Notes under the pieces: generated by a model
Databases searched by the model: none
Seen by the model: only the letters and a program-made list of their open reading frames with translations
What the model was told of the DNA's origin: nothing
Assembly (NCBI GenBank): GCA_016929335.1
Contig: JAFGIY010000258.1
Span: 62,001-126,000, forward strand
Length of the DNA stretch: 64,000 bases
Reading direction: 5' to 3'
DNA from: Acidobacteriota bacterium
GTDB lineage: Bacteria > Acidobacteriota > UBA6911
In this document: positions 1 to 64,000 of the stretch, piece by piece
Layout of the letters: each line of letters opens with the position of its first letter
Numbering within the stretch: position 1 is the first letter of the stretch
Program-made: the position numbers and the translations under genes

Positions 1-278
1 TGCTGGCAAGAAAGTGGAATTTCCCTCCGCAATTGGCGGAAGCCGTCGGATACCATCACAATCCGCTTTCTGCTTCCAACTATCGGCAACTGGCGTGCAT
101 TGTGAACCTGGCGAATCTGGTCATGATTCATATGGGGATCGGATTCGAAAAGAATAAAGATATCAACCTTGAAAAGCAGCCTTCAGCGGAATTCTTAAAG
201 CTCAACGGAGCAGCTTTGGTTGCACTGACATCGGAGCTTCGTGTGGCTCTGCAGTCAACGGCGGGCCTTCGGGCTTAA
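1..278 (+). CDS. HDOD-domain protein, C-terminal fragment
   Basis: The reading frame enters from the left edge (first full codon at 3) and stops at 278. The visible part (LARKWNFPPQLAEAVGYHHNP and following helices) is the pattern of the end of an HDOD domain: a helix with a W-x-F-P segment, then E-x-V-x-Y-H-H, then an A-N-L-V-M stretch. HDOD domains are degenerate HD-type domains that occur in signalling proteins and carry no demonstrated enzymatic activity as a family. It lies just upstream of the flagellar genes, and a second HDOD gene sits in the chemotaxis block at 45114. The N-terminus is outside the window, so total length and other domains are unknown. Confidence 0.8.
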   Translation, partial: LARKWNFPPQLAEAVGYHHNPLSASNYRQLACIVNLANLVMIHMGIGFEKNKDINLEKQPSAEFLKLNGAALVALTSELRVALQSTAGLRA

Positions 279-308
279 TTTTTTCCGGGATGATAGAAGG
301 AGTGGGGA

Positions 309-731
309 ATGCTGAAAGTCTCTTTGGTATTTGCTCTCGCCGTAATGATCGGATTCTGCCAATGGTTCATCCACAGAAGACTTGCCCGACGCATTCATGG
401 ATTGGCACGGGATTTGCAGCACTTGTCAGACGTGGTTTCACAAATGGCTGATATGCAGATGAAAACCTTTGACAAGCATGCAGCCAGTTTTGAGGAACTG
501 GAAGAAAGGATTATGGAACTCAGCATCCCTTCTCACGACTCGAACCTGCCGCTGGAACGCCGCCACCAGGTGCTCACGTTAGCCCGCCAGGGACATGCTC
601 TGGAAGACATTGTCAAACGCCTGAAAGCTCCGGTTGGAGAAGCCGAATTGATTTTGAATTTGCGCAAGTACATGGGAGGGGAGAGCGCTCGATCCACGAA
701 GATGAATGAACAGGTGGGGAAGTATGCCTAA
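309..731 (+). CDS. DUF2802 membrane-anchored protein
   Basis: 140 residues. Residues 1-17 form one hydrophobic anchor, residues 20-75 look like an amphipathic coiled-coil, and residues 83-120 (LERRHQVLTLARQGHALEDI, then a GEAELILNL motif) match the DUF2802 helix-turn-helix-like signature. DUF2802 proteins are commonly found beside flagellar and chemotaxis genes, but their function is not established. The start at 309 is preceded by a GGAGTGGGGA ribosome site. The stop overlaps the start of the next gene by 8 bases, so the two are very likely translationally coupled. Confidence 0.75.
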   Translation: MLKVSLVFALAVMIGFCQWFIHRRLARRIHGLARDLQHLSDVVSQMADMQMKTFDKHAASFEELEERIMELSIPSHDSNLPLERRHQVLTLARQGHALEDIVKRLKAPVGEAELILNLRKYMGGESARSTKMNEQVGKYA

Positions 732-1608
732 ATACCAGTGCCATCGCAAAGAATGCAATCGAATCCGCTCTGAATTCAGCATATTCCTGAATCGGCGCCG
801 TCCGCCCCAATACGAGGGCCATGCTTTTTGCAGCGATTCCTGTCTGCAAATGCATTTTGAAGAAGAATTAAGGGAGAAGTGGCGCCGGCTGCAGAAAGAC
901 AGCGATCCGAAGATCCCGAGGCCGAAACTGGGAACGATACTGATGCAGACGGCTTTTATTACAAGGGATCAGCTCGACGAGGCAATCAAACTCCAGAACC
1001 AGACACGGGAAGGCCGTATCGGAGAATGGCTGCAGCGGCTCGGATTTGTTGAAGAACATCAGATTACGGAGGCTCTTGCACAACAGTATGGCCTCCCGTT
1101 GATCAATCTCCACAATTCCGATGCCAATGCGGATGCGGTCCGGATGATACCCGGCAAGGTGGCGAAATGCTCTGGCCTCGTTCCGGTAGGTTTTGATGAC
1201 AGTCAAACAGCGCTGCAGATAGCCGTAACGGCTCCGGTCAATTTTCACTCGCAGGAGGCCATCCGGCGAATGGTCCGAAAGGGAATTGTTGCTTATATCG
1301 GAGACGAATCGGCCATAGATAAGCTGCTTCGAAAACTGTATGAGCCGGAAGATCTCGATCTCTCCAATGTTCCGACGTTCCGCTCTCTTGAAGATCTGAC
1401 TGAACTGGGCAACGAAATGATTGCATCGGCAATCAACAATCGGGCTCAGGACATCCGCGCGGAACTGGTGCAGGACTTCTTCTGGATGCGACTCGACTAC
1501 CCGACACAATCGCATCACCACTTCTTCCGCTATCTGCCGACACCCGTGCAAGTGCGGGATCTGGTGGAGGAAAAAGAAAGAACGGTGAGATATGGCGTCG
1601 GAAGCTAA
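724..1608 (+). CDS. Cys4 finger plus MshEN-domain protein
   Basis: 294 residues from ATG 724, chosen because AGGTGGGGA lies just upstream; an in-frame ATG at 706 lacks a site. The N-terminus has four cysteines in two pairs (C6, C11, C36, C40) that look like a small zinc-binding motif. Residues about 65-205 resemble the MshEN/GspE N-terminal domain (pattern G-T-I-L, then Q-L-D-E-A, R-I-G-E-W-L and E-A-L-A-Q-Q-Y-G-L-P). Some MshEN domains bind c-di-GMP in type II/IV secretion ATPases. No ATPase domain follows here. The last 90 residues are unassigned. Its location suggests a regulatory or assembly role in motility, but that is inference. Confidence 0.65.
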   Translation: MPKYQCHRKECNRIRSEFSIFLNRRRPPQYEGHAFCSDSCLQMHFEEELREKWRRLQKDSDPKIPRPKLGTILMQTAFITRDQLDEAIKLQNQTREGRIGEWLQRLGFVEEHQITEALAQQYGLPLINLHNSDANADAVRMIPGKVAKCSGLVPVGFDDSQTALQIAVTAPVNFHSQEAIRRMVRKGIVAYIGDESAIDKLLRKLYEPEDLDLSNVPTFRSLEDLTELGNEMIASAINNRAQDIRAELVQDFFWMRLDYPTQSHHHFFRYLPTPVQVRDLVEEKERTVRYGVGS

Positions 1609-1727
1609 GACGACTTTTTTGCCTATCCAGGTGGGCAAATATTTCCGGCAAGTGCGGAAATTGCACCCGTCAAAGGAATCCCGGAGGCTTAAATGCAGGG
1701 AAAGCAGCCGTTGATGGAAAAATTATT

Positions 1728-1746
1728 CTGGCATGAAAGTTGCTGC
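1728..1746 (+). promoter_or_regulatory. sigma54 (-24/-12) promoter for flgF operon
   Basis: CTGGCATGAAAGTTGCTGC matches the sigma54 consensus. GG is at 1730-1731 and GC at 1742-1743, which is the exact 12-base register required. It lies 54 bases before the flgF start in a short non-coding gap. It implies that rod and ring genes are transcribed by RNA polymerase with RpoN and an enhancer-binding activator. No activator gene is seen in the window. Confidence 0.85.
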
Positions 1747-1799
1747 TTAAATTTTTGCGATAACGGTCTGGAATGTAATTCGGGCCGGGGGAACTGATA

Positions 1800-2540
1800 A
1801 TGGACAGCGGAATCTATACGGCATATTCGGGATTACGGGCTCAGTCGGATGCGCTTGAGGTCCTGGCAAACAATCTGGCCAACATCAATACAACTGCATT
1901 CAAAGAGCAGAAGGCGTTCTATACATACCTGAATCAATCTGCCAACAGCTCTCAGCCACAGAATGATTTCAACGCCACCATCAATCAGATGGTGCAGACA
2001 TGCAGCTCTCTTAATCTGGATGAAGGATCCCTGAGCTCAACCGGCCGGGATTTGGATATCGCCATTGCCGGGAACGGATTTCTTGTAGTCCAAACGCCGA
2101 ATGGCATCCGGTATACCCGCAACGGCAGCCTGAATATGAATGCTCAATCCGTACTGGCCACTTCGGAAGGATACCCGGTTCTTGGCGTGAGCGGCCGCGC
2201 CATTACGCTTGGTCCGGGAAAGATCCGCATTGCGGAAACGGGAGATGTCTTCCTGGAGGATGCCCAAATCGATCGTTTAAAAGTCGCCGCTTTTGGCGAT
2301 CTCTCGGTTCTTGAAAAGCAAGGCAATTCACTTTTTAAAACACGCGACGGTTCAATCACCGATAAAACGTCCGATGCAAAAATCAGAGCAGGATATCTGG
2401 AGCAATCCAACGTAAATCCGGTCTCTTCAATTGTCCGCATGATCGAAATCCAAAGGCATTTTGAAGCCATACAGAAAAGCATTCACGTTGTAATGAATGA
2501 AATAAATCCCAAAGCCATCGAAAAGCTTGGTGGCCGCTAG
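1800..2540 (+). CDS. flgF: Flagellar proximal rod protein FlgF
   Basis: 246 residues, normal for FlgF. The N-terminus MDSGIYTAYSGLRAQ and the following NNLANINTTAFK motif are the conserved axial-protein D0 start. The C-terminus (GYLEQSNVNPVSSIVRMIEIQRHFE) is the paired D0 helix. Together they form the coiled-coil typical of rod and hook proteins. FlgF is the proximal rod subunit, exported by the flagellar type III system and assembled in the periplasm. It is the first gene after the sigma54-type promoter and is followed directly by flgG, 10 bases on. Start ATG 1800 has GGGGGAAC upstream. Confidence 0.93.
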   Translation: MDSGIYTAYSGLRAQSDALEVLANNLANINTTAFKEQKAFYTYLNQSANSSQPQNDFNATINQMVQTCSSLNLDEGSLSSTGRDLDIAIAGNGFLVVQTPNGIRYTRNGSLNMNAQSVLATSEGYPVLGVSGRAITLGPGKIRIAETGDVFLEDAQIDRLKVAAFGDLSVLEKQGNSLFKTRDGSITDKTSDAKIRAGYLEQSNVNPVSSIVRMIEIQRHFEAIQKSIHVVMNEINPKAIEKLGGR

Positions 2541-2550
2541 GAGACAGCAC

Positions 2551-3339
2551 ATGCTACGAGCGTTATATACCGCAGCAAGCGGAATGGAAGCACAGCAGCT
2601 GAACATCGATACTATTGCCCATAATCTTGCCAATATCAATACGAGCGGATTTAAGTTCCGCAGGGCTCAGTTTCAGGATTTGCTCTATCAGAATATCCGG
2701 CAGGCTGGTGCATCCAATACGGCGACAACCGAAATACCCGTCGGCTTGCAGGTCGGACTGGGAACCAAGCCCGTCGCTACTGAAATCATTTTCAGCCAGG
2801 GCGACTTTGCATCTACCAATAATCCTTTGGATATTGTTATTCAAGGTCAGGGATTTTTTCAGATACGCCAGACCAACGGGCAGCTCGCCTATACGCGAAA
2901 TGGAAATTTCCACCTGAACCGGGACGGGAATATCGTCACTTCTGAAGGAGATTTGCTCGATCCGCAGATCACCATCCCTCAGGATCAAATCGGCATCACG
3001 ATCGGAGCGGATGGAACTGTATCGGTACAACAGGCGGGACAGTCGCAGCCCCAACAGGTCGGCAGAATTGAACTGGCGCTGTTCCAGAATCCTTCGGGAC
3101 TGCAAAATATGGGCAAAAGCCTTTTCCTGCCGACCCAGGCATCCGGAGAAGCGGTAACGGGCACTCCCGGTGAAAATGGATTGGGATCGCTTCTGGCGGG
3201 ATACATCGAGCAGTCGAACGTAAGCGTGGTGGAGGAAATGATCAGCATGATCGTGAGCCAGCGCGCCTACGAAGCCAATTCCAAGGTCATCCGCACGGCG
3301 GATGAAATGTTCACTCAGGCAAATAACGTGATTCGATAA
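2551..3339 (+). CDS. flgG: Flagellar distal rod protein FlgG
   Basis: 262 residues from ATG 2551 (MLRALYTAASGMEAQQ), the usual FlgG start, preceded by TAGGAG; an upstream in-frame start at 2527 lies inside flgF. The motif NLANINTSGFKFRRAQFQDL and the C-terminal GYIEQSNVSVVEEMISMIV with SQRAYEANSK are FlgG signatures. FlgG builds the distal rod that crosses the periplasm and passes through the P and L rings. Second gene of the rod/ring operon; the MITE-like element at 3347 begins 7 bases after its stop. Confidence 0.95.
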   Translation: MLRALYTAASGMEAQQLNIDTIAHNLANINTSGFKFRRAQFQDLLYQNIRQAGASNTATTEIPVGLQVGLGTKPVATEIIFSQGDFASTNNPLDIVIQGQGFFQIRQTNGQLAYTRNGNFHLNRDGNIVTSEGDLLDPQITIPQDQIGITIGADGTVSVQQAGQSQPQQVGRIELALFQNPSGLQNMGKSLFLPTQASGEAVTGTPGENGLGSLLAGYIEQSNVSVVEEMISMIVSQRAYEANSKVIRTADEMFTQANNVIR

Positions 3340-3346
3340 ACAAATA

Positions 3347-3584
3347 CCATGAAGCAAGTTTCGAATTCTCTCCTTACCCTGCTTACAATCCCTTTCAGGA
3401 AATTGCCGTGTGCTCTGGCACCTCGAGAAAGAGCCTCTGCAGACGGCCGCCACCTCACCCCTTTCTTCGCTTTCCCGGAGACCGCATGCAAGTGTGGTGT
3501 TGTACTTCGGGACTTATCTTGTCCGCCACGCAATTTAGTCCGCTCCAGGTTGGGTGAGGGGAGAATTCGCAACTTGTTTCATGG
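3347..3584 (+). repeat. MITE-like element with 33-bp terminal inverted repeats
   Basis: The segment is bounded by imperfect inverted repeats. The left arm is 3347-3379 (starts CCATGAAGCAAGTTTCGAA) and the right arm is 3552-3584; read in reverse complement the right arm starts CCATGAAACAAGTTGCGAA. The arms match at 29 of 33 positions. The 172-base interior has no plausible gene of its own. There is no clear target-site duplication. It sits exactly between flgG and flgA, separates flgA from its operon partners and leaves an open frame running into flgA, which artificially lengthens that ORF by 79 codons. Confidence 0.75.
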
Positions 3585-3585
3585 A

Positions 3586-4545
3586 ATGTTGTTGCTGTTC
3601 CTCGTCATTTATTTCATATCCGGACTGATTCCGGAAACCGCCGCTGCGGAAAGCCTGGTCATAAACTTGAAAGAAGAGGCCATTGTTGTATCCGACAAAG
3701 TGTTGCTGAAGCATGTGGCGGACCTTAAAGGACCGGATAGGGATCAAATTGAAAAGCTGGCCCAAATATTCCTGTGTTCCGCCCCCGCATTCGGAGAAAC
3801 GGTATTTCTGAACCGCAGACAAATCGGCGAACGGATAGAAGCTATGGTTGGGCATTTGCCTCTCGATAACTTTTCCGGATCCGCCGCTGTGCTGATCCGC
3901 TTAAAAGGCCGTCCAATCACCGCCGACGAAATAGCGTCCCTTCTCAAATCGCATCTGGTGGAAACTACATCCTGGAATGAATCGGAAATAACCGTTCATT
4001 CGATAGGAAGCATCAACGGAATGGAACTTCCGCCGGCAAATGGGTCGTTGCGGATTTCTTCGGATGCAAGCATTGCAGGTCAAAGAAGAATTCTTGCTCC
4101 GATAGAAATTCTTCATGAAGGAAAAAGGTTGCGCAGCCTCTGGATTACGGCTGAAATCGCAATCCGTTGCGAAGTATGGACCGCCGCAAAGCAAATTCGT
4201 TCCGGCAAGATCGTCTCCGAAGATGATATATCACCGAGAGTCGTCGAAATTACAGATCTCCGAGCTTCGTATGTCCGTTTTCCGGAAGATGTTCTGGGAA
4301 AGGCATCGCGCCGGAATATTCCTGCCGGTAATCCCCTTACCTGTGAAAGCTTTACAGATCCGTTGCTTGTCAAAAACGGTGAAACTGTCCGCCTGCGCCT
4401 TGAGCGCGAAGGAATTGTGCTTACTTCATTCGTGAAAGCCGAACAGGATGGGAAACTCGGCCAGACGATCCGGGTTCGCAATATTGATTTTTCAACCCGG
4501 CTGAATGCTGAAGTAACGGGCAAGGCAGAAGTCCAAGTGCAATAA
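3586..4545 (+). CDS. flgA: Flagellar P-ring chaperone FlgA
   Basis: 319 residues from ATG 3586. The protein begins with a clear signal peptide (MLLLFLVIYFISGLIPETAAA), then about 110 residues of N-terminal domain, a SAF-like domain, and a C-terminal beta domain (VKNGETVRLRLEREGIVLTS, then NIDFSTRLNAEVTGKAEV) typical of FlgA. FlgA is the periplasmic chaperone for P-ring (FlgI) assembly. The open frame extends upstream to 3349 through the inverted-repeat element, but that extension is not flagellar sequence. ATG 3586 has no good ribosome site; an in-frame TTG at 3574 has GAGGGGAG upstream, supplied by the right repeat arm, so initiation may now depend on the element. Confidence 0.88.
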   Translation: MLLLFLVIYFISGLIPETAAAESLVINLKEEAIVVSDKVLLKHVADLKGPDRDQIEKLAQIFLCSAPAFGETVFLNRRQIGERIEAMVGHLPLDNFSGSAAVLIRLKGRPITADEIASLLKSHLVETTSWNESEITVHSIGSINGMELPPANGSLRISSDASIAGQRRILAPIEILHEGKRLRSLWITAEIAIRCEVWTAAKQIRSGKIVSEDDISPRVVEITDLRASYVRFPEDVLGKASRRNIPAGNPLTCESFTDPLLVKNGETVRLRLEREGIVLTSFVKAEQDGKLGQTIRVRNIDFSTRLNAEVTGKAEVQVQ

Positions 4546-4560
4546 AGGAGTTCTAGTACG

Positions 4561-5256
4561 ATGAAATATGCTGCAAAAGTAATTTCCTTGCTGATGATTC
4601 CAGCCCTTTTCTCGGCAGCATGCGGCCCAACCCAGGCTCGAGTACAGGATCCGACCGAGCTCCGATCCTATGTTGAAAGCGCGCACAGGAAGCAGCAGGA
4701 AAGAGAAAATCATGAAGGATCGCTCTGGAACGGCAGTTCATACCGTTCCAACCTCTTTCGCGATTCAAAAGCCCGTTATGTTGACGATGTGGTAACCATT
4801 CGGGTTATGGAAGCGACCCAGGCTGTAGCTACCGCTGACGCAAAAAATGCCAAAAACACTTCCGCTTCAGCCGGTTTTGACAATCTCTTCGGCGCCGAGA
4901 AGCTGGTCAAGGAAATACCCACGATGTTATCGGGCAAAGGAGGCTCGAGCTTCGAGGGAGAAGGTTCCACGAGCCGGGCAACTACTCTGGAAACAACTCT
5001 GACTGCCCGTGTCTTGGATGTTCTGCCCAATGGATATCTGGTTGTAGAGGGAATGCGGGAGATTCGCGTCAACAATGAAAATCAGAGCGTTTATCTAATG
5101 GGTGTTGTCCGTCCCGACGACATTGCTTCAAACAACGTCGTCCTTTCTTCCTCCATCGCCCAGATGTCCGTGAGGCTGCAGGGCAAAGGGATGGTCAGCC
5201 AGCCCATTAAGCCGGGATGGCTGTACAAGATACTCAACGGCATATTGCCATTCTAG
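4561..5256 (+). CDS. flgH: Flagellar L-ring lipoprotein FlgH
   Basis: 231 residues. The N-terminus is a lipoprotein signal (hydrophobic stretch then L-F-S-A-A-C, lipobox cysteine at 21). The mid-region SLWNGSSYRSNLFRDSKARYVDDVVTI and the C-terminal GVVRPDDIASNNVVLSS are conserved FlgH motifs. It forms the outer-membrane bushing around the rod, which implies an outer membrane. Start ATG 4561 follows AAGGAG. It lies 15 bases after flgA and 9 bases before flgI, in the same operon. Confidence 0.95.
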   Translation: MKYAAKVISLLMIPALFSAACGPTQARVQDPTELRSYVESAHRKQQERENHEGSLWNGSSYRSNLFRDSKARYVDDVVTIRVMEATQAVATADAKNAKNTSASAGFDNLFGAEKLVKEIPTMLSGKGGSSFEGEGSTSRATTLETTLTARVLDVLPNGYLVVEGMREIRVNNENQSVYLMGVVRPDDIASNNVVLSSSIAQMSVRLQGKGMVSQPIKPGWLYKILNGILPF

Positions 5257-5265
5257 GGTAGGAAT

Positions 5266-6372
5266 ATGCGCCGGACGTGGATCTGCTGGTTTTTGGCTTT
5301 TTGCTGGATTGGAAATTTTCAGTCGCCGTTACAGGCGGCCAGCCGCATTAAGGATATTGCATCCTTCGAGGGGGTTCGCGAAAACCAGCTGGTTGGTTAC
5401 GGGCTGGTTGTGGGCTTGAACGGAACCGGTGACCGCAGGCAGACATTATTTCCGACTCAGACCCTGGCAAACATGCTTGAACGAAGCGGGATTTCCATTT
5501 CGGCCGACCAGGTGAATGTCAAAAATATCGCCGCCGTGATGGTCACCGCGACTCTGCCGCCCTTTGTTCATTCAGGGAGCCACGTGGATGTAACCGTCAG
5601 CTCTATTGGGGATGCACAGAGCATTCAAGGCGGCGTTTTGATTATGACCCCTTTGCTTGCTGCAAATAATGAGATCTATGTGACGGCCCAGGGGCAAATA
5701 GCCCTTGGAGGATTCAGCGCCGGAGGAAGCGGCAATCGTGTGCAAACCAATCATCCGACCGTCGGCAGAATTGTCAACGGAGGACTGGTTGAGAAAGAAG
5801 TCCCGACGGAGCTCAATGGAAAATCAAAACTGAATCTGGTCCTCAACCGAAACGATTTCACAACCGCCAGCCGTGCTGTGCGGGCAATCAATGAAACCTC
5901 GGGATCGGGAATCGCCAGCGCCCTGGATGGGCGCACCATTTCAATCCGGGTGCCGCCGGATTATGGCAATCGCATCGTCGAGTTCATATCGATGGTGGAG
6001 AATGCACAGGTTGAGGTGGATAACGCTGCGAGAGTGATTCTTAACGAGAAAACCGGGACCATTGTCCTGGGAAAAGAAGTAAAAATTTCCGAAGTATCGA
6101 TCATCCATGGAAGCCTTTCACTTCAGGTGGGCACCACATACCAGATTTCCCAGCCTGAACCTTTTGGCAAAGGCGAGACAATGGTCGTGCCCGAAAGAAA
6201 CATATCTGTTCAAGAGGAAAAAGGCCGCTCTGTGATGCTTCGTGAAGGCGCCAGCGTTGAGGAAGTCGTGCGCGCACTGAATGCCATTGGAGCCGGCCCC
6301 CGGGATGTCATCGCCATTCTTCAGGCGATCAAGGCACAGGGCGCATTGCATGCGGAACTGGAGATTATCTGA
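5266..6372 (+). CDS. flgI: Flagellar P-ring protein FlgI
   Basis: 368 residues, the family's usual size. A Sec signal peptide (about residues 1-24) precedes SRIKDIASFEGVRENQLVGYG and LVVGLNGTGD, the hallmark FlgI opening. The conserved end (NAIGAGPRDVIAILQAIKAQ then GALHAELEII) is intact. FlgI multimerises in the periplasm around the distal rod with help from FlgA. A TAGGAATATG context gives the start. Same operon as flgH upstream and flgJ 37 bases downstream. Confidence 0.96.
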   Translation: MRRTWICWFLAFCWIGNFQSPLQAASRIKDIASFEGVRENQLVGYGLVVGLNGTGDRRQTLFPTQTLANMLERSGISISADQVNVKNIAAVMVTATLPPFVHSGSHVDVTVSSIGDAQSIQGGVLIMTPLLAANNEIYVTAQGQIALGGFSAGGSGNRVQTNHPTVGRIVNGGLVEKEVPTELNGKSKLNLVLNRNDFTTASRAVRAINETSGSGIASALDGRTISIRVPPDYGNRIVEFISMVENAQVEVDNAARVILNEKTGTIVLGKEVKISEVSIIHGSLSLQVGTTYQISQPEPFGKGETMVVPERNISVQEEKGRSVMLREGASVEEVVRALNAIGAGPRDVIAILQAIKAQGALHAELEII

Positions 6373-6409
6373 TTTTTGGTCTGTTAACCTGTATTAGGGA
6401 TTTGCTTAG

Positions 6410-7297
6410 ATGTCGGATTATTCGCCAATCGTTCCGTTGAATCAGGTCCCACTTGAATTTCTGACTTCGTCCGGAAGCCGGATCGAGGGGAGAATTCATG
6501 CCGCCAAAAGCGAAGCTGCAGGGCCTAAGCAAAGAAGTGAAATAAGAAAGGCGGCTCAGCAATTCGAAGCGGTCTTTATCGCGAACATGCTCAAAGTCAT
6601 GCGGGAAACCATTGAAGAATCCGGACTTTTGGAGGGGGGATTCGGGAAGTCCATCTATACGGAATTGTTCGACCAGGAGGTTTCGTTAAGCTTAGCCAAA
6701 CGGGGAGTATTGGGAATTGCCGACCTCCTGGAACGAAATATTTTGGAAAATCTTTCGGCAAGAAGTAAGGAAGAAACCGATCCTTCACCCGCGGAGAATC
6801 CTTCTTGTGCGCCGGAAACTCCATCCCAGGCTTCTCCAGCCGGTTCAGGAAAGACTGGAGACCCGGGACTCGAAATCAGTGATTTACAGCTTCCCGTCCA
6901 TGGGCAGATCAGCTCCCATTATGGGATGAGAAGAGATCCGTTCTCCGGACGGCCGAAATTCCATAAGGGATTGGACCTGGCCGCTCCTGCGGGAATGTGC
7001 GTTGTGCCGGCCTTGCCGGGGAAGGTCATTTCGGCCGGCTATGAAAACGGATACGGCAATACCGTCCTGGTACAGCATGATGGGGGACTGCAGACGCGTT
7101 ACGGGCATCTTGGGTCTATTTATGTAAGTATTGGACAGACAATTACTTCGGAAGACGCCCTCGGTACTGTTGGAAGTACGGGACGCAGTACGGGCCCTCA
7201 TCTTCATTTTGAAGTTATTCGTGATGGGGAGCAGGTAAACCCGGCCATGAGTCTCGGGCTCTATGATGGAGTACCGGGGCCTCGTCCTAAAAGCTGA
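6410..7297 (+). CDS. flgJ: FlgJ-type rod-binding protein fused to M23 (LytM) peptidase
   Basis: 295 residues in two parts. Residues about 40-115 (KAAQQFEAVFIANMLKVMR through SLAKRGVLGIADLLERN) are the FlgJ rod-binding domain. Residues about 120-158 are a Ser/Pro-rich linker. Residues 160-285 are an M23 endopeptidase domain with all expected zinc and catalytic residues: H185 and D189 in HKGLD, H233 in RYGHL, H264 and H266 in GPHLHFE. In enterobacteria FlgJ carries a glucosaminidase here; the M23 domain would instead cut peptide crosslinks to let the rod through the wall. No signal peptide is visible, consistent with export through the flagellar system. Last gene of the sigma54-type operon. Confidence 0.9.
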   Translation: MSDYSPIVPLNQVPLEFLTSSGSRIEGRIHAAKSEAAGPKQRSEIRKAAQQFEAVFIANMLKVMRETIEESGLLEGGFGKSIYTELFDQEVSLSLAKRGVLGIADLLERNILENLSARSKEETDPSPAENPSCAPETPSQASPAGSGKTGDPGLEISDLQLPVHGQISSHYGMRRDPFSGRPKFHKGLDLAAPAGMCVVPALPGKVISAGYENGYGNTVLVQHDGGLQTRYGHLGSIYVSIGQTITSEDALGTVGSTGRSTGPHLHFEVIRDGEQVNPAMSLGLYDGVPGPRPKS

Positions 7298-7336
7298 GTA
7301 CGCAATATTTGAGAACACGATGACTCAAACATTAGT

Positions 7337-7364
7337 TAAAGTGCTAATATCAAAGGGACGATAA
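7337..7364 (+). promoter_or_regulatory. sigma28 (FliA) promoter upstream of flgM
   Basis: TAAA (7337-7340), 16 bases, then GACGATAA (7357-7364) match the FliA consensus (TAAA, about 15, GCCGATAA). The -10 box recurs before both flagellin genes, fliD and flbD in this window. It would start the late operon flgM to csrA about 25 bases before the flgM start. Confidence 0.78.
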
Positions 7365-7394
7365 GCTAACCAAGAGTAATCTCTTGAGGATACT

Positions 7395-7703
7395 ATGGAG
7401 ATTAATGGTAAGAACCCTTTGATAGTTTTGAATCAAAACGTGCAACGGCTCGAGTCTCCGCAGGCCACGGAGAAATCTGTGAAGGGCGGAGGAGAGGCGC
7501 ATCCTGATTCGGATCGACTGGAATTGTCGGCTCGCGGTCAGGAAATTTCGCATCTTAACGACCTGATTCAATCGACACCGGATGTCCGGGAAGAGAAGGT
7601 TGCTCAGGTTCGTCGAGAACTCGAAAGCGGCACCTATAATGTGAAGGCGGAAAAGATCGCCGAAAAAATTATCGGAGGCAATCTACTGGACGAGGTTTTC
7701 TAG
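7395..7703 (+). CDS. flgM: Anti-sigma28 factor FlgM
   Basis: 102 residues. The pattern DRLELSARGQEIS followed by VREEKVAQVRRELESGTYNV and AEKIAEKIIGGNLLDEVF is the FlgM core that wraps sigma28. FlgM holds FliA inactive until the hook-basal body is complete and FlgM is secreted. It is first after a sigma28-type site, giving the usual feedback loop. A weak GAGGATACT site precedes ATG 7395. The sigma28 gene itself is not in this window. Confidence 0.9.
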   Translation: MEINGKNPLIVLNQNVQRLESPQATEKSVKGGGEAHPDSDRLELSARGQEISHLNDLIQSTPDVREEKVAQVRRELESGTYNVKAEKIAEKIIGGNLLDEVF

Positions 7704-7725
7704 GCTCGATTAGGCGGAGACGGCC

Positions 7726-7935
7726 ATGTCAGACGACTTTGGTCTCTTAAATCCTGTCGTTTCACCCTTCCTCGAAAGAGTTGTACGGGAAGAACAGCTG
7801 AGCGGGGATCAGCCGCGCAAGCAGCGATACTTAAGGCCCAAATCAGCCCGGAAAACCGAGGACAGCGCTTCACCGGATGAATCAGAGGAAGCCCATGACT
7901 CCATGTCCTCAACCCACATCGATCTCAGGATCTGA
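7726..7935 (+). CDS. Small unknown protein between flgM and flgN
   Basis: 69 residues, hydrophilic and charged, with a poorly ordered middle and an ending SSTHIDLRI. ATG 7726 is preceded by GGCGGAGACGGCC, a good ribosome site. The stop is 3 bases before flgN, which is tight operonic packing. I do not recognise a family. The short size and position among FlgM and export chaperones suggest an accessory of late flagellar export, but that is inference only. Confidence 0.6.
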   Translation: MSDDFGLLNPVVSPFLERVVREEQLSGDQPRKQRYLRPKSARKTEDSASPDESEEAHDSMSSTHIDLRI

Positions 7936-7938
7936 AGA

Positions 7939-8430
7939 ATGAAGGAAATGATTTCGGATCTCCTGGGAATTTTGCGCCAAGAGACCTGCCTTTATCGCGA
8001 TCTTTTGGAACATGCGCGGCAAAAGACGGCGTTACTGATACAAGGTCACGTAGAAGCCATCCAGGATAGCAACAAGGTCGAGGAAATGATCAATGCCAGA
8101 ATCCGTCTGCTTGAAACGGAGATGGCGTGCATTTGCCGCGATCTGGGACAGGCTTTCCGAATTCCGCGCGGGGAGTTTACTCTTATGAAACTCGCCGACA
8201 ATCTTGAACAATCCCTTGCCTGTGAAGTCAAATCTGAGGCCGCGATTTTCCGGACTATTGTGAAGCAGCTGAAATCTGTCAATCAGCGCAACAGGCGGCT
8301 GATCGATAAGTCTGTTCGCTATTCCGAGGGACTGCTGGCATTGATTTCCAATGCCACAAGTTCCTATCAACCAACCGGATTGTTCGAGTCCATTCCCAAA
8401 ATGCAGCCGACGTTTTCACAAAGAGCATAG
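7939..8430 (+). CDS. flgN: FlgN-like export chaperone
   Basis: 163 residues, almost wholly alpha-helical, with the FlgN pattern: an N-terminal helix (ISDLLGILRQETCLYRDLLE), a middle helix rich in E/K, and N-x-R-N-R-R-L-I-D near residue 118. FlgN-type proteins bind FlgK and FlgL in the cytosol and deliver them to the export gate. flgK and flgL follow directly, which supports the call. Sequence conservation in this family is low, so the assignment relies partly on position. Confidence 0.8.
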   Translation: MKEMISDLLGILRQETCLYRDLLEHARQKTALLIQGHVEAIQDSNKVEEMINARIRLLETEMACICRDLGQAFRIPRGEFTLMKLADNLEQSLACEVKSEAAIFRTIVKQLKSVNQRNRRLIDKSVRYSEGLLALISNATSSYQPTGLFESIPKMQPTFSQRA

Positions 8431-8495
8431 CCGGGTGTTGTAGCGGATCGCCCGACTTTTCGGAACCTTGATTTGTGAAGTGGTAAATAAGCCGG

Positions 8496-8510
8496 AGCGG
8501 CAAGGCCGCT
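8496..8510 (+). other. Short hairpin in flgK leader
   Basis: AGCGGC-AAG-GCCGCT forms a perfect 6-bp stem with a 3-base loop, 28 bases before the flgK start, inside the 107-base flgN-flgK gap. No U-tract follows, so it is not an intrinsic terminator. It may be an mRNA processing or stability element. Confidence 0.45.
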
Positions 8511-8537
8511 TCCTATAGCCAACTGGAGCCAACAGCC

Positions 8538-9923
8538 ATGCCATCCATTTTAAGCGGCTTCGACTCGGTTCAACAGGCGCTGGCCGCCCAGCAATTTGCT
8601 TTATCCATTTCACAGAGAAATGTCGCAAATGCAAATGATCCCGCTTATACACGTCAGGTAGCGGTTTTTTCTCCTGACGCGGATGGTTCGGTGTCCGGAA
8701 TTTCGGGAGTTACTCTTCAAGCCAGCCGCGATCGCTTTCTGGACTACAGCATCAGCAGGGAACTTCAGACGCTGGGCGAAAACAGCGTGGCCTACGACGC
8801 TCTGCAGCAGATCGATGCCATCCTGGGAGGAAACAGCGGAGAGGGGCTACAGCAGGCTCTTTCCGATTTTTTCGGCACTTTCAGCTCTCTTACAACGGCT
8901 CCGGAAGACCTGGTGTTGCGTCAACAGGTGCTGACGAGCGCCAATGCCCTGGCCGCCGAATTTCAGAGAGCCTATTCAGGCATCCAGCATGTACAGACTT
9001 TGCAGGACCGCTCTATGACGGCTTTGATCCAGACCGTCAATTCCATCACGGCCCAAATCGCGGATTTAAACCAGCTGATTCCCCTGGCACATGGAACACA
9101 GTCCGAGTCTGAATTTACTATGCGCGACAGTCGTCAGCAGCTGCTGGAGCAGCTTTCCGGGCTCATGGACATTTCTTATTATGAGACCGAATCAGGCGAA
9201 ATAACAGTGACTACAAGGCAGGGGGGCTTGTTGGTGGCAGGAGATCAGAGCCGCGATCTTTCTCTGACGCGGCTGTCGCCAGGCGCCTTTTACAGCGTGC
9301 AACTGGAAGGCGTCGACATCACCGCCACACTGGAGTCCGGCCGGCTCGGCGGACTGATAAAAGCCCGCGACAATAGCATTGCAGGATATCTCGACTCGCT
9401 GGACGATATGGCTGCCGCAATTATTGAGCGGGTGAACGATCAACATGCGGACGGAAGCGATCTGAATGGATCCATGGGAGGGGACTTTTTTACCCCCTTT
9501 ACCGAAATTATTCCCGGATCAAACACAGGATGTGCCCGTTCCATGAGCGTTGCGATAACGGATCCCAGATTGATCGCTGCGGCTGATGCAGGCGCCGGAG
9601 TGGGGGACAACACGAATGCCCAGCTGTTAGCCGGCATCGGTGATGAAAACCTGTTCTCATCCTCTGCGGAAACCATATATCAATATTATGCCCGCTTGAT
9701 CTATCAAATCGGTTCTGCTGAGAGTGCCGCCGAAGAAAATATTTCGACACAGAATAATTTGCTCGAACAACTGAAGAACCAGAGAGACGCATCCTTCGGT
9801 GTTAACCTGGATGAAGAAGCAGTCAACATCATTAAGTATCAGAAGGCCTATCAGGCCAGCGCCCGATATGCGAATATACTGGACGCATTGAGCGATGAAA
9901 TTCTTCAACTTTTGGGTGTTTAA
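8538..9923 (+). CDS. flgK: Hook-filament junction protein FlgK (HAP1)
   Basis: 461 residues, at the short end for FlgK. The N-terminus (SGFDSVQQALAAQQFALSIS then QRNVANANDPAYTRQVA) and the C-terminus (VNLDEEAVNIIKYQKAYQAS then ARYANILDALSDEILQL) are the matched D0/D1 helices of HAP1. The hypervariable outer domains are reduced compared with the enterobacterial protein. It joins hook and filament with FlgL, encoded 2 bases downstream. ATG 8538 is the only sensible start, although the ribosome site (GGAGCC) is modest. Confidence 0.95.
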   Translation: MPSILSGFDSVQQALAAQQFALSISQRNVANANDPAYTRQVAVFSPDADGSVSGISGVTLQASRDRFLDYSISRELQTLGENSVAYDALQQIDAILGGNSGEGLQQALSDFFGTFSSLTTAPEDLVLRQQVLTSANALAAEFQRAYSGIQHVQTLQDRSMTALIQTVNSITAQIADLNQLIPLAHGTQSESEFTMRDSRQQLLEQLSGLMDISYYETESGEITVTTRQGGLLVAGDQSRDLSLTRLSPGAFYSVQLEGVDITATLESGRLGGLIKARDNSIAGYLDSLDDMAAAIIERVNDQHADGSDLNGSMGGDFFTPFTEIIPGSNTGCARSMSVAITDPRLIAAADAGAGVGDNTNAQLLAGIGDENLFSSSAETIYQYYARLIYQIGSAESAAEENISTQNNLLEQLKNQRDASFGVNLDEEAVNIIKYQKAYQASARYANILDALSDEILQLLGV

Positions 9924-9925
9924 TT

Positions 9926-10804
9926 ATGAGAGTCACTCAATCCGAATTATGCAGGACCTTTTTATCCGACCTCGGAACATTGAATGAAAATCTGACCGCG
10001 CTCAACCGCCAGATCTCCAGCGGAAAAAGGCTGAACCAGCTTAAGGATGATCCCGCAGGCAGTTCGGACCTGATTTCCTTCTCAAAACTGGAATCTCAAA
10101 TCGATCAATACAGGTTTAATGCCGGCGCAGGTTCCTTTTACCTGAATGTTGCGGATTCGGCTCTCAATGAGGTGAATAATCTGATTACGTCCATTTACGC
10201 CAGCGGGAGTCAATCCTCATCAGACATTGTGAGCGAGGAGGCTCGTGCCGCACTTGCCGCTGAAGTCCGATCTCTTCGCGATCAGATTGTTTCTCTTGCC
10301 AACAGCCAGGTCCGAGGACGTTACATATTTGCGGGATCGCTGGTGGTCGATATGCCGTTTGCAATAGAAGGGGATGTAATTGAGTATAACGGGGACAACA
10401 GCATCAATCGCATCCGGGTCGATGAGGGAACGGAAGTTCAGATGAATTATTCCGGTGGCGAAGTATTTGATCCCATCTTTAATGCCGTCCGGTCCTTGTT
10501 GACAGCGATGGATGGCAACGACACGTCCGGCATTAATACGGCTTTGAGCCAGTTTGCCTCGGTATTGAAGGGTTTGTCACAAATCCGCGGACAGATCGGA
10601 GCGAATATGGCCACGCTTCAAAATGTGGAATCGCGTCTCGATTCCAGGGAAACAATCCTGAAAGAACAAAGGAGCCGGATTGAAGATACAGATATGGTGC
10701 AGGCTGCCGTTGAATTGAAACAGACACAAACGGCGCTGCAAACGGCGATGTCTGCAGGGGGCAGCATATTGACGCAGAGCAACCTGTTCGACATTCTGGG
10801 TTAG
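9926..10804 (+). CDS. flgL: Hook-filament junction protein FlgL (HAP3)
   Basis: 292 residues. The flagellin-like N-terminus (MRVTQSELCRTFLSDLGTLN and an LNRQISSGKRLNQLKDDPAG motif) and the C-terminus (DTDMVQAAVELKQTQTALQT then AMSAGGSILTQSNLFDIL) are diagnostic. FlgL is the second hook-filament adaptor. Its start follows the flgK stop by two bases, so translation is coupled. The 134-base gap after it contains a stem-loop (10825-10845). Confidence 0.94.
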   Translation: MRVTQSELCRTFLSDLGTLNENLTALNRQISSGKRLNQLKDDPAGSSDLISFSKLESQIDQYRFNAGAGSFYLNVADSALNEVNNLITSIYASGSQSSSDIVSEEARAALAAEVRSLRDQIVSLANSQVRGRYIFAGSLVVDMPFAIEGDVIEYNGDNSINRIRVDEGTEVQMNYSGGEVFDPIFNAVRSLLTAMDGNDTSGINTALSQFASVLKGLSQIRGQIGANMATLQNVESRLDSRETILKEQRSRIEDTDMVQAAVELKQTQTALQTAMSAGGSILTQSNLFDILG

Positions 10805-10824
10805 ACAGGCTACAATTGCATATA

Positions 10825-10845
10825 GGGCCATGAATATTGTGGCCC
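10825..10845 (+). other. Stem-loop after flgL
   Basis: GGGCCA and TGGCCC are perfect 6-bp arms around a 9-base loop, 20 bases after the flgL stop. The following bases are A/T-rich but lack a clean T-tract. It could be a weak terminator separating fliW-csrA from the structural genes, or an mRNA 3'-end stabiliser. Confidence 0.4.
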
Positions 10846-10938
10846 GGCATTATAAAAATTGCCAATGATGCACGAGGGTTCCCAATCTCCCGGAGAGTGC
10901 GGACGCCGTCGTGAATCGATGATTATGATTGAGGCACA

Positions 10939-11397
10939 ATGCAAATCCATACCGTAAACTTTGGCAGCCTGGAAATACCGGAAGAATCAATTATCACCTT
11001 CAAAGAGGGGCTTCCCGGATTTCCGCAGATTCACAGATTCGCTGTTCTGGAAATGGAAGAGCTGAAGCCATTCCAGTATCTTCAGGCTTTGGACGATCCT
11101 CCCATTTCTCTTTTCGTAATCAATCCGTTCATCGTGGATCCGAGCTATGAATTCCGCTTGACCGATTCCGACATGGAGGATGTGAACAGCACGAATTCTG
11201 CGCAGCTGGCGGTCTACGCCGTAGCCACTATTCCGGAAGATCCCAATGAGGCGACAATAAACCTCATGGCTCCGATCGTCATTAACGAAAAGGGACGATG
11301 CGGGAAACAGGTCATCTTGCATGAAAGCAAGTATTCGGTTAAACACCCGGTGCTTCAAAGTGACAGTCAGAGTGGGACACTGGTGCAGGAAGCCTGA
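10939..11397 (+). CDS. fliW: Flagellar assembly factor FliW
   Basis: 152 residues. The motif TFKEGLPGFPQIHRFAVLEM, then PFQYLQALDDPPISLFVINP, is the FliW signature, and the end includes the usual INLMAPIVINEKGR. FliW binds flagellin and also CsrA; when flagellin is exported, FliW is freed and sequesters CsrA, relieving translational repression of flagellin mRNA. csrA follows 52 bases downstream, the standard arrangement. The upstream 134 bases show no clear promoter, so it is probably read through from the flgM promoter. Confidence 0.95.
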   Translation: MQIHTVNFGSLEIPEESIITFKEGLPGFPQIHRFAVLEMEELKPFQYLQALDDPPISLFVINPFIVDPSYEFRLTDSDMEDVNSTNSAQLAVYAVATIPEDPNEATINLMAPIVINEKGRCGKQVILHESKYSVKHPVLQSDSQSGTLVQEA

Positions 11398-11449
11398 TGC
11401 ATGCTTCCTTTTGCGCGGGATCTGGAGCAACCCGCAGGTAACGACACGG

Positions 11450-11674
11450 ATGCTGGTATTCACACGTAAGAAAGACGAGAGCCTTGTCATAGGCAATGAA
11501 ATAGAAGTAACGATACTCAATATCGGCTCGGGAACCGTAAAGGTCGGTATTACCGCACCCCGCCATATTTCCGTTCATCGACATGAGGTTTTTGAAGCAA
11601 TCAAACGCGAGAATCTTGCCGCCGCTCAATCGCAAATTCCCAAAATGGACCTATTCAAAAAACTGATACGATAA
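11450..11674 (+). CDS. csrA: Translational regulator CsrA
   Basis: 74 residues from ATG 11450 (MLVFTRKKDESLVIGNEIEV), the invariant CsrA opening. GTVKVGITAPRHISVHRHEV and FEAIKREN complete the RNA-binding fold; the conserved R44-type residue is in the HRHEV segment. CsrA dimers bind GGA in hairpin loops, often over Shine-Dalgarno sites. The C-terminal tail (LAAAQSQIPKMDLFKKLIR) is longer than in E. coli, as in FliW-linked homologues. The likely targets are the flagellin genes at 17948 and 19455, whose ribosome sites lie in such loops. Confidence 0.95.
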   Translation: MLVFTRKKDESLVIGNEIEVTILNIGSGTVKVGITAPRHISVHRHEVFEAIKRENLAAAQSQIPKMDLFKKLIR

Positions 11675-11684
11675 TTTTCGGGAA

Positions 11685-12689
11685 ATGATCCGGTTCGGCC
11701 GGAGTGATATTTACTGTAAACACTTGCGCGTTCTTACCTTTAATTCGCATCAGCCTTATCTGCACATCATGGCCGAGGCTTTGCCCTGGGCGTTCGGAAT
11801 CATCACGCCGAGGCAGTCTGCCGGATCCGAAAAAAAATGGGACCCTGGAATCCGGCCGCTGCCTTCTAATGCACGGCTCTATTCTTCTGTCCGGGAGGCC
11901 ATGCTCGCGGACTCATGGGACTGGGTTCTTGCCCATAACGTTCATGATTTCCTCGATACGCGGGAGATTCCACTTCCCAAGGTATTTCTGGTGCATGGAA
12001 CCCTGAGTGGCCGGATCCTTCAGGATCGTAGCACCATCGATCGGGCTTTATACCTGAAAAACCTCCAATTCCTTCTTTCCGCCAATCATGCCGCGATTGT
12101 TTTTGTCTCCGGCCTTAAACGCGACGATTGGGGGATTCCGGGTGAGGTCATTCGATTAACAGTTGATCCGTGCTGGTATGGAGGGTATCGCGGTGAGGTG
12201 CGGGGCGTTCTTCAAGTCAGCAATCATCTGAAGGAGCGGGGGCTGATGACGGGCTGGAGCACCTATCAGACTGTCTGCAGGGATATCCCAAATCTTTTGC
12301 TGGGCGACAACAAGACCATTCCCGCAAGCCGCAGGACAAAAGACTGGGATGATTTGAAAGAGCAGCTTCGGTCTTTCCGCATATACCTCTATACCCCCAT
12401 TTATCCCTACGAAGACGGATATAATACAAGCCTTCTTGAGGCGATGGCGACGGGAATGCCTGTAGCGACTCTAAAGCATCCGACCTCGCCGGTCCGGGAC
12501 GGTTGTGAAGGTGTGGTTGCCGACAGCGCAGAGGAGCTTCGGGATAGAGTCTTGCAGCTGCTGGATGATCCGGCAGAGGCTGCGCGAATGGGCCGTAACG
12601 CGCGAATCAGGGTTGAGACGGAGTTTTCGATTTCTGAATTCAGAAATTCATGGCAGTCTTTTGCGGAGAGATTGCTGCGAGGCGAGTAA
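11685..12689 (+). CDS. GT4-type glycosyltransferase
   Basis: 334 residues. The C-terminal half carries the GT-B retaining signature EDGYNTSLLEAMATGMPVAT with two glutamates eight residues apart, plus a DPAEAARMGRNARIRVE helix, typical of GT4 enzymes. The N-terminal half is a degenerate Rossmann-like domain (HVHGT-like segments, VFLVHGTLSGR). The donor and acceptor cannot be read from sequence. It lies 10 bases after csrA and ends 2 bases before the converging fliT-like gene. Its location among late flagellar genes and the presence of Maf and a sugar operon suggest flagellin glycosylation (inference). Start ATG 11685 is weakly supported. Confidence 0.75.
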   Translation: MIRFGRSDIYCKHLRVLTFNSHQPYLHIMAEALPWAFGIITPRQSAGSEKKWDPGIRPLPSNARLYSSVREAMLADSWDWVLAHNVHDFLDTREIPLPKVFLVHGTLSGRILQDRSTIDRALYLKNLQFLLSANHAAIVFVSGLKRDDWGIPGEVIRLTVDPCWYGGYRGEVRGVLQVSNHLKERGLMTGWSTYQTVCRDIPNLLLGDNKTIPASRRTKDWDDLKEQLRSFRIYLYTPIYPYEDGYNTSLLEAMATGMPVATLKHPTSPVRDGCEGVVADSAEELRDRVLQLLDDPAEAARMGRNARIRVETEFSISEFRNSWQSFAERLLRGE

Positions 12690-12691
12690 AA

Positions 12692-13126
12692 TCAGTACCG
12701 CGAATCAACGAACTTCGGATAATTGTTTTTAAGGGGCTTCAGACTCTTTAGAAATTGAGAACCCTTTCCGATCTCCGCCAGGTTTGTCCCAAGCTCATCA
12801 TGAATTCGCTGCAGCTTTTGCGCCCAAACACTGCACAATTCCTGCAGATGGATCGCTTGCATTCTGGCTGCTGCCACCAAATCCTGCACCTCTGTCCGTG
12901 TTTCCGGATCGAGCTGGTTTCGGCATTTCCCCCACGAATCGGATAATTGGACTACACGTGAGTTCATTTGGGCAATGCACTCCAGGGTTTCACGATTCTG
13001 GAGGACGGATTGAACAAAAGCTTGGGGATTCTTAGATACATCAACTCCCATAATCTTTGCAAGATCTTCCCCTAGCTTGATGTAGAGGTTGAATACCTCT
13101 CGAAATTCGGCGGCAAGATTATTCAT
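12692..13126 (-). CDS. FliT-like flagellar chaperone
   Basis: 144 residues, all helical. It ends with GSQFLKSLKPLKNNYPKFVD, a short aromatic/basic tail often seen in small flagellar chaperones. It lies 5 bases downstream of fliS in the fliD-fliS order where fliT normally sits. FliT binds FliD and regulates late gene expression in enterobacteria. Sequence similarity within this family is weak, and a FlgN-type role is also possible. Converges on the glycosyltransferase with a 2-base gap. Confidence 0.55.
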   Translation of the reverse strand: MNNLAAEFREVFNLYIKLGEDLAKIMGVDVSKNPQAFVQSVLQNRETLECIAQMNSRVVQLSDSWGKCRNQLDPETRTEVQDLVAAARMQAIHLQELCSVWAQKLQRIHDELGTNLAEIGKGSQFLKSLKPLKNNYPKFVDSRY

Positions 13127-13131
13127 GGCGT

Positions 13132-13617
13132 TTATATGGAAATATTGAGAGATTTGGTCTGCATCGATGCCGGGGATGTTGAAGCCCCGAGCATTTGCCG
13201 GCCCTGCTTTTCCTGCGCTGCAGGCGGGACGGAAGCTCCCGATGTTTGTCCTGCAATTTCACCCCAGGCTGAACGAAGGTTTTCCAGCAAAGTCTCAATT
13301 TCAACGAGAGGTTGGACGCTTTGCTCAACATTGGCCGCAAATATGCGTCTCTTCATGTAATCATATAAGCGGTCCAATGACGCGGCGATATCGCCTCCCG
13401 CTTTCAGGTTCAGACAGGATTGCAGCTCCGAAATAATCGATACACATTTGTTGAGAGATCGCGACCTTCCGGCAATGTTTTTCCGGTCTATGTGTCCCCG
13501 GGCTTCCCGAAGAGAACAAATGGCTGCGTCATACAGCATGACTATCAGCTGCAGAGGATTCGCCGTTTTTACCGCCACCTCACGATACCGATGAACATAG
13601 GACTGGTTTCCTGCCAT
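13132..13617 (-). CDS. fliS: Flagellin chaperone FliS
   Basis: 161 residues from ATG 13617, with GAGGTG five bases upstream. The pattern YREVAVKTANPLQLIVMLYD, then GRSRSLNKCVSIISELQSCL, is typical FliS. The last 40 residues are a Ser/Pro/Gln-rich tail beyond the usual 125-135 residue length. FliS binds the disordered C-terminus of flagellin in the cytosol and prevents premature polymerisation. It follows fliD by 27 bases. Confidence 0.93.
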   Translation of the reverse strand: MAGNQSYVHRYREVAVKTANPLQLIVMLYDAAICSLREARGHIDRKNIAGRSRSLNKCVSIISELQSCLNLKAGGDIAASLDRLYDYMKRRIFAANVEQSVQPLVEIETLLENLRSAWGEIAGQTSGASVPPAAQEKQGRQMLGASTSPASMQTKSLNISI

Positions 13618-13644
13618 CAAAACACCTCGTAAATCGCATTCTTC

Positions 13645-15627
13645 TTACTGAGATAGAGAACTGATCTGGGCGCTCAGAGAGGCCTGAGTGACAGTCATAA
13701 GCCGCAGAGCCTCGTCGGCTTTGCTGAATTCCGCTGTCAACAGTTCTTTTCTTATTTCAAGACGATCTTCATAGCTGCTGATGCTCTCATTAAGATACTT
13801 AATACTGCTATTTAATCCATCCGTAGCCGTTTGGATTGGACCGGAAAGCGGATCCGTCAGTCCGTCCAGCAGGCTGCACAAATTCACCAGAAAGCTGGCG
13901 CCGTCAACTCCCTCATCGTCGGGCGAGACCGTGACGGTTCCATAGCTGCCGGTTGTCGTTTGTGCGATCGTCAGGGCAAGTCCCTCTTCGGGTTGCCCGC
14001 TTGCGCCTGTGAGCGTCAGGCCGTCTCCGGTTGCTGCGTTGCCGCCGATGCTGCCGGCGATATCAGTGCCTGTGCCGATAACGGGCGTGGTGCCGAAGCC
14101 GGTGGTTCCCAAAATACCATCCAGATCGGAAACTACCGTGACGGTCTGTGAACTGCCATAGCCATTGGTAGTTATTTTTATTTTGCCGGTTCCATCATCC
14201 GCAGCGGTTATCGCCATACTCTGTGCGGAGAATTCATCATTGATCTTCAGCAAAACATCTACCAGCATGTCGTTTTGCAGTAGATCAACAATCGCCGTTG
14301 CCGTCCCGTAGGTGATTGTCAATGTTTCATCATAATCCATCGAATCGACCGTCTGGCTCCCCACGGCGGAAGCCTGCTGCGCGAGCGTGTCAATCTGAAC
14401 AGCATAGGTTCCCGGTTGGGTGGCGGCTGTTTTGCCGCTATATGTCACGCGACTATCGCTGGCTGTGGCACTTCCTTCAGACGCCCCTTCTCCAAGGAAC
14501 AGGGCGGCCACTGAGGTGAAGTCATCCGACAAAGCTTCCCTGAATTCGCTTTCATTCAGGCTCAAACTGCCGTCGCGGTTAAGGTCAATCCCTATTTGGC
14601 CGATCACCCTGTAATCGGTGAATCGATTGGCCATGGTTTGAGTAAGTTGACTCTGCAGGTTGCTTTGTATGCGGCGCAGAGTGGAGTCGCCGGAAAGCAC
14701 CCCCGCTGTTTCAGTAGTGGAATTGTAGGTAAATTGGCCATTAATAAATGTGTTGACCGCGTTATATGCGGAGACCATTTCACTGATGGCGCTGACGATT
14801 GCATCAACGTCCTTCTCCACGCTCAACGTCACAGTGCCCGTCGTCGTATCCTTGAGTGTGAAGGCTATTCCGTCGATAACATCGGAAACTGTATTGGAGC
14901 TCTGAGAGATGCTGACGCCATTAACCACAAACGCGGCATCCGCGGCCGCCTGCGTCTGGGCAAAACTGAGAGCCTGCCCGCCGGATAGATTATCGGTCAC
15001 GGTAAAAGCGTTGGCGGTCCCCGTCTCTTCGGAAGTGATCAGCAGTCTGTAAGGATTTGAGGATCCATCATTGATGATTGAGGCTGTCACGCCTGCGTCG
15101 GCATTGTTAATAGCGTCGCGCAATCCGGCCAGTGTGTTATTAGTACTGTTGATAGTCAGTGTTACAGGATCATTGGCGCCTGTGGTAATGATAAATGTCC
15201 CCGTCCCCAGAGACGCCGAAGTTGTATCCGCAAAACCGGAGGATGCCATTGTTTTGGCCTGGGCTAATGTGCCTACGGTGATGGAGTAATCTCCGATGGT
15301 TGTGGCGTTGGATGCCGTGGCCGTGATCTTATCTTCGTCGGATGATGCTACCTTGCATCGGGCAAATATGCTCTCCGAAAGCCTTTCGGAAAATGAATAT
15401 GGGGTAGTAAGAGGAGCCTCCGTCTCTCCGAACAGGAGCGTGTTCACTTTATCCGAAAGCGTCGACAGCCTGGTATTCAGAGTCTGGTATGCGGTTACTT
15501 TTTTCTGGAGAGTGGAAACCTGACTCTCCATATTGCGAACGGGCTCTCTCTCCAGATAGATGAGATTGTCTACAATAGAGCCTACATCCAATACACTGTT
15601 GGTCAGATTGACAGAGGACGTACTCAT
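13645..15627 (-). CDS. fliD: Filament cap protein FliD (HAP2)
   Basis: 660 residues, longer than the roughly 470 of enterobacterial FliD because of an enlarged middle. The N-terminus (LDVGSIVDNLIYLEREPVRN then QVSTLQKKVTAYQTLNTRLS) and the C-terminus (SISSYEDRLEIRKELLTAEF then DEALRLMTVTQASLSAQI) are the paired FliD coils. Around residues 395-520 a stretch (SGKTAATQPGTYAVQIDTLA) resembles the earlier ITATASNATTIGDYSITVGT region, suggesting a duplicated beta domain. FliD caps the filament and folds incoming flagellin. A GACGATAA box lies about 135 bases upstream. Confidence 0.94.
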   Translation of the reverse strand: MSTSSVNLTNSVLDVGSIVDNLIYLEREPVRNMESQVSTLQKKVTAYQTLNTRLSTLSDKVNTLLFGETEAPLTTPYSFSERLSESIFARCKVASSDEDKITATASNATTIGDYSITVGTLAQAKTMASSGFADTTSASLGTGTFIITTGANDPVTLTINSTNNTLAGLRDAINNADAGVTASIINDGSSNPYRLLITSEETGTANAFTVTDNLSGGQALSFAQTQAAADAAFVVNGVSISQSSNTVSDVIDGIAFTLKDTTTGTVTLSVEKDVDAIVSAISEMVSAYNAVNTFINGQFTYNSTTETAGVLSGDSTLRRIQSNLQSQLTQTMANRFTDYRVIGQIGIDLNRDGSLSLNESEFREALSDDFTSVAALFLGEGASEGSATASDSRVTYSGKTAATQPGTYAVQIDTLAQQASAVGSQTVDSMDYDETLTITYGTATAIVDLLQNDMLVDVLLKINDEFSAQSMAITAADDGTGKIKITTNGYGSSQTVTVVSDLDGILGTTGFGTTPVIGTGTDIAGSIGGNAATGDGLTLTGASGQPEEGLALTIAQTTTGSYGTVTVSPDDEGVDGASFLVNLCSLLDGLTDPLSGPIQTATDGLNSSIKYLNESISSYEDRLEIRKELLTAEFSKADEALRLMTVTQASLSAQISSLSQ

Positions 15628-15761
15628 GGCCTTAGGATTGTGCCTTTCGCGACTGGTGTTGCGCCCGGTCGATCATTTCTTTAAGTGTTTTATTTATAAC
15701 GACATACATAAATAATAATCACTGGGGCTCATCCTGGTGGATAAAACCTCGGACTATCAGC

Positions 15762-15788
15762 TTATCGTCAGTATCTGTTTGTGAGAGT
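15762..15788 (-). promoter_or_regulatory. Candidate sigma28 promoter for fliD
   Basis: On the minus strand the -10 box is GACGATAA (15769 down to 15762), identical to that of flgM and flagellin 1. The expected -35 box reads ACTCTCAC (15788-15781), which is a poor match. It lies in the non-coding gap between the maf stop (15806) and the fliD start (15627). Likely start site is near 15755. Confidence 0.55.
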
Positions 15789-15805
15789 AGCGGTTTTTAA
15801 GGATT

Positions 15806-17887
15806 TTATGGGCTGTCGGAACAGGCAGAAGGCTCGATGCGGCTTTTAAACTTCAGCTCGATCTGCGACAGGGCTTTATTAATTTTTGATAGCGCTTCCC
15901 GGACGGAAGAGAAGTATTCCGAGTAAGTGCTGCCAATATTTTCCAATAGGTCGGCATCCGGAGAATTTCTGGAGATTTGATTCCGTTTGCGCAAAAAGGT
16001 GAAGTTGCCCATTTGATTGAGACTGTCCAGCACGGGTGCGAGGTGCGGGTTGTAATAAATGGATTCTTTTGCGGATTCCAGTCTCTTCATGAGTTCCTGA
16101 GGCGAATATCCTGAGCGCATTCTGCAGAGGCGGAAGCCGAGTTCCAAAGCCGCCTGAATTCCCGCCACTTCACCCTTCAGCGTAGACAGATTGATCCCTG
16201 CATAGAAAAGGCTGTCCTCCTTGGCTTTGTCGAATGTTTCGCGGATGCGGGTTCGAATATCCAGATTATTCCTGCAATAGCGATGCAGTGCCTCCCGGAG
16301 GCTCATGACCGATACATTGTCGCGTAATATACCGCCTTCTGTGGCGTTGATAAACTGCACTTCCGGGTGATCCCGGAATGTCTTGGCAAACCAATTCCAA
16401 TACGCCGTCAGCTTGTCGGTAGACTCTACGGGTTGGCCGAAGATATCGTCAATTACTATGGTGCGTTTGCCGGATCGCAGGCCTTCCAGCCTTTCGGCCC
16501 ATTTATCGGGATCGACCACTCCGGAAAACCAGTCTTCATCAAAACACAGACCGGAGCAATAAATTCGTCCATCGGTATGAGCAAGGTCCTGCCCGATGAA
16601 AATGACGGGATTGCATTGAAGCAGAAGGGCAAAATCCAGCGCCATCGTTGCTACGGAGCCCCATGCGCGCAGCATCCCTTTGCTCCCCAGAAGATCGGAA
16701 AGGGAATGAAGCGAGGAGCCTTCGAAGGTACATGTCAGAATCTTTCCGGGGAATTCGCCAAACACAGCCGGAAAGGATGTCGCTTCTGCCACGAGAAAAG
16801 CCTTTTTGGAAGGAGCGCCTTTTATATGAAGATAATTCGCAGGAGAAGGATCTCCTGTAAGCACAAAATGCGGATCAATCCCTGCTGCAAGAAGAGGTTT
16901 GAGCGCAGAATCCGTAGAAAGAATCAGCACATGCTCTTCAAAATCCCGCAGTTCATGGATGTTCTTATCCAGTGATGGTCCGGCGGAAACAATAACTGCC
17001 GGGACGCCGGACAGCGAATCCTTAAACTTGGCTATTCCCGGAGCCCTGGCGGCAGCCGGTAGGTTCTTCACAAAATTGTCCAGAAATTCCTGTGATTTCA
17101 CAACGAGCGTATTAATATCCGTAAATGTTTGGAATGTCTGGCTTTGAATCATCTCCACTGCAGCCTTAAAGAAACCGGCATTCAGGGCAACCGATGGCAA
17201 GTGTGTAATAAATGTGCTTTTCTCTGCTTGAACCGGATTGAAAAAGCTACGCCATTGTTCTGCCAGCTCCGGGCCGGACGCAGGCCACGCAAAATGGAGA
17301 TAGGGCAGAGAAAGAATGTGCTTGAGATCTCTCGCTTCAAAAACCGCCCTGATAATTTCCAGGTCCGATTCCACAATGAAATAGTGATTTGATCGCGAAC
17401 CTTTTTCTTCAAGTAAAGCATCAAGGATGTATCCGAGGCCGAAGCCCAGCAGGATAAAGTAATCCGTTCCCGTATAGTCGGTTTTCTTTAATATCTGCCG
17501 CGCTTCCTTCAGAGGGTCATAGCGGCTGTGAAGTGCAAATTTGGAGGATCCCCGTTCATAGCTGGCCGTAGGGATTCCCACAGCTGATAATGATATATTT
17601 ATTTTTTTCGTTGGGATATTCTTCAACTGGTGCGCCAGTCCGGGCTGATGAACCGCAAGCAATGCCAGATTGGCTTCCAGGTAGCTCAAGGGAAATTCTC
17701 TGAATCCCGCCTGAATCTGTGAAGCGTGCGAAGCCGGCAGGATGCCTCGATCGCCATAAACAATCAATCCACTCATCCTATCGTCGCGCTGGGGACTGTA
17801 ACTTAAGGATAATTCTTTGAGGAGCAGATGGGATAGCAAGGAATATCTTGCTTTCAAGCGGACTCTTGAGGCGCTAATCCAGTCCAT
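15806..17887 (-). CDS. Maf/DUF115 motility accessory factor
   Basis: Up to 693 residues. The central region has the DUF115 signature: VPAVIVSAGPSLDKNIHELR, then LILSTDSALKPLLAAGIDPH and VLTGDPSP, a GT-A-like nucleotide-binding fold related to MptE. Maf proteins transfer nonulosonic acid sugars to flagellin in Campylobacter, Aeromonas and relatives. It sits between flagellin and fliD, and a nonulosonate-type operon lies at 20584-27163, so the role fits. The N-terminus is uncertain: no good ribosome site precedes ATG 17887, ATG 17776 is an alternative, and a sigma28-like motif lies inside the first 40 codons (17778-17805), so a still later start is possible. Confidence 0.88.
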   Translation of the reverse strand: MDWISASRVRLKARYSLLSHLLLKELSLSYSPQRDDRMSGLIVYGDRGILPASHASQIQAGFREFPLSYLEANLALLAVHQPGLAHQLKNIPTKKINISLSAVGIPTASYERGSSKFALHSRYDPLKEARQILKKTDYTGTDYFILLGFGLGYILDALLEEKGSRSNHYFIVESDLEIIRAVFEARDLKHILSLPYLHFAWPASGPELAEQWRSFFNPVQAEKSTFITHLPSVALNAGFFKAAVEMIQSQTFQTFTDINTLVVKSQEFLDNFVKNLPAAARAPGIAKFKDSLSGVPAVIVSAGPSLDKNIHELRDFEEHVLILSTDSALKPLLAAGIDPHFVLTGDPSPANYLHIKGAPSKKAFLVAEATSFPAVFGEFPGKILTCTFEGSSLHSLSDLLGSKGMLRAWGSVATMALDFALLLQCNPVIFIGQDLAHTDGRIYCSGLCFDEDWFSGVVDPDKWAERLEGLRSGKRTIVIDDIFGQPVESTDKLTAYWNWFAKTFRDHPEVQFINATEGGILRDNVSVMSLREALHRYCRNNLDIRTRIRETFDKAKEDSLFYAGINLSTLKGEVAGIQAALELGFRLCRMRSGYSPQELMKRLESAKESIYYNPHLAPVLDSLNQMGNFTFLRKRNQISRNSPDADLLENIGSTYSEYFSSVREALSKINKALSQIELKFKSRIEPSACSDSP
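17778..17805 (-). promoter_or_regulatory. sigma28-like motif inside the annotated maf N-terminus
   Basis: Read on the minus strand: TAAG (17805-17802), 16 bases, GACGATAG (17785-17778). The spacing equals that of the flgM and flbD sites. If real it would give maf its own late promoter and place the true translation start downstream of 17772, for example at an in-frame TTG before the SYLEANLALL segment. Confidence 0.45.
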
Positions 17888-17895
17888 AAAACAGA

Positions 17896-17925
17896 AAAGG
17901 CGCGTTTATCCATAAAACGCGCCTT
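17896..17925 (-). terminator. Rho-independent terminator of flagellin 1
   Basis: The arms AAAGGCGCGTTT and AAACGCGCCTTT form a strong 12-bp stem with a short loop, 23 bases after the flagellin 1 stop. On the minus strand the stem runs into TTTTCTGTTTT. It should end abundant flagellin transcripts before maf. Confidence 0.85.
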
Positions 17926-17947
17926 TCTGCATCTTCTGGTTTGAGTG

Positions 17948-18811
17948 TTATCGCAGCAAGCTGAGAACGTTCTGGCTGCTTGAATTGGCTTGTGCTAATG
18001 CTGCCATACCTGACTGGGCCAGGATCTGAAATTTGGTCAGATTCGCCACCTCTTCCGCGAAGTTGGCATCACGAATAACAGACTCTGCGGCCTGCGTATT
18101 CTGTGACTGGGTTTGCAGAACGGCAACAGCGGACTGCAGTCTGTTCATGCCGGCGCCGATTTCAGCGCGCATGTTGGAAACGCCATTCAGGGCTGTCTGG
18201 ATCGTCGTAAGAGAGGTAGCCGCAGATACCTGTCCCGTGAGGTCGACCGCTGTCAGGTCGGCGGTTCCAAGGTTGGTTACCGTGGTACCGCTTGTCGTAA
18301 TGGTTTGAATGGTAACGGAAATCGAGCTGGCGGATGTAATATCACCCACGAATACACTAAGCTCTCCGCCGATTCTATTGTCACCGGTGGTGGCAAATAT
18401 ATCGTATCCGTTGAAGTTTGTCTGATCGGCAATACGGCCGATTTCGGCTTGGATCTGAGTGAACTCGGCGTCCAGCGATGCGCGGCCGGTTGAATCCACG
18501 GTTTCTGTCGCAGCTTCTTCCGCCAGCGTTACGGCGCGGGTTAATAGATTGGTGATTTCCTGCAAAGCGCCGTCAGCGATCTGGCAAACGCCAATGCCGT
18601 CGTTCGCATTGCGGACAGCTTGATTCAGAGCATAGGTGTTTGCGCGCAGGCTGTCTGCAATCTGCAGACCGGCGGCATCATCCGCTCCGGAATTGATGCG
18701 TTTGCCCGAAGATAAACGCAAAAGAGTTCTGGAAAGGTTTACGTTATTAAGGTTTAACTGGTTCTGTGCGTTCAAACCAGAGATGTTGTTCAGAATACTG
18801 AAAGATCCCAT
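17948..18811 (-). CDS. fliC: Flagellin (first copy)
   Basis: 287 residues, a compact flagellin with only D0/D1 and a small variable centre. The N-terminus (GSFSILNNISGLNAQNQLNL, then LLRLSSGKRINSGADDAAGL) and the C-terminus (FAEEVANLTKFQILAQSGMA then ALAQANSSSQNVLSLL) are canonical. The centre (about residues 150-205) is Ser/Thr-rich, offering sites for O-glycosylation by Maf. It contains one cysteine (in GIGVCQIADG), unusual for flagellin. The ATG is preceded by AAGGAGGAATTCCAA. It has its own sigma28-type promoter and terminator, so it is monocistronic. Confidence 0.96.
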   Translation of the reverse strand: MGSFSILNNISGLNAQNQLNLNNVNLSRTLLRLSSGKRINSGADDAAGLQIADSLRANTYALNQAVRNANDGIGVCQIADGALQEITNLLTRAVTLAEEAATETVDSTGRASLDAEFTQIQAEIGRIADQTNFNGYDIFATTGDNRIGGELSVFVGDITSASSISVTIQTITTSGTTVTNLGTADLTAVDLTGQVSAATSLTTIQTALNGVSNMRAEIGAGMNRLQSAVAVLQTQSQNTQAAESVIRDANFAEEVANLTKFQILAQSGMAALAQANSSSQNVLSLLR

Positions 18812-18813
18812 TT

Positions 18814-18832
18814 GGAATTCCTCCTTGAATCC
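18814..18832 (-). promoter_or_regulatory. Hairpin presenting flagellin 1 Shine-Dalgarno (candidate CsrA site)
   Basis: On the minus strand GGATTC-AAGGAG-GAATTCC folds with one bulged T, placing the ribosome site AAGGAG in a six-base loop directly before the ATG. GGA in a hairpin loop is the CsrA recognition shape. Flagellin 2 has the same arrangement, and csrA-fliW lie 7 kb away. Confidence 0.65.
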
Positions 18833-18887
18833 GAGCTAGTACTTTTTCTAGTACCAGATCCAGGCTCTGGCAGCCTCGGCGAGGGGA

Positions 18888-18924
18888 ATCGCTCGAAGCG
18901 ATAAAAAACCCAATGGGCTTTTTT
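18888..18924 (-). promoter_or_regulatory. Two leader hairpins of flagellin 1, one terminator-like
   Basis: In mRNA order the leader first forms A6-G-CCC / GGG-U6 (18924-18903; loop AUU, one bulge), a stem ending in a U-run, then a perfect UCGCU-UCG-AGCGA hairpin (18902-18888). Both lie 20-60 bases after the predicted start site and before the ribosome site. They may be an attenuator, a stabilising 5' structure or a remnant of an upstream terminator. Confidence 0.5.
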
Positions 18925-18951
18925 ATGCTCAAATTTTTCGGTTCAGTCTGC

Positions 18952-18978
18952 TTATCGTCGGAAGGGAATGGAATCTTA
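18952..18978 (-). promoter_or_regulatory. sigma28 promoter of flagellin 1
   Basis: Minus strand: TAAGATTC, 11 bases, GACGATAA. This is close to the FliA consensus TAAAGTTT-N11-GCCGATAA. Predicted start is near 18945, giving a leader of about 135 bases. Confidence 0.85.
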
Positions 18979-19377
18979 GCGGAAAATGCATCAAAGATTC
19001 TTTCTTTTTCATTTTTTTAAGATTGACTGCGGTCATCCTGCTTCACTTCAGTGCCATTGGAATACAGCCCCGATGACGCAATCTGCAAATACAAGCCACC
19101 ACGAGCACATTACAAAGCGCTTCATGTGGGTCGCGGCTGAAGCCGCGACGCGCGATTAATCCTATGTGGGAGAAATGCTCATGCCTGGTTTTCTGTTTTC
19201 ACGGATGTGCCGCTGTAATAGCCGCCACACATATTCGATATGCGCTGAGCAGAGTTGGCTATGAATTCAGTGTTGAGGTTTATGAATGGGATGACACGCG
19301 GAGTGCGGCATGAAGCGAAATCGGATCCGATATTACAAAATGCGGTGGCGGCATAGTGCACGTTCAAAAAGCGGAAG
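18979..19377. other. Gene-poor spacer between the two flagellins
   Basis: About 400 bases with no credible gene on either strand. It holds the REP-like palindrome at 19130-19149 with short flanking ATGTGGG direct repeats (19125 and 19164). A 62-codon open frame on the minus strand (19179-19367) has no ribosome site and no recognisable sequence. Confidence 0.6.
19130..19149. repeat. REP-like palindrome
   Basis: GTCGCGGCT-GA-AGCCGCGAC is a perfect 9-bp inverted repeat with a two-base loop. It is flanked by ATGTGGG on both sides. No T-tract follows. The shape is typical of repetitive extragenic palindromes; only this copy was seen in the window. Confidence 0.6.
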
Positions 19378-19407
19378 GCGGGTTCCCCCCCTTTCAGAAG
19401 AACCCGC
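19378..19407 (-). terminator. Rho-independent terminator of flagellin 2
   Basis: GCGGGTT and AACCCGC arms around a 16-base loop form a stem about 48 bases after the flagellin 2 stop. A-run and T-run flank it on the two sides (T6 on the plus strand at 19408, and a T5 run further out on the minus strand), so it may work in both directions. Confidence 0.7.
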
Positions 19408-19454
19408 TTTTTTGTCCGCCACTACTGCCGTAAATCCTGAGTTGGGTGAGGAGT

Positions 19455-20315
19455 CTACATGCTCTGCATGAGCGCCAGTATGGATGAGCTTTGTCCGTTC
19501 GCTTGAGATAGTGCGGCCATTCCCGCCTGGTTCAGGATCTGAAATTTTGTAAGATTCGAGATTTCGGTAGCCATATTGGCATCCCGAATCGTCGATTCGG
19601 CGGACTGAGTATTGAGCGCCTGGCTCTGCATGACCTGGACGGCCGATTGCAGACGGTTGGCGCCGGCGCCGATAGTGGCGCGCTGGTTGGCAACTGCGAT
19701 TAAGGCGTCTCGAATATAACCCAGAGACAGCTGGGCGCCTTCTTGAGTCGATAGATCAACCAAAGTCAGATCTTCTCCTCCGATATCCGTAACGGTCTCT
19801 CCGGCCGTGGTGATTGTGTCGATGGTTACCGCAATGGAACTGGAACCGAAGATGTCCCCTACAAAGACACTCAAACTGCCGTTGAGGCCGTCTGTAGTGA
19901 ACAGTTTTACGCCATTGAAATTTGTCTGAGATCCGATGCGCGCAATCTCGGATTCTATCTGGTCGAACTCCGCATCGAGGCAGGCGCGGCCGGTGGAATC
20001 GACTGTTTCAGTGGCTGCTTCTTCTGCAAGGGTTACAGAGCGGGTAAGAAGGTTTGTGATTTCCTGTAGTGCGCCGTCCGCAATCTGGCCTACGCTGATG
20101 CAATCGTTGGCATTACGCACTGCCTGATCGAGGGCGCGAATATTGGCTCTCAGAGTATCCGCAATCATCAGACCTGCGGCATCATCCGCACCGCTGTTGA
20201 TTCGCCGACCTGAAGAGAGTCGATTAATTGTCTGAGTTAGACTGACGTTGGTACAGCCCAATTGTTTCTGGGCATAGAGTGCTGCGATGTTATTGAGGAT
20301 GCTGAAATTTCCCAC
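19455..20315 (-). CDS. fliC: Flagellin (second copy)
   Basis: 286 residues from GTG 20315. I chose this over an upstream in-frame ATG at 20378 because ACGGAGGAATTC lies just before the GTG and the protein then aligns end to end with flagellin 1 (GNFSILNNIAALYAQKQL). The D0/D1 parts are closely similar to copy 1, while the centre (ITTAGETVTDIGGEDLTLVD) has diverged. It carries three cysteines (in LGCTNV, NDCISV and RACLDA), which is rare in flagellins. Two tandem flagellins can build a filament of mixed composition. Own promoter and terminator. Confidence 0.95.
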   Translation of the reverse strand: MGNFSILNNIAALYAQKQLGCTNVSLTQTINRLSSGRRINSGADDAAGLMIADTLRANIRALDQAVRNANDCISVGQIADGALQEITNLLTRSVTLAEEAATETVDSTGRACLDAEFDQIESEIARIGSQTNFNGVKLFTTDGLNGSLSVFVGDIFGSSSIAVTIDTITTAGETVTDIGGEDLTLVDLSTQEGAQLSLGYIRDALIAVANQRATIGAGANRLQSAVQVMQSQALNTQSAESTIRDANMATEISNLTKFQILNQAGMAALSQANGQSSSILALMQSM

Positions 20316-20318
20316 GAT

Positions 20319-20336
20319 GAATTCCTCCGTGAATTC
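20319..20336 (-). promoter_or_regulatory. Hairpin presenting flagellin 2 Shine-Dalgarno (candidate CsrA site)
   Basis: GAATTC-ACGGAG-GAATTC is a perfect 6-bp stem with the ribosome site ACGGAG as its hexaloop, three bases before the GTG start. Further up the leader another hairpin, GGGCAT-GG-ATGCCC (around 20373-20386), also centres on GGA. Two GGA hairpins, one over the ribosome site, is the usual layout of a CsrA-repressed mRNA. Confidence 0.7.
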
Positions 20337-20461
20337 TTTGGGTTCTGATTGGATTCCCGAAAGCGGTTTGTTGGGCATCCATGCCCTGCGCTCATCGGGA
20401 GACTAGCAGAATGATTTTCGGTGTTCGCTACCTCCGATCATCTCACAACTTCCGTGGCTTC

Positions 20462-20489
20462 ATATCGTCGAACCCGAGCGATTAGATTA
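20462..20489 (-). promoter_or_regulatory. sigma28 promoter of flagellin 2
   Basis: Minus strand: TAAT (20489-20486), 16 bases, GACGATAT (20469-20462). Weaker than the flagellin 1 site but the same -10 core. It gives a leader of about 140 bases. Confidence 0.65.
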
Positions 20490-20517
20490 ACGAAAAAATT
20501 AATGTCCCATAAATTGA

Positions 20518-20535
20518 TTGGCCTCCAAGTTGCTT
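20518..20535 (+). promoter_or_regulatory. sigma54 promoter for the sugar operon
   Basis: TTGGCCTCCAAGTTGCTT has GG at 20520-20521 and GC at 20532-20533 in the exact -24/-12 register. It lies 49 bases before the first gene of the plus-strand operon. The same sigma factor would thus control rod/ring genes and glycan genes. Confidence 0.75.
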
Positions 20536-20583
20536 AAGTAATAGGGACGACATGATGTCGCACTCACTTTCAGAGGGGAACTC

Positions 20584-21213
20584 ATGACCAGGTTCTATGT
20601 TAATGACAAAGAGATTACACCTCCGATGGATACCTCCTCGCTCGGTCAAATATTAAAGGAGGTGGAAAACGCGCATCTGCCGCCTAATGTCGTCGTGAGG
20701 AAAATTCAGATCGATGGGCTGCCTCTTTTGCCTCAAATCGTTTCCGAAAATCCCGCAGCGCTTTGTGAACAAATGGAGAGGAGCGAGAAGGTTGAAATAT
20801 TCACGGGGACTCTTGCCGAAATCGCCGGCGATTCCATAAGGGAAGCACTGGCATATCTCCGTCGCATCGAGGACGCAACTCCTTCTTTGGCAGAGAGTTT
20901 CAGGTTTTCGCCAAATCCCGATGCATTCGAAAATCTGCGGCAGCTTTGTGAAGGATTTTATTGGCTAAACCTCCTTATAGACAAATTGGGAACCAACTTT
21001 CAGCTGCGTCTGGAAGAAATGATCGTGGGCGGGATTCCTGCCATGCACCATCATCAGAAATTCATTTCTGTTCTGAAACAACTGGTCGAATCCCAGGAAT
21101 CAGGCGACTTTATCCTTATAGCTGACCTTCTCGAATATGAAATCCTCCCGCTGGTGCCTGTTTGGAAAGAGATGTTCGGGAGCATTGCAGAAAAAATGGT
21201 GGGAACCCAGTAA
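20584..21213 (+). CDS. Unknown protein heading the sugar operon
   Basis: 209 residues, acidic, soluble, mostly helical. The N-terminus (MTRFYVNDKEITPPMDTSSL) looks like a small beta-grasp-like strand pair, followed by helices; residues 130-200 are predicted helical with two Trp and a HHH triplet. The start has AGAGGGGAACTC upstream. I do not recognise a family. It is the first gene behind a sigma54-type site and precedes a PseG-like gene by 20 bases. This suggests a flagellum- or glycan-associated role, but no function should be assigned. Confidence 0.7.
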   Translation: MTRFYVNDKEITPPMDTSSLGQILKEVENAHLPPNVVVRKIQIDGLPLLPQIVSENPAALCEQMERSEKVEIFTGTLAEIAGDSIREALAYLRRIEDATPSLAESFRFSPNPDAFENLRQLCEGFYWLNLLIDKLGTNFQLRLEEMIVGGIPAMHHHQKFISVLKQLVESQESGDFILIADLLEYEILPLVPVWKEMFGSIAEKMVGTQ

Positions 21214-21233
21214 GCAAGTCAAAGGCCTGTCAA

Positions 21234-22307
21234 ATGCAGATTTCGAGTGCCAAAACTATGACGGTTGTGCCGCAAAACGCCCAATCCGCGGGACTGTCAA
21301 GTCTTTGGATTTGTACCGCCGCGGGACCGAAGCTCGGATTCGGTCATCTGCGCAGGTCTCTTATTCTGGCGGAAACGGTTAAAGACTGCTGCGTCCCCGT
21401 GTTTCTGTTGGATCCCGAGGATTTGTGGAGCAGGGAACACCTGCAGTCCCGTGAATATGACTATTTTGAAGGAGGAATTGAAAGAGCATGGGAAATGCTC
21501 CCGGATCCCGGTGCAATTTTAATAGATACAAGGAATTCTAACGGATTGGACCGGTTGATCGCCGTTGCCGGGACTCGGAAGATCCCGGTGATAAGCGTTC
21601 ATGACCTTGGACTGAATATGCTTCCTTCCAACATTATTATTGATGGAAGTATAGCGCCTGCAGGCAACCACTCATCTTATTTCGGTGCAACGTACTATAC
21701 CGGAACGGATTACATGGTTCTGAATCCGGTTTACCGGAGTCTGTATCTGCAAACCAGGACAATGCGGGAAAAGATACAATCCATCTTTATTAATCTGGGA
21801 GGTGGAGACTCCGGCAAATATTATCCGAAGATAATAGAAGGCCTTCAGCTTTGGGGGCGCGAGTTGGACGTGATCGGAGTGCCGGGTTTCACCCGCTGGG
21901 GACAAGAAGCCTTTTCGCGGGAAAATCTAAAGCCGCTACGATTTCGTTGGGAAGACCGTAATATAGAGCAGTACCTGTTCCAAGCTGATATTGCCATCAC
22001 GGCGGGCGGCATAGCTGCTTACGAAGCTCTATGCGCGGGAACGCCTCTCCTCGCTTTATCCTACGACCACCTGCAACAAATCACGATTCAGAGGCTCCGC
22101 GAACTGGATGCCTGCATCGATTTGGGTCTCGGGGATGAATTCGCTCCTGTGAAACTGGCCGGTGTTCTGTCGCGTATCGAGATCGATTGCGACAAGCGCC
22201 GGCTTCTGTCCTGTCATGGACGGCAAATTGTGGACGGACAGGGCTGCGAACGCGTCGCGCGCATTATCCGGCAATCCATTTCCAAAGAAAACAGACAATT
22301 CAATTGA
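21234..22307 (+). CDS. PseG-like nucleotide-sugar hydrolase/GT-B protein
   Basis: 357 residues from ATG 21234; a longer frame back to 21162 overlaps the upstream gene. Conserved features are GPKLGFGHLRRSLILAETV (G-x-G-H-x-x-R near the N-terminus), the loop INLGGGDSGKYYPKII, and ADIAITAGGIAAYEALCAGT, the MurG/PseG-type donor-binding loop. PseG removes UDP from 2,4-diacetamido-2,4,6-trideoxy-altrose in pseudaminate synthesis; LegG does the parallel step in legionaminate synthesis. The neighbouring NeuB-like gene supports this, but the exact sugar is not decided by sequence. Confidence 0.78.
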   Translation: MQISSAKTMTVVPQNAQSAGLSSLWICTAAGPKLGFGHLRRSLILAETVKDCCVPVFLLDPEDLWSREHLQSREYDYFEGGIERAWEMLPDPGAILIDTRNSNGLDRLIAVAGTRKIPVISVHDLGLNMLPSNIIIDGSIAPAGNHSSYFGATYYTGTDYMVLNPVYRSLYLQTRTMREKIQSIFINLGGGDSGKYYPKIIEGLQLWGRELDVIGVPGFTRWGQEAFSRENLKPLRFRWEDRNIEQYLFQADIAITAGGIAAYEALCAGTPLLALSYDHLQQITIQRLRELDACIDLGLGDEFAPVKLAGVLSRIEIDCDKRRLLSCHGRQIVDGQGCERVARIIRQSISKENRQFN

Positions 22308-22319
22308 GATCAAACTGAG

Positions 22320-23459
22320 ATGAAAGAAACCGACATACTGATAGGTCAAAAAGTCATTGGATCCGGTTCGCAGGTATTTGTCATTGCGGAGATCGGCATC
22401 AATCATGACGGCAGTGTCAGTCAGGCTCAAAGGCTGATCGATGCGGCAGCAGAAGCCGGTGCGGACGCCGTAAAGTTTCAAAGCTACCGGACAGATCATC
22501 TGCTGATACCTTCCCGTGACAGGTACATCCAGCAAACGGACGGGACGGAGTCTGCCTATCAAATGCTGCGCCGTTGCGAATTGAAATGGGAAGATCAGGC
22601 GAAGCTGAAAAAACATGCGAACGAACGCGACATTTTGTTCCTGTCCACTCCCTTTGATGCCGAGAGTGCCGACTTCCTGGACGCGCTGGATGTCCAGGCC
22701 TTTAAGATAGCATCCGGCGACATCACCCATGTTCCTTTGCTTCGTCACGTGGCCGCCAAAGGCAAACCGATTCTTCTTTCGACAGGAATGTCCTATCTGA
22801 GTGAAGTCGCCGATGCCGTCTGGACTCTGAGGTCGGCGGGCGCCAGAGAAATCGTGCTCATGCATTGTGTTTCCTCCTATCCGGCGTTGCCTGTTCAAAT
22901 GAACCTGCGGGCGCTTCAAACCATGCAGTCCTACTTCGAGCTGCCGGTCGGATTATCGGATCATAGCGAAGGAATCCTGCTCTCACTTGTGGCGGTTCCC
23001 CTTGGAGCCGTTGTCATCGAGAAACATTTTACCCTGGATAAGAATTCACCCGGCCCCGACCACAAGGCAAGCATGGATCCGGAGGACCTGAAAGAAATGG
23101 TGAAGTCCCTGAGGAACGTCGAATCCAGCCTTGGAGATGGACGAAAAAGGCCATCCGACATTGAAGAAGAAAGCCGTCTTCTTGGGCGGCGGAGCATCGT
23201 CGCTGCGGCTGACATCCGCGCAAATGAGAAGATTGCCGAATGGATGCTGACTTTCAAACGTCCCAGCAGCGGCATTGAGCCGCGTCACTGGGATAAGGCG
23301 ATTGGAATGACCGCTCGCCGAAATATCGGCAAGGACACCATATTGCAGTGGGAGGATCTTGCGCCCTCGATCTCCTCCGATCAAATCATCAACAATCCAA
23401 ATGCAGAGATGGATGCTGAATGTATGCAGGTCCATCATTCAAAGAGGCGCCATGCGTGA
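22320..23459 (+). CDS. NeuB-family nonulosonic acid synthase
   Basis: 379 residues. The N-terminal TIM barrel has FVIAEIGINHDGSVSQAQRL, GADAVKFQSY, LFLSTPFDAESADFLDAL and FKIASGDITH, all NeuB hallmarks. VIEKHFTLDKNSPGPDHKAS is the conserved metal/substrate segment. Residues about 290-355 form the C-terminal SAF (antifreeze-like) domain. The enzyme condenses phosphoenolpyruvate with a hexosamine derivative to make a sialic-, legionaminic- or pseudaminic-type acid. The product would decorate flagellin or surface glycan. It overlaps the next gene by 8 bases. Confidence 0.92.
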   Translation: MKETDILIGQKVIGSGSQVFVIAEIGINHDGSVSQAQRLIDAAAEAGADAVKFQSYRTDHLLIPSRDRYIQQTDGTESAYQMLRRCELKWEDQAKLKKHANERDILFLSTPFDAESADFLDALDVQAFKIASGDITHVPLLRHVAAKGKPILLSTGMSYLSEVADAVWTLRSAGAREIVLMHCVSSYPALPVQMNLRALQTMQSYFELPVGLSDHSEGILLSLVAVPLGAVVIEKHFTLDKNSPGPDHKASMDPEDLKEMVKSLRNVESSLGDGRKRPSDIEEESRLLGRRSIVAAADIRANEKIAEWMLTFKRPSSGIEPRHWDKAIGMTARRNIGKDTILQWEDLAPSISSDQIINNPNAEMDAECMQVHHSKRRHA

Positions 23460-24453
23460 AATCAATGTACTGATTACTGCCGCAAGCCGGCGTGTGCCCC
23501 TGATACAGTCGTTTGCAAATGCACTGAGACGCCTGGGATTTAAGGGAAATGTCATTACAACGGACATGAACAATCTGAGTCCCGGACTCTACTTCGGCGC
23601 AAAGCATTACATTGTGCCGCTGACCACGGATCCGCATTACATTCCCATCATCAAATCCATCTGTTTCAGAGAACGGATTCATCTGCTGATTCCCACGATT
23701 GATGATGAGTTGCCGCTTTTCGGACGGCACACGAATGATTTTCAAGCCATGGGAATCAAGGTAGCGGTATCCGGTGAGCATACCGGCCTTATCTGCAACG
23801 ACAAATATTCCACAGCAAAGTTTCTGTTGGATAAGGACATACCATTTGCGAAGACATGGCTGCCGGCGGAATTGGATCTTCAAAAGCTTAAGTATCCACT
23901 GTTCTTAAAGCCAAGAACAGGGAGAGGAAGCGTAGGAGCTTTCACGATAAGCAATGAACGCGAGATGCGTTTCTTCCTGGAATACGTGCCCGATCCCATA
24001 GTGCAGGAATTTCTCTGCGGCAGAGAATTTACCATTGATGTGCTCTCCGATTTCCGTGGAAGAGTTATCAGCGTTGTTCCAAGAGAGCGCATGGTCGTCC
24101 GCTCCGGTGTTACAGACCGTGGAAAAACATTGAATCACCCGGGAATGATCCGTCTGGCCATCCGCACCGCAGAAGCTCTGGATATTAGAGGCCCTGCCAA
24201 TATTCAGGTCAAACTGCAGGATGAAAATGCGACGATCTTCGAGGTAAATCCGCGCTTTTCGGGAGGCATTCCTCTCACGATTGCTGCGGGCGCTGATTTT
24301 CCTGCATGGCTTATTGAGATGTGCTGCGGACGGACTGTCCGTCCAAGCATCGGCAAATTCACCGACGGACTCATCATGGCATGTTATGAGGCGGCAATCT
24401 TTTTGCCTGACGATGCCGCAAGGGAACTGGGCGCTGAAGTCGCGCAACTATAG
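23452..24453 (+). CDS. ATP-grasp enzyme (carbamoyl-phosphate-synthase-like)
   Basis: 333 residues from ATG 23452, preceded by AAGAGGCGCC. The N-terminal Rossmann-like domain (INVLITAASRRVPLIQSF) is followed by an ATP-grasp fold: KPRTGRGSVGAFTI (phosphate loop), VQEFLCGREFTIDVL and IFEVNPRFSGGIPLTIAAGA (Mg-binding E and N). ATP-grasp enzymes ligate a carboxylate to an amine, thiol or hydroxyl via an acyl phosphate. Similar genes occur in polysaccharide loci, possibly adding an amino acid or carbamoyl group to a sugar. The substrate is unknown. Confidence 0.82.
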   Translation: MREINVLITAASRRVPLIQSFANALRRLGFKGNVITTDMNNLSPGLYFGAKHYIVPLTTDPHYIPIIKSICFRERIHLLIPTIDDELPLFGRHTNDFQAMGIKVAVSGEHTGLICNDKYSTAKFLLDKDIPFAKTWLPAELDLQKLKYPLFLKPRTGRGSVGAFTISNEREMRFFLEYVPDPIVQEFLCGREFTIDVLSDFRGRVISVVPRERMVVRSGVTDRGKTLNHPGMIRLAIRTAEALDIRGPANIQVKLQDENATIFEVNPRFSGGIPLTIAAGADFPAWLIEMCCGRTVRPSIGKFTDGLIMACYEAAIFLPDDAARELGAEVAQL

Positions 24454-24545
24454 CTTTTACGGAACAGAATTGTGGAATTAAATCCCCACAACAAAAATGG
24501 AAAGAATCCTCCGGGCACCTTTGGTGCGGATTGATCAGACGGGAT

Positions 24546-25259
24546 ATGAAAACAATAATTTTAGCCGGCGGCAAAGGAACGCGTTTAGCTCCCTATACTA
24601 CTATTTTTCCTAAGCCTCTGGTTCCGATCGGCGATAGGCCAATTCTGGAAATAATTATTCGGCAGCTTGTGCGTCAGGGACTGGGCGACATCCTCTTGTC
24701 TGTAGGTCATCTGGGAGAACTGATCGAGGCGTATTTCCAGAACGGCCATCGGAATATTCCCGGATTGACGCTTGAATATTTCAGAGAAAAGCAGCCTTTG
24801 GGAACTGCCGGTTCTCTGGCGATGATATCCGGTCTTGATGAGACTTTCCTAGCTATGAACGGAGATATTCTTACAACCCTCGATTACCAGGCGCTCATAA
24901 AACACCATCGGGAGAAACGGGCTGCACTGACTATCGCGATGCATGAGAAGGATGTGAAGGTCGATCTCGGGGTGCTGGAAACAAGCGAGCGCGGAGAGCT
25001 GACCGGCTATCGTGAGAAACCGCTTTACAGGTTCTCGGTAAGCATGGGCATCTATGTGTATGAGCCTCATGTGTTGGGCTACATGCCCAAAGGGCAATAT
25101 ATGGATTTCCCGGATCTGGTGAAGCTTCTGCTGAACAAAGGCGAAAGAATTGTTGGATATCCATCCCAGGATTACTGGCTTGATATAGGCCGACGAGAAG
25201 ATTATGAGCTTGCCCAACTGGAGTTTAACTCCAGAGCCAAAGATTTCCAGGTCGCCTGA
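24546..25259 (+). CDS. Sugar-1-phosphate nucleotidyltransferase
   Basis: 237 residues from ATG 24546. MKTIILAGGKGTRLAPYTTI with FPKPLVPIGDRPI is the canonical nucleotidyl-transfer loop, and FLAMNGDILTTLDY and YWLDIGRREDYELAQLEF complete the NTP-transferase pattern. There is no C-terminal left-handed beta helix. In the GDP-legionaminate pathway the comparable enzyme (PtmE) makes GDP-glucosamine; here nucleotide and sugar cannot be told from sequence. Its stop overlaps the next gene. Confidence 0.87.
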   Translation: MKTIILAGGKGTRLAPYTTIFPKPLVPIGDRPILEIIIRQLVRQGLGDILLSVGHLGELIEAYFQNGHRNIPGLTLEYFREKQPLGTAGSLAMISGLDETFLAMNGDILTTLDYQALIKHHREKRAALTIAMHEKDVKVDLGVLETSERGELTGYREKPLYRFSVSMGIYVYEPHVLGYMPKGQYMDFPDLVKLLLNKGERIVGYPSQDYWLDIGRREDYELAQLEFNSRAKDFQVA

Positions 25260-26406
25260 ATGGCGTGTGCCGCTGTCTGAACTCAGTTACACAGAGGTTG
25301 AAGTCGAAAGTGTGACCAGGGTTCTTCGCTCCGGCTGGTGGACGTGTGGTCCCGAAACGGAAGCCCTGGAACGGGAGTTTGAGCGCCATTTTGGATTTTG
25401 TCATGCCGTGGCTGTTTCCAGCGGAACAGCGGCCCTCCATCTCGCCTTTTTAGCTCTGGGCTTGTCGCACCGTGAAGAGGTTGTTACTCCTTCACTCAAT
25501 TTTGTTGCAGCCGCGAACACAATTCTTCATGCCGGAGCTGTTCCACGCTTTGCCGATGTTGATTCCATCGGATCTCCGGTTGTTTCGGCCGCAACACTGG
25601 AGCGAGCCCTTACGCCGAAAACGCGCGGTTTGTGCATTATGCATTATGGCGGGTATCCATGTGATATGAGACCCATTGTTGATCTGGCTCGCCGGCGCCG
25701 CTTATGGCTTGTAGAAGATGCCGCCCATGCTCCTGGCGCCATATTGGAAGGAATTTCCTGTGGAAGGTGGGGCGACATCGCATGTTTCAGTTTTTTTGGA
25801 AACAAAAACCTTACCTGCGCCGAAGGCGGAATGATAGCGACGGAGAGCGATGATCTGGCCAAAAGGCTCAGGCTCCTGCGGTCGCATGGCATGAACTCTC
25901 TGACGTGGGACAGATTCCGCGGACATTCATTCTCTTATGACGTAACGACTCCCGGTTTCAACTACCGTATGGATGACCTGCGTGCGGCACTGCTTCGAGT
26001 CCAGCTCCGATCTTTGGAAAAATGGAATCATCTGCGTGAAGAACGCGTGCAATGGTATCGGCAGCTTCTTAGCGCTGATTCGCGATGGATTATCCCGTTC
26101 GAGAATCATGCGGGTAAATCTTCGTACCATCTGTTCACAATAGTCCTGGATGAGAGGGTATCCCGGAACGATGTCATGCATTCCCTTAGGTCGAAAGGAA
26201 TTCAAACCAGTATCCATTATCCGCCCATCCACCAATTTTCATGTTATCGCGCCCTTTCGCTCAATCATAGCGGTCTGAAATGTACTGAGGATTTGGGCAG
26301 GCGCATTCTTACTCTGCCGCTCTATCCGAATATGACATTTGAACAGGTGGAGATGGTTTGCGAATCCTTGCGTGACGCAATTGGGAAGGGGACGGGAAAT
26401 GTCTAG
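25204..26406 (+). CDS. DegT/DnrJ/EryC1-type sugar aminotransferase
   Basis: 400 residues. The PLP fold features are VAVSSGTAALHLAFLALG, EVVTPSLNFVAAANTILHAG, VEDAAHAPGA and the Schiff-base lysine in FSFFGNKNLTCAEGGMI. The C-terminal PRIY-like segment (SIHYPPIHQFSCYR) is conserved. In nonulosonate synthesis this type aminates the 4-keto sugar (PseC/LegC). The ATG at 25204 overlaps the preceding gene by 56 bases; a GTG at 25267 nearer the conserved core is the alternative. It overlaps the next gene by 8 bases. Confidence 0.88.
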   Translation: MSLPNWSLTPEPKISRSPEWRVPLSELSYTEVEVESVTRVLRSGWWTCGPETEALEREFERHFGFCHAVAVSSGTAALHLAFLALGLSHREEVVTPSLNFVAAANTILHAGAVPRFADVDSIGSPVVSAATLERALTPKTRGLCIMHYGGYPCDMRPIVDLARRRRLWLVEDAAHAPGAILEGISCGRWGDIACFSFFGNKNLTCAEGGMIATESDDLAKRLRLLRSHGMNSLTWDRFRGHSFSYDVTTPGFNYRMDDLRAALLRVQLRSLEKWNHLREERVQWYRQLLSADSRWIIPFENHAGKSSYHLFTIVLDERVSRNDVMHSLRSKGIQTSIHYPPIHQFSCYRALSLNHSGLKCTEDLGRRILTLPLYPNMTFEQVEMVCESLRDAIGKGTGNV

Positions 26407-27163
26407 TGGTGAGGCGGGAATTTCAAAGCCAGATCATAAAGGCAGCATTCCCTCCCGATCTGTAATGGCGTTTTTGCAGGCGCGAATGGGGAGTTCGAGA
26501 CTTCCGGGCAAGGTACTGATGCCGATCCGGGGATACACGGTTCTTGAACGGGCAATCGGTCGCTTGCGCGCCGCGCCCGTCGTGGATAATGTGGCGGTAC
26601 TTACTACCCGGCTCCGCGAAGATGATGCAATTGTTGAAGAAGCATACAGGCTTGGCGTCGTTGTTTATCGCGGGTCGGAATCGGATGTGCTTGCCCGTTT
26701 TTATGAAGCTTCCCGGGAATTTCAACCGGAGGTCATCATTCGTGCCACAGCGGACAATCCACTGATTGAAATCGGCTCTATTGACAGGATTGTCAAGGCA
26801 TTACGCGAAGAAAACCTTGACTATTGCATGGAGAGGAACCTTCCGTACGGAGCTGCGACGGAGGCGATAACCGTCGGGGCTTTGGCAAAAGTCCATCGAC
26901 TTGCACAGGAGGTCCCTCACAGGGAACATGTAACGCTTTACATCAAAGAACATCCGGAATGCTTCTGCACTTCGCTTCCGGCTGCTCCGGAGGCTTTCCG
27001 ATACCCGCAGATTCGCCTGACGATAGACACGCCTGAAGACTTCATTTTTATGGATCAACTGATCCGGCGGATGCCGGAAACACGGCATCCTCTCCCTCTG
27101 AGCGATTATTTGCCTTTTTGTTTGAAGAACTTGCACGAAGGAGAATGTAAGGCATTGGCCTGA
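26399..27163 (+). CDS. SpsF/NeuA-like cytidylyltransferase
   Basis: 254 residues from ATG 26399 with GGGGACGGGAA upstream. MAFLQARMGSSRLPGKVLMP is the SpsF-type nucleotide-binding loop, and IRATADNPLIEIGSIDRIV and IRLTIDTPEDF carry the conserved aspartates. Related enzymes activate nonulosonic acids as CMP derivatives (PseF/LegF/NeuA); SpsF homologues are common in flagellin glycan loci. As last sugar gene it would supply the CMP-activated donor for Maf. The stop is 45 bases from flbD. Confidence 0.82.
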   Translation: MSSGEAGISKPDHKGSIPSRSVMAFLQARMGSSRLPGKVLMPIRGYTVLERAIGRLRAAPVVDNVAVLTTRLREDDAIVEEAYRLGVVVYRGSESDVLARFYEASREFQPEVIIRATADNPLIEIGSIDRIVKALREENLDYCMERNLPYGAATEAITVGALAKVHRLAQEVPHREHVTLYIKEHPECFCTSLPAAPEAFRYPQIRLTIDTPEDFIFMDQLIRRMPETRHPLPLSDYLPFCLKNLHEGECKALA

Positions 27164-27175
27164 ATTTGACGATAT
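27148..27175 (+). promoter_or_regulatory. sigma28-like promoter for flbD-motA-motB
   Basis: TAAG (27148-27151), 16 bases, GACGATAT (27168-27175), the same spacing as at flgM. The -35 lies inside the last codons of the upstream cytidylyltransferase. It is 33 bases before the flbD start. Confidence 0.6.
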
Positions 27176-27207
27176 ATCGCTTGGGCCTTTTTTGTCCTGG
27201 AGAAGGA

Positions 27208-27429
27208 ATGATAGTACTCACGAAAATCAATAAAGCCCAGATCGCGGTGAATTCCGATCTCATTCAGTACATTGAGGAGACTCCGGACACCGTCATCACT
27301 ATGACAAACAACGATAAAGTCGTAGTGCATGAAAGCATGTCGGACATCATCCAGAAGGTGGTTCATTACCGACGCCTTATTAATCATCTTATAGAAGCAG
27401 AGTATGAGCGACAACGCGGCAAAGACTAA
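27208..27429 (+). CDS. flbD: FlbD (SwrD) family flagellar protein
   Basis: 73 residues from ATG 27208, with GGAGAAGGA upstream; a longer frame to 27166 has no site. MIVLTKINKAQIAVNSDLIQ followed by YIEETPDTVITMTNNDKVVV and HESMSDIIQKV is the full FlbD pattern. In Bacillus the homologue SwrD increases flagellar motor power, and the gene is typically beside motA. It overlaps motA by 26 bases, so the trio is co-translated. Confidence 0.92.
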   Translation: MIVLTKINKAQIAVNSDLIQYIEETPDTVITMTNNDKVVVHESMSDIIQKVVHYRRLINHLIEAEYERQRGKD

Positions 27430-28237
27430 AAATTCCTCGCTGGATACAGCCTCCGTAATAGGCTTGACGCTGGCTATGATTGCCATTCTCGGTGGACAGG
27501 CACTGGAGGGAGGAAATGTCGGTTCCATCCTTCAGGCAACGGCGGCTTTGATTGTGTTTGGAGGAACGTTCGGTGCGTGCCTGCTCCAGTTTCCTCTTTC
27601 AGTAGCCGTGAGGAGTTTCAAATCGGTGGTGAAGGTCTTCCAGGAGCCGAAGACCAACAACAGAGAAGTCATCCACGAGATTATTCGCCTGGCAAATAAG
27701 GCGAGGAAAGAGGGAGTCATTTCTCTGGAAGCGGATGCCCAAAAAGTATCCGATCCGTTTCTCAAAAAAGCTCTGACTATGGCAATGGATGGAGTGGAAC
27801 CCAAGGTGCTTCGCGATACGATGGAGCTTGAAATTGCCAACCTTGAGGACGAGGCGGATCAGCCAATCAAATTCTGGCATGCGGCGGGAGGCTATTCTCC
27901 GACCATAGGCATTTTGGGCGCTGTGCTCGGCTTGATCCATGTTATGGAGAATCTGGCGGATCCCAGCAAGCTGGGACAAGGTATCGCCGTAGCCTTTGTG
28001 GCAACTGTCTATGGCGTGGGCATGGCCAACCTGGTTTATCTGCCTATCGCCGGAAAGCTCAAACTCAAATCAAAAGCCCATCTGGTCGCCAAAGAAATCA
28101 TGCTGGTCGGTGTCATATCGATCCTTGAAGGCGAGAATCCTAGGCTTATTGAAGATAAACTCAAAAGCTATCTGAGCCGCAAAGAGCAGGAAGAACAGCC
28201 CGATACGGGTGCAGCAGGACAAAAAAAGGCGGCTTAG
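27404..28237 (+). CDS. motA: Flagellar motor stator protein MotA
   Basis: 277 residues with four membrane helices (about 18-38, 44-62, 155-178 and 188-208) and the large cytoplasmic loop between helices 2 and 3. EGGNVGSILQATAALIVFGG, GGYSPTIGILGAVLGLIHVM and VAFVATVYGVGMANLVYLP are conserved MotA/PomA segments. It forms the proton or sodium channel with MotB. The tail of about 20 residues is Gln/Glu-rich. motB starts 13 bases downstream. Confidence 0.95.
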   Translation: MSDNAAKTKNSSLDTASVIGLTLAMIAILGGQALEGGNVGSILQATAALIVFGGTFGACLLQFPLSVAVRSFKSVVKVFQEPKTNNREVIHEIIRLANKARKEGVISLEADAQKVSDPFLKKALTMAMDGVEPKVLRDTMELEIANLEDEADQPIKFWHAAGGYSPTIGILGAVLGLIHVMENLADPSKLGQGIAVAFVATVYGVGMANLVYLPIAGKLKLKSKAHLVAKEIMLVGVISILEGENPRLIEDKLKSYLSRKEQEEQPDTGAAGQKKAA

Positions 28238-28250
28238 AAGGCTGAAGGCT

Positions 28251-29093
28251 ATGATAAGCAGAAAAAGAGCACAGCAACAAGAGGAAGAAAGCAGCACAGA
28301 ACGCTGGCTGGTCTCCTACGCCGACTTTATCACGCTCCTCTTCGCTTTTTTCACGACTCTATATGCCATCTCAACTGTCGACGCCCAGAAGGCGGGCAAA
28401 TTGATTACATCGATGCGGGCATCTTTCGACAGCGCCATTTTCGATTCAGGCAGCACCACCCTGACGGTCAGCCAGGGCCCCGGAGGCATTTCCTCCAGCT
28501 CGCGGGAAATCCTCCAAAGCCTCGCGCCATCGAATGGCATTGACGCAACTCAGATTAATTTTAAGGGGATGGCCGGGACGAAATTCGCCAACACAACGAG
28601 GGGAGTGTTGAGCGGAGAAAAAGCTATGGGACGTCTCAAGAGAAATGTTGAGTCTCTTCTGGGCGCCGACATTTTGAAAGGACTTGTCCGGCTTCATATC
28701 GAACCCCGGGGTTTGGTGATTAGCCTGAGCGAGACGGGGATGTATGATTCCGGTTCGGATCAAATCAAGCCGGCAGGGAAGCAAATGCTGGATACTATCG
28801 CGACAACGCTGGTTTCCCTGGGCAATTATATCCGTGTGGAAGGACATACGGATAACGTGCCGATTCACAATGAGCGCTTTCCCTCAAATTGGGAACTGTC
28901 AACGGCAAGAGCCACAGGAGTGATCTCTTACCTGATCGTAAAATTCGGTTTGTTTCCGGAGTCGCTGTCTGCCGCAGGCTATGCCGAATATCGCCCCACC
29001 GCATCCAATGATACCGAAGAAGGCAAAGCCCGCAACCGCCGGGTGGATATAATTGTGCTGAATCCCGCCGCCGCCGCCGTAGAACCCCGATAA
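28251..29093 (+). CDS. motB: Flagellar motor stator protein MotB
   Basis: 280 residues from ATG 28251. The ion-binding Asp25 lies in WLVSYADFITLLFAFF, the single membrane helix. Residues about 155-275 are an OmpA-like peptidoglycan-binding domain with EGHTDNVPIHNERFPSNWEL and GYAEYRPTASNDTEEGKARN plus NRRVDIIV. It anchors the stator to the wall. A longer frame starting at 28209 overlaps motA and lacks support. The gene ends at a run of ACGAATT heptamers. Confidence 0.94.
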   Translation: MISRKRAQQQEEESSTERWLVSYADFITLLFAFFTTLYAISTVDAQKAGKLITSMRASFDSAIFDSGSTTLTVSQGPGGISSSSREILQSLAPSNGIDATQINFKGMAGTKFANTTRGVLSGEKAMGRLKRNVESLLGADILKGLVRLHIEPRGLVISLSETGMYDSGSDQIKPAGKQMLDTIATTLVSLGNYIRVEGHTDNVPIHNERFPSNWELSTARATGVISYLIVKFGLFPESLSAAGYAEYRPTASNDTEEGKARNRRVDIIVLNPAAAAVEPR

Positions 29094-29096
29094 AAA

Positions 29097-29174
29097 TAAT
29101 TACGAATTACGAATTACGAATTGAAACATACCGTATGCATCAATTCGTCATTCGTAATTCGTTATTCGTAATTA
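29097..29174. repeat. Inverted array of ACGAATT heptamers
   Basis: Left arm 29097-29124 holds three head-to-tail ACGAATT units. Right arm 29140-29174, in reverse complement, holds four units (ACGAATA, ACGAATT, ACGAATG, ACGAATT). Both arms begin ATAATT at the outer end, so they can pair over most of their length around a 15-base loop. It lies between convergent motB and the acetyltransferase. It is A/T-rich and so not a typical terminator. Confidence 0.7.
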
Positions 29175-29176
29175 TG

Positions 29177-30115
29177 TTAGCGTTGCCAGACGTAGGCGCC
29201 GAATTGTTTGCGCATGCGGAAGCCCAATCGTTGATACCAGTCATAAGCCCGGCGATTTTTTTCGGTTACAGTCAGGCTGAGTGTTCGGAAGCCCAGAGAT
29301 TTGAGCTGGGCGAAAGAGCGATTCATAAAAACGTTGCCCAGCCGTTTGCCCTGATGGGATGGATGAACCGCAATCTGCGGGACGATGGCGGCACCGTCCG
29401 ATATGCGGCAACAGATCATGAATCCGCAAGGAACTCCCTGCCAATCCAGCGCAATAAAGGACGTTTCAGGCATAAAAACTCCACAACCGGGATTTTCAAC
29501 CAGACTTCGCAAATAGCCTATGCAACCTGTCTGGGTGCGGTAATCTTCGCAGATTTCCGCATCGGGCTGATCCTGATAGCTGAGAAACGTCATTTCGGCG
29601 ACACGTTCGAGATAGGCGGAATCCCATGGGATGATTTTCACGGAAGAATGCAATTCCACTTTATTCCTGTGATTGCTCAGGTCCAGTTCAAGGTAATGGC
29701 GCGCAAAATGGCCGAATCCGTGGCGGATGAACGCAGGCGTGAGATTCAGGTCATTAAAGGGCATTATCTGCGCTTCCACGCGCTTAATGCTCTGCGATTC
29801 CTTAAGACAGGCAACTGTGAGAGAAAGAAGCTCATCGACCACTTCCTGGGAATGAGACGTTTTTGAGGCGTAGAGTGCTCCAATTATGCCTTTTGACTGA
29901 TTGACCAGGAAATAGGTATAGCCGATGGGGGAGCTTTCAGAAATCGCGACATAGCCGGGCAAAAGCTTCTGTTTGATGAAAGAAACGAGTATCTGACGTA
30001 TCGGAAAGTAATCCCAGTCCAGATCGGACATCCACTCGCTTTCTTCCTCTTCCATAAGAGGTTGAAGCAGTGTGTCATCGAGATAGCTTATTGGAAGGTA
30101 TTTGAGGGAGGACAT
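29177..30115 (-). CDS. GNAT-family acetyltransferase
   Basis: 312 residues from ATG 30115; a TTG at 30130 is possible. The C-terminal domain (about residues 205-305) has the acetyl-CoA motif VPQIAVHPSHQGKRLGNVFM and the closing LSLTVTEKNRRAYDWYQRLG. The N-terminal 190 residues look like a second, degenerate GNAT domain, with FIRHGFGHFARHYLELDL. The substrate is unknown; the nonulosonate pathway needs an N-acetyltransferase not seen elsewhere, but the context (beside an HD-GYP regulator) does not point there. It overlaps the upstream HD-GYP gene by 28 bases. Confidence 0.82.
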   Translation of the reverse strand: MSSLKYLPISYLDDTLLQPLMEEEESEWMSDLDWDYFPIRQILVSFIKQKLLPGYVAISESSPIGYTYFLVNQSKGIIGALYASKTSHSQEVVDELLSLTVACLKESQSIKRVEAQIMPFNDLNLTPAFIRHGFGHFARHYLELDLSNHRNKVELHSSVKIIPWDSAYLERVAEMTFLSYQDQPDAEICEDYRTQTGCIGYLRSLVENPGCGVFMPETSFIALDWQGVPCGFMICCRISDGAAIVPQIAVHPSHQGKRLGNVFMNRSFAQLKSLGFRTLSLTVTEKNRRAYDWYQRLGFRMRKQFGAYVWQR

Positions 30116-31206
30116 AGTGCGTTGAAACAATCCTGGGCTTTGTGCAGCTTGTTTACAGAATCATGAATGGCGATCCACGATTCTGTGGGAATGCTTAGAA
30201 ATGCACTCACCACGCGGGGATCGAACTGTGTGCCGGAACAAGCTCTGATTTCCTCCAGTGCCACGTCAAAGGACATTGCTTTTCGATAGGGACGATCACT
30301 GGTCATGGCATCCAGCGTATCGACAACGGCAAAAATTCTGGCGCCAAGGGGGATATCAAAGCCTGCCAGTCCGTTCGGATAACCTTTCCCATCCCAACGT
30401 TCCTGATGGCATAGCACGATTTCTGCCGCAGGAGAGAGGAATTCGATACTCTGAAGAATGTTATAACCGATTTGCGGATGCTTCTTCATTTCAATCCATT
30501 CTTCTTCGTTCAGCTTTGCCGGCTTGAGCAGGATGGAGTCCTGGACTCCTATTTTCCCTACGTCATGAAGCAATGCCCCTCGTCCCACCTGAATCAGATC
30601 ATCGTGCTTCAGGCCGAGATTCTGGGACAGGGCAAGAGTATACTCGCGCACCCTTTGGGAATGAGCATGTGTCTCATGCTCCCGTGCGTCGAGTGCCGTT
30701 ACCAATGCTTCCAGGGTAATCTTATAACTTTCCTCAACATCATATAAGGCTTCGTTCAACTCGAAGGTGCGTTCCCTTACCTGCCTTTCAAGTTCTTCCC
30801 TGTAAAACCGATTTTCCAGGAGAAGACGGCGCCGGTCTAGTGCACGGTCAACGGCGCGTCGAAGTGCAGTCAATTCAAACGGCTTTGTCAGGAAATCAAA
30901 GGCGCCCAGGCGAAGGGAGTCAATGGCTGTATTGATATCCATCAAACCCGTGATGATGATAAATGCCGTTTCGGGACATTGCTTTTTTGCCATGCGCAGA
31001 AATTCCACTCCAGACATTCCCGGCATCATTACATCGCTGATAATCAGAGAAAAACTCTGGTTTTTCATCTGTTCCAGAGCCTCCAAGGCACTGGATGAAG
31101 CAATGGCTTCTGAGCCTTCTTCTTCGAAATGTTTGAGCAGAACTGACCGTATATTGATTTCATCATCAACGATCAGTATTTTTTCTCCGGTGTGTTGCTG
31201 GATCAT
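30088..31206 (-). CDS. Response regulator with HD-GYP phosphodiesterase domain
   Basis: 372 residues. The receiver domain (1-120) has acidic DDE at 14-16, phospho-acceptor D58 and K108. A coiled-coil linker (about 125-165) leads to an HD-GYP domain with H182, H214-D215 in LLHDVGKIG, H267 and GYP at 275-277 in WDGKGYPNG. All expected metal ligands seem present, so it should degrade c-di-GMP under receiver control. c-di-GMP controls motility in many bacteria, which fits the location beside motAB and cheR. Confidence 0.92.
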   Translation of the reverse strand: MIQQHTGEKILIVDDEINIRSVLLKHFEEEGSEAIASSSALEALEQMKNQSFSLIISDVMMPGMSGVEFLRMAKKQCPETAFIIITGLMDINTAIDSLRLGAFDFLTKPFELTALRRAVDRALDRRRLLLENRFYREELERQVRERTFELNEALYDVEESYKITLEALVTALDAREHETHAHSQRVREYTLALSQNLGLKHDDLIQVGRGALLHDVGKIGVQDSILLKPAKLNEEEWIEMKKHPQIGYNILQSIEFLSPAAEIVLCHQERWDGKGYPNGLAGFDIPLGARIFAVVDTLDAMTSDRPYRKAMSFDVALEEIRACSGTQFDPRVVSAFLSIPTESWIAIHDSVNKLHKAQDCFNALCPPSNTFQ

Positions 31207-31220
31207 GTCTTTGCCAATGG

Positions 31221-31535
31221 CTATTGAGAAGCCAAAACTCGAGCCTGTTTGTCCGTGATCTCCTGAATAACCTGGTGATGTTGCGCATTCATGATTTGTT
31301 GCAGTTTCTGAAAATCATGGGATTCACGAACACCCGGAGGACACTCCGTTTTTTTGGATAGGAGAACCCGTCCGCGGCAAAAAACCTGAGTGCTTATTCG
31401 CGCTGCGGGCAGTTCGATGAACTCGGTCTGTATATGAAGCTGTTTGCCAAGAAAATCCAGATTGTCATTCAGCCCGACAACCGGCTTATTGAATACAGAG
31501 TTTTCGGATGTGCATTTCTCACTTCCCGGATTCAC
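31221..31535 (-). CDS. Small conserved-looking protein of unknown function
   Basis: 104 residues from GTG 31535, with AAAGGA six bases upstream; an ATG at 31559 is in frame but lacks a site. The core GLNDNLDFLGKQLHIQTEFI then ARISTQVFCRGRVLLSKKTE reads as a compact beta-rich domain, followed by a helix with MNAQHHQVIQEITDKQ. I do not recognise a named family. The gene is 14 bases upstream of the HD-GYP regulator, so the two are likely co-transcribed. Confidence 0.65.
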   Translation of the reverse strand: MNPGSEKCTSENSVFNKPVVGLNDNLDFLGKQLHIQTEFIELPAARISTQVFCRGRVLLSKKTECPPGVRESHDFQKLQQIMNAQHHQVIQEITDKQARVLASQ

Positions 31536-31577
31536 ATCATGTCCTTTCCATAGGCACACGTTTCATCATTTGAACTG

Positions 31578-31755
31578 GCCCGCTCTATTCATGAAGCTTC
31601 TGCTGCGGCGGCGGATCCGGGCATGTCTGCCGCGTTGCGCTCGGTCGGATTCCTCAATGCACTGCTGAGCATGCCTTCGGAAGCCTCCCGTCGCGCGCCT
31701 TGCAGCCACGCCCATCTGCACCGCCTCGCAACGAACCTTCATGAATAAAGCGGGC
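31578..31755. repeat. 178-bp element with terminal inverted repeats (family B, long copy)
   Basis: The ends GGCCCGCTCTATTCATGAAG and, in reverse complement, AGCCCGCTTTATTCATGAAG match at 18 of 20 positions. The interior has no gene. The left 30 bases (ATTCATGAAGCTTCTGCTGC...) and right 30 bases resemble the ends of the shorter element at 40201. It is a dispersed non-coding repeat, probably a MITE. Confidence 0.7.
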
Positions 31756-31893
31756 TAATACCTTTATCGACGAGTCCGAAACAGATCTTTATTTGCCGTA
31801 TCGAGCCTGCATAATGAAACGCATGCCTCTCAGGATTGTGCACAGGGCAAATATGCGGCCGCGTGCGTGGGAGAGAATCCGCACAGTAAGCCG
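31756..31893. other. Non-coding remainder of the gap downstream of cheR
   Basis: Together with the inverted-repeat element this fills the 358-base space between the cheR stop (31894) and the start of the small unknown gene (31535). No gene, promoter of good quality or terminator was recognised. Confidence 0.5.
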
Positions 31894-32763
31894 TTACTTC
31901 GCATAGGTTGCGGGCTGCACATACTTAAAACCGCATGAATTCGCAACAAGGCTTTCCGAATGACCTACCAGCAGATGTCCGCCGGGAACAAGAAGGTTAT
32001 AAAACCTTCTTACCAGCCGTCCTTGCGTTGCGCTGTCGAAATATATCATTACATTGCGGCAGAAAATTATTTCGAAAGGGCCCTTCATCGGCCATTCATC
32101 CATCAGGTTCAGTTTGGCAAACCGTACCATCCTTTTTATATTGTCGCGAATTGTATACATGTTATTTGAATGGACGCGAACGGTACTGAAATATTTGGAC
32201 ATATAAGCCGGGGGCACATCCTTCAGGCTTTCTTTTTCATATTCGCCCGCCCGGGCTTTGGCTAATATCCTTGTGGAAATATCCGTTGCCAGAATTCGAA
32301 TATCCGCGGGAGTTGTTTGTCCCCATTCTTCCTGCAACAGCATGGCGATGGAATAGGGTTCCTCGCCGGATGAGCAACCGGCACTCCAGATGCGCAACCT
32401 CGATCCATGCTGTTTCAACTCAGGGAGAATATGATTCCGCATATATTCAAAATGCTGATTTTCTCTGAAGAAGGACGTTTTATTGGTGGTCAAAGCGTCG
32501 ATCATTATATGAAGCTCTTGGACGGTTCGATCCTCCTTAATATGCTGCAAATATGCGCTGAAGCTATTCACATGCAGAGCACGAAGCCTTTTTATGAGGC
32601 GGGACCGGACGAGCTCTTCTTTGCCTGGATTCAGCCGGATGCCGGAATACCTGTAGACAATCTGGCTGATCTGTTCAAAATCGCGCGGATGCAGCAGGGC
32701 TTGGAATATGTTCTCATTCGATAAATCCTGCTTTTCATCCGAAAGTGGGAGTGGGGACTGCAT
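31894..32763 (-). CDS. cheR: Chemoreceptor methyltransferase CheR
   Basis: 289 residues. The N-terminal helical domain (FEQISQIVYRYSGIRLNPGK) contacts the receptor. The SAM-binding core has LRIWSAGCSSGEEPYSIAML, ILATDISTRILAKARAGEY and FEIIFCRNVMIYFD. It methylates glutamates on MCPs. No TPR domain follows. Its partners, CheW and two MCPs, are in the same direction upstream; the opposing CheB methylesterase is at 44018. Confidence 0.94.
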   Translation of the reverse strand: MQSPLPLSDEKQDLSNENIFQALLHPRDFEQISQIVYRYSGIRLNPGKEELVRSRLIKRLRALHVNSFSAYLQHIKEDRTVQELHIMIDALTTNKTSFFRENQHFEYMRNHILPELKQHGSRLRIWSAGCSSGEEPYSIAMLLQEEWGQTTPADIRILATDISTRILAKARAGEYEKESLKDVPPAYMSKYFSTVRVHSNNMYTIRDNIKRMVRFAKLNLMDEWPMKGPFEIIFCRNVMIYFDSATQGRLVRRFYNLLVPGGHLLVGHSESLVANSCGFKYVQPATYAK

Positions 32764-32884
32764 GTAAAACAGAATTCTCCTCGGTTGTGCGCAATTACAT
32801 ATCTACTCGGGAGATGGCGGATTCGAAACCGATATCATAAGCAAAACTGCATTTTAGAAATGCATAGTGGGCGGATGCCCGGAG

Positions 32885-33451
32885 CTATCCCGCAAGAGGC
32901 ATGGAATCCTCCGCCGCCGTTTCCGTTCCGGAGATCCTCTGAAGCTGAACAAGTTGGTCGGTCACAATGACTCGGTCAATGTTCAGCAAAATCTTAACCT
33001 TTGACTGTGATTTGCCAATGCCAAGAATGTAGTCCGTATTAACATCTTTGCCGAAGGAGGGGGGTGGTTCAATGTCGCCGGCGTCTATGTTGAGGACTTC
33101 GGAAACGCGATCCACTACTGTTCCCACTTCAACTCCCTGAACGTGAACTACAATAATGCAGGTCTCGGCGGTCTGGGCTTTGGACTCCATTCCGAATTTG
33201 CGACGCAAATCTACAATGGGGATGATTTTTCCGCGAAGGTTTATAATTCCGCAAATATAGTCTGGGGTACCGGGAACACAGGTTATGGGCATCATGCCGA
33301 TAATTTCATGGACATTTAATATTTCTATCCCATATTCCTCGCCGGCAAGAAAAAATGTTAAAAATTTTCCTCCTGCCGCTTTTGCTTTTTCCAGTATATC
33401 GTCTGGTAAGCCGGAATGCTTTGCAGTTGTTTTGTTGTTTCCATTTGCCAT
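32885..33451 (-). CDS. cheW: Chemotaxis coupling protein CheW
   Basis: 188 residues. After a 25-residue Lys/Ala-rich N-terminal tail comes the CheW fold: FLAGEEYGIEILNVHEIIGM, then CGIINLRGKIIPIVDLRRKF and VVDRVSEVLNI. It links MCPs to CheA. ATG 33451 has AAAGGAG upstream. It lies 128 bases downstream of the first MCP gene and 121 bases upstream of cheR, probably in one operon. Confidence 0.93.
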   Translation of the reverse strand: MANGNNKTTAKHSGLPDDILEKAKAAGGKFLTFFLAGEEYGIEILNVHEIIGMMPITCVPGTPDYICGIINLRGKIIPIVDLRRKFGMESKAQTAETCIIVVHVQGVEVGTVVDRVSEVLNIDAGDIEPPPSFGKDVNTDYILGIGKSQSKVKILLNIDRVIVTDQLVQLQRISGTETAAEDSMPLAG

Positions 33452-33578
33452 GGCTAACTCCTTTAATCGTCCTCTAAGGTCTTATATGGGTCCATCCATA
33501 AGGCGCGGGTATTGGGTCCGCTATGGTTGAAGGTATGAAACGGCAGTGTTTTCGCGACATTGATTTTCCCAATCATTG

Positions 33579-35255
33579 CTAGAATTCTCCAAACATCGCA
33601 GGATCGCTCTCATCAAAAGGAATCAATCCGGATGCTCTGGCCGCCGGAGTCCGTTGAGTCTGGGCGTGTATCTTCGATCCTTCTGCTGTTCTGCGGTCCA
33701 TGCTTTGGGATTCGGCGGGAGCTTTAAACTGACCAGCTTCTGTTCTCGCGGCCCGGGACATCGAAAAACCTGCAGGATTCAATAAAGCCTTGCTCAGTTG
33801 GAATGTACGAACCATGCTTTTCAATTCTTCAGCCTGCCCGGACAGTTCCTCAGCTCCGCTTGCGGATTCCTCTGCATTGGCGGCGATCTGCTGCGTAACG
33901 ATGTTCATCTGGTTAATAACGGAATTAACCTGATCAACACCCTGTGTCTGTTGTTCTGACGCTGCGGCTATTTCAGCCATCACCGATCCCACTTTTTTTA
34001 CCTGACCGTTGATTTCGTTGAGGTTCTTCAGCACTTCCTGATTCAAGTTGACTCCGTTCTCTGAATTCTTCTGGGATTCCTCGATCAGGTTCGCAGTGTT
34101 TTTGGCCGCTTCAGCGCTGCGCATTGCTAGGTTGCGGACTTCCTCTGCGACTACTGCAAACCCCTTGCCTGCATCTCCGGCCCGGGCCGCTTCGACCGCG
34201 GCGTTCAGAGCGAGCAGATTGGTCTGGAATGCAATTTCATCGATCGTCTTGATTATTTTGGCGGTGGAATCGGATGATTCTTTGATGCGGCCGATGGCTT
34301 CGGATAGCCGGTTCATACTCTCAACGCCTTCTTCTACGGCTGTCTCTGCGCTTTTTGATAAGCTGCGCGCCTCCCTCGCATTATCGGAGTTCTGGCGTGT
34401 CATGGATGCAACTTCGTGAAGGCTGCTGGATACCTCTTCGATCGATCCGGCCTGTTCAGAGGCTCTCTGCGAAAGAACCTGACTTCCTTCGCTGATATGC
34501 AATGATGCATTCGAAACCTGTTCTGCAGCCATGCTCACCTGGCTCAGCGCTTCATCCAGTGTCTGGATAGTCAGATTCAAGGCATTTTGGAAAGTCGCAT
34601 GATCTCCCTTATACTCTCCGGTTAATCGAGCGGTCAGATTTCGGGACCCGACCTTGTTCATGACTTTGATGGCTCTGCCGACCGGCTTTATGAGAGCATC
34701 CAGCATCTGGTTTACGCCTTCCAGCAGGGTGGCGTAGCCGCCTTGAAACGCATCGGCTTTGCAGTGCTCGGTGAGCTTCCCTGATTCGGCCGCTTCAGTC
34801 ATTCTGGCAATCTCTTGCTTGAGTAATTGGATATTCTGGACGCAACGCTGCATCGCTTTTCCAAGAGCGTCTTTGTCGTTCCTGACATTCACTTGGAGGA
34901 GAAAATCGCCCTGAGCTATCCGCGTGGCCGTTTGAGCCATTTCTTTTTGGCTTTCGGCAAGCTTTTTGAGACAAATTGCCAGACTGCCGATTTCGCTGTT
35001 TGTATCCATATCAATGGTTTCATTGATATCGCCGGCGGCAATACGTTGTGCAAAAGAGGAGACCTGCTTCAATTGGCCACTGATGTTGCGGGAAATAAGA
35101 ATGCCTGCGGCAATGCCCAGCAACACGGAGCAAGCAACCACGAATATCGGGAAATGGTGATTTTGAATATAGGCAATGAATCCGGATAGTATGCCGACGA
35201 GTGCGAAGGATGCAATTATTGTCGTCGCAATCTTCAAATCATAGAACCATTTCAT
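33579..35255 (-). CDS. Methyl-accepting chemotaxis protein without periplasmic domain
   Basis: 558 residues. Two membrane helices (about 9-29 and 35-54) are separated by only a few residues (QNHHFP), so there is no periplasmic sensor domain. HAMP follows (about 55-110), then a second HAMP-like segment (about 165-245) and the signalling hairpin with the conserved tip [20 protein letters not shown]. The protein ends in DPAMFGEF; the second MCP also ends in an acidic-Phe pair. Sensing must occur in or at the membrane or in the cytoplasm. Confidence 0.93.
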
Positions 35256-35736
35256 GACAGCTCTCCGCGCATCCGAATTCCGTTTGGCGGTGTTCAGATG
35301 CTTTAGCTTTGTTTATCAAGCACATGCACTGGATCATCAATCGTGGGAATACGAAAAAGTTCAATTGTTACTGCTTGAATCCAATTATGGTCTTCTGACG
35401 CCTTCACATTACAGACCGGATCATCCATTCATTAAGGCATAGTGTCTATCTATCGATCAAACAGATGGATACACGCATAAAAGCATGGCTCCCTGCGATA
35501 TTCTTATCGGAGGATTTCATGCTTTCGATTAGCAGTTATCCTGGACCATGAGGGGATAAATAGTGGGAAACAGGGTCGTAAACGTTTTTAGTTTGCAGCA
35601 GAGCCGGTTCAATTAAGACCGGATTTGTGGATAGGATCTCACAAGAAGGAGGTCATGGTTGACACCAAGGACTGCCGATGCTAGGCTCCTGTTTCATGGC
35701 GATAATCCGCGACATGCAATGGAGGGGGCCGGCTAA
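35256..35736. other. Intergenic region between divergent MCP and response regulator
   Basis: 481 bases with a sigma28-like site for the MCP at 35504-35531. A ribosome site ATGGAGGGGGCC precedes the plus-strand regulator. No further gene was recognised; the 62-codon open frame at 35254-35442 lacks a ribosome site. Confidence 0.5.
35504..35531 (-). promoter_or_regulatory. Candidate sigma28 promoter for the first MCP
   Basis: Minus strand: TAAT (35531-35528), 16 bases, TCCGATAA (35511-35504). The -10 is one base from the FliA consensus GCCGATAA. The leader would be about 240 bases, which is long, so confidence is moderate. Confidence 0.5.
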
Positions 35737-36492
35737 ATGGCCGCTAAAATACTGATTGCCGACGATGAAGAGGTCTTTCTGCGTCCGACTTCGCTGTTTC
35801 TGCAAAAGCACGGTTACCTATGCGATTGCGTTCGAAGTGCCGAGGAGGCAGCGGCTGCACTGGATAAAGGCCCCTACGATCTTCTGATTGTGGATATCAA
35901 CATGCCGGGGAATACAAACCTGGAGTTCCTTCGCAATCGGCTGGCGCCTTCAAGCTTTCTACCCGTAATCGTCGTTACCGGATATCCGACTTTCCATACC
36001 GCTGTAGAATCGCTGCGTCTTTCTGTAGTGGATTATCGAATCAAGCCTCTGGACCTGCCGAATTTTCTGGAGACTGTGCAATCGGCTATAGGGAAAGCCA
36101 GGGTTGTTCGAGTGATGCGCGAAGCGCGCGAAGGGTTCGGCACCTGGCTGGATCAGGTCAGCCAGATGGAAACCGCGTTGTTGTCAACCGATGCAGGGGG
36201 AGCAGCCAAAACCGGATCGAGCGGCAACCTGGATTGGTATCTGAATGAAGCAATTCGTCGCTTCGCCAATCTTTCGATGAGCCTTATGAACACGGTGCAG
36301 ACACTAAAACAGGGCCTGCCGGAGGGCAAAACCGATGTATGTTCGCTTATGAACTGCTCCCGACTGGCTTTCTATGAAAACCTCGTTCGGGAAACGGTGG
36401 AAGTCCTTATTAAAACGAAAAACTCCTTTAAATCCAAGGAACTTGCCGAGATCAGAAAAAAGCTGGAATCTGCATTAAAAAATAAGGCATAG
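35737..36492 (+). CDS. Response regulator with uncharacterised helical output domain
   Basis: 251 residues. The receiver (1-122) has DDE at 9-11, phospho-acceptor D53 in LLIVDINMPG, a Thr in VVVTGYPT and Lys in YRIKPLDLP. A linker follows with Ser/Gly-rich residues, then a helical region (about 165-250) that I do not recognise; it has no DNA-binding motif. The gene converges with a kinase-like gene (36638), so a phosphotransfer link is plausible. Confidence 0.82.
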   Translation: MAAKILIADDEEVFLRPTSLFLQKHGYLCDCVRSAEEAAAALDKGPYDLLIVDINMPGNTNLEFLRNRLAPSSFLPVIVVTGYPTFHTAVESLRLSVVDYRIKPLDLPNFLETVQSAIGKARVVRVMREAREGFGTWLDQVSQMETALLSTDAGGAAKTGSSGNLDWYLNEAIRRFANLSMSLMNTVQTLKQGLPEGKTDVCSLMNCSRLAFYENLVRETVEVLIKTKNSFKSKELAEIRKKLESALKNKA

Positions 36493-36637
36493 GAGCCCGG
36501 GGAATTCGATGAATAGTCCTATTCCCAGCCCAGCCGCCGGTCTATAAAATCTGCGCAGCGGCATGCCGAAACGCTTGTCCTTGTGAAAGCCTGTTAAAAT
36601 CTCGGCATCACATAATCAGATGGGGCGATACGGAGTC

Positions 36638-37396
36638 CTATCCTTGGATCTGCAAAGGCAACGGCTGAGAAGGAATAGCCGGCAGACAGATCGAAACTGT
36701 CAGTTCTTGTTCAGAACAATTCTCCATCAGCATAGATCCGCCGGCTGCCTGGGCAAGCTCGGAAACGGACGGCCATCCATGCTCCTCCTCCGCCCGGGAT
36801 GAGCCACGACTCGGGGATTGGACGGCCCGCAATCCCTCCGAAGTTTCATCAACTGCAATGCTGCCTGAAGAGCTCGCCGTAACGAGTACGTAGCGCTCGG
36901 GTTCGAGTTGACTGCCGGGTGAGGGCCCGACAGTCCGGTTCCTTAAGGAGAGAGTCAGTCTTCCACCTTCAGGCAATGAGCTTTTCATGTCGACTGCAAG
37001 GGTGATCAGCAACTGCTTCATTTTTGCAGGATCCGCCTTGACCGGCCAAAGCCCGGGATTTTGGACGGCGATGAAGTCTATTCTATTTCCGAGGATGTGG
37101 GGCAGAAGGCGCTTCATATCCTGAATCACCTCATTCATGTCAAGAATTGCCGGCTGACTCCTGTATTTTGTCCCGAAGGCCGATATCAGACGGGCGAGAG
37201 CCGCGATGCGTTTCCCCGCATTTGAGATTTCCTTTACCTGATTTTTTATTTGGTCGGCTGCGGGATCAAGCAATAGCAGATCGCTATATCCCAGGATGCT
37301 GGAGAGAAGATTGTTCATGTCATGTGCGATCTGTTCGGATAATCTTCGGAAAGCTTCGAGTTGTCCGGTATACCTTGGCGCCGGTTGAGGAGGCAT
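36638..37396 (-). CDS. Histidine-kinase-like protein with degenerate ATPase domain
   Basis: 252 residues, soluble. The dimerisation/phospho-acceptor helix is intact (SEQIAHDMNNLLSSILGYSD, histidine about residue 25). The ATPase part is eroded: the N-box reads LLITLAVDMKSSLPEGG without the essential Asn pattern, and the DxGxG box is missing (VLVTASSSGSIAVDE). It may be a pseudokinase that accepts phosphate from, or passes it to, other regulators. Converges on the regulator at 35737. Confidence 0.78.
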   Translation of the reverse strand: MPPQPAPRYTGQLEAFRRLSEQIAHDMNNLLSSILGYSDLLLLDPAADQIKNQVKEISNAGKRIAALARLISAFGTKYRSQPAILDMNEVIQDMKRLLPHILGNRIDFIAVQNPGLWPVKADPAKMKQLLITLAVDMKSSLPEGGRLTLSLRNRTVGPSPGSQLEPERYVLVTASSSGSIAVDETSEGLRAVQSPSRGSSRAEEEHGWPSVSELAQAAGGSMLMENCSEQELTVSICLPAIPSQPLPLQIQG

Positions 37397-37743
37397 ATTC
37401 GTTGGAGTCCGCTTTCAAGTGAATGGAACAGCTAAAAGCAAAGAATATTTAAGCTCAGAAATCGTGTTTACACAACCTCTATTCAATCTATGACAGCGTT
37501 GCAAATGAAGCTGACAAACGCCCGACCTGGGCTGCGGGCTTGGAGAGTCTGGTGATCGCAATAGGTCCATATGGCGATTCTTTGAGCCTTCGCGTCTTTG
37601 CTTTTTGGAATATTATATGCAAAAAATATCCAAATGTTTAAAAGGGCCGATCTTCGGAGCCTCCGGATTGTGGAATCGCCAATAGATTGATTGAATGATC
37701 CCTCTTGGCGCCGAGACTCCGGTGCCGCTTGCCGACAAATAAA
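37397..37743. other. Intergenic region upstream of the kinase-like gene
   Basis: About 350 bases between the kinase-like start and the MCP terminator. It is A/T-rich in places (TTTGCTTTTTGGAATATTATATGC near 37598). No gene and no convincing FliA or RpoN motif was seen. Confidence 0.45.
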
Positions 37744-37767
37744 AAAGGGGGTTTTAGAACCCCCTTT
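37744..37767 (-). terminator. Rho-independent terminator of the second MCP
   Basis: AAAGGGGGTT and AACCCCCTTT form a 10-bp stem with a 4-base loop, about 30 bases after the MCP stop, followed on the minus strand by T6. Strong intrinsic terminator. Confidence 0.88.
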
Positions 37768-37796
37768 GGCTTGTATCTTTTTCGGATGATTCCGGC

Positions 37797-39899
37797 TTAA
37801 AAATCTTTTAGAGCATCGATCTCACTGCCGAATTCCGCGTTCGCAAGACCGTCATGGCCGTTGGGTTTCCATTCATTTTCGTTGAATGCAGCGGGAGCCT
37901 TTTTATTGAGCTTGGATTTGTTCGCATAGGAAGCCCTAAGATTATGGACAAGTGCGGGATCCACAGGCGCCTGCTGATCTCCGAGATGGAAGGCATCAAC
38001 CATTTTCTGCATTTTATGCGCAAGATTATCCAGTTCAAGCGCAGACGCAGCAGATTCCTCGGAATTGGCGGCGTTCTGCTGAGTCATGTCGCTCATCTGC
38101 TGAACTGCCATGGTGATCTGATCAATCCCCTGGCTTTGCTGATCCGATGCAGAGGCAATTTCGGCCATCACTTCGCTGACCTTATTAACCTGCTCATTAA
38201 TTTCCCGAAGGTTTGCCAGCACTTCCTGGTTGATATTCACGCCTCCTTCGGCATTCTTCACGGATTCTTCAATGAGGTTGGATGTATTTTTGGCTGCCTC
38301 GGCGCTTCGCATGGCAAGATTCCGTACCTCTTCTGCCACTACCGCAAAGCCCTTTCCGGCATCTCCTGCTCGGGCGGCTTCAACGGCTGCGTTCAGGGCA
38401 AGCAGGTTGGTCTGGAAGGCGATTTCATCAATCGTCTTCACAATCTTTGCTGTTGAATCCGAGGATGCCTTAATGCGATTGATGGCGTCGGACAACCGCT
38501 TCATGCTGTCCACTCCCTTTGCCGCAGTTGAACGGGCGCCTTCGGAAAGGCTTCGGGCTTCCTTCGCATTGCTTGCGTTCTGTTTGGTCATAGAAGACAT
38601 TTCCTGCAGGCTGCTGGAAACCTCTTCAAGAGAGCTGGCCTGTGCCGTTGCACTCGAAGATAGCGCCTGGCTGCTTCCGCTGATCTGGCCGGAAACCGCC
38701 GTAACCTGCTGCGAAGCGGTACTTACCTGTGACAGAGCCTGAGCCAGGTTTGTAATAGCTGTATTCATGGCCTCCTTGATTCGAGCAAAATCGCCTTTGT
38801 AGTTGCCTTTGACTCGGGCAGTTAAATCGTGTGCGGCCAATTTTTCGAGAGCTGCGGCCGTTTCATTAAAGGGTTCCACCACGGCTTCAAATGTCGTGTT
38901 CATGCCATTCACAACATCCGCATAAACTCCCTGGAATTTGGAGGCGTCGCCTCTTTCACTCAGATCGCCTTCGAGGGCGAAGCGGGTCATATTCTTGGTT
39001 TCTTCCGCAAGGTCTCTTAATGTCTGAATAGTGCGTTGAATATTGAGTGACAAAACGTCCTGAGGAGACTTCGGCTCAATGTTTACTGTTAAATCATTGC
39101 GGCTGAGGCCTTCGATTGCCCCGGAAAGACCTCGAATGTATTCGATCAGTGCGTGGAAGGAACGGTATAGCGTGCCCACCTCATCGCCGCGCCTGGTCAC
39201 TTCTATATGGTCTGACAAATCTCCTACCGCAACATTTTTGGCAATGTCCGCTATATCCTTCAGAGGCTTTCCTATGGAACGGCCGAGGCAAACGGCCAGA
39301 ATGGCGGCCAGCAACATAGTGCCAAGACTGACCCAGATTGTAAAATAGGCATAGAAGTTGGCCGTTTTGGTGACTTCCGTGATGCCTGTTTGAAAAGCCG
39401 CATCTTTGGATTCGGTATATTTCTTCAGGCGTTCATTGAGCTGATTCCCAATGGTTCCAAAGTCGCTCAAGCTCGAATCCATCGGCGAACCCTCTTTTTG
39501 GTTAACAAGCGAATTGACGATGCGCTGGCCCGTTGAGAAATAGGCATTGTATTGCGATTCGAAAAAGGAAATTTCGGTTGCATCGTCGGAGGCCACTTTC
39601 TTCAAATGAGCCAGAGTGGTTGTGAATCGCTGCCCAATCTCGGAGGCCTTTTGAAGTTTGCCCGTATCAGAAAAGCCGATCGCTTCCGTCAAGGTGTCGG
39701 ACAGCTTGGTAAAATCATCCAGAAGGGAGGATCCATCCTTGTAAGCCATATAGGCGTTTTCTTCCAGGTTCTTGGAGAGCCCGTGAATGCGGGTGTTCGC
39801 AGTGTAGTTCAGGACTGCCAGAACCAGCACCACTGCGAGGATAGCCGCAAAACTCGCGATGAGTTTTTGTTGGATCTGCATATTGCGATACTTCAGCAT
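37797..39899 (-). CDS. Methyl-accepting chemotaxis protein, 4-helix-bundle type
   Basis: 700 residues from ATG 39899, preceded by AGAGGTGGAAC; the frame extends to 39959 without support. Membrane helices at about 13-33 and 185-208 bracket a roughly 150-residue helical periplasmic domain like 4HB_MCP. HAMP follows (about 210-265), then additional HAMP-like repeats (to about 400), then a long signalling hairpin with the invariant tip [20 protein letters not shown]. The C-terminus ends ALKDF. The signalling region is very similar to that of the other MCP, suggesting a shared array. Confidence 0.94.
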
Positions 39900-40076
39900 G
39901 TTCCACCTCTTAAAATGGAAAGTCGTTGACCAAGCGCCCAGATGTAAGATGAAAATCAAAAATTCGGCACATCATGAAATTTCAATCCCTTGTTGTTTCG
40001 GCTGTGCCTTCGACTTGCAGGTCAAAACCTGCCCGACAGGGCAATTCGACGGAACGCCTGAGTCCTACCACCTAGT

Positions 40077-40103
40077 GTATCGGCGAAATCACTCAATACA
40101 TTA
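40077..40103 (-). promoter_or_regulatory. sigma28 promoter of the second MCP
   Basis: Minus strand: TAATGTAT, 11 bases, GCCGATAC. Seven of eight -10 bases match the FliA consensus. Predicted leader is about 170 bases. Confidence 0.7.
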
Positions 40104-40200
40104 GTATATGGTGACGGCTGTTCGGCGGAGGTGAAGCCGCCCATTTCATAGCCTAAAATCCGCAGTCTCGTCGCATCCTTGTTAAATAGGTCGGATGGAT

Positions 40201-40287
40201 TCCGCATTATTCATGAAGCTTTTTATGCGGCGGAGTATCGGTGTCCGTTTTCGCCGCCTCGAGACGAATATTCCCGAATAATGCGGA
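40201..40287. repeat. 87-bp inverted-repeat element (family B, short copy)
   Basis: TCCGCATTATTC at the left end and its exact complement at the right end form 12-bp perfect arms. The left side (ATTCATGAAGCTTTTTATGC...) and the right side (CGCCTCGAGACGAATATTC) align with the two ends of the element at 31578, whose middle is longer. It is an internally deleted relative of that element. Confidence 0.7.
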
Positions 40288-40480
40288 CTATGACAAGCTT
40301 CGAGAATTTAACAAGAATCCTGAAGGAAGGTCTAACGTCCTGTGAATATGCGGGCGATAGATAAGTCGATGGATTCTGCGAAGGATGGCGGATCGCCTGA
40401 TAGGATGGAAAGGCGCGGTCCGCATGCTTCCGCAGCTCAATATATCGATACGCGGGTCTTGCTTATACGAAGGAGTTGTC

Positions 40481-40972
40481 ATGAGTGCTGAAGCTCTTGC
40501 GCACAAGGTAATCACGGCGGAGGAATTGGAGGTAAGCCTCGTACGGGCCATGAAGGAAATTACATCGACCATGTTCAATTGCGAGAGTGAGATCGTTTCA
40601 CCGGATCAGGTTGATATGATTCCGCCGGGCCTTTCGGCAATTGTAGGTTTTGGAGGCAAGATATGCGGTTTTGTAGCCATTCACCTTTCGCCGCCCAGTG
40701 CCTGTACTCTGGCGTCCAATCTGCTCGGGATGAGCTTCGATGAGCTGGATGATATCGTGGCGGATGCCATGGGAGAACTGGTCAACATGCTTGCGGGCGG
40801 ATTAAAGAAGTTCGCCTGTCAAAGCGAAGATCTGTTTAAGATATCGGTTCCGTCCATCGTCTATGGGATGGATTATTCCACCCATGCACCCAAGAATTCC
40901 GAGCGCCTGACCATCGGTGTTCAGGCCGGATCCTGCACATTCGGAGTTCAGCTTGTGTTTGCAGTCCCGTAG
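40481..40972 (+). CDS. CheX-like phosphatase domain protein
   Basis: 163 residues from ATG 40481 with GAAGGAG upstream; the frame extends to 40385 without support. The segment DIVADAMGELVNMLAGGLKK contains the CheC/CheX-type E99-x2-N102 pair that positions water to dephosphorylate CheY-P. VGFGGKICGFVAIHL and the later SVPSIVYGMDYS match the fold. One of two such genes here; it probably resets a CheY in this cluster. Confidence 0.85.
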   Translation: MSAEALAHKVITAEELEVSLVRAMKEITSTMFNCESEIVSPDQVDMIPPGLSAIVGFGGKICGFVAIHLSPPSACTLASNLLGMSFDELDDIVADAMGELVNMLAGGLKKFACQSEDLFKISVPSIVYGMDYSTHAPKNSERLTIGVQAGSCTFGVQLVFAVP

Positions 40973-41024
40973 CAAATATCGTCATCTCTGCATCTCCCTA
41001 ACGAAGCATTGACCACAGTCCCTG

Positions 41025-41061
41025 CGCATTCTTTCATAGCGAGGTACTGCAAAAGAATGCG
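41025..41061. repeat. Inverted repeat after cheX
   Basis: CGCATTCTTT and AAAGAATGCG are perfect 10-bp arms around a 17-base loop in the 170-base gap between cheX and the converging gene. No T-tract. The arm resembles the end of the element at 40201 (CGCATTATTC), so it may be a decayed copy. Confidence 0.45.
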
Positions 41062-41142
41062 GTCTGAATGGTATTACAGAGGTATTCGGATCGCTGCAAT
41101 AAGGCGACGGAGCGGAATCAGACGTGACCGTTTTCCGGCGGT

Positions 41143-41604
41143 TTATGTGGATGCTGTCTGATCAACAAGAAGTGTTACGGAAGCATTACCGCTATCGAAG
41201 GAGATATGCACTTCCGCCTCTTTTTTATAATTGAATTTATCAATCATCGACTCCGGATCATCCAACAGTTCCGGAGCTTCGAGGTGGAATACCGGCTCAA
41301 ATCCGTAAATGGCCGGAAGTGCGTTGCCGCAGATTACATTGGCTATTTCGCCCAGAGAATCGCGTTCCAGGTCCTCGTTGGATTGTTCCGCTGCGCCCAA
41401 CATATTGGTGGATAGTTGCGGCAGCATGCCCGAACTAAGAGACACCAAAAGACAGCCAGAGAAAGGACCCGTGAATGTGATGATTGCGCTGACACGATCG
41501 GCCTGATCTGTTTCGACGTTATCAGAACGGGGCATCAGAAATCCCAGCTCTTCAAAAATCAGGGCCGCCTTCCGATAAAGTATCTTCTCCGCTGAGCTGT
41601 TCAT
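41143..41604 (-). CDS. Second CheX-like phosphatase domain protein
   Basis: 153 residues from ATG 41604 with GGGAG upstream; the open frame extends further but overlaps the upstream cheY. GEIANVICGNALPAIYG carries the E86-x2-N89 pair, and ITFTGPFSGCLLVSLSSGML is the CheX beta sheet. It overlaps cheY by 53 bases, tight coupling of a response regulator with its likely phosphatase. Confidence 0.82.
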   Translation of the reverse strand: MNSSAEKILYRKAALIFEELGFLMPRSDNVETDQADRVSAIITFTGPFSGCLLVSLSSGMLPQLSTNMLGAAEQSNEDLERDSLGEIANVICGNALPAIYGFEPVFHLEAPELLDDPESMIDKFNYKKEAEVHISFDSGNASVTLLVDQTAST

Positions 41605-41980
41605 GTGATACTCCCGTAAGCTGTAAAACGGTTTTCCGAAGCACCTCTGGAGTAAAGGGCTTGTGAACAAATTCGACGTTTTTTCTGCGAATGCTCTCAA
41701 CACGCTCCATATTGCTTTCGGTTGAAACAACAATAATCGGCAGATCTGCCATCGTCTGATTGTTTCGGACACTGTCGATCATTTCTTCGCCGTTCATGAC
41801 CGGCATATTGATATCAACCAGAGCCAGGTCTACCCATTTTTCATCCAGAACCTTGAGTCCCTCGCGGCCGTTCGGAGCTTCGTAAACCTCTCCCAAGGAC
41901 AGGCCGGTAAGGCGAAGGATCCTGATAATCATCGCCCGCATCACCGCGCTGTCATCAACTACGAGAATGTTAAATGACAC
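41552..41980 (-). CDS. CheY-like single-domain response regulator
   Basis: 142 residues from GTG 41980 with GGAGAGGGAAC upstream; longer frames lack support. The receiver has DDS at 9-11, D56 in LALVDINMPVMNGEEM, a Ser in VVSTES and Lys in FVHKPFTPE. The 15-residue tail is acidic. Coupled with the following CheX-like gene, it is a good candidate for a motor- or array-directed CheY. Confidence 0.87.
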   Translation of the reverse strand: MSFNILVVDDSAVMRAMIIRILRLTGLSLGEVYEAPNGREGLKVLDEKWVDLALVDINMPVMNGEEMIDSVRNNQTMADLPIIVVSTESNMERVESIRRKNVEFVHKPFTPEVLRKTVLQLTGVSHEQLSGEDTLSEGGPDF

Positions 41981-42294
41981 GTTCCCTCTCCGATCTGTTA
42001 ATCGCGGAGTGTGTAGTTGCCTTGTTCCAACAAGGCAACACTGCCATACGGATACTCCATCGGAACCGGAAAGCCGCAACATTAGCTGAATGTTATTTTA
42101 TCAATGAGATGCATCATGCCAGATCAATGGAAAATGCTCATGCTGATAGCGACTCTGATCGATAAGGTGATCGCATGCCGTATCAGCGCTATCGGAGCGA
42201 TGATTAAAACATAAAATGCATGCCGGTTCGATGCCAAGCCCAGAATGAAAAATCGGGTGCAGTGATTTATAGGATGTTATAAAGGGCGGATCCG
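41981..42294. other. Divergent intergenic region cheY / double-REC gene
   Basis: 314 bases. A 7-bp inverted repeat GATAGCG (42145) / CGCTATC (42187) could be an operator. Ribosome site AAAGGGCGGATCC precedes the plus gene. No FliA or RpoN promoter of good quality was found. Confidence 0.4.
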
Positions 42295-43476
42295 ATGAAT
42301 AAAAAAGTATTAGCAATCGATGACAGCAAAACGCTAAGGATGATCATAGGCAAGCATCTCACACCGTTCGGAGTTGAAGTGATTCAAGCAGAAAACGGCG
42401 AGCAGGGAATTACCCGAGCACGGGAAACATCGCCCGACGTAATATTGCTCGACTATAACATGCCAGTTCTGGATGGCTATCATACCCTGATCGAGCTGAA
42501 AACGGATCCTGCCCTGAAAGCCATCCCCGTAGTGATGCTGACGACCGAAACGGTGAAAGAGACGGTGTTAAAGCTGGCAAAGCTCGGATTAAAGGACTAT
42601 ATTGCCAAGCCGTTTACGCGCGATGTTCTGCTGCAAAAGCTGAATCCGCTTCTTGGCCTTTACAGTGGATCCGTTGTGCCGCCAGAGAAGCCTGCACAGA
42701 TGAATGCTGCCGAAGCGGCGTCCGCCGCGGCAAAACAGACCATTCTTGCAGTCGACGATAAGGCAAATCTCCTCGAACAGCTGAAAACATTCCTTGGCGA
42801 GAGCTTTTATTTCATTAACGCAGAATCCGGCAAAGCGGCGATGACGGCCATTGAGCAGAAGCGTTTCGACTATATTCTCCTCGATCTGAGTCTGCCGGAT
42901 ATAAGCGGATTTGATGTTCTCGACGCTTATCTTCGCAGCAATCGGAACGGGGCGAGCATCCGCAAAGTCGCTGCAATGACCTTGCGCACCGCACAGGCTG
43001 ACATCGACCGGGCTATCAGCGCCGGAATCCCCTACCTTTTATACAAGCCGTTCAGCAAAGAGGAAGTCCTCAACGTCGCCAATCACATGGTTAGCCAGCA
43101 GAAGGAAGATCCGAAAAAGGGACAGCGCTTTCTCACGTCGAAAGGGAAGGTGAAAATCCTGGAGTGTCCGGGTGATAAGAATGCAAGGTATCGATCCGTA
43201 TCTGGTTCCCTTGCTTCCGACATAGTTCGAGAACTGGATGATATGGCAGAAGAGGGATTGAGCAGGCTGGTAATAAGGGTGGGAGAGGGTTTTTTGTCCG
43301 ATCTGAGCGTTACACGCAAGTTTATCGATCTTGTAGATCATGCAACCCGGCTTTCCCTGCAGGTCAGACTGGTTGCGGATTCCGATCAAGCCCTAAACGC
43401 CCTGAAGCAGTTTGCAGAAACTGCCGCCATTCCAACCGATACAACGCTGGAATGCGCTCTAAAGGCGATCGATTAA
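42295..43476 (+). CDS. Tandem receiver protein with STAS-like C-terminal domain
   Basis: 393 residues. Receiver 1 (1-122) has DDS at 9-11, D53 and K105. An Ala/Pro linker (about 125-147) leads to receiver 2 (148-275) with DD at 154-155, D197 in LLDLSLPDISG and K264. Residues about 283-393 (KVKILECPGD, DDMAEEGLSRLVIRVGEGFL and ALKQFAETA) resemble a STAS/anti-anti-sigma fold, though the match is visual only. It sits just before cheD-cheB. A phosphate sink or switch function is possible. Confidence 0.75.
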   Translation: MNKKVLAIDDSKTLRMIIGKHLTPFGVEVIQAENGEQGITRARETSPDVILLDYNMPVLDGYHTLIELKTDPALKAIPVVMLTTETVKETVLKLAKLGLKDYIAKPFTRDVLLQKLNPLLGLYSGSVVPPEKPAQMNAAEAASAAAKQTILAVDDKANLLEQLKTFLGESFYFINAESGKAAMTAIEQKRFDYILLDLSLPDISGFDVLDAYLRSNRNGASIRKVAAMTLRTAQADIDRAISAGIPYLLYKPFSKEEVLNVANHMVSQQKEDPKKGQRFLTSKGKVKILECPGDKNARYRSVSGSLASDIVRELDDMAEEGLSRLVIRVGEGFLSDLSVTRKFIDLVDHATRLSLQVRLVADSDQALNALKQFAETAAIPTDTTLECALKAID

Positions 43477-43511
43477 CTCTCCAGCATCGGCGTTTGAAAT
43501 AGGATGCATTT

Positions 43512-44018
43512 GTGAGACATCTCGTGGGAGTTGCAGACATGAAGATTTCATCTTCTCCCGAAGATGAAATCATTACTTTTGCGCTCGGGAGCTGCTTAGG
43601 CATTACTCTCTATGATCCGATTGCCCGGATTGGAGCGATGGTACATGTGATGTTGCCCTCTTCTTCCATTGATCCGGTGAAATCAGCCACCAATCCCCAC
43701 ATGTTCGTCGATACGGGAGTTAAAAGCCTGTTTCTGGCAAGCTATAAAGCGGGAGCCCAGAGAAACCGGCTTCAGGTGTTTGCTGCAGGCGGAGCCTGTG
43801 CGAACGGGCTGGAGCAGGATGACTATTTTCAGATAGGGAAAAGAAATGTGACGGTGCTGCGAAGCCTCTTGTGGAAAAACGGCATTATTCTCAAAAACTG
43901 CGACTTCGGCGGAAATCTTGCCCGGACGATGTCTCTGGACGTTGGAACAGGACAGGTGCTCATCCGGATTAACGGCACAACGGAAATACTTTCCGGTGAC
44001 AATGGAGGACGCTACTGA
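43512..44018 (+). CDS. cheD: Chemoreceptor glutamine deamidase CheD
   Basis: 168 residues from GTG 43512. The catalytic triad is visible: Cys in TFALGSCLGITLYD, His in GAMVHVMLPSS, Thr in GGNLARTMSLDVGTG. CheD deamidates glutamines of MCPs and interacts with CheC/CheX-type phosphatases, two of which are nearby. The stop TGA overlaps the cheB ATG by one base. Confidence 0.93.
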   Translation: MRHLVGVADMKISSSPEDEIITFALGSCLGITLYDPIARIGAMVHVMLPSSSIDPVKSATNPHMFVDTGVKSLFLASYKAGAQRNRLQVFAAGGACANGLEQDDYFQIGKRNVTVLRSLLWKNGIILKNCDFGGNLARTMSLDVGTGQVLIRINGTTEILSGDNGGRY

Positions 44019-45061
44019 TGAAGAAGGTTCTCGTTGTCGACGATTCCGCACTTGTTCGAAAGGTTCTTGGAGAAGAGATATCGAAGTTCCCGGACTTTTC
44101 CGTTGTGGGAAGTGCGATCGATCCCTATGACGCGCGCGAAAAGATCTTTCAGCTGCATCCGGACATACTGACCCTGGACCTTGAAATGCCGCGTATGGAC
44201 GGGCTGTCCTTTCTGTCAAAGCTGATGAAATTTCATCCAATGCCCGTTGTTGTCGTCAGCTCTCAGGCAAAAGAAGGAAGCCGGGCTGCCATGACCGCAC
44301 TGCAGTTGGGTGCGGTTGGAATCGTGCCGAAACCCGGATCGCAATTTTCCGTACCGGACGTGGCCCATAACCTGATCCACGCTCTGAGGGCTGCGGCGGC
44401 TGTAACTTTGGATAAATTGCAGTCGGCTGTGGATGACACAAATCCCGAAGTCCCTGCGCTGCAGGCCCGGCTTCTCAAAACCACACATAAGGTGATTGCC
44501 ATCGGGGCTTCGACGGGAGGGACGCAGGCGATCGAAGCGGTGATGCGAGGGATGCCCGCCGACGCGCCCGGAACGGTCATTGTTCAGCATATGCCTCCGG
44601 CGTTCACAGGGGCTTTTGCCGATCGTCTGAACAAGATTTGCACCATGGAAGTTCGCGAGGCGCGCGATTTTGATGATGTGACTCCCGGGCATGCATTAAT
44701 TGCGCCGGGTGACAAGCATATGGTTCTGGTTAAAAACGGCGCACGATACCAGGTGCGCATCAAGGAAGGTCCGCGCGTTCATTTTCAGCGGCCCAGCGTG
44801 GATGTCCTGTTCCAATCCGTAGCATCAAACTCCGGGCAAAATGCGATTGGAGTCATTTTGACCGGGATGGGTTCTGATGGCGCAAAGGGCCTTTTGTCTA
44901 TGCATTCGAATGGTGCACATACGATCGCACAGGATGAAAAGAGCTGTGTTATATACGGAATGCCCAAAGAAGCCGTCGAGCTTGGAGGTGTGGATGAAAT
45001 TTTGCCCCTGACGCAGATTGCGGGGGCAATACTGAATAAAATCAGCTCATCCCAGAATTAA
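44018..45061 (+). CDS. cheB: Chemotaxis methylesterase CheB
   Basis: 347 residues. The receiver (1-120) has DDS at 8-10, D54 and K105. The esterase domain has S165 in IGASTGGTQAIE, H191 in VQHMPPAFTGAF and D287 in TGMGSDGAKGLL, the full triad. It removes methyl groups from MCPs in response to CheA phosphorylation. It is coupled to cheD by a one-base overlap. Confidence 0.96.
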   Translation: MKKVLVVDDSALVRKVLGEEISKFPDFSVVGSAIDPYDAREKIFQLHPDILTLDLEMPRMDGLSFLSKLMKFHPMPVVVVSSQAKEGSRAAMTALQLGAVGIVPKPGSQFSVPDVAHNLIHALRAAAAVTLDKLQSAVDDTNPEVPALQARLLKTTHKVIAIGASTGGTQAIEAVMRGMPADAPGTVIVQHMPPAFTGAFADRLNKICTMEVREARDFDDVTPGHALIAPGDKHMVLVKNGARYQVRIKEGPRVHFQRPSVDVLFQSVASNSGQNAIGVILTGMGSDGAKGLLSMHSNGAHTIAQDEKSCVIYGMPKEAVELGGVDEILPLTQIAGAILNKISSSQN

Positions 45062-45113
45062 TTTGGGCCGTGTCCCGGTAGGGATGCGTTTCCGTTGTTT
45101 TTTAGGAAATACC

Positions 45114-45959
45114 ATGATTCCGAATCAGATTCTCAATGGCATTCAGCATCTGGACCCGCTTCCGGTGACTGCCCGGAAATTGGCAACCATGTTGCGTGAT
45201 GAGAACGCCAGCGTGCAGGAAATTGCCAATGTTGTTCAATACGATGCTGCGGTGACAGCCAATATCCTTCGTATGGCAAATTCGGCCGCCTATGCAGGCC
45301 GATACCCCATTGAGCGGATTCGCGATGCCGTTGTAAGACTCGGCACGGAAAATCTTCTGACCATTGTGTTGGGCGAGTACCTGAAAATATTTAAAGTCGC
45401 CGCTCCGCTTTACGACCTAACCGAGGATGAGCTTTATCTGCACAGCGCAGCCTCTGCTCTCATGATTCGCGCCATGGTCCCGGAGATCCGTTATAAACTG
45501 CCGGGATTCGCTTCCATCGCCGCTCTGCTGCACGATATCGGAAAACTCATCATGGTCCGCTATATGAAAGCGGATGTGTCTGCGCTGCGCGCTCTCTGCA
45601 CGGAGAAGAAAATACCGTTCGTTCAGGCGGAGCGGGAACTGCTCGGCTGTGATCATGCGGAAGTCGGAGCCGTTATGGCCCGTCAATGGGGTTTCCCTCA
45701 GGAAATCATATCCACGATCGAAATGCATCACCAGGTGGTTCCGGGCGGAAACGGACCGATTCTGGATGCGGTAATGCTGGCGAACTATGCGGCAAAGTCC
45801 ATCGGCATCGGTTTGGGAGCGGAGGGCTTCAACCTGCCGATGGATTATGCGGGTTCACGCGAACGGCTTGGCATGAGTATCGAAGGTTTTGAAAGAGCTT
45901 GCGCTCAGGCCGCTGTTTGGGTTGCAGAACAAAGAAAAGATATTGAATCGGCTGCATGA
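45114..45959 (+). CDS. HDOD-domain protein
   Basis: 281 residues from ATG 45114 with TTAGGAAATACC upstream. The HDOD domain occupies residues 5-205: LPVTARKLATMLRDENASVQ, NILRMANSAAYAGR, IAALLHDIGKLIM and a MHHQVVPGG near the end. HDOD proteins modulate signalling pathways, sometimes through c-di-GMP. It lies between cheB and cheA in the same direction, so it is probably part of this chemosensory system. Confidence 0.88.
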   Translation: MIPNQILNGIQHLDPLPVTARKLATMLRDENASVQEIANVVQYDAAVTANILRMANSAAYAGRYPIERIRDAVVRLGTENLLTIVLGEYLKIFKVAAPLYDLTEDELYLHSAASALMIRAMVPEIRYKLPGFASIAALLHDIGKLIMVRYMKADVSALRALCTEKKIPFVQAERELLGCDHAEVGAVMARQWGFPQEIISTIEMHHQVVPGGNGPILDAVMLANYAAKSIGIGLGAEGFNLPMDYAGSRERLGMSIEGFERACAQAAVWVAEQRKDIESAA

Positions 45960-46146
45960 TGATATTGGTAAAGCGTCACAATGGCATTGCCGATTGCGGT
46001 TTTATGAAGGCAGCGCGCGAAGAGCGTGCAACGGTGCGGCCTCTGTCGCGGCATTCCAGAATGAATACCGGCCGCCTGCCTATTAATACAGCTCCGGATT
46101 CCATGCTTTGGAGCAACAATACCACAGGCTGACCTTTTGAGGATTT

Positions 46147-48420
46147 ATGGCTACTACTGCTCGGAAAAAGGGGACACGCAAGGTTTCAAAGCCTGCCGCA
46201 CCATCCATGACCTTTGACGATGCTCTTGCACTGCTCCTTCAGCTCGAGCCGGGTGATATCAAGGGATTTAAAAAGCTGTCCGCTGCGCTGGATTTTGTGT
46301 GTACGCATGGTGCACTGGATCCCCAGGTCGTCAAACTCATCATTGATGCAAAAGCGCAAATCGATCAACTGATTAGCGGAAAGACTGCCGATTTTGAGGA
46401 AGCGCTCATTGAAGCCTCCAGGCTCCTGGAGGCCGCTTCGAATGCCAGGGAAATGACGGCATTCCGGCAAGAAGACAGAGAAGTTCAAAAGCCGTGCGAA
46501 ACTGCAATTACCCAGAAAAGCGCCCAGGAGTGCAGCGACGTTCCGGCTCCCATCGCTGATGAAAAAGCGCCAACTCCTGGACCGCAGGCTAAAACGCCCG
46601 CTGAGGAATGGTTGCCCCTTGATGCCGATCCTGACTTGCTGAAGGAATTCATCGCTGAGTCGCGCGAGCTGCTCGAGAAATCCGAAGTAGCTTTGCTGGC
46701 TCTGGAAAGCAATCCGGATGACGCTGAATCCGTCAATACGGTTTTCCGGGCATTTCACACGGTGAAGGGAACCTCCGGTTTTCTTGGCCTGAAATCCATT
46801 TCCGAACTGGCCCATCTTGCCGAATCGCTTTTGAGCCGCATCCGGAACAAGGAAATACGACTCGTTGGCGGCTATGCCGATCTTGCACTGCGATCGGGCG
46901 ATATGCTCAAAAAAGCGGTCGCTATGGTAGAAGATGCCTTAAGGGGTGCGCCGCTCGTCGTGCCCGAAGGATATTCCGAACTGGAATCCATCCTGACGGA
47001 TCCGGAGGCAGCTTGCATATCGGAGGAATTTGCAAAAGAACAACCACTGGAAAACGACGATATGGAACCTCAGTCGGCAACGATGAGTGAGGTGGAAACG
47101 GGCAGACAGGAACCGGTAGCGGAAACTCCGGCCGCCGCTTCACGGAATTCAAATGAATCCAGAGGAGTCATTCCAAAAAAACAGGTCGGTCTCCAAAGAG
47201 AAGGGGATTTTGAAACATCCATTCGCGTTAATACCGTCCGCTTGGACAAATTAATCGATATGGTGGGTGAGCTGGTCATCGCACAGTCTATGGTTGCGCA
47301 GGACCGCCACCTGCTCGAAGAAAACTGCCATGATCTACTGCGAAAAGTAACACAAGCAGGCAAAATTGTTCGCGAGCTGCAGGATTTGAGCATGTCTATG
47401 AGAATGGTGCCTCTTCGGGGCACATTCCAGAAAATGCAAAGAGTGGCGAGAGACCTTGCGCGAAAAAGCGGAAAGAGTGTCGAACTGGCAACCGACGACG
47501 GCGAAACCGAGATTGATCGGCATATGGTCGATATCCTGAATGACGTCTTGGTTCATATGGTGCGAAATGCCATTGACCATGGAATCGAGGCGCCGGACGA
47601 AAGAGAGAAAAGCGGCAAAAACCGAATGGGAACCGTTCGCCTTAGGGCTTTTCATTCCGGAGGGACTGTCGTTGTTGAAATCCGTGATGACGGGCGCGGA
47701 TTGAATCGAGAGAATATTTTGCGGAAAGCCATTGCCAATGGCTTGCTCGATCCGGATAAAGCCTATAGCGACAATGAAGTCTATAATATGATTTTTGCCC
47801 CCGGATTATCGACTTCAGAGCAAGTTACCGATGTGTCCGGACGCGGCGTGGGGATGGATGTCGTGCGGCAGGGCGTGGAAACACTGCACGGCCGCATCGA
47901 TATCAATACGGCGCCCGGCGTGGGATCCACCTTCACTGTCCGATTGCCTCTGACTCTGGCAATTACCGATGGAATGCTGGTTCGCGTGGGTTCCGAACGG
48001 TATATCATCCCAACCATCAGTATTCATCTCTGTTTCCGGCCGACGCAGGATTCGCTTTCTACCGTTTCGGGCCGCGGAGAGCTGGTCATGTTGCGTGGAG
48101 AGCTGATGCCCCTCTTCCGATTGCATCGCTTGTTTGGAATCAACTCCGCGATCGAAGATCCGGCTCAGGGACTTCTCGTGGTGGTGGGGGATGAAGATCG
48201 ACGATGCGCGCTCCTCGTCGATGAATTGCTTGGCCAGCAGCAAGTGGTGGCAAAATCACTCACCAAAGCAGTCGGCAAGATTCCCGGAGTTTCCGGCGGC
48301 GCTATCCTCGGGGACGGTCAGGTAGGGCTGATACTCGACACCGGTGAAGTCGCAGCCCAAGCAAGGAAAGCTCCGGGTTTGTACCGATCGGGAACATTTT
48401 CCGCCAACACAGCTGCCTAA
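46147..48420 (+). CDS. cheA: Chemotaxis histidine kinase CheA
   Basis: 757 residues. An unusual 155-residue N-terminal extension (Lys-rich start, helical segment 22-105, then a Pro/Gln-rich linker) precedes the P1 HPt domain with H204 in FRAFHTVKGTSGFLG. There is no obvious P2 domain. P3 begins near 357 (IRVNTVRLDKLIDMVGELVI), P4 has HMVRNAIDHGIEAP, VVEIRDDGRGLNRENIL and LSTSEQVTDVSGRGVGMDVV, and P5 (CheW-like) ends the protein. It phosphorylates CheY and CheB of this cluster. The 187-base gap upstream holds no gene. Confidence 0.95.
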   Translation: MATTARKKGTRKVSKPAAPSMTFDDALALLLQLEPGDIKGFKKLSAALDFVCTHGALDPQVVKLIIDAKAQIDQLISGKTADFEEALIEASRLLEAASNAREMTAFRQEDREVQKPCETAITQKSAQECSDVPAPIADEKAPTPGPQAKTPAEEWLPLDADPDLLKEFIAESRELLEKSEVALLALESNPDDAESVNTVFRAFHTVKGTSGFLGLKSISELAHLAESLLSRIRNKEIRLVGGYADLALRSGDMLKKAVAMVEDALRGAPLVVPEGYSELESILTDPEAACISEEFAKEQPLENDDMEPQSATMSEVETGRQEPVAETPAAASRNSNESRGVIPKKQVGLQREGDFETSIRVNTVRLDKLIDMVGELVIAQSMVAQDRHLLEENCHDLLRKVTQAGKIVRELQDLSMSMRMVPLRGTFQKMQRVARDLARKSGKSVELATDDGETEIDRHMVDILNDVLVHMVRNAIDHGIEAPDEREKSGKNRMGTVRLRAFHSGGTVVVEIRDDGRGLNRENILRKAIANGLLDPDKAYSDNEVYNMIFAPGLSTSEQVTDVSGRGVGMDVVRQGVETLHGRIDINTAPGVGSTFTVRLPLTLAITDGMLVRVGSERYIIPTISIHLCFRPTQDSLSTVSGRGELVMLRGELMPLFRLHRLFGINSAIEDPAQGLLVVVGDEDRRCALLVDELLGQQQVVAKSLTKAVGKIPGVSGGAILGDGQVGLILDTGEVAAQARKAPGLYRSGTFSANTAA

Positions 48421-48506
48421 GTACTGGTGTTCATAATTACGATGACGTCTGCTCTCGGGCTCCTACAAGAGAGACTATACATTTCCGGCCGGAGGCTGAA
48501 TCCCCT

Positions 48507-49853
48507 TTATCCGCTTGCAGGCTGAGGGTCGGGGAAAAATAAAGGATACAGAATTGTGGATTGCAGGAAACGCCAGACGTAGCGCGGACGAATGTGATAG
48601 GAAACATATGCAAATTCACGCAACTTGTGCAGATCCTCCGGACTGATGGCCGGATGATGATAGACATTCGTCCACCCATTAAAGCGCTCCCAATCCTGCT
48701 CAAAAATCGCGTGTCGGACCTTTTCGTAGAATTGAGTGCCGGGATAGGGAGTTGTTACCGTGAACTGGATCGCAAAGGTGTTTAGCTTCTTTGCGTACCG
48801 GATGGTCTCGCGGATTCCTTCAACCGTGTCGTTGGGCAGCCCCAGCGTGTAATTGGCAATGACGCGAATCCCCAGCTTATGACAGCATCGGATTATCCGC
48901 TCCTGTTGTGACTTGGAAATAGCCTTGCGCTGGTTTCCGCGCAAAGTATGCTCATTGGCTGATTCCACTCCAACCTCGATGCTGCGCAAACCGGCGCGGT
49001 ACAACAACCCGACCAATTCCGGATCCAGACGATCGGTACGCGCTTCCATGCTCCATCGGATATCAAGATTGTATTTCAACAACAGATCCGCAAACTGATG
49101 AGCCCTGCTCTTGTTGAAGGTTAAATTCGGATCTCTGAAAGAAATCCCCCGAATCTTATACTTCGCCGTCAGATATCGAATCTCGTCGACTATATTCTCC
49201 GCGCTGCGCACCCTGTAGCAGGAATTTACAAGATATGGACAGTAGTTGCATGTATAAGGACACCCCCGACTCCCAAGCATAGGAAGCGTTATGCCCCGTC
49301 CCGTAATGATCTGATACCGGAAGCTTTGAATGTCGAATTGATCCCATTTAGGGAATGGAAGTTCATTAAGATCTTTAACAAATCCTCCAAATGCGATGCC
49401 TTCGGGAATATTGCCCTGGGCCAAGGCCGGTGCAAGGTTTTCGACCTCTCCCTTGATCACAAAATCTGCGGAGCCGGCGAAAAATTCAGGGACAGCGGAA
49501 GCGAATGTGCCAAAATACCCTACTTTTGCGCCGAATTGCCGCTTAGCCTCAAACCCGATCTCGCGCTCAAAACTGCAATCCACAATGGAGGAAGAGATCA
49601 AGTACAGATCGGCAGGGACGAGCTGGCTGGAATTGCGTACGTCCAATACTTTTACTTCGGCTCCATGAGCGGAAAGGATCGAATCCAGATATGCAAGCGT
49701 GATATTGGGAATAGCCGCAATTCTTCTCTTGGCGAATTCCAATAGCTTTGCAAAAGGCGAGTTGCCTACGGTAAAGACGGTGCCGAATCCTCCGGCAACA
49801 TCCTTAAGGGTACAGTTTGTCTGACGGCTGGCGCTGAGTACGACAATTTTCAC
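48507..49853 (-). CDS. B12-binding-type radical SAM protein
   Basis: 448 residues from GTG 49853, with AAGAGG four bases upstream; the open frame extends to 49997 without support. The N-terminal ~160 residues form a cobalamin-binding-like Rossmann domain. The radical SAM motif is SRGCPYTCNYCPY (C-x3-C-x2-C), with GISFRDPNLTFNKSRAHQFA and IEVGVESANEHTLRG as further SAM-fold features. Such enzymes catalyse methylations or rearrangements; the substrate is unknown. It ends 86 bases from cheA, convergent. Confidence 0.87.
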   Translation of the reverse strand: MKIVVLSASRQTNCTLKDVAGGFGTVFTVGNSPFAKLLEFAKRRIAAIPNITLAYLDSILSAHGAEVKVLDVRNSSQLVPADLYLISSSIVDCSFEREIGFEAKRQFGAKVGYFGTFASAVPEFFAGSADFVIKGEVENLAPALAQGNIPEGIAFGGFVKDLNELPFPKWDQFDIQSFRYQIITGRGITLPMLGSRGCPYTCNYCPYLVNSCYRVRSAENIVDEIRYLTAKYKIRGISFRDPNLTFNKSRAHQFADLLLKYNLDIRWSMEARTDRLDPELVGLLYRAGLRSIEVGVESANEHTLRGNQRKAISKSQQERIIRCCHKLGIRVIANYTLGLPNDTVEGIRETIRYAKKLNTFAIQFTVTTPYPGTQFYEKVRHAIFEQDWERFNGWTNVYHHPAISPEDLHKLREFAYVSYHIRPRYVWRFLQSTILYPLFFPDPQPASG

Positions 49854-50039
49854 AAGGCCTCTTATCTTCCAACAACCATTATTGGCATATGAATGAAAAC
49901 CTGTCATTATAGCAGCAAGCTCCCTGAAATCAAGAATACCTGTCGGCTCAATAGTTGCATTTGAATGCATCGCGATTCTGATTGTCGGTAATGGCATAAT
50001 TTGGGGACGGTGAAAATTATATCAGGGAAAAGAGATGGC

Positions 50040-50963
50040 ATGAGCAGCAGGGAATTTATAGCTCTCGGAACCAGCAGCCAGGTACCAACCAGAGAAAGAA
50101 GCCACAACGCCTATATGTTGCGTTGGGATGACGAGGGATTTTTGTTTGATCCCGGCGAAGGGGCGCAGCGGCAGCTTATCCTGGCCGGCATTGCGGCATG
50201 TTCTATACATCATATCTGCATTACGCACTTTCATGGAGACCATTGCCTGGGACTGCCCGGCATCCTGCAAAGACTCTCTGTTGATCAATGCGACCATCCG
50301 ATACATTTATATTATCCGGAAAGCGGGCAAATCTATGCCGAGCGGCTTCTGGGTGGGGTAATCTACAAGTCGCCCCTGGAAGTGCAGTTGCATCCGGTCC
50401 GGGAAGCTTTATCCGAAGCGCTTGTGCTTTTTAGTTCTGATAAATATGCGCTGAAATCATTTATGCTGGATCACTCTGCTCCTGCGATCGGATACAGGCT
50501 TGAAGAGCCGCCGCGACTGCGGTTTCTTGCCGAGAAGCTTGCCCTTTTGGGTGTACAAGGTCCGATGGTGGGAGAACTGCAACGCAAAGGTTTCCTTGCC
50601 GTAAACGACCGGATTATAAGAATCGAGGAGGCAACGGCGACATCTCAGGGAAGCATATTTTCATTCGTCATGGATACACGTCCGTGCGCCGGGGCAGTCG
50701 AGCTGGCGCAGGATGCGGACCTTCTTGTGATGGAAGCCACCTACGCTTCGGAACATCGGGATTTGGCCGATCTCCATTTTCATTCAACGGCCGCGGATGC
50801 CGCGAAAACGGCTCTCGACGCCGGCGCACATCGCCTGGCCTTGTCACACTATTCCCAGCGATACAGCGATACCAGCCAGCATATCAAAGAAGCACAGGAG
50901 GTTTTCACAAATGTGGTTGCTCTGAACGACCTGGATCGCTTGGCCATCCCGAGGAGGATATGA
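50040..50963 (+). CDS. rnz: Ribonuclease Z (tRNA 3' processing)
   Basis: 307 residues from ATG 50040; the frame extends to 50001. THFHGDHCLGLPGILQRL (H63, H65, D67, H68) is the metallo-beta-lactamase zinc motif. LDHSAPAIGYRLEEP and LSHYSQRYSD match RNase Z. It trims tRNA 3' trailers and sits in the cytosol. No flagellar link. Confidence 0.93.
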   Translation: MSSREFIALGTSSQVPTRERSHNAYMLRWDDEGFLFDPGEGAQRQLILAGIAACSIHHICITHFHGDHCLGLPGILQRLSVDQCDHPIHLYYPESGQIYAERLLGGVIYKSPLEVQLHPVREALSEALVLFSSDKYALKSFMLDHSAPAIGYRLEEPPRLRFLAEKLALLGVQGPMVGELQRKGFLAVNDRIIRIEEATATSQGSIFSFVMDTRPCAGAVELAQDADLLVMEATYASEHRDLADLHFHSTAADAAKTALDAGAHRLALSHYSQRYSDTSQHIKEAQEVFTNVVALNDLDRLAIPRRI

Positions 50964-51111
50964 TCCGTGTTCAGAATAGGCGCTCTAATCCGCGGATTCA
51001 GGTGTCCTGGAGCCTCAAATATCCAGAGGCTAAAATTATTTGAGTTTTGCATCCCTGTTTGATAGGTTAAATTTCAATATTAGGGAAGTCGGTGATTGAG
51101 GGGAAGCAAGT

Positions 51112-51687
51112 TTGATAATAGATGAACCGAATGCGTCTGAAACTGAAACGCAATCGACAGCTCAGGGATTCAAGCTCGCCTTTGAATTGAAATCCTGGTT
51201 CCGCGATATCCTCTTTGCTTTTACCATCGCGATCTTTATCGTGATTTTTGTGGTGCAGCCGGTAAAAGTTGAAGGCACCAGCATGCAACCTCAGTTGGTT
51301 GATCAGGAAAGAATTTTTGTCAACCGGTTCATATATCGGTTCAGTGATATTCAGAGAGGGGATGTCGTCGTATTTTGGTTCCCAAAAGACCGCAGCAAGT
51401 CTTTTATAAAGCGCGTAGTCGGCATTCCGGGAGATCAGGTGGAAATTCAGCGGGGCATTGTTTATGTGAATGGGAAGCGAATTTGGGAACCCTACCTGAG
51501 GCCGGAGTTTCAGGATTTCAGGTCTTTTCAGAAAACAATCGTGCCTTCCGGCCAATATTTTGTTTTGGGAGATCATCGCAATTCCAGCAACGATAGCCGC
51601 AACTGGGGATTCGTGACCCACTCGCTAATATACGGCAAAGCAATCTTCAGCTACTGGCCTTTTTCCCGCTTGGGACTGGTAGAGTGA
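51112..51687 (+). CDS. lepB: Signal peptidase I
   Basis: 191 residues from TTG 51112, with GAGGGGAAGC upstream. A single membrane helix (about 32-50) precedes the catalytic Ser57 in VEGTSMQPQL and Lys100 in SFIKRVVGIPGDQVE. The end GDHRNSSNDSRNWGFV is the conserved box E. It cleaves Sec signal peptides at the outer face of the inner membrane. The 3' end overlaps the opposing gene by 37 bases. Confidence 0.94.
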   Translation: MIIDEPNASETETQSTAQGFKLAFELKSWFRDILFAFTIAIFIVIFVVQPVKVEGTSMQPQLVDQERIFVNRFIYRFSDIQRGDVVVFWFPKDRSKSFIKRVVGIPGDQVEIQRGIVYVNGKRIWEPYLRPEFQDFRSFQKTIVPSGQYFVLGDHRNSSNDSRNWGFVTHSLIYGKAIFSYWPFSRLGLVE

Positions 51688-52121
51688 CCGGCGATTGTGG
51701 ACCGGGATTCGTGGACGGATGATTTTTCCTCGCCCGGCATACCTTGAGTCGGAAACAGATCAAAAACATTGCCGTCGCTGATCAGTTGCATTCCTTCGGT
51801 ATGCAAGCGGATGAAGTGTGTACAATACTTGCGGCTGTCATTTCCCTTGCAGGACTCAATACAGAACAGATCCGTGTCGGTGCAGTTCGCGCATTCGCCT
51901 AATGACACGCAGACCTTGGGAACCGTAAGATGGCAGGCATTGCAGATAGTGAACAGATTCTCGCTCTCTTTGAAGTATCTGCAGCTTTCCATCTCTTCAC
52001 TATTCTCGATGAAGCCGAAAATTCGACAGCCCATGAAAATATGAGAATGGGCATTATGATCCGCCTCGATCTGCTCCAGGCTTTCATCGGCCCAATGAAT
52101 GCAGTTCCTGCAGTTTATCAT
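51651..52121 (-). CDS. Cysteine-rich, probably zinc-binding protein
   Basis: 156 residues with 12 cysteines in the first 100, mostly in pairs such as CRNC, CNAC and CANC, interspersed with His. This suggests several zinc sites. The last 50 residues look disordered. I do not recognise a family. The start has no strong ribosome site. It overlaps the lepB 3' end on the opposite strand by 37 bases. Confidence 0.6.
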   Translation of the reverse strand: MINCRNCIHWADESLEQIEADHNAHSHIFMGCRIFGFIENSEEMESCRYFKESENLFTICNACHLTVPKVCVSLGECANCTDTDLFCIESCKGNDSRKYCTHFIRLHTEGMQLISDGNVFDLFPTQGMPGEEKSSVHESRSTIAGHSTSPKREKGQ

Positions 52122-52155
52122 AAAGTGAAAAATCCAATTCGTTTGATGGGAAATT

Positions 52156-52965
52156 CTATTGAGATTCCGCGACGAGCGGCTGGTTTAAGCCAACGAGTTC
52201 CGCGAACTCTTTCCTGCTTTGCAGCGCTGCAAAATCCGCGTCGTTTTTGGCATAGATGCGGCTGTCTTCATTCAGTTCTACAGCCTTGCGGAGATTCTCG
52301 AGTGATTGAGCCAGATCCCCTTTCATGGCCTGAGAGGCGGCAAGCGAATAATAAATGTAATCGGCGTTGTGGTGCTTTTCGAGCGATTGCTGAAAATATG
52401 AAATTGCCGCATCATAATTGGCTTTGTTGTGTTCCATGACGCCGAGCGCATACAACTGATCTGAAGTGACGGGCTGTTTCTTCAGATTGGCTTCCTCCCG
52501 GTCGCATATTTGAATATAGCTCCGTGCACGAGCCAGTATATCCAATTCTCCCGGATACGCATCGAGAAGAGCTTTCAGCTCGGCCCTGGCTTTCTTGAAA
52601 TCTTTCTTATAGATCAGTTCTACGCCTTTTCCGAGCATAGCAAGCGCGGCAGTAGTATTTTTCGTTTGGCGCAACAAGCGCGCTGGTGCATCAACCGTGG
52701 AAGCAGCATCGGATTTGATCGCCGGCTTCCTGTATTCTGCTTCCATTTTCATCTTTTCCTTCGGACGGCGATGAGTCGCGCGAACGTTCTCCTTTTTCAA
52801 CTTCACAGGTTTTTGACTGCTTTTCTGCCGGACCGACTTGCTTTTTGAGACAGAGACTTGCCTCGACTTTTTTGATGCAGCCTTCGGCCGTGCCTTTTTA
52901 GTCGGCCGTGCGGTCCTGCCGGATTTTTGTTTTGCGGTCTTTTTGTGCGCCAAAGCCCTCGCCAT
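52156..52965 (-). CDS. Protein with histone-like basic N-terminus and TPR repeats
   Basis: 269 residues from ATG 52965 with GGGAAG upstream. Residues 1-80 are Lys/Arg/Ala/Ser-rich with repeated KK, RP and KS motifs, like H1-type DNA-binding tails. Residues about 110-260 contain tetratricopeptide repeats (GVELIYKKDFKKARAELKAL; ALGVMEHNKANYDAAISYFQ; SLAASQAMKGDLAQSLENLR). The protein could bind nucleic acid while docking partners, but no function is known. Confidence 0.7.
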   Translation of the reverse strand: MARALAHKKTAKQKSGRTARPTKKARPKAASKKSRQVSVSKSKSVRQKSSQKPVKLKKENVRATHRRPKEKMKMEAEYRKPAIKSDAASTVDAPARLLRQTKNTTAALAMLGKGVELIYKKDFKKARAELKALLDAYPGELDILARARSYIQICDREEANLKKQPVTSDQLYALGVMEHNKANYDAAISYFQQSLEKHHNADYIYYSLAASQAMKGDLAQSLENLRKAVELNEDSRIYAKNDADFAALQSRKEFAELVGLNQPLVAESQ

Positions 52966-53302
52966 CAACTTCCCATAAATTGCTAGAGGCCAATAACTTG
53001 CCTCCGGCGTAATTCCCATCCCAAATTTTGTCTGTATTATTAGGAAAATTCCGACGATAAGTCAAGCGCAAGATCTTGTTGAGCTTGATATTCACTGAAC
53101 AACGGCCTGAGGGCATTCAAGCGCGGCATTTTTTGCGGATCATTGGAACGCCGGCGGTTTTGCAAAAACCGAGAGACGGCACCTGCAAGATCCCCAATGT
53201 TATTTGCGGCGCCGAACTTGACTGAAAATAAGTTCCATGATGTCTGACCGATTTCCCGCTGGGAAATCCATAATAATTGGTTAACCTGGTAATAATCGAA
53301 AC
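52966..53302. other. Intergenic region upstream of mglB
   Basis: 337 bases with no gene. Two perfect palindromes stand out: CGGTTTT/AAAACCG at 53155-53171 and GATTTCCC-GCT-GGGAAATC at 53250-53268, the latter 35 bases before mglB. The second could be an operator or a stem in the mglB leader. Confidence 0.5.
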
Positions 53303-53785
53303 GTGAGCACTAATACCTTCAACCTACACGAGACTGATTTCCTGCGCATCAATGCCATTCTCGGCAAAATGCAGCAAGAGTTGCGTGCTGAACTGGTGCT
53401 GTTGATCAGTCGGAGCGGCCAACCAATCGTGATTTCCGGATCTGCCGAAAACATAGATTGCACGGCTCTGGCCTCTCTGGCTGCCGCGAATCTTGCCGCA
53501 ACCGATGGTTTGGCCAACATCGTCGGAGAGAAGGAATTCTCAGTGCTGATCCATCAGGGGCGCCAGCGAAGTCTCTTTATTTCCGATCTGCTTAAGAGAT
53601 TCTCTTTGGTACTGGTTTTCGATGCTTCGTCATCCTCCGGGTTGGTGCGCTATAAATGTAAACGCACGACGCAGCTGTTGGAGGATGTCATTCATGATTT
53701 TCACCGGAGAATGGAAAAACCGGAAGCACCGACATCTCCTCCATTGTTCAGCGATGAAGAACTGGAAGAGCTTCTGGGAGAATAG
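53303..53785 (+). CDS. mglB: Roadblock/LC7 protein MglB-like
   Basis: 160 residues from GTG 53303. The Roadblock pattern covers residues 10-120: INAILGKMQQELRAELVLLI, SGQPIVISGSAENIDCTALA then SLAAANLAATDGLANIVG. MglB-type proteins are GTPase-activating partners of MglA and set cell polarity in Myxococcus. The acidic tail (FSDEELEELLGE) is usual. mglA follows 34 bases downstream. Confidence 0.88.
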   Translation: MSTNTFNLHETDFLRINAILGKMQQELRAELVLLISRSGQPIVISGSAENIDCTALASLAAANLAATDGLANIVGEKEFSVLIHQGRQRSLFISDLLKRFSLVLVFDASSSSGLVRYKCKRTTQLLEDVIHDFHRRMEKPEAPTSPPLFSDEELEELLGE

Positions 53786-53819
53786 GAATATAACCTCCTT
53801 TTGATAAAGGGAAACAGAG

Positions 53820-54407
53820 TTGACCTTCATTAATTACGTCGCACGGGAAATCAATTGCAAGATTGTGTATTACGGCCCCGGTCTTGGCGGGAAGACAACG
53901 AATCTGCAGTATATCTATCAGATTACCAGCGCCGAGAATAAGGGGAAGCTTGTATCCCTTGCCACCGAGACTGAACGGACTCTATTCTTCGATTTTCTGC
54001 CGATCGATCTTGGCCAAATCCGGGGATTTCGCACACGTTTCCACCTGTACACCGTACCGGGCCAGGTGTTCTATGATTCCAGCCGCAAGCTCATCTTAAA
54101 AGGAGTTGACGGTGTTGTCTTTGTTGCCGATTCTCAGGAGGAGCGAATTGATGCAAACCTGGAATCGATTTCGAATCTTTCACAAAATTTAAAGGAACAT
54201 GGATTCGATCTGGCCAAGATTCCCTATGTCCTCCAGTTAAACAAGCGGGATCTTCCAAGTGCACTGCCTGCCGAAGAATTAACGAGACAACTTCTGGTTA
54301 AAGGCGAACCGGTCTTGGAAGCTGTTGCGCCTGAAGGCATTGGCGTTCTCCCGACTTTAAAAGCTGTTGCGCGACAGGTGCTGGTTGAGCTCAGGAAAAG
54401 CGCCTGA
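53820..54407 (+). CDS. mglA: Polarity GTPase MglA-like
   Basis: 195 residues from TTG 53820. G-motifs are intact: [10 protein letters not shown] (19-28, P-loop), TVPGQVFYD in switch II and NKRD (141-144). The loop [20 protein letters not shown] is characteristic of MglA. It is a small Ras-like GTPase that marks the leading cell pole. With flagella present, it may place the flagellum or chemoreceptor arrays at a pole (inference). Confidence 0.93.
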
Positions 54408-54619
54408 TACCGAACGATACGAACAAAATCCAGCCTTCCACTCTCACACGATTCACGATATTTCATTTGGCAGCCGAAAGTGGGATAGATATTCGCATGG
54501 ATTCGGCAAAACCATGCGTGAGATCCCGGGGTAAACCGCACTGATGGCCCGCTCGCTTTTCGTCTGAGCTCCTTCGTATTCGCACGCCGTGTTCTATTCA
54601 GAGGGCTATCTCATTAGGC

Positions 54620-55555
54620 TTAGCGCTCCCGGGATTTCTTCGGCGGGTGGAGAAGGGATAGGAGAATCGAGCCGGAAAGAATGAGGGCAACGACAGAGAG
54701 AGAAATACCTATCGGGATGTGATAAACGCTGCCCGTCAACATCTTGACACCGATAAAAATCAGCACAATCCCCAGTCCGGTTCCGAGGTAAGCAAAGCGG
54801 TTTACAATAGCCGACAATAGGAAATACATGGAGCGAAGCCCCAGGATGGCGCAGATATTGGATGTGTACACTATGAACGGATCGCGGGTAACTCCGAAAA
54901 TCGCGGGGATGGAGTCTGTGGCAAAAACAACATCCGTTGCCTCCACCGTCACCAGGACCAATGCCAGAGGGGTTGCCATTAACCTGCCTTGATTTCTCAC
55001 AAAAAAATTCCCGGATCCGTAACCCGCCGTAATCGGCATCCAGCGCCGGAAGAGTCTGACAACCGGATTTCGTTCCGGCTCGATCTTTGTATCTCCCTGC
55101 CGAATGATTTTGATTCCGGTCACTATGAGGAAGGCGCCGAAAATGTACAGCACCCAACTGAAAGTCTGAATCAGGGCAGCACCTGCAATAATGAACGAGG
55201 CCCGCATAACCAGGGCACTCAGGATGCCCCAGAAAAGGACCCGGTGATGAAAAGCCGACGGTACGGCAAAATAGGAGAAAATGAGGATAAAGACAAAAAC
55301 ATTATCCACGCTCAGAGCGTATTCAATCAAGTATCCGGCAAAAAACTCGAGGCCATATTGTCTCCCGAAGGTTTTATATATCCAGATGCCGAAGGATATA
55401 GACAGAAGAATCCAAACCACGCTCCAGGCCAATGCTTCCCGGACACTGACGGCATGCGCGCGTCTGTGAAAAACCCCTAAATCGATCGCCAGAAGGAACA
55501 ATACGACAACGATAAATAGAATCCAGAAAAGAGGTGTGCCTATAGAATGTTCCAT
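54620..55555 (-). CDS. TerC/Alx-family membrane protein
   Basis: 311 residues with about nine membrane helices. SVDNVFVFILIFSYFAVP and TDVVFATDSIPAIFGVTRDP are the two signature repeats of the TerC family, with the conserved aspartates. Members are linked to manganese export and metal loading of secreted proteins. The 212-base gap before it and the 100-base gap after it hold nothing clear. Confidence 0.92.
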   Translation of the reverse strand: MEHSIGTPLFWILFIVVVLFLLAIDLGVFHRRAHAVSVREALAWSVVWILLSISFGIWIYKTFGRQYGLEFFAGYLIEYALSVDNVFVFILIFSYFAVPSAFHHRVLFWGILSALVMRASFIIAGAALIQTFSWVLYIFGAFLIVTGIKIIRQGDTKIEPERNPVVRLFRRWMPITAGYGSGNFFVRNQGRLMATPLALVLVTVEATDVVFATDSIPAIFGVTRDPFIVYTSNICAILGLRSMYFLLSAIVNRFAYLGTGLGIVLIFIGVKMLTGSVYHIPIGISLSVVALILSGSILLSLLHPPKKSRER

Positions 55556-55657
55556 CAGGATTTCCGTGGGACGGGCATATGCATGAGATTGAAGGATAAG
55601 CCAAAAGATGAGACGGAGGGATCGCCGCGTGCTTCGGCAAAAGCCCCGCAGTTCGCG

Positions 55658-56140
55658 CTAGCCTGAACGATCCCGATTGAGATTTGCCTCATACTCCTGA
55701 AGGACATCGAGATAGGGACTGCAGTCTCGCCGCGCAACGATGTAATCATAAGCCTCCTGAGCCGACATACCCTTGACCTTAATGAGATAGGCTGCTGCAA
55801 GAGTGGGCCCGCGATTGATACCCGCGGAGCAATGAACGTAAACCCTGCCCCAGCGCGGAGCGAGAGCATTCTCGAGCTCTTCAACAGCTCTCGGAAGATT
55901 AGCTGCCAGGGTTTGCTTGTCAAAATCAGTAGTCGGAAGACGGCGCAGTTCTATGTCTGCCTGGGCATACGCCTTCATGAGCTTTTTCAGATTAATATTA
56001 TAAAAAGCCAAATCCTGATCGCTTTGCAGGCTGAGGATAGCAGTGATTTCCAGTTGCCGGAGAGATCGCACGTCCTCCGGCCGGATATAGCTCCCCACCC
56101 ATAATCTGTCCGCGATAATTTCATTACAATCAAGAATCAT
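55658..56140 (-). CDS. Dual-specificity protein phosphatase
   Basis: 160 residues. VYVHCSAGINRGPTLAAAYL is the Cys-x5-Arg loop (C104, R110), and D72 in TTDFDK is the likely general acid. The start (EIIADRLWVGSYIRPEDVRS) is typical of DSP domains. It would dephosphorylate proteins or small molecules; the substrate is unknown. Confidence 0.88.
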   Translation of the reverse strand: MILDCNEIIADRLWVGSYIRPEDVRSLRQLEITAILSLQSDQDLAFYNINLKKLMKAYAQADIELRRLPTTDFDKQTLAANLPRAVEELENALAPRWGRVYVHCSAGINRGPTLAAAYLIKVKGMSAQEAYDYIVARRDCSPYLDVLQEYEANLNRDRSG

Positions 56141-56222
56141 GGTCTTTACTGTAACACAATGAAACCGGAATTCTCGACAAAGGTGCCGTGAATATCAAGC
56201 CTTTACCGCGCCGGTATCCCGT

Positions 56223-57197
56223 CTAACCCCTTGCCGAGCATCGGCGGAGGCGGTCCATAATTGCCAAGCCCAACCCTTTTTCTTCTAAGGGGCGGGCAAT
56301 GATTCTATCCAGAGACATAGCATCGAGACGACGCAGGGCTCGAAAAAGATTTGCAGCCGCTTCACGCAGATTGCCGGAAGGCGAGAGCACTTCCAAGACA
56401 GCGTATTTCTCAGGCTTGAGCGAAGGATGCAGTGTGAGAAGACCCACCTTTTCTCCGGGAACCAGTTTTTCGAACCCTTCCTCAAGAATTTCCAGTCTCG
56501 TTTGAGTTGCATAATGCCGTTTCATCTGACCGGGAGCCTGGGGATGCTGCGATGAGCCGGAAAAGACTTTCAGTTCTCCGAGTATCGGCACCAGGTCTTC
56601 AACAGCTGTACCGCCTGCTCTGAGAATGCAGGGAGGAGAGTCCGCCATAGACAAAATCGTGGATTCCACGCCGATAGTGCAGGGACCGCCATCGAGAATC
56701 ATTTCGATGGAATTGCCGAGCTGTTCCGCGACATGCTGCGCTTCTGTGGGACTGATGTATCCGAATGGATTCGCGCTGGGTGCGGCAATGCCGCGTTCGG
56801 TTGCGGAAATAAGTGCAAGCGCCGCGGGATGACTCGGCACACGGATGGCCACTGTCTTCAATCCCGCCGTTACGATGTCCGGGACCAAGGGTGTCTTTTC
56901 GACAATCAGCGTCAGAGGACCAGGCCAGAACTGCTTCATAAGGCGGCTTGCCGATTCCGGGAATCTGCCGTAAAGACTGGCCATTTCAACGTCCACCACA
57001 TGAATGATGACAGGATCGAGCCGGGGACGAGCTTTGACCTCAAAGAGCCGGGCTACTGCCTGAGCATTTTGCGCGTCTGCTCCAAGGCCATATACCGTTT
57101 CGGTCGGGAAAGCAACAAGGCCTCCACGCCGGATGATGCGGGCGGCTTTCTCAATGGCCCTTGCATCGGAAGCATCGGCGATTTCAGCGATTGGCAA
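56223..57197 (-). CDS. Threonylcarbamoyl-AMP synthase Sua5
   Basis: 324 residues. I use TTG 57197 because GGAGG lies five bases upstream; an in-frame ATG at 57209 has no site. The YrdC domain (residues about 10-195) has GGLVAFPTETVYGLGADAQN and IAAPSANPFGYISPT. The Sua5 C-terminal domain follows. It makes threonylcarbamoyl-adenylate for t6A at position 37 of ANN-decoding tRNAs. Housekeeping. Confidence 0.92.
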   Translation of the reverse strand: MPIAEIADASDARAIEKAARIIRRGGLVAFPTETVYGLGADAQNAQAVARLFEVKARPRLDPVIIHVVDVEMASLYGRFPESASRLMKQFWPGPLTLIVEKTPLVPDIVTAGLKTVAIRVPSHPAALALISATERGIAAPSANPFGYISPTEAQHVAEQLGNSIEMILDGGPCTIGVESTILSMADSPPCILRAGGTAVEDLVPILGELKVFSGSSQHPQAPGQMKRHYATQTRLEILEEGFEKLVPGEKVGLLTLHPSLKPEKYAVLEVLSPSGNLREAAANLFRALRRLDAMSLDRIIARPLEEKGLGLAIMDRLRRCSARG

Positions 57198-57440
57198 AAC
57201 ATCCTCCATATACAAATCCGGGCACTGCGGCGTCAGGGACCCAATCTTGACAGTTCATCCCTCAAAAGCTATATTCAACCGCGTATTCATTGCCCTGCTC
57301 CAAGAGTATGCCAGAGTTGGATTCCCATTTCATCCAATTGAGCAGCGGGTTCGATCATTGAACTGGAGTTTATCGCAGGGAACCGGGAATTTTACAGGTA
57401 TTCCAGATCGGTAGGCAAAGCGGCTTTTGCCGGCCTGCAA

Positions 57441-58013
57441 ATGCTCATGACCAAGCGACACGAATTGAATATAGATATAGACTCTTCCTTTGAAAAATCG
57501 AACGCGAACAGCCTGTTTGCACCGAGGTGGTATGCGCTCTATACTCGCAGCCGCTTCGAAAAGAAAATGCTGGGCGAATTGACGGACCGAAGCATTGAAG
57601 TCTTTTTGCCCATGAGGGAAGTAATCAGCCGATGGAAAGACCGTAAAAAAAGGATCTGGATCCCTCTGTTTCCCGGATACATTTTCGTTAATCATGTGGA
57701 TACTCCAGAAAACCGTTTCAGAATACTGAATATACCGGGAGCCGTGCGATTTGTCGGATTTGAAGGGCGCGCAAACCCGATCCCGGAAGAGCAGATTGAA
57801 TATGTACGCAAGTTTCTGGAGGCAAGCATTGCTATTGACCCCTACCCGTATATACAGGTGGGTACGCGGGTGGAAGTCATAGCCGGTCCGCTGAAGGGGA
57901 TTCGCGGAATCCTGGTCGAAAAGCGGGGACGCTTCCGTTTCGTCATTCAGGTGGATCTGATCCGCCAGGCGGTTTCGGCGGAAATCGATGCTTCAGACGT
58001 GCGCCCGGTCTGA
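57441..58013 (+). CDS. NusG-like (UpxY/RfaH-type) transcription antiterminator
   Basis: 190 residues. The NGN domain has RWYALYTRSRFEKKMLGELT and the aromatic pocket LFPGYIFVNH. A KOW domain ends it (VGTRVEVIAGPLKGIRGILV). Specialised NusG paralogues of this type load on RNA polymerase to drive expression of long polysaccharide or lipid operons. It lies 56 bases before the acyl-ligase fusion gene and may promote read-through of that operon. Confidence 0.88.
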   Translation: MLMTKRHELNIDIDSSFEKSNANSLFAPRWYALYTRSRFEKKMLGELTDRSIEVFLPMREVISRWKDRKKRIWIPLFPGYIFVNHVDTPENRFRILNIPGAVRFVGFEGRANPIPEEQIEYVRKFLEASIAIDPYPYIQVGTRVEVIAGPLKGIRGILVEKRGRFRFVIQVDLIRQAVSAEIDASDVRPV

Positions 58014-58069
58014 TCTGTCGTCAGCCTTTGGTGCCGGGCTTCCTTTCGCGCACCGCAAGCATTTCATCC

Positions 58070-60598
58070 ATGATGCAAGAACAGACGCTGGCCAAAATTG
58101 TAGAGAATTTTCACCGGCGAAATTCGGAAACAGCCTATGTTTGCCGCCGGGGCTATCGGGTTCAGCGCTGGTCCTACAGACAGGTAGCGGACGCTGCTTT
58201 GCGGCTCGCGGGAGGGCTTCAGGATCGCGGAATTGCTCCCGGAGACAGGATCATCCTGTGGGGAGAAGATTGCGCGGAATGGGTCCTATCATTTTTCGCA
58301 TGCGTTTTGTGTGGCGCCGTGACGGTTCCTATGGATCGTAAGGCTTCCATCGAATTTGTAAGGCGAGTCTGTCAACGAGTCGAACCGAAGCTTTGCATCG
58401 CCTCGCGTCTGCAGCCGCTTATCGAGCCCTCATTAAACCTGATCCTGTTCGAAAGCCTGTCTGATCTTTTGCGGGATCGCGGCCGGAACCGGCGCGCCCT
58501 CCCCGGCTTAAATGGCGATGACGCGGTTGAAATTGTATTTACTTCCGGCACCACCGACGATCCCAAAGGAGTTGTCCTCAGCCATAAGAACATTCTGGCG
58601 AATCTAGATCCGCTGGAACGCGAAATCGCCAGATATTTGAAATATGAGCGGATTGTTCATCCCCTGCGTTTTCTGAACCTGCTCCCTCTCAGCCATGTCT
58701 TCGGCCAGTTTCTGGGGCTTTTCATCCCGCAGATCCTGGGCGGCACCGTGATTTTCCACGATACGCTCAATCCTTCGGAAATCATTCAGACGATCAAGAA
58801 AGAACGGATTTCCGTGCTGGTGACCGTACCTCGCGTGATGGAGACACTTCAGACAAAAATTGAGCGCGATCTGGAAATAGCCGGGACTCTTGAACATTTT
58901 TGCAGGGAATTTGAAAAAGCCGAGGCAATGCGTTTTCTCAAACGCTGGTGGCGCTTCCGCCGCATTCATAGCCGGTTCGGCTGGAAGTTCTGGGCGTTTA
59001 TATGCGGCGGCGCAACCCTTCCGGCCAGAACCGAACAGTTCTGGGGACGCCTTGGATTTGCGGTTATTCAGGGATATGGCCTTACAGAGACCACATCGAT
59101 GATCAGCATCAATCATCCATTTAAACTCGGAAAGGGATCCATTGGGAAGGTCCTGCCGGGACGCGAAGTCAGGCTTTCTCCCGAGGGAGAGATACTTGTC
59201 CGCGGCGACAGCATAGCAAAGAGCTATCTGAAGGGACAGGATGCGAAACCCGTATCGGGCGAGGAGGATTGGTTTCATACCGGTGATATCGGCGTTGTGG
59301 ACAAGGAGGGAAATCTCTATTTCAAAGGCCGGCTAAAAAATGTGATTGTGTCCCCGGAAGGTATGAATATCTATCCGGAAGATCTGGAGATCGCCCTGCG
59401 CCGGCAGCCGGAGGTCCGCGACTGCGTGGTCCTGGAGCTGGATCGCGAAGGAAATCCCGAAGCCTGTGCCGTTCTCATACTCAGGAGCACCGACAAAAAC
59501 GCTGAATCCGCAGTGGAGCGGGCAAACGAGTCTCTGGCCGAATACCAGCGAATAAGACACTGGTTTGTGTGGCCGGATGAAGATTTCCCTCGTACCTCCA
59601 CACAGAAGCCGCAAACCAAAATCATACAGGAATACATTCAGGAGCATTCTGCGGGCGTTCCGGTTGAAAAGGCCGGCAGCGATACCCTGGCCGATCTGAT
59701 TACACGCGTTACGGGGCGAAAGATCAAACAGATCACGCCTGAAAGCAGTCTGACGAAAGATCTGAACCTAAGCTCCATCGAGAGAGTCGAACTGCTGAGC
59801 GCGTTGGAGGATAGGTATCAGCTGGATCTCAACGAGTCGAGGTTTACGTCGGCAAGTACTGTGGAAGATCTTGAGCGAATGCTGCAACAGCCGTCCGACC
59901 AGCGTACCTCTTTCCACTATCCGCGTTGGGCGCAAAACCTATTTTTTTCGGCATTGCGGATTCTGGTCTATTACCTCCTGTCCTATCCCGCCACACTGCT
60001 CATGGCATTTCCCCGGATACATGGACGGGATAACTTGCGAAACTTGCGCGGCCCGGTTCTATTTGTGGCCAATCACATTACCCAGGTGGACATCGGATTT
60101 ATTCTTGCAGCATTACCGCTGCGATACCGGCACCGCCTAGCCGTAGCGATGCTTGGAGAGCTTCTGCAGGCTATGCGATACCCGCCGGCGGAAATGACCT
60201 TTATAAAAAGATGGATGGAGAAAATATCCTATGGCATGGTAGTCGCCCTATTTAATGTTTTCCCTTTGCCTCAGAAAACCGGATTCCGTGGCAGCTTTGC
60301 TTTCGCCGGTGAATCAGCAGACCGGGGATATTCCATACTTGTCTTCCCGGAAGGGAAACGGACGCAGGATGGCAACCTGTCGCCCTTTCAGGCAGGCGTC
60401 GGTCTGATGGCGACCAATCTCGGCATTCCTGTCGTGCCTGTTAAGATTGATGGCCTGTTCAATCTCAAAAGGGCGGGGAAGAAATTTTCACGGCCGGGGA
60501 CCGTAAAGGTGACCATAGGGTCCGCAGTCCAATACGCGTCAGGCGAGGATCCGCTGAAGATCGCTCAAGACCTGGAAAAGCGGATGAGATCATTATGA
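58070..60598 (+). CDS. Acyl-AMP ligase / ACP / acyltransferase fusion
   Basis: 842 residues from ATG 58070; a TTG at 58028 is possible. Residues about 1-535 form an ANL ligase (VFTSGTTDDPKGVVLSHKNI, IQGYGLTETTSM, HTGDIGVVDKEGNLYFKGRL). Residues about 540-620 are an acyl carrier domain with the phosphopantetheine serine in LTKDLNLSSIERVELL. Residues about 640-842 are a PlsC-type acyltransferase (NHITQVD, FPEGKRTQDGNLSPFQAG). It probably activates a fatty acid, loads it on its own ACP and transfers it to a glycerolipid or glycan. Confidence 0.9.
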   Translation: MMQEQTLAKIVENFHRRNSETAYVCRRGYRVQRWSYRQVADAALRLAGGLQDRGIAPGDRIILWGEDCAEWVLSFFACVLCGAVTVPMDRKASIEFVRRVCQRVEPKLCIASRLQPLIEPSLNLILFESLSDLLRDRGRNRRALPGLNGDDAVEIVFTSGTTDDPKGVVLSHKNILANLDPLEREIARYLKYERIVHPLRFLNLLPLSHVFGQFLGLFIPQILGGTVIFHDTLNPSEIIQTIKKERISVLVTVPRVMETLQTKIERDLEIAGTLEHFCREFEKAEAMRFLKRWWRFRRIHSRFGWKFWAFICGGATLPARTEQFWGRLGFAVIQGYGLTETTSMISINHPFKLGKGSIGKVLPGREVRLSPEGEILVRGDSIAKSYLKGQDAKPVSGEEDWFHTGDIGVVDKEGNLYFKGRLKNVIVSPEGMNIYPEDLEIALRRQPEVRDCVVLELDREGNPEACAVLILRSTDKNAESAVERANESLAEYQRIRHWFVWPDEDFPRTSTQKPQTKIIQEYIQEHSAGVPVEKAGSDTLADLITRVTGRKIKQITPESSLTKDLNLSSIERVELLSALEDRYQLDLNESRFTSASTVEDLERMLQQPSDQRTSFHYPRWAQNLFFSALRILVYYLLSYPATLLMAFPRIHGRDNLRNLRGPVLFVANHITQVDIGFILAALPLRYRHRLAVAMLGELLQAMRYPPAEMTFIKRWMEKISYGMVVALFNVFPLPQKTGFRGSFAFAGESADRGYSILVFPEGKRTQDGNLSPFQAGVGLMATNLGIPVVPVKIDGLFNLKRAGKKFSRPGTVKVTIGSAVQYASGEDPLKIAQDLEKRMRSL

Positions 60599-61299
60599 AA
60601 AAAGTCGTCGAACGAGAACGGAACAAAACATATTACCGGATACTTCACCTGCCTATCTGGATTTGGGTGTTTTTTATCCTGCCGGGAAATTTAACATACG
60701 ATCTGTATCTTCATGGCCCCGACAGGAGGCATGGAATCTGGCTCGCAGTCGTCATCGCCGTCTGCATCTGGCGTGGACTTGCAGGACGACTGCCCGGCGT
60801 GGAGCCGCGACCCTATATACGATACTACGGAGAGGATCTGCCGAACCTGCCATATCGTGTTGTCTGCTACACGGCGGCATGGATTGATCTGCTGGTGCCC
60901 TTTTCCCTCAACTTGATCGGACTCGTTCTGGTGGTTGTCACCGGCGAGTGGCTCATTGCCGATTTATATAAGTATTTATATTACCCGCTTGCGCTCGCCG
61001 TTGTGATCGCTGCATTTTTGAACCGGGTTCCTCGCGCCCGGCGCACAACGCTAAATGAAGGCGCGGAAAAGGCCTGGTTCTATGTCGCAATCTGGGTGGT
61101 TGTTCCGGCTCAAGTCGCTGCATGGGGCGCCTGGAGACTGGGATCCAGACTGGATCTTGTTTCTCCGGAACTGAATTATCTGCGTTTCGCCGTTTTTGCT
61201 TTGGTAACCATAGTCTTTACTATTCTCGGGATACGCGGAAAGCTTCCCCGGTCCGCACGATTCTACATGCCCGAGCCCGCATCCCCGCCGTCCTTTTAG
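60595..61299 (+). CDS. Multi-pass membrane protein of unknown function
   Basis: 234 residues with about six hydrophobic segments (about 20-38, 48-62, 95-118, 128-142, 163-182 and 196-214). A charged cytoplasmic or periplasmic loop (GVEPRPYIRYYGEDLPNLPY) stands out. Its start overlaps the stop of the fusion gene by four bases (ATGA), so the two are co-translated and likely work in one lipid-related process. Confidence 0.75.
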   Translation: MKKVVERERNKTYYRILHLPIWIWVFFILPGNLTYDLYLHGPDRRHGIWLAVVIAVCIWRGLAGRLPGVEPRPYIRYYGEDLPNLPYRVVCYTAAWIDLLVPFSLNLIGLVLVVVTGEWLIADLYKYLYYPLALAVVIAAFLNRVPRARRTTLNEGAEKAWFYVAIWVVVPAQVAAWGAWRLGSRLDLVSPELNYLRFAVFALVTIVFTILGIRGKLPRSARFYMPEPASPPSF

Positions 61300-61545
61300 A
61301 CCAGGGAATCATCAGCCTGAAGCATTTCGGAGTACTCTGATCTCTTTTTGGAGCAAACCTCCGGATCGGCAGATCTGACAATTCCGGAAATGAATGCGGT
61401 GCAGGTGGATAATAAAGCAGCAGGCCCTTTCAGCGCCTGCCGCGATGCACATGTGAGAAAGGACATGCACGGCGTCAAGTGTGTCCCACAGTCAGGGCTC
61501 TGCCGGATTGGCATTTACCAAACGCGCGATTTTGGCGGAGCGTTT

Positions 61546-64000
61546 TTATTTCCGGTCTGTCAGGGTTTCCGGATCGGGCCAGGCGTGTTTGGGGTAGCGC
61601 CTTTGAAGCTCACGGCGAATGGAAGGATAGTGCTTTTTCCAGAATCCGGCGAGATCCTTCGTAACCTGCACGGCCCGGCCGTTGGGAGCAAGCAGATGAA
61701 TCGTGAGGGGAATCTGACCGGAGCAGATTGCGGGTGTCGCATAGGTGCCGAAGAAATCCTGCAAACGGGATTCGATCCATGGAGGCTTTTCCGGCTCATA
61801 ATGGACGCGGACCGTTCGTCCCGATTTAAGTTTGATGCGATCCGGCGCTTCGCGTCTCAACAGGGCCCGCTGGCGGTCCGTAAGCCTGCTTAACAAGCCG
61901 TCAACGAGCGATAAATCGACGACTTCATCCAGGCTGCGCCTGCTGCGGCACAATTGTTCCACTGCGAGACGAATGTCAGGGTCTGCAAATGCAGGTAAAT
62001 TTTCGCCGGGAAAACATTTTGAGAGCAACGCCAGCCTTGCCTGAAATCCGGGAAGAGAGCCGGCATCGTGAAACGGCGACAATCCCAAGCGGAAGACGGC
62101 GGATGCGAGCATATTTGAGGCCTTTTCGGAGGGCGTAGCGGTTCGCACCATTTCCTCGAGCGCTATCTGCCCATAAGAAGTTCGCCGCACCTCATGCACT
62201 CTTCCGGCGCGTTCATTCCAGACCAGTTCCGTCTCCTGAGATAGAGATTCGGGAAACAGACCGGCGATCCACTCCGCTTCAATTCCCGAAGCAAGTCGGA
62301 TAATGGGATTCGCCATTCTTGCCGACGCTCTTTCCTTTCGTTCTTCCACATCAACTGCAACGACCAATTGAGGATCATGAACAACGCTTTCGGCCGAAAG
62401 CATTGCAGAGCCTCCGCCCGCAAGCAGAAGTTCTCCGGATCCTGCGCGGCGTCGTTTGGCTACCCGGTCCGGGAAGGCCGTCAATACCGATATCAGAATC
62501 GCTTCCTCGACCGGCTTTTGGCTGGATGGCCGTTTGCGCCCGAGAGCAGCGGTACTCAGAATATGTTGAAGCTGGCGCTGTCCGCGCCTGACTGCCTGGA
62601 CTGTCCGTGCATCCAGCCCAAGATCCAGAAGGCGATCCGCTTCGAAACCTGCCCGTTCAGCTTCCTTAAAGCAGTCCAGCAATTCGAGAAGGTCGGAGGG
62701 GCCGGAAGCATGCCTATGATGCCTCGATTGCGGATCCGCCAGCCGCGTGCGGACATTCAGACGAATATCCCGTTCGGCAAGAAGCGCCGCCAGCAGAGTA
62801 CTCTCTTCAACAACGTGCTGCTTTTCGCCCTCAAGAATAAGGCGCGCCAGTCTGGGATGTATCGGCAGCTTAAGCATGCGGATGCCGGACTCTGATATCT
62901 TCCCGCAGCTGTTTACTGCACCAAGCCTGAAAAGCAGGGATTCGGCGGCTTCGATGGCGGATGCGGGCGGAGGCTGAAACCAGACAAAAGATCCGATGTC
63001 CTGAATACCGGCGCCATGCAGAAGAAGGACCGTTTCAGTCAGATCCGCGCGTTTGATTTCGGGTGTTTCATGCTCCGGCCGCGTCTCAAAATCCGGCCGC
63101 GTATACAGGCGAAGGACACGGCCGGCCCGGGTTCTTCCGGCGCGGCCGGCGCGCTGCTTTGCCGATGATTTGCTGATTTTTGATGTAGCGAGCGTCGGGA
63201 ATCCGCTCCATGGAGAGTATCCGGCGATTCGCGCAAGCCCGGAGTCGACTACGGCGGCAATATCGGGAATGGTAATGGATGTCTCCGCCACATTGGTTGC
63301 AAGGATCACTTTCATCTTTCCGGACGGTTCAATAGCTCGCCTTTGCTCAACATTAGGAAGATCGCCATGGAGCAGGTTCAAAGAAAATCCCATGTGTTCG
63401 GCGGACGGTTTCAGGGTTTCCGCCGCGCGTCGGATTTCGGCCGCTCCCGGAAGAAATACCAGTATATTTCCGCCGGGGTCGGAGCGCATAAGCCGGACAA
63501 CCGCGCCGGCAACCTTTTCGTGCAGGGGACGATCGCTTGTCTTCGTTTCGTAATCAATATCGAGGTCAAAGGGGGATTCTGCCAGAGAAAGCACGGAAGC
63601 ACCCGGAAGGAAAGACGCTACCGACTCTGCGTTCATAGTAGCCGACATTACAATGATCTTGAGTTGAGGGCGGCGGCTCAACAACTGGCGAAGAAATGCG
63701 AGTGCCAGATCCGTAGCGAGATGCCTTTCGTGAAATTCATCCAGAATAACCGTGGAAACTCCATCCAGATTCGGATTATGAACGAGGCTGCGTGCCAGAA
63801 TGGCTTCCGTAAGAAAACGAATGCGCGTGCCTGGACCCGATACGTTCTCAAATCGAATGGCATATCCCACGGTTTCCCCCAGCCGCTCGCCGAGTTCCTG
63901 TGCGACTCTGGCGGCCGCCAATCGCGTCGCCAATCTGCGCGGCTCGAGTATCCATATCTCGCCGTGGTCGGTGAATCCCGCGTCATAAAGCGCTCGGGGA
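61546..64000 (-). CDS. hrpB: ATP-dependent RNA helicase HrpB, C-terminal part
   Basis: The frame enters from the right edge; at least 818 residues are visible. The DEAH-like box reads VILDEFHERHLATDLALAFL, motif III is VMSATMNAES, and motifs V/VI are ATNVAETSITIPDI and QRAGRAGRTRAGRVLRLY. The C-terminal HrpB domain follows to the stop at 61546. The P-loop end of the gene is outside the window. HrpB helicases are DExH-box RNA helicases of unclear role. No link to motility is seen. Confidence 0.93.
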   Translation of the reverse strand, partial: PRALYDAGFTDHGEIWILEPRRLATRLAAARVAQELGERLGETVGYAIRFENVSGPGTRIRFLTEAILARSLVHNPNLDGVSTVILDEFHERHLATDLALAFLRQLLSRRPQLKIIVMSATMNAESVASFLPGASVLSLAESPFDLDIDYETKTSDRPLHEKVAGAVVRLMRSDPGGNILVFLPGAAEIRRAAETLKPSAEHMGFSLNLLHGDLPNVEQRRAIEPSGKMKVILATNVAETSITIPDIAAVVDSGLARIAGYSPWSGFPTLATSKISKSSAKQRAGRAGRTRAGRVLRLYTRPDFETRPEHETPEIKRADLTETVLLLHGAGIQDIGSFVWFQPPPASAIEAAESLLFRLGAVNSCGKISESGIRMLKLPIHPRLARLILEGEKQHVVEESTLLAALLAERDIRLNVRTRLADPQSRHHRHASGPSDLLELLDCFKEAERAGFEADRLLDLGLDARTVQAVRRGQRQLQHILSTAALGRKRPSSQKPVEEAILISVLTAFPDRVAKRRRAGSGELLLAGGGSAMLSAESVVHDPQLVVAVDVEERKERASARMANPIIRLASGIEAEWIAGLFPESLSQETELVWNERAGRVHEVRRTSYGQIALEEMVRTATPSEKASNMLASAVFRLGLSPFHDAGSLPGFQARLALLSKCFPGENLPAFADPDIRLAVEQLCRSRRSLDEVVDLSLVDGLLSRLTDRQRALLRREAPDRIKLKSGRTVRVHYEPEKPPWIESRLQDFFGTYATPAICSGQIPLTIHLLAPNGRAVQVTKDLAGFWKKHYPSIRRELQRRYPKHAWPDPETLTDRK

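Follow-up and report, generated by a model that had tools for sequence, protein, structure and literature searches.

Candidate CsrA operators in the leaders of two acidobacterial flagellin genes: paired hairpins that co-vary across the phylum and follow csrA and fliW

The window, that is, the whole stretch of 64,000 nucleotides of acidobacterial DNA analyzed here, contains a flagellar gene cluster with two flagellin genes on the minus strand. Flagellin 1 (17948–18811, ATG at 18811) and flagellin 2 (19455–20315, GTG at 20315) both carry the Pfam domains PF00669 and PF00700. Genes for FliW (10939–11397, PF02623) and CsrA (11450–11674, 74 aa, PF02599) were found on the plus strand; the two Pfam families confirm the presence of both genes in the flagellin cluster, as proposed in a preliminary description of this DNA. 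Both genes of a FliW-CsrA circuit are therefore present in the genome, and the cluster also holds fliS, fliD, and a Maf-type gene. Residue N55 of CsrA presumably plays a role in FliW binding. The N55 of the window's CsrA aligns with the CsrA of the PDB entry 5dmb, and the best matches of the window's CsrA and FliW are chains of this one entry. Nine CsrA residues are named in the excerpted text of PMC6692469; by reading, the window's protein has L2, R6, K7, I14, I18, A36, R44, and E46, with a valine at position 42.

The Shine-Dalgarno (SD) sequences of both flagellin genes lie in C-(ANGGAG)-G hexaloops on stems of six base pairs, in agreement with the preliminary description, which had reported six-base loops on short stems. 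The hairpin of flagellin 1, GGAUUC-(AAGGAG)-GAAUUCC (18814–18832, minus strand), includes one G-U pair. That of flagellin 2, GAAUUC-(ACGGAG)-GAAUUC (20319–20336, minus strand), was found in relatives too. Among the 25 ORFs of the window with a GGAG SD site, a hexaloop stem of 6 occurs at the two flagellins only. At the remaining 23 sites the stems measure 0–2, except for a single stem of 4 at an internal start that is itself doubtful. For C(ANGGAN)G hairpins with a stem of at least 4, the window has five where 1.8 were expected (30 simulated windows had at most 4), and three of the five lie in the two flagellin leaders; with a stem of at least 6, there are two against 0.3 expected (maximum 2 of 30 simulated windows). 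Taken alone, the window is suggestive of CsrA-type hairpins, and it is the comparison with relatives that decides.

The minimum-energy fold of the flagellin 2 leader includes the SD hairpin (−31.9 kcal/mol, z −2.4). The SD hairpin of flagellin 1 formed in a 36-base piece with a stability similar to that of shuffled sequences (z −0.3, 66/200), and when the longer leader is folded, the minimum-energy structure replaces it by pairing of the SD with codons 2–4.

Upstream of the SD hairpin, flagellin 2 carries a further CsrA-type hairpin, GGGC-(AUGGAU)-GCCC (20373–20386, minus strand), which can alternatively be read as a UGGA tetraloop on 5 bp. The preliminary description had recognized this hairpin, but had drawn it as GGGCAT-GG-ATGCCC, which needs a loop of two bases; the hairpin stands and the loop is corrected here. 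The ANGGAN hexaloop closed by C-G that marks CsrA/RsmA sites is thus present in both SD hairpins and in the upstream hairpin of flagellin 2, and flagellin 2 shows the layout of a two-site flagellin operator, with one site at the SD and one upstream. The related leaders L023, L024, L025, and L033 also have an upstream hairpin like that of flagellin 2.

For flagellin 1, the leader was compared with those of the same type, six in total from a single genus. The upstream hairpin CCAGA-(GCCUGGA)-UCUGG (18854–18870, minus strand) has identical arms in 6/6 of these leaders, and the GGA occurs in the window leader alone. Of the second GGA hairpin previously suggested for this copy, the arms hold, and its role as a conserved CsrA site is not supported, the GGA being absent from the five related leaders. 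A second, C-rich upstream hairpin (GCUUCG..GCGA-UUCCCC-UCGC..CGAGGC; 18873–18899, minus strand) differs in L004. Positions 18854–18899 (minus strand) thus hold upstream hairpins common to flagellin 1-type leaders, without a conserved GGA. Within 130 bases upstream, none of the six leaders has an ANGGAN hexaloop on a stem of at least 3, and the second site of a two-site operator is absent from flagellin 1. The SD stem of this type has six pairs in two leaders and three contiguous pairs in four. Given the missing upstream site, the imperfect SD stems, and the competing fold, flagellin 1 would be at most a weaker, single-site CsrA target.

Sigma-28-like promoters were predicted 140–146 bases before the start codons; both hairpin regions would then be part of the mRNAs. 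For flagellin 2, the −10 element GACGATAT (20462–20469, minus strand) is combined with a −35 element TAAT at 20486–20489 and a spacer of 16; its score of 9/12 is reached in 21 of 143 shuffled leaders and by itself is within chance, but GACGATAT recurs at 143–147 bases in L023, L025, and L033. The sequence CCCGATGA, taken by eye as the −10 element, was dropped in favor of GACGATAT because of this recurrence. The predicted promoter of flagellin 1 consists of GACGATAA (18952–18959, minus strand) and TAAG at 18975–18978 with a spacer of 15, and its score of 10/12 is reached in 3 of 143 shuffled leaders.

For the comparison, 396 genomes of the phylum were searched with flagellin proteins, and 103 gave matches at E ≤ 1e-20, some flagellins being missed as at most six candidates were scored per genome. 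In total, 143 leaders from 100 Acidobacteriota genomes were compared. Matches without a flagellin N-terminus (e.g., L013) and matches outside the protein-search listing were left out of the counts, and L145 of genome G062, the start of which is doubtful, was counted as negative. Start codons were picked by a script that favors an upstream SD and may thereby favor SD hairpins somewhat, and the thresholds for stem and motif were set after the sequences had been seen. Among the 396 genomes, fliW is present in 72, csrA is above the cut-off in 72, and 71 have both.

The presence of the hairpins follows that of the two genes. The strict motif C(ANGGAN)G on a stem of at least 3, at the SD or upstream, was found in 68/91 leaders and 53/58 genomes with csrA or fliW and in 9/52 leaders and 5/42 genomes lacking both, counts that are not independent because the leaders are related. 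In family f18, with 36 flagellin genomes and neither csrA nor fliW, the motif occurs in 0/41 leaders; this contrast is strong but represents few independent events, since f18 is one family and largely one lineage. The five genomes with hairpins despite undetected csrA and fliW are G010, G028, G131, G287, and G389 (completeness 84, 92, 99, 89, and 87%, respectively). All but G287 belong to families with csrA-positive members. These five exceptions were included in the csrA group for the counts of single-hairpin covariation, loop, spacing, and paralogues, and kept out of it in the link count. Conversely, five genomes with csrA or fliW have no such hairpin in the leaders compared; in four of them (G062, G244, G307, and G366), but not in G321, the covariance model described below located other flagellins with a site.

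The loop itself differs between the groups. Its first position is A in 85/100 SD loops of the csrA group vs. 12/41 in f18, and the closing C-G pair is present in 81/100 vs. 0/41. At the second position the csrA group shows no fixed base (C 37, A 36, G 15, T 12), but in f18 it is A in 40/41 leaders. With A at position 1, a free position 2, and C-G closing, the SD loop of the csrA group follows the CsrA consensus and not the strongest SD match.

Covariation was evaluated for each hairpin and for both together. Between the arms of the SD hairpin, 244 of 380 cells were paired in 76 distinct rows (100 of the 101 csrA-group leaders counted), compared to 193.8 (sd 7.3) with the 3' arms swapped, and none of 5000 swaps reached the observed value; pairs 1 and 2 are nearly invariant (C-G and U-A). 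Upstream hairpins, chosen by CANGGANG alone, were found in 61/101 csrA-group leaders vs. 1/41 in f18, and their pairs 2–5 were paired in 180/212 cells vs. 121.6 (sd 4.7). An alignment of both hairpins comprised 32 leaders, selected for the motif and a spacing of 19–25 nt. Here, 84.8% of the cells were paired vs. 64.2% in shuffled alignments, and the covariation score was 0.477 vs. 0.146 (0/500), where shuffles ignore relatedness; slid controls, which retain it, gave 0.10–0.16. Changes on both sides were seen in 10/12 pairs, in the SD hairpin, pairs 4 and 5 were each intact in 18/32 rows, and the number of further pair types did not exceed that of the shuffles (70/500 reached the value).

The conserved structure with compensatory changes expected of CsrA/RsmA sites is thus found across the phylum. 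In the family of the window, compensation is weak, as the SD stem hardly varies there. The earlier argument that the shared geometry of the two leaders reflects selection gains support from these changes, from the link with csrA and fliW, and from the loop pattern. The distance between the two GGAs is 19–24 nt in 45/61 leaders, and 40–54 nt in 5/6 leaders of the window's family.

A covariance model (R1) was built from the 32-leader alignment and run over the 396 genomes with strict filters, scoring 15 candidates per genome. At 36 bits or more, 61 matches were obtained in 51 genomes, 49 of which are among the 72 with csrA; the two others, G131 and G389, belong to the five exceptions above. Forty of the 61 matches fall on flagellins from the protein-search list, among them the leaders used to build the model. 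As R1 was made from flagellin leaders, it is tested only by the other 21 matches, which lie elsewhere than at listed flagellin starts. Twenty of these were examined (the match in G086 was left out), and 19 precede flagellin N-termini as judged by eye, with one checked by Pfam. Fifteen of the 19 are flagellins of 199–241 aa missing from the protein-search list, and four are truncated, either at a contig end or at the limit of the stretch examined. At lower scores, a match without a start site was seen at 31.8 bits in G021, which has neither csrA nor a listed flagellin, and matches without csrA were common below 28 bits.

The genome-wide scan gave no match in the window's own genome. Within the window, the two flagellin leaders are the two best matches, with low scores of 19.8 bits over the upstream hairpin of flagellin 2 and 13.2 bits over the SD hairpin of flagellin 1, which we attribute to the larger distance between the two sites in this family. 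A very weak match over the start of csrA (11438–11472, plus strand; 6.2 bits, E 2.4) is probably due to chance.

The one remaining match of the 20 (L193, G269; 39.9 bits) precedes an ORF of 53 aa. Similarly, L205 of G221 is a two-hairpin CsrA-type leader in front of a 69-aa ORF (32.1 bits), in which the upstream GGA is lost. The two small ORFs are possible non-flagellin targets. No Pfam match was obtained for either, and when the 53-aa ORF was searched for in 22 genomes of the family of G269, it was matched in G269 itself and, weakly, once more (E 0.09).

We consider both flagellin leaders to be CsrA operators of a FliW-CsrA flagellin homeostasis circuit, with a probability of about 0.86. According to a competing explanation, the hairpins are a mere by-product and the conserved letters an extended SD with a flanking pattern, as the sequence GAATTC is palindromic. 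The near-fixed inner pairs, the 3' arm that is partly SD, and the failure of the outer pairs in many rows would agree with this. The outer pairs co-vary, however, with stems shifting to GCAUC/GAUGC or CUUUC/GAAAG, loop base 2 is not fixed in the presence of CsrA, contrary to the best SD match, and the upstream hairpin contains no SD at all; we therefore regard a by-product as very unlikely. An RNA switch such as a thermometer, sequestering the SD by itself without CsrA, seems just as improbable. In the shared hairpin the SD lies in the loop and not in the stem, and such a switch predicts neither the conservation of ANGGA in both loops nor its absence without csrA and fliW, even though the SD hairpin of flagellin 2 is stable on its own and the alternative fold of flagellin 1 pairs the SD with coding sequence. 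Rfam gave five matches for the window leaders, the best with an E-value of 0.5 and all well below their gathering scores, and no match at E ≤ 0.5 for the leaders of 20 relatives.

The least probable alternative, to which we give hardly any weight, is another RNA-binding protein that is absent from the same genomes and binds the hairpins. Presence and absence were compared for csrA and fliW, and other genes may share their pattern, but the loop with its closing pair conforms to the CsrA consensus in the literature, CANGGANG (PMC6692469, in excerpt), and the same leader layout is bound by CsrA in Campylobacter jejuni. Excerpts of PMC7652899 report a SELEX-derived site, RUACARGGAUGU, found mostly in hexaloops, and an ANGGAN hexaloop in RsmE structures.

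Reading both leaders as CsrA operators places them beside known systems. The excerpted account of the C. jejuni flaA leader (PMC4894983) describes two ANGGA stem-loops, the second over the ribosome site, together with compensatory changes within Campylobacter, footprinting of CsrA on the leader, and antagonism by FliW. The acidobacterial leaders resemble it in the two stem-loops and the position of the second, the compensatory changes, and the FliW-CsrA pair; they differ in belonging to another phylum and in that binding, footprinted and measured in C. jejuni, is inferred here. According to the same excerpt, the flaB leader binds CsrA more weakly than that of flaA, a parallel to the uneven acidobacterial flagellin copies, and flaC is not CsrA-enriched. 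The FliW-CsrA-flagellin circuit of Bacillus subtilis (PMC6529632, in part) is similar in its partner switch and in fliW adjoining csrA, and the hag leader in its two CsrA sites, one of them over the SD (excerpts of PMC7652899 and PMC6529632); B. subtilis also belongs to another phylum, and the likeness is one of description rather than of leader sequence or structure. For Treponema denticola flaB1/flaB2, the available part of PMC9481697 places fliW-csrA in a flagellar cluster and proposes CsrA sites near the SD, and contains no hairpin or covariation analysis. Among the literature matches listed (titles and beginnings of abstracts, few subscription journals covered), no paper dealt with these leaders in Acidobacteria, and PMC4682653 was the only one with Acidobacteria, CsrA, and FliW together. 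By comparison, these would be leaders of a known kind in a new phylum.

As the hairpins co-vary and are missing in the family without CsrA and FliW, it is very probable that flagellin is controlled here as it is in Bacillus and Campylobacter. Binding and repression by CsrA and its release by FliW are drawn from those bacteria. A CsrA dimer would use both of its binding sites on flagellin 2, the first on the upstream ANGGAU hairpin and the second on the loop of the SD hairpin, and thereby block the ribosome. FliW, freed on flagellin export, would then take CsrA away and permit translation. Flagellin 1, with the SD hairpin only, would be the weaker, single-site target. A control studied in few model bacteria would thus be extended to another phylum by comparison at the RNA level, with a natural control in a family that has flagellins, lacks csrA and fliW, and also lacks the operator. 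The model may furthermore serve as a probe, as it pointed to divergent flagellins absent from the protein-search list.

The operators are unevenly distributed among flagellin paralogues. In the window's family, an SD hairpin with a stem of at least 3 is present in 18/18 flagellin leaders examined, and an upstream ANGGAN hexaloop with a stem of at least 3 in 9/18, with 10 pairs in L016. For 29 csrA-group genomes with at least two leaders, the strict upstream motif is mixed in 22, present in all copies in five, and in none in two; by a looser hairpin rule, 20/29 are mixed. When either site is counted, 14/29 genomes, from families f14, f31, f35, and f61, have one copy with a site and another with none. 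In a tree of 83 flagellins, copies without a site lie in separate families, and some, such as L067 and L083, branch within groups of two-site copies, which suggests repeated operator loss after flagellin duplication. We give even odds to the idea that flagellin duplicates in Acidobacteria were split, several times and independently, into one copy held back by the FliW-CsrA checkpoint and another that has lost part or all of the operator and is made regardless. In the window such a split would be partial, with both sites at flagellin 2, and the SD hairpin and two other upstream hairpins at flagellin 1. This unevenness is the part most worth following, as it raises the question of why one flagellin should be exempt from the checkpoint.

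The second flagellins of family f14 (L040, L041, L047, L052, L061, and similar ones) are preceded by a leader of another kind, shared in part among them, that lacks CsrA sites, and no Rfam match was found for those of L052 and L061. In family f31, flagellins of 199–241 aa (L187–L192 and L194–L200) each stand behind a two-hairpin leader, and are partly located side by side (L188/L189, L190, L191).
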